The notes beneath the pieces are model-generated. The model had not been told where the DNA came from. It ran no database searches and was given only the letters and a program-made list of their open reading frames with translations. Shown piece by piece: positions 1 through 20,269 of a DNA stretch of 20,269 nucleotides. The DNA is taken from the IMG/VR virus record IMGVR_UViG_3300045970_001353, positions 1 to 20,269 of that record; one strand, given 5' to 3'. Both the position numbers and the translations under genes were made by a program. This stretch comes from a virus. Within the stretch, counting starts at the first letter, position 1, and each line of letters starts with the position of its first letter.

Positions 1-417
1 ATGACCACGGTCACATCACTCACGTCCCAAGCGGTAAACATTCCGCGCACAACCATCACGCCGGGCACCACCACGGGCGAAATGCCCACAATCCCGCGCT
101 ATGCCACTTTTAGCAAACTGCACGCTGAGCGGCTGGCGCTGCAATCCAGTCCCACCGAAATCGCTTTGCGCTCAATCCTGCTTGAGGTAACGCCGGGCAC
201 GCGCCCCTACAGTTCAGACAGTTGGCTGCCAGATCACCTGGTTGAAGCCGCAGAACATGCACTTGCGCAGCACGAAAGCGCAGCCAGCCAACACGCCTTC
301 AACGCCTTGAGCACTGCAGCTTGGCACTGCGCCCGCGGTGAACCCGGTCAAGCCTTATCACGTATGCGCAGGGCGCAAAGCCACATCCTGGCCAGTATGG
401 AAGGGGGTGCAGCATGA
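1..417 (+). CDS. Hypothetical phage early protein, 138 aa
   Basis: First gene of a tightly packed early array. I do not recognise its family. The first ~35 residues are rich in Thr/Pro and look disordered; the rest (about residues 36-135) is Ala/Leu-rich and probably helical, with an amphipathic stretch near the end (residues 76-132). The ATG is exactly at the window edge, so no ribosome-binding site can be seen and the true start could lie further upstream. Its TGA overlaps the ATG of the next gene (ATGA), which supports the frame and implies translational coupling. Confidence 0.7.
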   Translation: MTTVTSLTSQAVNIPRTTITPGTTTGEMPTIPRYATFSKLHAERLALQSSPTEIALRSILLEVTPGTRPYSSDSWLPDHLVEAAEHALAQHESAASQHAFNALSTAAWHCARGEPGQALSRMRRAQSHILASMEGGAA

Positions 418-701
418 TTGCGAATGCCATCCCCACCCCTGGCCAGATTGCCGCAGCCCGCGAGGCAGTGAGCGAGATTACCGGCATGGTCTACCGATTG
501 CAGAAACTCTTGGAGGCGGACGATGCGCATGGCCGCAGTTGCCTGATGACGGAGATTGCGCCCCTGCTGATTAACAATATCGGATGCCTAGCCGATATGG
601 CGGAGGGCTTCCTCGATGGCATGGAAAACAGCGGCGGCGCACTCCAAGTCTGGATGTTGCCCGATGGAGTATCCAAAGCCCTGAAAGGCGGTGCGGCATG
701 A
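414..701 (+). CDS. Small array protein, paralogue of the genes at 1867 and 2159
   Basis: A 95-aa protein, predicted mainly helical, starting at an ATG that overlaps the previous stop (ATGA), with a GGGGG-containing purine stretch just upstream. Residues about 54-84 read NNIGCLADMAEGFLDG followed by ALQVWMLPDG. The same arrangement (IGxLADM, then a Gly-rich stretch, then WMLP/WTLP) is visible in the proteins at 1867 and 2159, so these look like diverged copies of one gene. No catalytic motif, membrane segment or signal peptide is seen. Function unknown; host-takeover or DNA-metabolism accessory roles are usual for such early phage genes, but that is only inference. Confidence 0.75.
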   Translation: MIANAIPTPGQIAAAREAVSEITGMVYRLQKLLEADDAHGRSCLMTEIAPLLINNIGCLADMAEGFLDGMENSGGALQVWMLPDGVSKALKGGAA

Positions 702-964
702 ACACCACCAACAAAGGTGCGGCGCTGCCCGTGACGATTAAGCGCAACGGCATTGGGAGCATCGCCCTAGAGCCGGGCGTGAGCTTGCAGGCGTTTGCCG
801 AGCAGAATGCGGGGCGCGTGGCATCCATGCTGCACGTCTTGATGCAGGTCCACCAACAGATTGATGGCGGCTTTATGACCGACATGCTGGAGATTGCAAA
901 CGACATGGCATATCAGGTGCAACAAGCCCTAGAGCTGATGGACTTGAAAGGGGGCACAGTATGA
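698..964 (+). CDS. Small array protein, 88 aa
   Basis: The reading frame is open further upstream, but the ATG at 698 is preferred: it overlaps the stop of the preceding gene as ATGA and follows a GGCGGTG purine-rich stretch, and starting earlier would overlap the neighbour by more than 100 nt. The first ~30 residues look like a short beta-rich segment (VTIKRNGIGSIALEPG); residues 32-85 are helical with many Met/Gln (ASMLHVLMQVHQQID, then NDMAYQVQQALELMD). It fits the two-helix plan of its neighbours, though direct similarity is weak. Function unknown. Confidence 0.72.
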   Translation: MNTTNKGAALPVTIKRNGIGSIALEPGVSLQAFAEQNAGRVASMLHVLMQVHQQIDGGFMTDMLEIANDMAYQVQQALELMDLKGGTV

Positions 965-1353
965 GCACCACAACCAACAGCGCCAGCACGGCGCAGGCCG
1001 AACCGGATGTGGGCGAGCTGCTGGACTCAATCCGGCTTATGCAGGGCATGGGCTGTGATGCGTTTGACCAAATACGGGGCCTGGTGCGCTGCGCCCTGTA
1101 TGCGCTGGAAACTCCAGAAGGCGTGATTGATGTTGCAACCATGGCAAGCGTGCTGGCCAGCATCAACCACATTGCAGAGGATGCTGATTCAATTCTCTAC
1201 TCAGAGGGAAGTGGGCATGGCATAGAGCGGGATCTTGCTTCATGGAGTAGGCGGTTTGAAGCACAGAGTAAGGCCAAGCAGATCACGGCGAGACTGGAAC
1301 TGGAGCGGGTTCTCCTGCAGCGCACTAATCAGGCAGAGGTGAACCATGGCTAA
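961..1353 (+). CDS. Small array protein, 130 aa, with basic helical tail
   Basis: Starts in an ATGA overlap with the preceding gene. Residues ~17-80 are Leu/Ile/Ala-rich and predicted as two helices (GELLDSIRLMQGMG, then a segment from MASVLASINHIAEDAD), the same plan as the other array members. Residues ~90-125 form an Arg/Lys/Gln/Glu-rich helix that the shorter relatives lack, possibly a nucleic-acid or protein contact. The product ends in NHG because its last codons are read through the start region of the next gene (shared ATGGCTAA). No known family recognised. Confidence 0.75.
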   Translation: MSTTTNSASTAQAEPDVGELLDSIRLMQGMGCDAFDQIRGLVRCALYALETPEGVIDVATMASVLASINHIAEDADSILYSEGSGHGIERDLASWSRRFEAQSKAKQITARLELERVLLQRTNQAEVNHG

Positions 1354-1609
1354 GTCGACCTATGAAGACCTGTGCCAGGAGGCTCGCTATCAGATCGAGG
1401 CCATGTGCTTTGCCCTGCGCAATGCCAGCCAGTCCAAGGACGTTGATGCACTTCCATGGCTAGTGCAGAGCCTTGCCATCCGGATTGAGGAGCTGAACGG
1501 CGCAATGATGCATGCGGCCAGCGGGGAAGAATTCGATTACGTCAATGAACTGCGCATGTCCGTCTGCGGCTCATCCAAGGAAGATTTGGACGTGGACCAT
1601 GTCGTATGA
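1346..1609 (+). CDS. Small array protein, 87 aa
   Basis: Starts inside the 8-nt overlap ATGGCTAA with the previous gene, behind a GAGGTGAA ribosome-binding stretch. Predicted as two helices (about residues 6-26, CQEARYQIEAMCFALR, and 36-57, LPWLVQSLAIRIEELNGAMM) joined by a short polar loop, then an acidic tail. This is the helix-loop-helix arrangement seen throughout the array. No catalytic residues, signal peptide or membrane segment are apparent. Function unknown. Confidence 0.75.
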   Translation: MAKSTYEDLCQEARYQIEAMCFALRNASQSKDVDALPWLVQSLAIRIEELNGAMMHAASGEEFDYVNELRMSVCGSSKEDLDVDHVV

Positions 1610-1874
1610 AGGCGCCTCACAACAAACGCCGGACGAGCAAGTCATCGACAAGCTGGATCGGTATGACATCGCTAGGGACGCTGCCTTGGACATTGATGTC
1701 CCGGTGAATCTGCTCAGAAAACAAACCAGAGCATCCCGCGACCCTGAAGAACTGGAGCTCATGTTGGCTGCATCGTTCCACCACTTGATCTCGTTGAATG
1801 ACGTGGTCTTGTGCGCACTCAGTGGCGATAACAGGCTAACGGTTGACGAAATGAAGGAGGTAACTCATGGCTGA
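1599..1874 (+). CDS. Small array protein, 91 aa
   Basis: The frame is open from 1512, but the ATG at 1599 is chosen because it overlaps the previous stop by only 11 nt, in keeping with every other junction here. The upstream Shine-Dalgarno match is weak (GGACGTGG), so translation probably depends on coupling to the preceding gene. The protein is acidic and predicted helical: a first segment around residues 14-42 and a second, more hydrophobic one around residues 52-77 (PEELELMLAASFHHLISLND). It ends in THG, produced by the ATGGCTGA junction with the next gene. Family not recognised. Confidence 0.7.
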   Translation: MSYEGASQQTPDEQVIDKLDRYDIARDAALDIDVPVNLLRKQTRASRDPEELELMLAASFHHLISLNDVVLCALSGDNRLTVDEMKEVTHG

Positions 1875-2166
1875 AAAGCAGAACCACGTTGCGATTCAAC
1901 TGTTTGAGGAAATCGCCGCCGTCGCTTTGGACGTGCGTGGCCTGGGCATGCTGCCAGAAGAACGCAACATTCACATCAACTCCGCGCTGATCCATTCCAT
2001 CGTGGGCATGGTGAACCGCATCGGCTGGCTGGCCGACATGGGCACCATGGAACTGGGAGGCCTGGCCGTCCTGGGCGCGGACCCGGCTGAGTGGATGCTG
2101 TCCCCGTCTTTTCACGCCGCAAAGGCGATTGAGCAACAAACCGCAAAGGAGATATCCCATGGCTGA
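1867..2166 (+). CDS. Small array protein, paralogue of the genes at 414 and 2159
   Basis: A 99-aa protein with an excellent ribosome-binding site (AAGGAGGT, 6 nt before the ATG). It begins within the 8-nt overlap ATGGCTGA. Residues ~46-76 contain NRIGWLADMGTMELGG and then AEWMLSP, closely matching the NNIGCLADM...VWMLP segment of the gene at 414 and the QQIGWQSDLG...YWTLP segment of the gene at 2159. The N-terminal half is a helix (QLFEEIAAVALDVRG). No known domain recognised; the conserved Trp/Asp/Gly pattern marks the family. Confidence 0.78.
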   Translation: MAEKQNHVAIQLFEEIAAVALDVRGLGMLPEERNIHINSALIHSIVGMVNRIGWLADMGTMELGGLAVLGADPAEWMLSPSFHAAKAIEQQTAKEISHG

Positions 2167-2470
2167 GAACATCACCGCAGGCAACGTTAAACAGGCCGGC
2201 ATCATCCTGAATATGGTTGCCGAGTTGGCTGCGTCCGTCGAGCGATTAACCGTCAACCTGATCAGCGAGGAGCAAAATTCGGACCAGGCCTCCATGTTGG
2301 TGGCCATCAAGGTCTTGGCACAGCAGATCGGCTGGCAATCCGACCTTGGGGCAGAAAAAATTGGAGCTGATGTGTGTTTCGGAGATGCAGAATATTGGAC
2401 TTTGCCAAATTCGTATCACGATATTGAGCAAGGAATTCAGCGTACTGAAGGGGCGGTGTCCCATGACTGA
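2159..2470 (+). CDS. Small array protein, paralogue of the genes at 414 and 1867
   Basis: Start placed at 2159 (frame open from 2129) because of the strong AAAGGAGAT site 6 nt upstream and the shared ATGGCTGA overlap with the previous gene. 103 aa. The N-terminal helix (about residues 8-40) is followed by QQIGWQSDLGAEKIG and YWTLPNSYHDIEQ near residues 63-92, which align with its two relatives. The next gene starts in the overlap ATGACTGA, a variant of the same junction. Function unknown. Confidence 0.78.
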   Translation: MAENITAGNVKQAGIILNMVAELAASVERLTVNLISEEQNSDQASMLVAIKVLAQQIGWQSDLGAEKIGADVCFGDAEYWTLPNSYHDIEQGIQRTEGAVSHD

Positions 2471-2867
2471 TACAACGCTCGCTGAGCCGGTCATTCTTGT
2501 TGGTGACCAGGGCGCCAAGGCTGCCGGTCTGTCGAAGAAAGGCATTCCATGCATCGTGTTTCCCAACCAGGCGTTGGCCGAAAAGTGGCGCGGGCGGCTC
2601 AATGCCATCAACGCTGCGGAAAATCACAAGCTTCGCATCTCCAACTATGAGGTCACTCTGGAAATGCTGAAGGAGCGTGATGAGCAGATGCATGCGCTCG
2701 TCGTCAGCTTGTTGCAGCAGGTGGCGCCGGTTGACGAGTACGATCCCGGCGCGGGCTTCAACCACACCGCCTGGCGTTTGACGCAGATGCTGGAGGGCAT
2801 GCTGAGCGCCGCAAAGCCGAGAGACGCCGTTCGTGCACAACTTTTGATGGGGCTGCAATATGTCTGA
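2463..2867 (+). CDS. Hypothetical phage early protein, 134 aa
   Basis: The frame is open from 2346, but the ATG at 2463, inside the ATGACTGA overlap and behind GGGGCGGTG, is the natural start. The N-terminal part (residues ~9-36, VILVGDQGAKAAGLSKKG then CIVFPNQALAEKW) looks like a short alpha/beta unit, unlike the all-helical neighbours. Residues ~60-125 are helical, with a hydrophobic stretch around MHALVVSLLQQV and another around TAWRLTQMLEGMLSAA. No catalytic motif I can name. It belongs to the same operon by spacing but is not obviously a paralogue of the others. Confidence 0.75.
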   Translation: MTDTTLAEPVILVGDQGAKAAGLSKKGIPCIVFPNQALAEKWRGRLNAINAAENHKLRISNYEVTLEMLKERDEQMHALVVSLLQQVAPVDEYDPGAGFNHTAWRLTQMLEGMLSAAKPRDAVRAQLLMGLQYV

Positions 2868-3105
2868 AGAGCAAAATCAAGTGGAGTCGAGGGGCCAAAA
2901 GGTGCCGATGTTGGTGCTTGGGGTCGGTGACACATGCATGTCCTTCTGGCCAGAAGAGCCGGTTGGTGAGGATCAATGGGCCGGCGGTCCCAGTCACATT
3001 TTGATTGGCCGTGGCGCGCCGGACCATCGACTGCAGCAGCTCGCGCAGCGCTACGGCCATAGCGTCGAGCAGCTGCAGGTATTCAGGGATGGACCTGCAC
3101 CGTAG
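2860..3105 (+). CDS. Small protein with LysM-like C-terminal helix-turn motif, 81 aa
   Basis: Starts in the overlap ATGTCTGA with the preceding gene. Residues ~15-50 look beta-rich (VPMLVLGVGDTCMSFWPEE, then HILIGRG). Residues ~56-78 read DHRLQQLAQRYGHSVEQLQ and then VFRDG. The pattern D-x-L-x-x-L-A-x-x-Y-G-x-S-V-x-x-L resembles the central part of LysM repeats, though without signal peptide or the usual closing Asn. The same tail is repeated in the 38-aa gene at 3341. The LysM comparison is by eye and tentative. Confidence 0.72.
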   Translation: MSEEQNQVESRGQKVPMLVLGVGDTCMSFWPEEPVGEDQWAGGPSHILIGRGAPDHRLQQLAQRYGHSVEQLQVFRDGPAP

Positions 3106-3108
3106 AAC
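3067..3108 (+). repeat. Direct repeat copy A (3' end of gene at 2860)
   Basis: A 42-nt segment beginning GAGCAGCTGC and ending GCACCGTAGAAC. It matches copy B at 3410-3453, with a 2-nt length difference and a few substitutions. In this copy the shared GCACCGTAG gives an in-frame TAG stop. It points to a local duplication of a gene end. Confidence 0.75.
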
Positions 3109-3119
3109 AGGATGGCATC

Positions 3120-3341
3120 ATGAACATCATACTAACCCGGGAAGAACTGATCGCCATCACCGGCTATGAGCAGCCATGCAAGCAGCTGCAGACCCTTAAG
3201 GCACGGGGCTTCTATCGTGCCTACATCGCCCGCAAGGGCGGCGTGGTGCTGGAGCGCACGCACTATGAGTCGGTCACTCGCGGGAATGATGACAAGCCGG
3301 TAAAGTCCGCCAACATCACATTCATGAGGAGATCGGTGTGA
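3120..3341 (+). CDS. DUF4224-type phage protein, 73 aa
   Basis: The sequence begins LTREELIAITGYEQPCKQLQ, followed by TLKARGFYRAYIARKGG and VVLERTHYE. This is the layout of the small DUF4224 phage/prophage family: an LT-x-EEL-x-x-x-TG start, a K/R-Q-x-x-x-L helix ending in a G-F/Y turn, then a Gly-containing hairpin. Family members are thought to be small DNA-binding or regulatory proteins and often lie near phage recombination or replication genes; no activity can be read from sequence. The start ATG has AGGA 7 nt upstream. Its TGA overlaps the ATG of the 38-aa gene that follows. Confidence 0.75.
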   Translation: MNIILTREELIAITGYEQPCKQLQTLKARGFYRAYIARKGGVVLERTHYESVTRGNDDKPVKSANITFMRRSV

Positions 3342-3457
3342 TGATCAGAGCGAGGATCACACCCGATGACAAGCTGCTCAAAGTGGCGATCCGTTATGGC
3401 TTCACCGTGGAGCAGCTGCTGGCATTCAGGGATGCCGCTGGGCACCGTAGAACCTGA
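3341..3457 (+). CDS. 38-aa protein repeating the tail of the protein at 2860
   Basis: Starts ATG at 3341, sharing one base with the preceding TGA, behind an AGGAGATCGGTG ribosome-binding stretch. The sequence DDKLLKVAIRYGFTVEQLL, then AFRDAAG, copies the motif of the upstream protein (RYG-x-S/T-VEQL-x-x-FRD). It has no separate N-terminal domain, so it is a free-standing version of that helical tail. Because copy B of the repeat is 2 nt longer, the TAG used upstream is out of frame and translation ends four codons later. Short but supported by coupling, RBS and homology to its neighbour. Confidence 0.6.
   Translation: MIRARITPDDKLLKVAIRYGFTVEQLLAFRDAAGHRRT
3410..3453 (+). repeat. Direct repeat copy B (in the 38-aa gene)
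   Basis: A 44-nt partner of the segment at 3067-3108, sharing GAGCAGCTGC, ATTCAGGGATG and GCACCGTAGAAC. The 2-nt insertion lies between the last two shared blocks and shifts the reading frame at the end. Confidence 0.75.
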
Positions 3458-3471
3458 GAAAACCTGTGTTT

Positions 3472-3526
3472 GCCCCAGCTAGGCCCGCGAACCGAAAAGC
3501 GGGAACCTTCACCCGCCTGCTGGGGC
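3472..3526 (+). promoter_or_regulatory. Strong RNA hairpin element in leader of gene at 3561
   Basis: GCCCCAGCTAGGC (3472-3484) pairs with GCCTGCTGGGGC (3515-3526): 12 base pairs with a single bulged T at 3480. Inside, CCCGC (3484-3488) can alternatively pair with GCGGG (3499-3503), so two folds compete. No U-tract follows on either strand, so it does not look like an intrinsic terminator. It lies in an 88-103 nt untranslated gap, rare in this compact region, just before a gene with a GTG start. A leader regulatory structure or RNA-processing site is an inference. Confidence 0.5.
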
Positions 3527-3540
3527 TCCCGATTGAAGTG

Positions 3541-3557
3541 ACACCTTGAAGGGGTGT
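3541..3557 (+). promoter_or_regulatory. Small hairpin over the ribosome-binding site of the gene at 3561
   Basis: ACACC (3541-3545) can pair with GGTGT (3553-3557), leaving TTGAAGG in the loop. The Shine-Dalgarno stretch GAAGGGG (3548-3554) is partly in the loop and partly in the stem, so the hairpin could modulate initiation at the GTG at 3561. Only five pairs; modest on its own. Confidence 0.35.
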
Positions 3558-3560
3558 TCC

Positions 3561-4157
3561 GTGAAATTCAAAAAAAATGGCGAGAGAACTTATCCACGAG
3601 AGTTCTGGACATCCATTGCGGCTGTTCATGAAGGCCTAGCGGAGAAGCTGGCTGCAGCACTAAATGCTTGTCAGGAAGATGATGGGTACAAAAATATTTC
3701 TCAGCCAGGCACTCGGGATCAAAAAACGGACCTGGCACTGGTAACGCTCGTGAGTGCCATAGCCGACATTGAACTCGAAAGCATAAAGTTTCAATATGCC
3801 TGTTTGAGCCTTGCAGAATCATCCCGTCGCGGTCGGCCTTCCGTGAAGGCAATGCAACCAAGAACTACGTCGAACAAACTTGTTTCCGCTGCACTGAATG
3901 TCCCTTATGTCCCTTCTAAAAAACAAGGCCGGTCAATCAAATCTGGTGTGGATGGCGACAAATGGACCTACCGAGTTGTGTTCAGCAGAATGACTGTATT
4001 GGAATCACAAGGCAAGGCCCACACTGCCACCGCCGCGATTCAATCGCTGATTGATGAGATGGCTTCAGATGGAAATTTGTCTGCTATCCGACTCCGGAAA
4101 TCCAAGTTCAACAGCATAAAAAGTTCTTACGCACGGGGTAAGAAAAAGGCGTCCTGA
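3561..4157 (+). CDS. Unrecognised 198-aa basic protein
   Basis: Start chosen at GTG 3561, which has GAAGGGG 6-7 nt upstream. A TTG at 3546 is in frame but would place the ribosome-binding site inside the gene. The N-terminal half (residues ~10-85) is helical and includes LALVTLVSAIADIELESIKF; a basic linker follows (SRRGRPSVKAMQPRTTSNK); residues ~128-195 contain TYRVVFSRMTVLESQGKAHT, a mixed strand/helix unit ending in a Lys/Arg-rich tail (YARGKKKAS). The basic tail and GRP segment suggest nucleic-acid contact. Base composition is more AT-rich than the array before it. I do not recognise the family. Confidence 0.72.
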   Translation: MKFKKNGERTYPREFWTSIAAVHEGLAEKLAAALNACQEDDGYKNISQPGTRDQKTDLALVTLVSAIADIELESIKFQYACLSLAESSRRGRPSVKAMQPRTTSNKLVSAALNVPYVPSKKQGRSIKSGVDGDKWTYRVVFSRMTVLESQGKAHTATAAIQSLIDEMASDGNLSAIRLRKSKFNSIKSSYARGKKKAS

Positions 4158-4167
4158 GCGCGTTTCG

Positions 4168-4203
4168 ATCAAGCAAAATTTTATTGACGCATTTTTTCTT
4201 GAT
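4168..4203 (+). promoter_or_regulatory. AT-rich inverted repeat with TTGACG -35-like box
   Basis: ATCAAGCAAAAT (4168-4179) and ATTTTTTCTTGAT (4191-4203) form an imperfect inverted repeat. TTGACG (4184-4189) lies between the arms; a -10 box at standard spacing is poor (TGATCT at 4207-4212). This is the only clearly AT-rich intergenic stretch in the early/replication region. It may combine a terminator for the gene before it with a promoter or operator for the helix-turn-helix gene after it. Neither function is proven. Confidence 0.35.
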
Positions 4204-4272
4204 TTTTGATCTTCAGATGTGCCAACAATGACGCTCCATGCGCTGCCATTCGGTGGCGTTCTGGAGTCTTAC

Positions 4273-4539
4273 ATGGAATCATCTAGCGTCGCTGTTCTTG
4301 GTCAATCCCAAAAACAAAATCGTAAATCTGCTTCGTCGACTGTCGTCGCACAAATCGCCCCTACCGGATTGTTGACCCCGGAGCAGGCGGCCAGTTACCT
4401 AGGCATGGCGCCCGCCACCCTGATGGTCTGGCGATCCACAAACCGCCGGGTCCTCACTTACGTGAAGATTGGTAGCAGTGTGCGATACCGCCGCGAAGAC
4501 TTGGACAAGTTCATTGCCGCCAACTTGTGCAATGCGTAA
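4273..4539 (+). CDS. Excisionase/AlpA-like helix-turn-helix protein, 88 aa
   Basis: Residues ~33-82 form a winged helix-turn-helix of the MerR/excisionase (HTH_17) type: LLTPEQAASYLGMAPATLMV, W53, then VKIGSSVRYRREDLDKFI. Features typical of the family are the LTPEQAAxYLG first helix, a WR turn, the VKIGxxVRYRxxDLxxFI wing and closing helix. Such proteins bind DNA as small regulators or recombination directionality factors. The frame is open from a GTG at 4219 and an ATG at 4228, but the ATG at 4273 has the best site (TGGAG, 7 nt upstream). It stands just before the replication genes and far from the integrase, so a transcriptional or replication-control role is as likely as excision. Confidence 0.82.
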   Translation: MESSSVAVLGQSQKQNRKSASSTVVAQIAPTGLLTPEQAASYLGMAPATLMVWRSTNRRVLTYVKIGSSVRYRREDLDKFIAANLCNA

Positions 4540-4548
4540 GGGGTTGTC

Positions 4549-4863
4549 ATGCAATTCAACCAATGCGCCCTCGCGGCGGGCTATGACGCGCCCATAAATA
4601 ACGAAGCCCGCAGCACACAAAATGCTGCAGGCTTCAGGGATTACATAAACCAGCACTCGAATTTTACACAGACCACAGAGATTGCGCAACAGGCGCACTC
4701 CAAAACTGTGACAAGCCAGATTTCGCAATTAGTCCTTGCTGGCCATGCAGTGCACCAGATGAGCGACGGTTCATACATGGTCTGCAAGTACGGGTTGATC
4801 AAATACTGCGAGGACTTCGCTGAGCTGCAAGATTTCGCCCGCAGGCTGGGGGTGACTCAGTAA
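4549..4863 (+). CDS. Hypothetical 104-aa phage protein containing an internal DNA hairpin
   Basis: ATG at 4549 with AAGGGG 6 nt upstream; the last base of its TAA is the first base of the next ATG, so it is coupled to the initiator gene. Residues ~18-33 are encoded by a strong inverted repeat (4603-4635). After it the chain reads helical (residues ~42-66, TTEIAQQAHSKTVTSQISQL) and then as a small beta/helix unit (GHAVHQMSDGSYMVCKYGLI, then DFAELQDFARRLG). The second half resembles compact winged-helix or 'daughter-strand'-type modules often fused in phage regulators, but I cannot name it. Function unknown. Confidence 0.7.
   Translation: MQFNQCALAAGYDAPINNEARSTQNAAGFRDYINQHSNFTQTTEIAQQAHSKTVTSQISQLVLAGHAVHQMSDGSYMVCKYGLIKYCEDFAELQDFARRLGVTQ
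4603..4635. repeat. Strong inverted repeat inside the coding region
   Basis: GAAGCCCGCAGCA (4603-4615) and TGCTGCAGGCTTC (4623-4635) pair at 12 of 13 positions around a 7-nt loop (CACAAAA). No T-run follows on the + strand. On the minus strand the 3' side continues GTTATTTATG, only weakly U-rich. The hairpin is far stronger than chance would suggest for coding DNA; it could be a protein-binding site, an attenuator or a remnant of a terminator captured into the gene. Confidence 0.65.
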
Positions 4864-5573
4864 TGGCCCGCATACGTAGCATCAAACCAGAATTCTGGGT
4901 GTCGGAGCAAGTCGCCGAATGCTCGTCGAATGCTCGGCTAACGTTCGTCGGAATGTGGACGTTCAGCGACGACCATGGAATTCATCCAGCAAAGCCAAAA
5001 ACGCTCAAGGCGGAGCTTTATCCCATGGACGACGTCACGTCGACAGTCGTGGAAGGTTGGGTTCAGGAGCTTATCGAGGCCGGACTTGTTCAGCAGTTCG
5101 ATCGCGATTCCTCCAGCTATTGGCTCATCACTGGCTGGGAAAAGCATCAAAAAATCGACAAGCCTTCCTACAAATATCCAACCCCTTCAGAGGCCGCAAA
5201 TTCTCCTAGTTCTATCAGAGCACTCGCCGAGGACTCGTCGAACGGTAGTCGAGCGCCATCCCCCGGAGTCGATAGGAAAGGAGTGGATAGGAAAGGAGTA
5301 GATCAGGCGTTCGCCACGTTTTGGTCTTTGTATCCAAAGAAGGTAGCCAAGCCAGCAGCTGTGAAAGCTTTCAATACAGTGAAGGCAGGCAATGTGTTGG
5401 CCACCATTTTGGCAAACGTTGAATCCCGCAAGGCGTCTGACGACTGGCAGAAGGAGGGGGGCAAATACATCCCAAACCCAGCCACATACCTGAATCAACG
5501 CCGTTGGGAAGATGTGTCGTCAGCTGGCTCTGACACATTGACCAACAAGAATCCGTGGGAGGGAGCGCGATGA
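4863..5573 (+). CDS. Phage replication initiator (O/DnaT-like), 236 aa
   Basis: Residues ~1-100 form a winged-helix region that begins MARIRSIKPEFWVSEQVAEC and contains RLTFVGMWTFSDDHGI and ELYPMDDV, then a wing ending YWLITGWEKHQKIDKPS. This is the usual N-terminal block of phage replication proteins that bind the origin. A low-complexity linker (~105-147) follows, with the repeat VDRKGVDRKGVD. The C-terminal part (150-220) has FWSLYPKKVAKPAAVKAF and YIPNPATYLNQRRWED, the module common in phage O/DnaT-like proteins that recruits the helicase. Coupled to the gene before it by a TAATG overlap and to the next by ATGA. The helicase gene two positions downstream completes the module. Confidence in the general role is high; the exact subfamily was not resolved. 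Confidence 0.85.
   Translation: MARIRSIKPEFWVSEQVAECSSNARLTFVGMWTFSDDHGIHPAKPKTLKAELYPMDDVTSTVVEGWVQELIEAGLVQQFDRDSSSYWLITGWEKHQKIDKPSYKYPTPSEAANSPSSIRALAEDSSNGSRAPSPGVDRKGVDRKGVDQAFATFWSLYPKKVAKPAAVKAFNTVKAGNVLATILANVESRKASDDWQKEGGKYIPNPATYLNQRRWEDVSSAGSDTLTNKNPWEGAR
5268..5303 (+). repeat. 15-nt tandem repeat in the initiator linker
   Basis: Two 15-nt units (GTCGATAGGAAAGGA, GTGGATAGGAAAGGA) and a partial third give the protein repeat VDRKG-VDRKG-VD. Each unit carries an AGGAAAGGA purine run. Copy-number slippage in steps of five residues would keep the frame, consistent with a flexible linker between the DNA-binding and helicase-recruiting parts. Confidence 0.7.
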
Positions 5574-6052
5574 GTTCCTTGCCATACCCACCTGGTGCCG
5601 CGCGTGCCATTGCCAATGCCCGCTCTGGCGGACTAAAACCATCTGAAGCTGTGATGGTGGTTCTGGCTGGACAACATGACTGGTCCAACCCGCAGGTGTT
5701 TGTAGATCCCGCCAAGGAATACCGGTGGGACTGGTTGCGCGGCTTGAATGTCGTGCTGATGATTGCTGCAAGAACCCGACTTGGCGACATCCTCGCTCAA
5801 ATTGACCAGGCATACACCGCACAAATTGATGTCGTCGACTTCGAACGCAGTAAAGCATGGCAGGTAGTGTTCACCAGACCACGCCTGAGAACTGTTCGCT
5901 GGCCACGAGCTTGGGTTGTTGACTGGCTTGGCGAGCGCAGTTGGCATGCTGAGCTAAATCACCACAAGGCCAAAGCCAAAGAAAAAGCTAAGCAGCAGGA
6001 AGCTGCAAAACAAACTGAATCCACTTACGAACTGGAGCCCATATGGAACTGA
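5570..6052 (+). CDS. Hypothetical replication-module protein, 160 aa
   Basis: Start at ATG 5570, in an ATGA overlap with the initiator gene and behind GGGAGGGAG; an in-frame GTG at 5555 is less likely. The sequence has a globular part (residues ~1-125) with an aromatic-rich stretch (EYRWDWLRGLNVVLMIA), a helical segment (LGDILAQIDQAYTAQIDVVD) and VRWPRAWVVDWLGERSW. It then ends with a Lys/Ala/Glu/Gln-rich helical tail (~132-152, HHKAKAKEKAKQQEAAKQ). No Walker motif is present, so it is not a classical DnaC-type loader. Position between initiator and helicase suggests an accessory replication role. Family not recognised. Confidence 0.7.
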   Translation: MSSLPYPPGAARAIANARSGGLKPSEAVMVVLAGQHDWSNPQVFVDPAKEYRWDWLRGLNVVLMIAARTRLGDILAQIDQAYTAQIDVVDFERSKAWQVVFTRPRLRTVRWPRAWVVDWLGERSWHAELNHHKAKAKEKAKQQEAAKQTESTYELEPIWN

Positions 6053-6987
6053 TCCCAGACGACATCAACCTCACCGATTACATGGACGAGCCCGACTTTC
6101 GGGCCAGTGTTCGCAGTGCATCCTATTTTGCCGACCAAGTAAAAGCTGATCTCGACCTGCATGCCAAGGTGGAAAAGTCGCCTGGCCTGCTCGCACAAAA
6201 AGCGCAGGGCCTGTTGCACTTTCGTCCTGGTGATGTGACGGTGTGGCCCGGGTACAACGGACACAGAAAGTCGATGTTCACCAGTCAGGTGATGATTGAC
6301 CTGGCTGTACAAGGCGAGAAGGTCCTGATCGTCAGCCTTGAGATGATGCCCTGGCGCACCATGTCCCGGATGACCCGTCAGGCTTGTGGCATGGCAAATC
6401 CAATGCCCCAGCTCATAGACCGATTCCACAACTGGACGGACGGCAAGCTTTGGCTGTTTGACCATGTCGGCCGCATCGCACCGAGTAAGGCACTTGCCCT
6501 GTTTCGGTACTTCGCAGACGTGCATAAAGGCACCCATGTATTGCTCGACTCATGGATGATGGTTTGCTCCAGCGAAGAGAACCTCGACGAGCAAAAGCAG
6601 TTCAGCACCGACTTGTGCCGGCTGGCGCAGGAGGCCGGGTTGCATGTGCACGTTGTTGCCCACTGCCGCAAACCTAGTGACCAGAAGGGCGACCGAAATA
6701 TGCCCACCCGTTATGACATTCGCGGTTCTGGTGCCATCAGTGATCAGGCGGCCAATGTAATCACGGTTTGGATGAATAAGGACAAGTTCTCCAAGTTGGA
6801 CCAGAACCCCAATGACATGGAAGCCTTGAATTTGCCATGTGCAGTGATCAAGTGCGACAAGCAGCGCAACGGTGCGTGGGAAGGAAGCCTTAAGTTCTGG
6901 CTGGATCCTGCCAGCCTGCGCTTCTGCGAAGACCGCACATCACCAGTTCAGCCATACGCCTTCATGACGCGTGGGCTTCATGATTGA
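6043..6987 (+). CDS. DnaB-type replicative helicase, RecA-fold domain only, 314 aa
   Basis: A RecA-like ATPase resembling the C-terminal domain of DnaB and phage helicases. Visible motifs: Walker A GYNGHRKS (residues 70-77); the acidic residue in LIVSLEMM (E100) typical of DnaB motif 1a; Walker B THVLLD (164-169); VHVVAHCRKP (202-211) and RGSGAISDQAANVI (227-240), which match the DnaB motif H4 region. Only about 60 residues precede Walker A, so the DnaB N-terminal/primase domain is missing, and a host primase would be needed. Walker A has Arg where most DnaB proteins have Gly before the Lys. Overlaps the preceding gene by 10 nt and the SSB-like gene by 8 nt. It would unwind phage DNA after loading by the initiator. 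Confidence 0.85.
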   Translation: MELIPDDINLTDYMDEPDFRASVRSASYFADQVKADLDLHAKVEKSPGLLAQKAQGLLHFRPGDVTVWPGYNGHRKSMFTSQVMIDLAVQGEKVLIVSLEMMPWRTMSRMTRQACGMANPMPQLIDRFHNWTDGKLWLFDHVGRIAPSKALALFRYFADVHKGTHVLLDSWMMVCSSEENLDEQKQFSTDLCRLAQEAGLHVHVVAHCRKPSDQKGDRNMPTRYDIRGSGAISDQAANVITVWMNKDKFSKLDQNPNDMEALNLPCAVIKCDKQRNGAWEGSLKFWLDPASLRFCEDRTSPVQPYAFMTRGLHD

Positions 6988-7366
6988 CGCACTACTCTCG
7001 GGCAAGCTGCAGGGCCTGGCCGAACAGCGCATTGGCAACAGCGGAAAGCCCTTCACCATTGCCAAGGTCCGGGCGGCAGGCAGTGATGGCGAAAGCCTGT
7101 TCGTGAACGTAATCGCATTTTCAGCCACCGCAGGCGCCGCGCTGATGGCCCTGGCGGATGGTGATTCGCTGGCGCTATCCGGCAGCCTGAAGGTGAAGGT
7201 CTGGACCGACCGCAATGGTGTTGCAAAGCCCTCGCTGGACATGGTCGCCAGCCAAGTGTTAAGCGCTTACCACGTGAGCCGCAAACGCAAGGAAATTGCA
7301 GCGCAAACATCAAGTCGCGCGCCAGGTGAGGACTTCCCCGGCGAACATGATCCGATAGATTTTTAA
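6980..7366 (+). CDS. Single-stranded DNA-binding protein-like (OB fold), 128 aa
   Basis: Start at ATG 6980, overlapping the helicase stop by 8 nt (ATGATTGA); an in-frame GTG at 6971 is an alternative. Residues ~5-100 have the strand pattern of a phage SSB: GKPFTIAKVRAA, ESLFVNVIAFSATAG, a helix (ALMALADGDSLALSGSLKVK), then VWTDRNGVAKPSLDMVA. The tail (102-128) is charged and ends EHDPIDF, resembling the acidic, Phe-ending C-terminal tip that SSB proteins use to bind replication partners. Position directly after the helicase fits coating of unwound DNA. The call is by pattern rather than a diagnostic motif. Confidence 0.78.
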   Translation: MIDALLSGKLQGLAEQRIGNSGKPFTIAKVRAAGSDGESLFVNVIAFSATAGAALMALADGDSLALSGSLKVKVWTDRNGVAKPSLDMVASQVLSAYHVSRKRKEIAAQTSSRAPGEDFPGEHDPIDF

Positions 7367-7379
7367 GGAGACGCAAAAG

Positions 7380-7892
7380 ATGGAATGGATATCGTTGTCA
7401 GAGGTGAAGGATGAGCCGGGAGTTGAAAGCATGCGCGCTGACTACTGGCGTGTTCTGGCTGAAACCGGAACCACTGTTGAAATGGTGCGGACTCGCGTCC
7501 TCAATCCAGACACGCAGATCCCCATGCCGCCGGGGTTTGAATTTCTGGAGGTGCGCCCGTCGCCCATCGAGGGGATGGGACTGTTCACCACGAAAGCCAT
7601 TGCGCAGGGTGAAGTCATCGGCCCTGCAGTGATTGCTGGCAGACGCACGCCGCTTGGTCGCTACGCGAATCATTCACCGTGTCCGAACACCGCTTTTCGT
7701 GTTCTTCCGAATGGCGATTCAGTCTCATTTGCCCTGAGGGACATTCCGGCACATCACGAGGTGCTGAACAACTACAGGCAGGGCGCGCATCTTTGCGGCT
7801 CACATTTCGAACCGGTGGAGATTGCGAAGACATTGGAATTACGGGCTCAGACGTTGTCGCTGGGCTCTGATACCCACGAATTTATAGCTTGA
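7380..7892 (+). CDS. SET-domain protein (putative protein-lysine methyltransferase), 170 aa
   Basis: Residues ~56-135 carry the SET signature: EVRPSPIEGMGLFTTKAIAQ then GE (the S-x-x-x-G-x-G-L/V-F-x-x-x-x-I-x-x-GE opening), GRYANHSPCPNTAF (93-106, the R/F-x-x-NHS-x-x-PN pseudoknot motif that helps bind S-adenosylmethionine), and ALRDIPAHHEVLNNY (118-132), corresponding to the usual al-x-dI-x-x-GEEL-x-x-x-Y strand with the catalytic Tyr. The insert between the two halves is very short, as in viral minimal SET enzymes. The first ~50 residues are a separate helical piece; the tail has a CGSHF segment. RBS TAAGGAG lies 9 nt before the ATG. It sits between replication and virion genes. Substrate unknown: a virion, replication or host protein are all possible. 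Confidence 0.8.
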   Translation: MEWISLSEVKDEPGVESMRADYWRVLAETGTTVEMVRTRVLNPDTQIPMPPGFEFLEVRPSPIEGMGLFTTKAIAQGEVIGPAVIAGRRTPLGRYANHSPCPNTAFRVLPNGDSVSFALRDIPAHHEVLNNYRQGAHLCGSHFEPVEIAKTLELRAQTLSLGSDTHEFIA

Positions 7893-7908
7893 TAAGGATG
7901 CCGAAAAG

Positions 7909-8109
7909 ATGGACACTTCATCCCAACTGATCTCGATAGTTAACCACTGTCGCATGCCTCGTGGGCTGTTCAGGAATTTGTCACCGGCGACGCATACGCG
8001 ATCGCACCGACGGTCCCAGCCCACATTGATCCACTGGCTTGCCGATAGCGTGTTTGGAAGTCGCACAGTCCTAGCCCCCTGGCATGTGGGAGGTACTGCT
8101 TGTGAATGA
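7909..8109 (+). CDS. Doubtful 66-aa ORF with phage-style spacing
   Basis: Begins at ATG 7909 behind TAAGGATGCCGAAAAG, a leader 17/21 identical (counting through ATGGA) to the one before the SET gene, which supports real translation initiation. Its TGA overlaps the GTG start of the cupin-like gene by 8 nt (GTGAATGA), the same overlap length seen elsewhere in the window. The protein is basic and Ser/His/Arg-rich in the middle (PATHTRSHRRSQPTLIHWLA) with no recognisable domain. It may be a genuine small protein, a leader peptide for coupling, or chance. Confidence 0.45.
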   Translation: MDTSSQLISIVNHCRMPRGLFRNLSPATHTRSHRRSQPTLIHWLADSVFGSRTVLAPWHVGGTACE

Positions 8110-8554
8110 CATCACCACAATTCACGGTGCAATTCTGAAGATGCAAGATGGCGCGTCACGCGAACAGATTTTGCAACTGCAAGAGTTGATGCAAGCAGAG
8201 TTCACCAAGCCATGGGAACAAGATTTTCCTGTGGAGCATGTATTTGCTCCGGGTCTATACGCAAGGCAAATGACGATCCCCGCAGGCGGGGTAATCATCG
8301 GAAAGATTCACCGCCACGCGCACGTCAACACCGTCTCAAAAGGCCGGGTGTGGGTGGTAACAGAGTTTGGCAAAGAAGAGATCGTCGCTCCGGTCACGTT
8401 TGTGTCTCAACCAGGTACGAAGCGTGTGGTGGTCGCCCAAGAGGAGACCGTCTGGACGACATATCACCCAACGGAAGAAACCGACCTTGCACGGATCGAG
8501 GAATACGTAATTGCGCCAACTTATGAGGCGCTAGAAATGGGGATGATTAAATGA
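8102..8554 (+). CDS. Cupin-like phage protein, 150 aa
   Basis: Start at GTG 8102, with GGGAGG 8 nt upstream; an ATG at 8084 in frame lies upstream of that site. Residues ~44-140 look like a single-domain cupin: HVFAPGLYARQMTIPAGGVI, then GKIHRHAHVNTVSKGRVWVV with the metal-binding-like HRHAH (70-74) and the conserved Gly, then APVTFVSQPGTKRVVVAQEE and a later WTTYHPT with a His (122) where the second cupin motif contributes its ligand. The first ~40 residues are a helix. Cupin-fold proteins occur in tailed-phage late regions, where a structural role is often assumed. Enzymatic function is not established. Its stop overlaps the next ATG (ATGA). Confidence 0.72.
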   Translation: MNDITTIHGAILKMQDGASREQILQLQELMQAEFTKPWEQDFPVEHVFAPGLYARQMTIPAGGVIIGKIHRHAHVNTVSKGRVWVVTEFGKEEIVAPVTFVSQPGTKRVVVAQEETVWTTYHPTEETDLARIEEYVIAPTYEALEMGMIK

Positions 8555-9249
8555 CATGGGGAATGGTAGCCGTAGCAGGCGCAACGCTGGTAGGCGGTGC
8601 AATGCAATCAAATGCTGCTAGCGACGCAGCAGGTACTCAAGCCGCATCAACAGCAGCTAGCATCGCTGAGCAGCGCCGCCAGTACGATCTGACGCGCAGC
8701 GATTACACGCCATATCGTGAGGCCGGTGTAAAGGCGCTGGGCCAGCTCCAGACCGATATCAACGGCGCGCCCACTGCCGCCGAAGTGATGAGCGACCCTG
8801 GCTATCAGTTCGGTCTGTCCCAAGGCCAGCAAGCCATTGACCGAAAGACGGCAGCAGCTGGTGGGCGCGTGTCTGGTGCGGCTCTGAAGGCTGCAGCACA
8901 GTACGGCACAGATTACGCTACCACCGGGTACAACTCAGCATGGCAACGTCGCGGGGATCGTTTGAATCGTCTTGCAACGCTCGCTGGCGTTGGACAAACC
9001 TCAACCGGAGCCAGTGCGGCGGCTGGCGCTGCGACTGCTGGCGCGAATTCCAATCTGATCAGCGCCCAAGGCAATGCGGCCGGATCGGCGCAGCTTGCGC
9101 AAGGGAACATCTGGGGTAACACCGTCAATCAGCTTGGTGCTGTTGGCCAGAAGTGGGCAAATACTCCAACGTCAACGTCAACTGGAACGAACCAATTTGG
9201 TTGGGTCAATCAGCCAGCCGGGGCATCCTTCGATATCAACGCCTTCTAA
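8551..9249 (+). CDS. DNA-ejection (injection) protein, P22 gp7-like, 232 aa
   Basis: An Ala/Gly/Gln/Ser-rich protein with a hydrophobic N-terminus (MTWGMVAVAGATLVGGAMQS) followed by AASDAAGTQAASTAASIAEQ, then RRQYDLTRSDYTPYREAGVK and ALGQL. This layout is characteristic of gp7-type DNA transfer proteins of short-tailed phages: a glycine-rich hydrophobic leader, an AAxxAA-Q helix, and the QYDxTRxDxxPYRxAGxxAL segment, followed by DPGYQFGLSQGQQAIDR and AAQYGTDYATTGYNSAWQRR. Such proteins are carried in the virion and released into the cell envelope during DNA entry. ATGA overlap with the cupin-like gene. First of three successive ejection-type genes. Confidence 0.85.
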   Translation: MTWGMVAVAGATLVGGAMQSNAASDAAGTQAASTAASIAEQRRQYDLTRSDYTPYREAGVKALGQLQTDINGAPTAAEVMSDPGYQFGLSQGQQAIDRKTAAAGGRVSGAALKAAAQYGTDYATTGYNSAWQRRGDRLNRLATLAGVGQTSTGASAAAGAATAGANSNLISAQGNAAGSAQLAQGNIWGNTVNQLGAVGQKWANTPTSTSTGTNQFGWVNQPAGASFDINAF

Positions 9250-9257
9250 GGAAAATC

Positions 9258-10655
9258 ATGGCAGCAGAAAATATATTTTCCCAATACCTGCATCCGGTTC
9301 GTTCGGTGCAGGATTACACCAACGACATGGACAGAAATGAGCAAAACGCGCTCACACTGGCCGCATCACGATTGACAAACCAGACGGGACAGCAAACCTT
9401 CGCGGATACCCAAAAGGCCCGGCAGTTGGCACAAGAAAACGCAGCCAGAGGTGGGGATATGAATGCTCTGGCAAAAGCATATCTATCGAGTGGACTGACT
9501 TCACAGGCCCAGGCCCTGCAGAAGCAGGAGCTCGAGTTTGACGAGAAGCGCTCAACCATCTCGAAGAATCAGTTCGATCTGGAGCAGAAGAAGCGCGTCA
9601 CTGCCGCAACGCACATGGCGAGTTTCCAAACCCCTCAGGATGCAATTGCAGATATTCAGGCTCGGGTCCAGTCGGGTGAAATGAGTCATGAGCAGGCTGC
9701 AGTACTTTCGCAGCGAATTCCGCAAGACCCCGCTGCGTTCTCCCAGTGGCAAGTCAGCCACATGCGCGAATTTCTGACGCCCAAAGAGCGCATCGATATG
9801 GTGACAGCCAAGCCGATCGAGGTGACCACTGGCCAACAAAAGTACTCGGTTGACCAGAACCCGAATAGCCCAACCTTTGGCAAGCAGATTGGCGCGGCAC
9901 CAGTTCAGATGGTGGCTACACCAGGTGAGGTGCTCACTGACCTGCGGACTCGTTCAGAGGGCGCTGCCAATCGCGGTGTTCAGATCCGTGGCCAGAACAT
10001 GACCGACATACGCTCCCGCGAATCCACAGCGGCCACATTCAGCAAGCCGTTTGAAGCAACGGGGCCTGATGGCACGCCCATCCTGGTGCAACAGGACAAG
10101 CAAGGCAATATCATTCCGGTAAAAGGCTACTCGCCCAAGGTTGGTGCTGGTGGTGCGCTGACAGAATCCCAAGGCAATGCGACCAACTTTGCAGCCCGCA
10201 TGAAATCAGCGTCTGAAATCTTGATTCCCCTGGAAGACGAGGGTGTCACAGCCGGAAATATTGGAACGATGGCGGCCGGCAGCGCATGGACCAACTTCAT
10301 GGCGACTCCTGAAGGCAGGCGATACAACCAGGCGGCGAAAAATTGGGTATCCGCAAATCTTCGCAAAGAATCAGGCGCAGCGATTCCTGAGTCTGAAATG
10401 GTACAGGAGATCAAGAAGTATTTCGGGGTTCCTGGTGATGACAAGACGACACTGGATCAGAAGCGACAAGCAAGGTCCGTGGCAGAAGAGGGAATGATGG
10501 TGCAGGCTGGACCAGGGGCCAAGACAGTTCCAACGACCCTTAACAAGACAAGGACGGGTGCGGCACCAAATTCCGTTCAAACGCCAGATGGGAAGACACA
10601 CACCTTTCCCACTGCTGCTGCCGCAGCAGCTTTTAGGAAGGCGGCAGGACTATGA
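9258..10655 (+). CDS. Putative DNA-ejection/internal virion protein, 465 aa
   Basis: Start at ATG 9258, with AAGGA 5 nt upstream; the frame is open from a GTG at 9153, but that would run through the end of the previous gene. The sequence is hydrophilic, rich in Gln/Ala/Lys, with a long predicted coiled-coil segment (~residues 35-125, for example QKARQLAQENAARGGDMNAL and ELEFDEKRSTISKNQFDLEQ). The middle part is low in hydrophobic residues, and the tail ends in an Ala-rich stretch (FPTAAAAAAFRKAAGL). Position between gp7-like and the large protein parallels gp20 in P22-type phages. The role is inferred from position and composition, not from a named domain. Confidence 0.7.
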   Translation: MAAENIFSQYLHPVRSVQDYTNDMDRNEQNALTLAASRLTNQTGQQTFADTQKARQLAQENAARGGDMNALAKAYLSSGLTSQAQALQKQELEFDEKRSTISKNQFDLEQKKRVTAATHMASFQTPQDAIADIQARVQSGEMSHEQAAVLSQRIPQDPAAFSQWQVSHMREFLTPKERIDMVTAKPIEVTTGQQKYSVDQNPNSPTFGKQIGAAPVQMVATPGEVLTDLRTRSEGAANRGVQIRGQNMTDIRSRESTAATFSKPFEATGPDGTPILVQQDKQGNIIPVKGYSPKVGAGGALTESQGNATNFAARMKSASEILIPLEDEGVTAGNIGTMAAGSAWTNFMATPEGRRYNQAAKNWVSANLRKESGAAIPESEMVQEIKKYFGVPGDDKTTLDQKRQARSVAEEGMMVQAGPGAKTVPTTLNKTRTGAAPNSVQTPDGKTHTFPTAAAAAAFRKAAGL

Positions 10656-12685
10656 CCGACTACTCCGCACTTGCAAAGAAATACGGCGGCACTACTGAAG
10701 CACCAACTGTGGATTACACAGCATTGGCAAAGCAGTTCGGCGGGCAGACTGCGTCAGCAGAAGCCAATCCAGTGAACAAGGACTACCAAGCCGGTGCCAA
10801 TGCCCCCGGCGCGCTGCGCGGCCTGCTGTCCGTCGCCAACGGCCCGACCATGGGCTTCGGTGACGAGATCATGGGCGGCGTTGGTGGTTTGTACGACACG
10901 GTAGTGAAGGGCGGCAACCTGTCCGACAACTACAAGGCAAACCGAGACTATGTGCGCGGTGCCCAGGACGTTGAAGCCCAGACAAACCCAATCGTCACCG
11001 CGCTGACCCAGACCGCCGCGTCCGCACCGCTGTTGGTTTACAACGGCGTGGGTGCATTGGGTGCCAAGATTGCCCCACGCATCGCCGAAAGCTCGAACCT
11101 GTTCATGCGCATGCTCAAGGCTGGCAGCACCGGGGCGGCCTATGGCACGGTGCAGGGCGCTGGAAATTCAACTGCCGAGGATGCCGGTGGCGTGCTCAAG
11201 GATGCTGCAGTGTCTGGTGTGGCAAGTGGTGCATTGGGATCCGCAGCTGTACCAGTGGCCAGTGTCATTGGTGCTGCTGGCCGTAATGTTGCCCAGCGCG
11301 TCTCCACATCATCCGCTGCCGACTATGCACGTGAGAAAGTGGCCGAATCCCTGGCGCGTGATGCCCGCGGTAATGTAGTGCAGTCGGGAGCCAGCAACTC
11401 AATCCAGCAGGCTGCAGCCCGCTTTACCAAATTGGGAGATGAAGCGACCGTAGCCGATGCAGCTGGGCGCAACACCAATCAACTGTTGGACACCCTCGCC
11501 ACACTGCCCGGAAAGACCAAGGATTCAGCCGAGCAGCTGATCCACTCCCGCCAGGCCGGGCGCGCCGGGCGTCTGATTGCATCCGCCGAAGAAAACCTGG
11601 GCACACAGGGCCAGCGCCTGTCTCCGCATCTTGACCGTTGGGCTGCTGACCGCGCGACGGCTTCTGCACCGATCTACAACCAATTGCGCCAGATCAACGT
11701 GCAGCCCTCCAACGACCTGCGCAGCGTCGTGCAGGCGGCCGACGACCTGGGTGCGTTGGGTGAGGCCCGCAAGATGGCCACGGCCAACCAACAGCGCTTT
11801 GGCCTGGATCCGGCCTATCCACAGGCATGGAACATGGGCGACCTGGACCATGTGAAGCAAGGCCTTGATCAGCTCATCGCTAAACAGTGGAACGCGGCAG
11901 AAGGCAAGCTCACTCCATTGGGTGCCAGTTACCAGGGTCTGAAGAACCGCCTGACCACCGAACTGGACAGCGCGACCACCGATCCGAAAACAGGTGCATC
12001 GGTCTACAAGGCCGCGCGCGACGCTTATGCCGGTCCGTCGGCCATCATCGATGCTGCACAGCAGGGCCGCTTGGCACTGTCCAAGGATGGGTCTGCAATC
12101 TCCAACTTGACGTCTGACCTGTCCGACTCTGAAATGCAGGCCTTCCGCCTGGGTGCATTCGAGAGCCTGCGCAACAAGCTGGGCAAAGAAGGTGGCCAGA
12201 CTGAGATTCTGAAAATGTGGAAAGAGCCGGCTACCCGCGAGAAGCTGCAGGCTGTATTCGGTGATGAAACCGCATTCCGCCAGTTCTCAGCCGATGTTGC
12301 CAAGGAAGCGCGACTCAAATCCTTGGAGTCGGTTGGTCGCGGATCGCAGACAGCAGCGCGCCAGTACGGCGCCGGTGATCTGGACATGAGCGCACTGACA
12401 GATGCTGGCGGGGCTGTGGCGGCCGCCAAGACTGGTAACGCTCTGAGTGCGCTAGGTTCTGCGAAAAGTGCCTGGAACCGTGTGGCAACACCACAGCTGG
12501 TTCGCGACCAGATGGGCGAGATTCTCCTGTCCAAGGGTGCAGAGGGACGCCAGAACATCAACGCTTTGACGGCTGCGGCCCAAAACATCAGCCGACGCAA
12601 CGCCAACGTCAACCGTGGCTCCGGCCTAGCCGGATCGCTGATCGGTAGCCGCCTCGCAACCCCAATCCCGGTGTCACAGCGGTAG
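10652..12685 (+). CDS. Large DNA-ejection/internal virion protein, 677 aa
   Basis: Starts in an ATGA overlap with the previous gene. The N-terminus has a duplicated motif, DYSALAKKYGG (3-13) and DYTALAKQFGG (20-30), a sign common in phage ejection proteins of this size. Residues ~55-85 (GPTMGFGDEIMGGVGGLYDT) match the G-F-x-DEI-x-x-G pattern found near the start of large ejection proteins. Several hydrophobic/Gly-Ala stretches follow (~140-215), including AVSGVASGALGSAAVPVASV, which could insert in membranes during DNA entry. The remainder is helical and Ala-rich. No transglycosylase or peptidase motif was seen. It occupies the gp16-like third place of the ejection set. Confidence 0.75.
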   Translation: MTDYSALAKKYGGTTEAPTVDYTALAKQFGGQTASAEANPVNKDYQAGANAPGALRGLLSVANGPTMGFGDEIMGGVGGLYDTVVKGGNLSDNYKANRDYVRGAQDVEAQTNPIVTALTQTAASAPLLVYNGVGALGAKIAPRIAESSNLFMRMLKAGSTGAAYGTVQGAGNSTAEDAGGVLKDAAVSGVASGALGSAAVPVASVIGAAGRNVAQRVSTSSAADYAREKVAESLARDARGNVVQSGASNSIQQAAARFTKLGDEATVADAAGRNTNQLLDTLATLPGKTKDSAEQLIHSRQAGRAGRLIASAEENLGTQGQRLSPHLDRWAADRATASAPIYNQLRQINVQPSNDLRSVVQAADDLGALGEARKMATANQQRFGLDPAYPQAWNMGDLDHVKQGLDQLIAKQWNAAEGKLTPLGASYQGLKNRLTTELDSATTDPKTGASVYKAARDAYAGPSAIIDAAQQGRLALSKDGSAISNLTSDLSDSEMQAFRLGAFESLRNKLGKEGGQTEILKMWKEPATREKLQAVFGDETAFRQFSADVAKEARLKSLESVGRGSQTAARQYGAGDLDMSALTDAGGAVAAAKTGNALSALGSAKSAWNRVATPQLVRDQMGEILLSKGAEGRQNINALTAAAQNISRRNANVNRGSGLAGSLIGSRLATPIPVSQR

Positions 12686-12716
12686 CTGGGACCTTTCCAC
12701 TCACAAAGGACAACAA

Positions 12717-12968
12717 GTGACCCTTGATATTCAAAACACCCAACCTACTACGGCCGACCAGATTGACGATGATCTGCCCATCATTGTGCGGTATGTGACC
12801 GCCGGCCACCTTGATGACGAAGTGGTCAGAATTAGCGATTACAAGAACCGCTTCTGGATGCGTATGCCTGGCGAGTCTGAGCAGGAGCTGATTGACCGGG
12901 CCACCCGGGAAATGCCTCGTAATGCGAATGGCATTGACATCTTGTATGCCCATGGATCAGCGCATTGA
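12717..12968 (+). CDS. Hypothetical phage protein, 83 aa
   Basis: GTG start at 12717 with AAAGGA 6 nt upstream. An acidic N-terminus (~residues 1-22) precedes a beta-rich middle (LPIIVRYVTAGHLDDEVVRI) and a helix (GESEQELIDRATREMPRN), ending ILYAHGSAH. No family recognised. Located between the ejection genes and terminase, where small virion or assembly factors are usual. Confidence 0.72.
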   Translation: MTLDIQNTQPTTADQIDDDLPIIVRYVTAGHLDDEVVRISDYKNRFWMRMPGESEQELIDRATREMPRNANGIDILYAHGSAH

Positions 12969-13387
12969 GCCCCGAAGAAATGAAGGCGCGAATCGAGGAT
13001 CTCGAGCGCGCATTTCACATCATGCGGGAGGTCGCAGCGATCGAAATGGGAACCACCAAAGCGACAACCGTTGCAATGTGGGCGCTTTTAGAGATCTTGG
13101 GCGCAGTGCCAGAAATCAGAGAGAAGGTCCACTCGCGGCTTGAGACCTACTACTCCAGCCAGTTGGCAAGTGGCCCTATTGAGGAGGCGGTGGCTTCTTT
13201 TGATCATGCAAAAGACCTGCTGCAGGATTACATATGCATCGGTGAGGCTAACGATCGTGGGTCCCAGCAGGATGAGCGTTGGCGGCGCATGGAAGAGCGG
13301 ATTTCGCAGTTAGAGGAAGTCAATGTCAAGCTCTTGGAGAATCGCGGTCAATCGTCCGCGGTGGTCTCTGTAGGTCCTTGCGCCTAA
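12965..13387 (+). CDS. Hypothetical coiled-coil phage protein, 140 aa
   Basis: Probable start is TTG 12965, which overlaps the previous TGA (TTGA), the same coupling type as the ATGA junctions. An ATG at 12980 with GAAGAA just upstream is a serious alternative. The chain is helical: KARIEDLERAFHIMREVAAI, a hydrophobic segment MWALLEILGAVPEIREKVHS, and a heptad-like C-terminal segment (ERWRRMEERISQLEEVNVKL). The protein looks like a small oligomeric coiled-coil factor. Family and function unknown; position next to TerS allows a packaging or assembly role. Confidence 0.68.
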   Translation: MSPEEMKARIEDLERAFHIMREVAAIEMGTTKATTVAMWALLEILGAVPEIREKVHSRLETYYSSQLASGPIEEAVASFDHAKDLLQDYICIGEANDRGSQQDERWRRMEERISQLEEVNVKLLENRGQSSAVVSVGPCA

Positions 13388-13423
13388 TTTTTCCTGCGCC
13401 GTACCATCACCTCAATATTGAAT

Positions 13424-13942
13424 ATGGCACTCACTGATAGACAAGAGAAGTTCGCAAGAGCGATTGCCGAGGGTAATACGCAGGCCGATGCGTACCGATC
13501 AGCCTACAGCGCCTCCAAGATGAAGGACGAGACCATCTGGAACAGCGCCTACAAGATCATGCAAAAAGGCGAGGTGGCGGCGAGGGTGAAGGCGATCAGG
13601 GATGACTTGGCCGCGCGAATCACCGAGAAGACCAGCATCGACAAGGCCTGGGTCATGGTCAAGCTCGTGAAGGTCGTTGAGATGGGCATGCAGGCAGAGA
13701 TTGTCAAAGACGATGACGGCAAAGTCCTTGGCGATGGTGAACCGCAGAACCTGAACGCCGCAAATAGAGCCCTGGAGCTGATCGGCAAAGAGTTCGGCAT
13801 GTTCATTGATCGCAAAGAAATCCGCACAGGCGCACTTGATGGCCTGGAGCACTCCCAATTGAAAGCCATCAATGATGCCATCGAAGCTCTATCAGAACCT
13901 GGCAGCTTTGACGCCACAAGCGCTCTCGGCACTCGGCATTGA
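13424..13942 (+). CDS. Terminase small subunit, 172 aa
   Basis: Residues 3-60 have the Terminase_2-type DNA-binding helix-turn-helix: LTDRQEKFARAIAEGNTQAD, AYRSAYSASKMKDETIWNSA, then IMQKGEVAARVKAIRD. The opening LTxxQEKF, the N-x-x-x-AYR-x-AY centre and the VAARV end are classical. The C-terminal half (~70-150) forms the oligomerisation/TerL-contact part with LNAANRALELIGKEFGMF. Small terminases recognise the packaging site and stimulate the large subunit. The ATG at 13424 has no convincing Shine-Dalgarno; a TTG at 13418 is equally poor, so initiation may be weak. The 3' end overlaps the large subunit gene by 71 nt. Confidence 0.85.
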   Translation: MALTDRQEKFARAIAEGNTQADAYRSAYSASKMKDETIWNSAYKIMQKGEVAARVKAIRDDLAARITEKTSIDKAWVMVKLVKVVEMGMQAEIVKDDDGKVLGDGEPQNLNAANRALELIGKEFGMFIDRKEIRTGALDGLEHSQLKAINDAIEALSEPGSFDATSALGTRH

Positions 13943-15344
13943 GGTCAGAGCAAAGCTCGCGGAGGTCAAGCTGTATGACTACCAGGCATACCCAAAGCAA
14001 GCGGACTTCCACGCGGCTGGAAAGACCGCACGTGAGCGTCTACTGATCGCTGGCAATCAGCTTGGCAAGACCTGGAGCATGGGGTTTGAGTCAGCCATGC
14101 ACCTGACCGGACGCTATCCTGACTGGTGGCAAGGCCGGGAATTCGTGAAGTCTGTGGTCGGTTGGGCGGCCGGTGTCACCAGTGAGGCCACGCGTGACAC
14201 CGTGCAGCGGATCATGTGCGGACGGATCAATGCCATTGGCACAGGCTCCATTCCAAAGAATGCGATTAAAGAAAAGTCGATGAAGCGCGGCGTTGCAGAT
14301 GCCATCGACACCATGGTGGTGAAGTTTGGTGGAGGCGGAGACGTGCAGGCCGGTGAAAGCCTGATCGGGTTCAAAAGCTACGACCAAGGCCGTGAGAAGT
14401 TCCAAGGCGAAACGTTGGACTTCTTCTGGGCAGACGAAGAGCCGCCAGAGGACATCTACATGGAAGGTATGACCCGCACCAATGCCACGGGCGGAATTGT
14501 CTGCATGACGTTCACACCGCTGCAGGGTATGTCCACGGTGGTGAAGCGCTTCTTGATCGATAAACCTTTTGGCACGCACGTCACGACGATGACCATCAAC
14601 GATGCCGAGCACTACACAGAAGAGCAGCGCAAAGCCATCATTGCCAGCTATCCAGCCCATGAGCGTGACGCTCGGACAAAAGGTGTCCCTTCCCTTGGCT
14701 CAGGCCGTATCTTTGCCATTGACGAGGAAACCATCAAGGTTCCCCAGTTCGAGATCCCGGCGCACTGGGTGCAGCTCGGCGGCTTGGACTTTGGATGGGG
14801 TCACCCGAGCGCCGCCAGCCGGATTGCTTGGGATCGTGACGAGGATGTGATCTACGTCACCGCCGTTCACCGGCAGCGGGAGCAAACGCCCCTGATGTTC
14901 GCAGGCAGCATCAGGCCTTGGGGTGACTGGCTGCCGTGGGCGTGGCCACATGATGGCCTGCAGCATGACAAGGGCTCTGGCGAGGCGCTGGCCAATCAGT
15001 ACAAAGCGCAGGGCCTGCTGACGCTCAAGGACAAGGCCACCCATCCACCCAAGCAAGGGGAAGACGAGGGCACAGGGGGCAATAGCGTTGAGGCTGGCAT
15101 CATGGAAATGCTGGACCGCATGCAGACTGGGCGATTCAAGGTTTTTTCACATTTGAACGACTGGTTTGAGGAGTTCCGCATGTACCACCGCAAGGATGGA
15201 AAGATCGTGAAATTGGATGATGACTTGATTTCTGCGACCCGGTACGCCTACATGATGCGGCGCTTTGCGGTGGTGAAGGGTGGGGCCAAAAAGAAGCAGT
15301 ACGACTACAGCCAGTCAGCTGCTCAGGGCGTGACGATCTATTAG
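13872..15344 (+). CDS. Terminase large subunit (packaging ATPase-nuclease), 490 aa
   Basis: Motor and nuclease that packages phage DNA. ATPase motifs: Walker A IAGNQLGKT (59-67), Walker B LDFFWADEEP (182-191) with catalytic Glu, and a motif III-like TFTPLQGM (213-220). Nuclease-type acidic residues: GGLDFGWGHPSA (303-314), WPHDG (358-362) and LDDDLISATRYAYMM (449-461). Length is normal for the family. Start assigned to ATG 13872 (with ATG 13875 adjacent); this implies a 71-nt overlap with TerS, and an in-frame TTG at 13908 is an alternative. The usual next gene, portal, is absent: a truncated Gp49-family fragment follows directly after the stop. Confidence 0.9.
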   Translation: MMPSKLYQNLAALTPQALSALGIEVRAKLAEVKLYDYQAYPKQADFHAAGKTARERLLIAGNQLGKTWSMGFESAMHLTGRYPDWWQGREFVKSVVGWAAGVTSEATRDTVQRIMCGRINAIGTGSIPKNAIKEKSMKRGVADAIDTMVVKFGGGGDVQAGESLIGFKSYDQGREKFQGETLDFFWADEEPPEDIYMEGMTRTNATGGIVCMTFTPLQGMSTVVKRFLIDKPFGTHVTTMTINDAEHYTEEQRKAIIASYPAHERDARTKGVPSLGSGRIFAIDEETIKVPQFEIPAHWVQLGGLDFGWGHPSAASRIAWDRDEDVIYVTAVHRQREQTPLMFAGSIRPWGDWLPWAWPHDGLQHDKGSGEALANQYKAQGLLTLKDKATHPPKQGEDEGTGGNSVEAGIMEMLDRMQTGRFKVFSHLNDWFEEFRMYHRKDGKIVKLDDDLISATRYAYMMRRFAVVKGGAKKKQYDYSQSAAQGVTIY

Positions 15345-15521
15345 ACGGCCACTCTGCGCAACGGCTTCATTGTCACCTGCGAGCCAGCCCGCGCTTCTCC
15401 TGAGAGCTTCGATGCTGAGATTGGCCGCAAGATTGCCCGAGCCAGCGCAGTGTTGAAGATTTGGCCGCTGATGGGGTATGCGCTGAGAGAGCGTCTGGCG
15501 GTGCATTGCGAGACTGATTGA
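15345..15521 (+). pseudogene. 5'-truncated Gp49-family phage protein fragment
   Basis: Immediately after the terminase TAG, and in the same frame, 58 codons read TATLRNGFIVTCEPARASPE, then FDAEIGRKIARASA, then KIWPLMGYALRERL. This matches the C-terminal signature of the phage Gp49 family (TLxNGFxVxGE-x-A-x-ASPENFDAEIGR-x-A...LWPLxGYxLRERL). The family's N-terminal part is missing and no start codon with a ribosome-binding site is available, so it is read as a remnant. Compared with family consensus the G in VxGE is replaced by C (VTCE). The abrupt joint with the terminase gene suggests deletion of intervening sequence. Confidence 0.72.
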
Positions 15522-15527
15522 GTCCGC

Positions 15528-16160
15528 TTAATGGTGCAGTTTTATCGGGTCGATAAGGTCAGGACCATCGATCCAGCCCATGCCGTCGCCGACTGGATTT
15601 GAGGATGCCAAGCCAAGCAGCAACTCATTCCTTTCGATGGCTCGTTTGCTCTCAAGTTTCTGCTTTGTTCTTTGGGCACGGATCTGCTGCTCCCAATGGT
15701 TGGCAAGCAAATAAGCATAAATTGCTCCAGCAACTGAAACACTTGTGCCAATCACCATCCAATGCCAGACCGGCCCAATCAACTGATTAGAAACTGTTGG
15801 AATCGATGACACCAAAGCCATCAGACCTGCAAAAGCAGCCCAATAGGATGATCGTGTGCGGTGTTCGCTCACCATTTCAGCAAGCTTTTGATACTCTTTT
15901 GATGACATCTGATCGGTGTCAAAAGCATCTGAAAGTCGATCACGCATTGCCCAAACAACGGTCGCACACATCATGCAGAATGGCGTAGCCATACCTGCCA
16001 CCCAAGACAGAACTTTAGCGCTGGTTACGAAATGCCACAGCAACTCACCACATCCACCGGAAAACAAAACCAGAACTGGCAATGTGATGACGCGCGGAAC
16101 TCCTAGCCAAGTCGTTAGCTGGCTGACAACTCGTCCGATGTAACTTTGCTTAGAAGCCAT
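15528..16160 (-). CDS. Four-transmembrane protein, candidate RexB-like effector, 210 aa
   Basis: Start ATG at 16160, with GAGGGA 8 nt upstream. Four hydrophobic segments are visible: ~21-45 (VITLPVLVLFSGGCGELLWH), ~48-70 (KVLSWVAGMATPFCMMCATV), ~107-127 (YWAAFAGLMALVSSIPTV) and ~130-153 (WMVIGTSVSVAGAIYAYLLA). A charged loop lies between segments 2 and 3, and a long charged tail follows segment 4 (HWEQQIRAQRTKQKLESKRA), probably cytoplasmic. It overlaps the end of the upstream 349-aa gene by 46 nt, so the two are coupled. A soluble protein plus a small four-helix membrane protein in a prophage accessory site recalls lambda RexA-RexB, where RexB depolarises the membrane; sequence homology to RexB is not evident, so this is a structural analogy. 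KwaA of the Kiwa system is another four-helix comparison. Confidence 0.75.
   Translation of the reverse strand: MASKQSYIGRVVSQLTTWLGVPRVITLPVLVLFSGGCGELLWHFVTSAKVLSWVAGMATPFCMMCATVVWAMRDRLSDAFDTDQMSSKEYQKLAEMVSEHRTRSSYWAAFAGLMALVSSIPTVSNQLIGPVWHWMVIGTSVSVAGAIYAYLLANHWEQQIRAQRTKQKLESKRAIERNELLLGLASSNPVGDGMGWIDGPDLIDPIKLHH
16115..16160 (-). other. 46-nt coding overlap coupling the two cassette genes
   Basis: The start of the membrane-protein gene lies inside the last 46 nt of the 349-aa gene, in another frame, with its ribosome-binding site (GAGGGA) also inside that gene. This is much longer than the 1-11 nt overlaps typical of the early array and implies fixed-ratio expression of the pair. 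Confidence 0.8.
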
Positions 16161-17164
16161 TGGCGCATTCCCTCAAAAACTTCTGTTGCACTTAATTGGC
16201 CATCATACGATGTAACCCTTACTATGCCATTCAGTTTCAAATCTGCCCCTCTGATCTGGCCTCCATCCTTTAGTTCAAGAACTGTTTCAACGTCCTCAGT
16301 ATTACGAAATGCTGCACCAAGTGTGTCCATGAGTTTTTGACCGTCTTCAGTGGTTTCCTTTTTATAGCGAAGAACCACGCTCATTTCAATATTAGACCCT
16401 GTCAATTGATCAAAATTTATCTTTGCTGCCTGACTTGGTGCCATGAGTTTCTTCAGTGCTTCAAGCACGCCCCAGTCTTCCTGTGTGGCTGAGGCAACTA
16501 CTGACAAACTATGTGATTTCATGGTGCTGACCGGGGACGCTTTTTCATTAGCTTCCGCTGGCGGTTGAAAACGTGCCATTGCCGACTGGGGGATCACTTC
16601 ACCGCCGAGGGAGATCGTACGCACACCGGAGCCGCTTGCCATTTTTTCCCTGACAGCTTTTGACGGGGTATCTACCAATTGAAACGTGTTGTCACCCGCA
16701 AGCACTTTGGCATCATGCAAAAACCACTGTAGATAGGCCTCCAACTGTGGCGCTTTGAGGGCCTGTGACTGTATCAAAACCAGATGGTCCTGAATGGCCC
16801 CGAAATACATCATCGACTCAAGAAACTCGCGGCGTTTTCCATCTTGGGTGTTAGGTGCTTTCAGTTTTTCGATCATGACGTCCAAAGCTTGCTCATCATC
16901 CACCAGGAACAATGGATCAGTGCCTGGCGTGTATGTCATCAGTGCACCAAAAACAAATCCTTTCGGCTCACACAGCGGTGCACCCATCACGTGATAAATC
17001 GGGTTGTCCACATCCGCCACATTGAGACGCCTTTGCCCAACGGTCGTACTTTTACTCAGCGCCTTTTCCAAGAGTGTCTTGAGTGACTCGCCGGGGACGC
17101 TGACATGGAAGTTGCACCGCTTGTAAATCACCGTCTTTTGAATGCGCTTTGCCTTGGTCGTCAT
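16115..17164 (-). CDS. Soluble protein, candidate RexA-like sensor, 349 aa
   Basis: Start ATG at 17164, with AGGAAGT 7 nt upstream. No signal peptide or membrane segment. By reading: an N-terminal domain (~1-150) with strands and helices (KTVIYKRCNFHVSV, GFVFGALMTYTPG, MMYFGAIQDHLVLIQSQALK, LEAYLQWFL); a linker (~190-215); and a C-terminal domain (~217-342) with SLSVVASATQED, a helix, IEMSVVLRYKKE, a helix, DVETVLELKDGG, LNGIVRVTSYDG and a last helix. The sensor-like N domain reporting 'F/Y-x-G-I-x-D' strands, and a C domain with L-x-x-x-x-IxMxVxLRYKKE resembling RexA's DIVIKPKFKRD strand, give a loose match to lambda RexA (279 aa). I would not assert homology without a profile search. Operon position directly before a four-helix membrane protein supports a two-part exclusion system. 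Confidence 0.75.
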   Translation of the reverse strand: MTTKAKRIQKTVIYKRCNFHVSVPGESLKTLLEKALSKSTTVGQRRLNVADVDNPIYHVMGAPLCEPKGFVFGALMTYTPGTDPLFLVDDEQALDVMIEKLKAPNTQDGKRREFLESMMYFGAIQDHLVLIQSQALKAPQLEAYLQWFLHDAKVLAGDNTFQLVDTPSKAVREKMASGSGVRTISLGGEVIPQSAMARFQPPAEANEKASPVSTMKSHSLSVVASATQEDWGVLEALKKLMAPSQAAKINFDQLTGSNIEMSVVLRYKKETTEDGQKLMDTLGAAFRNTEDVETVLELKDGGQIRGADLKLNGIVRVTSYDGQLSATEVFEGMRQWLLSKVTSDELSAS

Positions 17165-17195
17165 GCTGTTTACTTCCTAGTAAAAAAATCATTCC

Positions 17196-17393
17196 CTACT
17201 GCACCACCAGCTCCACTTCACGGGCCTCCACCCAATGCGTGCCAGCCCCGTAAATTGCCAGGCAAGAGGCCACAATGACTGAGAGCATTTTTCGGTTTGC
17301 TGGGGAATCTGGATGCCAACGGCCAGCTTGGACAGGCTCGCCCGTTTTGTTTGTTTTGCCGGTCACGTTCCATGTGACCCGAATCTCTGTCAT
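17196..17393 (-). CDS. Hypothetical 65-aa protein, first gene of the minus-strand cassette
   Basis: The frame is open up to 17435, but the ATG at 17393 has AAGG about 10 nt upstream and begins the compact part, so it is preferred. The sequence reads TEIRVTWNVTGKTNKTGEPV, then GRWHPDSPANRKMLSVIVAS, then GAGTHWVEAREVEL. It looks like a small alpha/beta unit: strand, loop with WHPDSPANR, helix, then a THWVEAR strand. Similar small phage proteins ending in GxHW-x-E-x-R are familiar to me, without known function. It lies 31 nt upstream of the 349-aa gene on the same strand, so the three probably share a transcript; whether it belongs functionally with the other two is unknown. Confidence 0.65.
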   Translation of the reverse strand: MTEIRVTWNVTGKTNKTGEPVQAGRWHPDSPANRKMLSVIVASCLAIYGAGTHWVEAREVELVVQ

Positions 17394-17774
17394 GTTTGAT
17401 ACGCCTTCTTGTGCGGCAAGATTTTCGGAGGACATTGGCGGCTCGTCTATCCCCCATTTGGGGGATTTAGGCGGTTTTGGGGGCTATTAGTGGGATGTTC
17501 CCGAGATGGTGGCACCAGGATCTCGCGGATGCTGCGATTAATGCCGTCGAGGGATTTAAGTCATGACAGTATTCACCCATCGCTTATCCAAACCCAAACC
17601 GCATGAAAATTCTGGCGGTTGAAAATCGGCGCTGCATTCACCCGAATGGGGGATTGACATTCCTGCTCACAGCGTCCAACATCAAGTCAACGCATTCGTC
17701 TTGGGTTCTAATTCAAAGCTTGCTGAGTGAGCAAGTACTGAGCGGGCCGCACATTGACCCGCAGCAAAGGGAGT
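17394..17774. promoter_or_regulatory. Divergent intergenic region between cassette and exported-protein genes
   Basis: This 381-nt stretch separates the minus-strand cassette from the plus-strand exported proteins and holds no convincing gene. Visible elements: an inverted repeat ATCCCCC-ATTT-GGGGGAT at 17449-17466; a TTGACA box at 17654-17659 with CAACAT (3 of 6 matches) 17 nt later, a weak sigma-70-type promoter for the + strand; and a short hairpin CTTGCT/AGCAAG at 17719-17735, upstream of the first exported gene. No clear promoter for the minus strand could be picked out. Confidence 0.5.
17449..17466. repeat. Perfect inverted repeat, possible operator
   Basis: ATCCCCC (17449-17455) and GGGGGAT (17460-17466) around ATTT: seven perfect pairs. 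It sits 56-73 nt before the start of the first minus-strand cassette gene, the place where an operator or leader hairpin would be expected. A related TGGGGGATTGACA occurs at 17647-17659, next to the -35-like box for the divergent genes, so GGGGGATT may be a shared site. Confidence 0.45.
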
Positions 17775-18080
17775 ATGAAAAAACTATTTTTGATTGTGGC
17801 AATTGTGTGTTCACAAGCGCATGCGCAGGTTGACCAGAAGGGAGTTTGGCAGTTCCCAGTGTCAGCCAGAACATACTGCCAAAACATTGAGCAGAACCTT
17901 GTCGCTGAATTCAAGAGACTCGTTGAGACGAACCGAAAGTGGATGGACAACACCACTCAAGAAGACAAACGCCAGTACCCTCAAATTACGGAAGTGATGA
18001 AGCAGTCCATAAAGGACTCCGAAGAGTCGTGGCATCGCATGGACTGCACAAATCTTTTGTACGGGTCTACGAAGAGATGA
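17775..18080 (+). CDS. Secreted/periplasmic protein, 101 aa
   Basis: Start ATG 17775, with AAAGGGAG 2-3 nt upstream (close spacing); a TTG at 17754 is in frame but would bury the signal peptide. The N-terminus MKKLFLIVAIVCSQAHAQ is a signal peptide with likely signal peptidase I cleavage after AHA. The mature part is polar and helical, with YCQNIEQNLVAEFKRLVETN and a later MDCTNLLYG; the two mature cysteines could form a disulfide. More AT-rich than the late phage genes. No family recognised. Likely expressed from the lysogen as an accessory (moron) gene together with the next two. Confidence 0.72.
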   Translation: MKKLFLIVAIVCSQAHAQVDQKGVWQFPVSARTYCQNIEQNLVAEFKRLVETNRKWMDNTTQEDKRQYPQITEVMKQSIKDSEESWHRMDCTNLLYGSTKR

Positions 18081-18133
18081 GCCGGTAGCCGGCCGGTTGA
18101 ATCATTGGAACTGATTAACGACAAAGGGAATTT

Positions 18134-18646
18134 ATGAAAAAACTGATTTTGATTGCGGCTATCGTACTAAGCGGTTGCGCAACCCAACAAAAGATTGATC
18201 CAGCATTTCAAGCACTAACAGAATGGACAAAAACTTCGTTGCCGCAAGCTGAATCTGGACAAATAACTTGGGAAACGAGATATACCAAAGGCTTTGAACT
18301 GGCAGCAGGAATTCAAAATACAACAGTCCGATCTGGGATTAGACAGGCGTACAGCGACATGATTCCCATCGCTAGGCGTTTCGATTCAAAGCAAATAACC
18401 AGCGGAGAATTTCAGGATATCAGACGATCTACGTCACTAAAGATCGAGGCCACATTGAATGCTGCGAATATGGAACAAGCTCGCGCTCAAGCCCAGTACA
18501 ACGCCGATATGCTACAAATTTTGCAGAACAATCAGGCTCAGCAGAATGCGATCTACCAGCAACAAATGCAGCAAATCCAAAACAATAAGACAACCAACTG
18601 CACCAGCAATATTTACGGAAACACGGTGCAGACAAGCTGTAGGTAA
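18134..18646 (+). CDS. Predicted lipoprotein, 170 aa, with Gln/Asn-rich coiled tail
   Basis: The signal MKKLILIAAIVLSGC has a good lipobox (LSGC, Cys15), indicating lipidation after export. The mature protein begins ATQQKIDPAFQALTEW, a largely helical stretch, and has a long Gln/Asn/Ala-rich segment (~115-155, for example AQAQYNADMLQILQNNQAQQ) likely to form a coiled coil. It ends NCTSNIYGNTVQTSC, a short beta/cysteine motif. The leader is very similar to that of the preceding gene, suggesting duplication of export signals or a common source. RBS AAAGGG 7 nt before the ATG. Function unknown; a surface or envelope alteration in lysogens is a reasonable guess only. Confidence 0.75.
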   Translation: MKKLILIAAIVLSGCATQQKIDPAFQALTEWTKTSLPQAESGQITWETRYTKGFELAAGIQNTTVRSGIRQAYSDMIPIARRFDSKQITSGEFQDIRRSTSLKIEATLNAANMEQARAQAQYNADMLQILQNNQAQQNAIYQQQMQQIQNNKTTNCTSNIYGNTVQTSCR

Positions 18647-18649
18647 AAA

Positions 18650-18790
18650 TTGAAATTAGCTATTCTTTTAATAGCCCTCTGCGCACAATCCACATGGGCT
18701 AGCGCTAACTACCATCGAAGCAAAGCAGCCCTCCGGAGCTTCGTCAACCAGCAGGCCTGCCCATCCACCGGTGAGCACCGCCTACCCTGA
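18650..18790 (+). pseudogene. Truncated secreted HNH-type protein (46 aa remnant)
   Basis: From TTG 18650 the frame reads a hydrophobic leader (MKLAILLIALCAQSTWASA) and then NYHRSKAALRSFVNQQACPS, TGEHRLP, stop. The HRS...F...xxxCPxTG start is what I know from small exported HNH-nuclease-like proteins of beta- and gammaproteobacteria and their prophages. There the chain continues with CPGY-x-x-DHI-x-PL-x-x-GG...N-x-Q, the catalytic part. Here that core is missing: the sequence leaves the expected frame/sequence right after 'RLP' and ends at TGA. The start codon is weak (TTG, AGGT upstream). Probably a remnant made by deletion next to the integrase. Confidence 0.55.
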
Positions 18791-18817
18791 TGAGAGTAAA
18801 CGTCAGCTTCCCCGACA

Positions 18818-20269
18818 TTAGCTAATCGCCTGACGTGATCGCGCCTTCGGCTTCGTTTGCAGCTCAATAACTTCCGCGCTTGGCTTCAGTCCACCAGCCA
18901 CAAACATGGCGTTGCTGGCGCTACCCACTGCGGCATTGATGGGGTCGCGGTCGATCATGGCGTAAATCGCCGTCGCTTCAGGGGACTTGTGATTCAGGAC
19001 CTTGCCAATCAAAAGCAGCGATGCTCCACCACGCGCCAACCAACTGCCCAATGTGCGGCGAAGGTCGTGAAAGATCAGGTTTTCGACCTTGGTCGCCATC
19101 AGCAACTGTTTGAACGGCTTGGCGATAGAAATGATATGACCCGACTCACTGAGCTCTGATGGGAAGACGAAATCGGAGGTTGCTGTCTTGTGGCGCTCTT
19201 TCAGGATCTCCATGATTTCCGGAATCAGGTGGGTGACGTGTTGCTCGTTGTTTTTGGTGAGGTTGCCTGGAATAGTCCATTCGCCGTTCACTAGGTCAAT
19301 GTGTGACCACTGCATGCCGAACACATTCGCGCGCCGTTGGCCAGTGAAGATTGCCACGGAGATCGCGTCCCGCACGGTATGGTTGGTCATTTCGCCCAGC
19401 GCCTGGAAGAACGGGCCAAGTTCATTTGGCTTGAGGAAGCGGGTACGCGAATACTCTTGAAAGCGTTTGATCTTCCTGGTTGGGTTCTTTCCATTGAAGT
19501 ACTCGCGGGAGTCATCGATGCCGAAATTGAAAATGGCTCGCAAAAGCTCAAGGACGCGGTTGGCATTGGTATGCCCTGTAATTTCCTTTTTCGGCTTGAC
19601 GCTCTCCGGCTTTGGGCGGGGTGCTGGTCCATGTTTGCGAATCTGACGACGTTCTTCCTTTTCGTGGGCAATGCGGGCCAGATTTGCTTTTACTGCTGCT
19701 GCTCGCTCGTTGTGCTGCTTCACGATCTGAGTTGGCAGGTTGGCATGCCACTTTTCGACATCAACCTTCTTGATCTCGCTCAGGCGCTTGTTTCCCCATT
19801 TCGGCTCCAGGTAGTTCCCATAGAGTTGTTGGATGGCCTCGTGCGTCTTGGTCTGGGAAATGTGCGAGTCGTACTCTTTCCACAAGTCATTGAGGGTCCA
19901 TTCCTCGCGCCTGGTGCGGTCTTCTACCGTAACGCTGTCGCCGCTAGCCTGGTGCCCCGATAGCCTCTTGGCGGCATTGCGGGCTTCTGCGGCCTTCACC
20001 ACGGGGTGTTTTCCAAGCGTCTTGCGTTCAGTACGCCCGCTTCCCTTTGGACGCCCAACGTACGAAAATGTCTTGACACCCTGGCGGGTTATCCGGAGGT
20101 ACAAGCCGTTGACCTTGCTGTCCTTGTATTCGACGCGGTTTACATCTACCGGCAGAGGGATCTTTTTGATCTCGTCTTCTGTGAAGTCGATAACCTTTGC
20201 AGCGGTTCTGGGCTTTTTACCTTCCGGCGGTGGGGCAATGGGGTGCGGTCTGAGGTTCGAATCCGTCAT
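18818..20269 (-). CDS. int: Tyrosine-recombinase integrase, 483 aa
   Basis: Site-specific recombinase for insertion and excision of the prophage. Order: Arm-type DNA-binding N domain (~45-103, VNGLYLRITRQGVKTFSYVG and AEARNAAKRL); core-binding domain (~123-250); catalytic domain (~275-445). Catalytic residues visible: R312 in TGQRR, K339 in LTKNNEQH, H401-x-x-R404 in FHDLRRTLGSWLARGG, H427 in LNHKSPEATAIYAM and nucleophile Y436. The core-binding domain contains an unusual basic, proline-rich insert (~185-230, for example EKEERRQIRKHGPAPRPK). The reading frame starts at the window end, so the true start could lie beyond it; no internal ATG/GTG/TTG near the N-terminus is a good alternative. The first codons coincide with the tRNA T-loop-like sequence on the other strand. 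Confidence 0.92.
   Translation of the reverse strand: MTDSNLRPHPIAPPPEGKKPRTAAKVIDFTEDEIKKIPLPVDVNRVEYKDSKVNGLYLRITRQGVKTFSYVGRPKGSGRTERKTLGKHPVVKAAEARNAAKRLSGHQASGDSVTVEDRTRREEWTLNDLWKEYDSHISQTKTHEAIQQLYGNYLEPKWGNKRLSEIKKVDVEKWHANLPTQIVKQHNERAAAVKANLARIAHEKEERRQIRKHGPAPRPKPESVKPKKEITGHTNANRVLELLRAIFNFGIDDSREYFNGKNPTRKIKRFQEYSRTRFLKPNELGPFFQALGEMTNHTVRDAISVAIFTGQRRANVFGMQWSHIDLVNGEWTIPGNLTKNNEQHVTHLIPEIMEILKERHKTATSDFVFPSELSESGHIISIAKPFKQLLMATKVENLIFHDLRRTLGSWLARGGASLLLIGKVLNHKSPEATAIYAMIDRDPINAAVGSASNAMFVAGGLKPSAEVIELQTKPKARSRQAIS
20254..20269 (+). other. Attachment-site signature: tRNA T-loop-like sequence
   Basis: GGTTCGAATCC (20254-20264) is the classical sequence of a tRNA T-arm loop. 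It lies inside the start of the integrase gene on the opposite strand, where it encodes the DSNLRP segment. Upstream of it (+ strand) is integrase sequence rather than a tRNA 5' half, so this is the copy of a tRNA 3' end that a phage carries in its attachment core. That places the prophage to the left and the chromosome to the right. The acceptor end lies outside the window, so tRNA identity and core length cannot be read. Confidence 0.6.

Follow-up and report, generated by a model that had tools for sequence, protein, structure and literature searches.

To our knowledge, SET enzymes have been studied almost only in eukaryotic chromatin and among bacterial effectors. The SET-I insert of SET lysine methyltransferases is part of the substrate groove; it is variable in size and not strictly required. 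One viral member of the superfamily, vSET, has a host target. For phages, SET has already been named in database entries, and the protein family PHROG 34170 exists without an assigned function. Searches of the open-licence literature found no study that deals with SET proteins of tailed phages or with methylated lysines in phage virions. The genomic slot that is of importance here is occupied in P22 by gene 14, between the needle gene 26 and the ejection gene 7, and in T7 by gene 13, between the tail gene 12 and the internal virion gene 14. P22 gp7 and T7 gp14 are counterparts and represent the first ejection proteins (PMC8954989), and procapsid assembly is the stage at which the P22 ejection proteins enter (PMC4992974).

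The window, i.e., the whole stretch of 20,269 nucleotides that was analysed, stems from the virus record IMGVR_UViG_3300045970_001353. It contains an ORF of 170 codons on the plus strand (7380..7892), which starts with ATG, 13 nt after the gene for a single-strand binding protein (SSB), and is preceded by a Shine-Dalgarno-like AAGGAG (7365..7370, plus strand, read from the sequence) at a distance of 9 nt. Its identity as a SET-domain protein is close to certain, based on Pfam, the C-terminal part of PHROG 34170, an AlphaFold2 model and structural alignments with VIA-align. The Pfam SET profile PF00856 matches with 36.2 bits (E 8.7e-9), above the curated cut-off of 22.4 bits, in a match that spans only positions 61-104 of the 105 profile positions, and a search of the whole record with the SET profile found no second match. 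PHROG 34170 matches with its C-terminal part (positions 156-260, E 4.4e-24). A search of solved structures with the single sequence gave weak SET matches (best E 0.18), and a profile of 73 relatives matched MLL1 (E 2.9e-12), vSET (2.6e-7) and EZH2 (about 6e-8).

Three motifs characterize the SET core, all encoded on the plus strand, namely, the GxG motif of the SET-N/SAM site (G65-M66-G67, 7572..7580), which continues to F69 as G65-M-G-L-F69, the SAM-binding segment R89-T-x-x-G-R-Y-x-N-H-S-x-x-P-N103 (7644..7688, assigned by conservation), from which the SET-I insert is absent and which includes N97-H-S-P-C-P-N103, and the SET-C motif E127-V-L-N-N-Y132 with the catalytic-type tyrosine (7758..7775). 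An N-terminal helical segment (residues 14-47, 7419..7520, plus strand) is also found in fused relatives, just ahead of the SET core, and D21, G30 and D45 in it are nearly invariant. The AlphaFold2 model, based on 68 sequences, has a mean pLDDT of 83, and values of 93-98 in the SET core. With VIA-align it superposes on EZH2 (Z 10.5, 2.6 A, 92 residues), the SET domain of MLL1 (Z 10.4, 1.6 A, 80 residues), SMYD2 (Z 9.1, 1.2 A, 75 residues) and vSET (Z 9.1, 2.5 A, 82 residues), and SETD8 also aligns. From these superpositions, the C-terminal segment is expected to be threaded as in the SET pseudoknot. Residues 49-133 of the model, 85 amino acids, correspond to 123 residues of MLL1, and residues 51-132, 82 amino acids, to 105 residues of vSET. 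The missing stretch is situated between GLF and GRYANH, which is the place of SET-I in other members; by these alignment lengths, the SET-I insert is absent from the ORF, and the modelled protein is a SET core that is smaller than vSET. A shared SET fold does not by itself show enzyme activity.

Nine residues (S61, G65, G67, R89, T90, N97, H98, E127, Y132) do not vary among the 80 distinct relatives, 79 of which also have N103. The relatives were fetched with two sequence patterns, RTxxGRYxN and E...DY, which both cover part of the conserved positions. E127 and Y132 are invariant in the 9 relatives that were found only by the first pattern, N97, H98 and N103 are invariant in the 25 found only by the second, and G65 and G67 lie outside both patterns. 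Therefore, the conservation of the active site is not merely an artefact of fetching. A first-pass annotation, made from the letters of the window, had proposed a minimal SET-domain methyltransferase-like protein with the ordered motifs GMGLF, NHSPCPN and NNY and a very short insert, and all these points are borne out by the motif positions, the profile match and the alignment lengths. It had named the profile search and the structure prediction as suitable checks, and loss of the fold or of the SAM-binding residues in relatives as contrary evidence; the single profile match above the cut-off, the predicted SET fold and the residue counts all agree with its proposal.

The gene has a partner that the same annotation had missed: the cupin half is encoded by the next recognisable gene (8084..8554, plus strand), and almost all relatives are fused cupin-SET proteins. 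This cupin (RmlC-like) ORF matches PHROG 12032, PHROG 24280 and the N-terminal part of PHROG 34170 (positions 25-141, E 3.3e-20). Its true start may be the GTG at 8102, which is preceded by GGGAGG at a distance of 8 nt. A small ORF of 66 amino acids between the two (7909..8109, plus strand) belongs to no family and is shared only by a near-identical sister contig. About 475 stretches in IMG/VR were matched by PHROG 34170, and hundreds of short-tailed phages contain the domain. According to their translations, the phage relatives are single proteins of about 250-340 amino acids with an N-terminal cupin and a C-terminal SET domain. The fused relative closest to the window (L008) has 59% identity in the SET domain and 54% in the cupin. 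Its predicted structure (mean pLDDT 90.9) comprises a cupin at residues 32-129, which matches RmlC-like cupins at Z values of about 10, and a SET domain at residues 173-273. The ORF at 7380-7892 is thus the detached SET half of a family that normally consists of one protein. Both halves of PHROG 34170 are present in the window, on two ORFs and with SET first instead of on one cupin-first polypeptide.

Among 91 loci with SET, 86 encode cupin-SET and one SET-cupin, and four are without a visible fusion. The latter are the window itself, L088, with cupin and SET on neighbouring ORFs that overlap by 4 nt, L089, where no cupin was found at the locus, and L083, whose locus is cut by the contig end, so that its fusion status is not visible there. 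The natural SET-cupin protein with reversed domain order (L051:6004-6855) still lies directly before a gp7-like gene. The survival of the pair through fusion, order swap and fission argues for a joint action of cupin and SET. A cupin without SET also occurs (L095-L098, L102, L135 and others). These cupin-only phages use the same slot, and SET is therefore an optional supplement to the cupin, a proposed assembly factor.

The family as a whole has not kept the canonical metal ligands of cupins (HxH...E, H). H67 alone is nearly invariant (45/50), and positions 63 and 65 are His in 12/50 and 8/50, respectively; the cupin protein of the window itself carries HxHxH. A metal-dependent cupin enzyme, e.g., a demethylase paired with SET, was therefore rejected for the family, with the HxHxH of the window member as a reservation. 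Many phage records list cupins of this family under the name 'short tail fiber protein' or 'tail fiber adhesin' (hits H15, H21, H25 and others). This name was not adopted, because the cupin-like fold and the place before the ejection genes do not support it.

A gene for a first ejection protein (P22 gp7-like, by profile) follows directly in 75 of the 83 fused loci that have more than 600 bp downstream. Most often the two genes overlap or are separated by no more than 2 nt, and the most common distances from the fused gene are -4 nt (26 loci), +1 (15), -13 (15) and -16 (7). In the other eight loci the next protein is not matched by the gp7 profile, and several of them have a gp7-like N-terminus (MS..I.A.V..G). 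A gp10-like head-closure gene is present within 5 kb upstream in 44 of the 57 loci with enough sequence. In the window, three ejection-type genes follow on the plus strand. The first (8551..9249) encodes a gp7-like DNA ejection protein (PHROG 598 'DNA ejection', E 5e-30), and its first 4 nt are at the same time the last 4 of the cupin ORF. The second, in the gp20 position (9153..10655), matches in phmmer the gene at the same place of Rhodoferax phage P26218; its listed GTG start overlaps the gp7-like gene, and the true start is probably further in. The third (10652..12685) is assigned to the gp16 position by its place and matches PHROG 5880 (E 1.1e-34, function unknown). In a T7-like Sphaerotilus phage the slot is filled by the cupin alone; tail tubular B lies on one side, and on the other an unnamed gene that is followed by the two annotated internal virion proteins.

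The first-pass annotation had placed the SET gene between SSB and virion genes, which is correct for the window, whereas the place next to replication genes is an exception among the relatives. The survey of gene neighbours that it had suggested identified the first ejection-protein gene, and not a replication gene, as the conserved neighbour. Its question whether a replication, virion or host protein is modified can be narrowed, as the surroundings of the gene favour virion assembly over replication. In one further phage (Phage zth2-2, L007:6682-7170) a GNAT acetyltransferase (PF00583, 27.5 bits) is encoded shortly downstream of cupin-SET, as a possible second protein-modifying enzyme in the same operon. 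The idea that the slot generally holds protein-modifying transferases was set aside and not used as evidence. T7 gp13 and P22 gp14 look GNAT-like by eye, but profile-profile comparison at a Neff of 1-2.7 gave no support; searches of the PDB gave no match for T7 gp13 and only weak matches for P22 gp14, none of them to a GNAT.

We propose, with about even chances of being right, that the SET protein is a SAM-dependent lysine methyltransferase whose targets during virion assembly are the ejection proteins or their partners; catalysis, substrate, timing and what the cupin does are inferred here. As a member of the SET superfamily that is reduced to the catalytic core, the product of the SET ORF would use SAM to methylate lysines of proteins. 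It would cooperate with the downstream-encoded cupin like the two halves of cupin-SET in related short-tailed phages, and the pair would be co-produced with the ejection proteins and be active in virion assembly. The cupin would form oligomers that bind or chaperone the gp7-like first ejection protein or its partners, and SET would methylate one or more lysines there, before or during entry into the procapsid. The most likely substrate would be the ejection protein from the adjacent gene. In other SET enzymes the peptide groove is shaped by SET-I; as this segment is lost here, the conserved N-terminal helices together with the cupin would probably hold the substrate. Many phages lack SET in the same slot, and thus SET is not essential to ejection generally. 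No conserved lysine in gp7-like proteins is linked to SET, as the common lysine column is occupied in 66% of the SET-carrying versus 83% of the cupin-only cases (six cupin-only sequences), and this weakens the view that ejection proteins are the substrate.

The operon position amounts to guilt by association, and a gene in a late operon could act on a host protein. An active SET methyltransferase might thus have a target in the host, e.g., in the envelope, translation, chromatin or defence, and its place in the virion operon would reflect nothing but late expression. The conserved catalytic residues would be expected here as well, vSET is related in profile and fold and exemplifies a viral SET with a host target, and L088 keeps an intact cupin-SET pair at a locus where no gp7-like gene was detected, which counts against ejection proteins as substrates. 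However, the cupin fusion and the near-fixed overlap with gp7-like genes in very different phages exceed what late expression needs, and a host target is therefore regarded as unlikely.

We consider it quite unlikely that the SET domain is a structural beta-clip module, binding SAM or nothing, that takes part in the assembly of tail, neck or ejection proteins without any methylation. The missing SET-I would be in line with such a module, as would the annotation of relatives of the attached cupin as short tail fibre or structural proteins and the variable HxH positions, which make the cupin half look non-catalytic. Against it stands the near-complete conservation of precisely the SAM-site and catalytic residues. 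The mean column identity across the family is only about 35%, and these residues have therefore been selectively retained. Judged from the alignment, the retention of GxG, NH....N and E....Y is as expected for a working SAM enzyme.

The remaining genes characterize the element in which the SET ORF resides. Pfam matches identify a DnaB-type helicase (6043-6987), the SSB (6971-7366) and, together with PHROGs, the small (13418-13942) and large (13872-15344) subunits of the terminase, all on the plus strand, and a tyrosine integrase on the minus strand (18818..20269, PF00589 and PF13356). Between terminase and integrase a protein of 349 amino acids is encoded on the minus strand (16115-17164), which belongs to the widespread family PHROG 3482 (E 8e-49). 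An excisionase-like HTH protein and a replication initiator are also present. Three small early ORFs (414-701, 1867-2166 and 2129-2470) are mutual paralogues (phmmer E 1e-6 to 1e-9). No match to a P22-type portal, coat or gp10 head-closure gene was found in the 20,269 bases of the window, a record that is possibly trimmed, and the term tailed phage, which the first-pass annotation had used, is therefore not established for it. Among long contigs, the nearest relatives by terminase are L102 and L135; both are of the ordinary P22-like type, with the order TerL, portal, coat, gp10, cupin alone, gp7-like and gp20-like. In the window the ejection genes precede TerS-TerL, and thus a simple deletion does not explain its order.

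Over 15.3 kb, from position 1 up to the TerL stop at 15344, the sister contig (L181, 17,015 bases) has 98.7% identity and the same arrangement; beyond that point it is unrelated apart from a short 80% stretch. The TerL end at 15344 is a recombination junction between the two, and a further relative (contig L101) has the terminase end together with a different integrase. Both records begin at an identical ATG, as would be expected if they had been trimmed at a gene boundary, and capsid genes might therefore still lie beyond the record. A satellite and a defective prophage are both conceivable for the element, and its gene content is compatible with a PICI-like satellite. The locus L089 comes from a draft Comamonadaceae genome in which Terminase_6 and a P22-type portal were not detected, and has integrase, primase, helicase, SET and three ejection-type genes; it was not accepted as proof of a complete capsid-less element, because the contig stops before the second attachment site. 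In a Paraburkholderia ferrariae element (L088:9201-10648) the overlapping cupin and SET ORFs have an integrase nearby and no detected ejection gene. The host genomes of these two loci (G001 of L089, G002 of L088) each contain two or three further full-length SET genes, which score 69-93 bits with Pfam, far above the phage-type gene. In the tree, the window and L008 are grouped with a support of 100/99 and are joined with L088 and L089 at 99/76; the join of L088 with L089 is subject to a long-branch warning. The non-fused members are thus found in or near one corner of the family. They come from integrase-bearing elements, in which the SET or cupin gene lies just after replication genes.

That the SET of the window is a leftover of a broken prophage, which was cut from its cupin by rearrangement and lost its function whatever the family does elsewhere, is likewise quite improbable. 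The split and reordered arrangement compared to most relatives, the undetected portal, coat and head-closure genes and the presence of N131 instead of the usual D131 (D in 73/80 relatives) speak for it. Against it stand the SET ORF, which is intact, is preceded by a Shine-Dalgarno-like site and has kept every invariant residue, the intact and closely packed ORFs for cupin, gp7-like, gp20-like, gp16-like and terminase proteins, the sister contig with the same arrangement, and the occurrence of N131 in other members as well (7/80).

Returning to methylation during virion assembly, a wider version is tentative and rather unlikely, namely, that cupin-SET is a dedicated maturation system for the lysine methylation of injected proteins during assembly, which operates in many short-tailed phages and also in a capsid-less element with its own copy, ejection proteins and terminase. 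A SET core without SET-I that is paired with a cupin and located at the ejection-protein slot is not described in the searchable open-licence literature. The family is widespread in phages, has kept the active-site residues while the groove insert is gone, and is tied to the DNA-injection machinery by fusion and gene order. The substrate question is narrowed to a few candidates, i.e., the gp7-like, gp20-like and gp16-like proteins and the cupin itself, which can be checked with existing isolates, e.g., Rhodoferax phage P26218 and Pseudoalteromonas phage PH1. If the proposal is true, it would represent a protein-methylation step in virion assembly, of which no published example was found in the open-licence literature.

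Proteins of the same kind are present in databases under automatic names, e.g., A0A6J5PTS6 ('SET domain containing protein [uncultured Caudovirales phage]') and GenBank UOF81456.1 ('pbcV-1 histone H3-lys 27 methyltransferase structure'). P22 gene 14 (DUF2824) and T7 gene 13 (Phage_T7_Gp13) share the place, as the last gene before the first ejection-protein gene, and no sequence similarity to their products was detected. The catalytic cores of MLL1, EZH2, SETD8 and SMYD2 superpose closely on the model and have the NHxxxxN and E....Y motifs in common with it; unlike them, the SET protein of the window is devoid of an insert of SET-I size and stems from a bacterial virus context, and no pre- or post-SET zinc modules were recognised in its 170 amino acids. 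vSET (A612L of chlorovirus PBCV-1, PDB 1n3j and 3kma) is likewise a stand-alone viral SET protein with a common core fold and about 23% identity, but has about 23 more residues in the aligned stretch and no cupin partner, and its virus infects a eukaryotic alga. The members of PHROG 34170, such as Rhodoferax phage P26218_30, whose annotation refers to similarity with a putative tail fiber protein, have the same SET half and the same cupin half, the latter encoded here by a neighbouring ORF. In these phages one protein with the cupin first is encoded downstream of head-closure, whereas the window has two ORFs with SET first downstream of SSB, and in both Rhodoferax phage P26218 and the window the gp7-like ejection gene adjoins.
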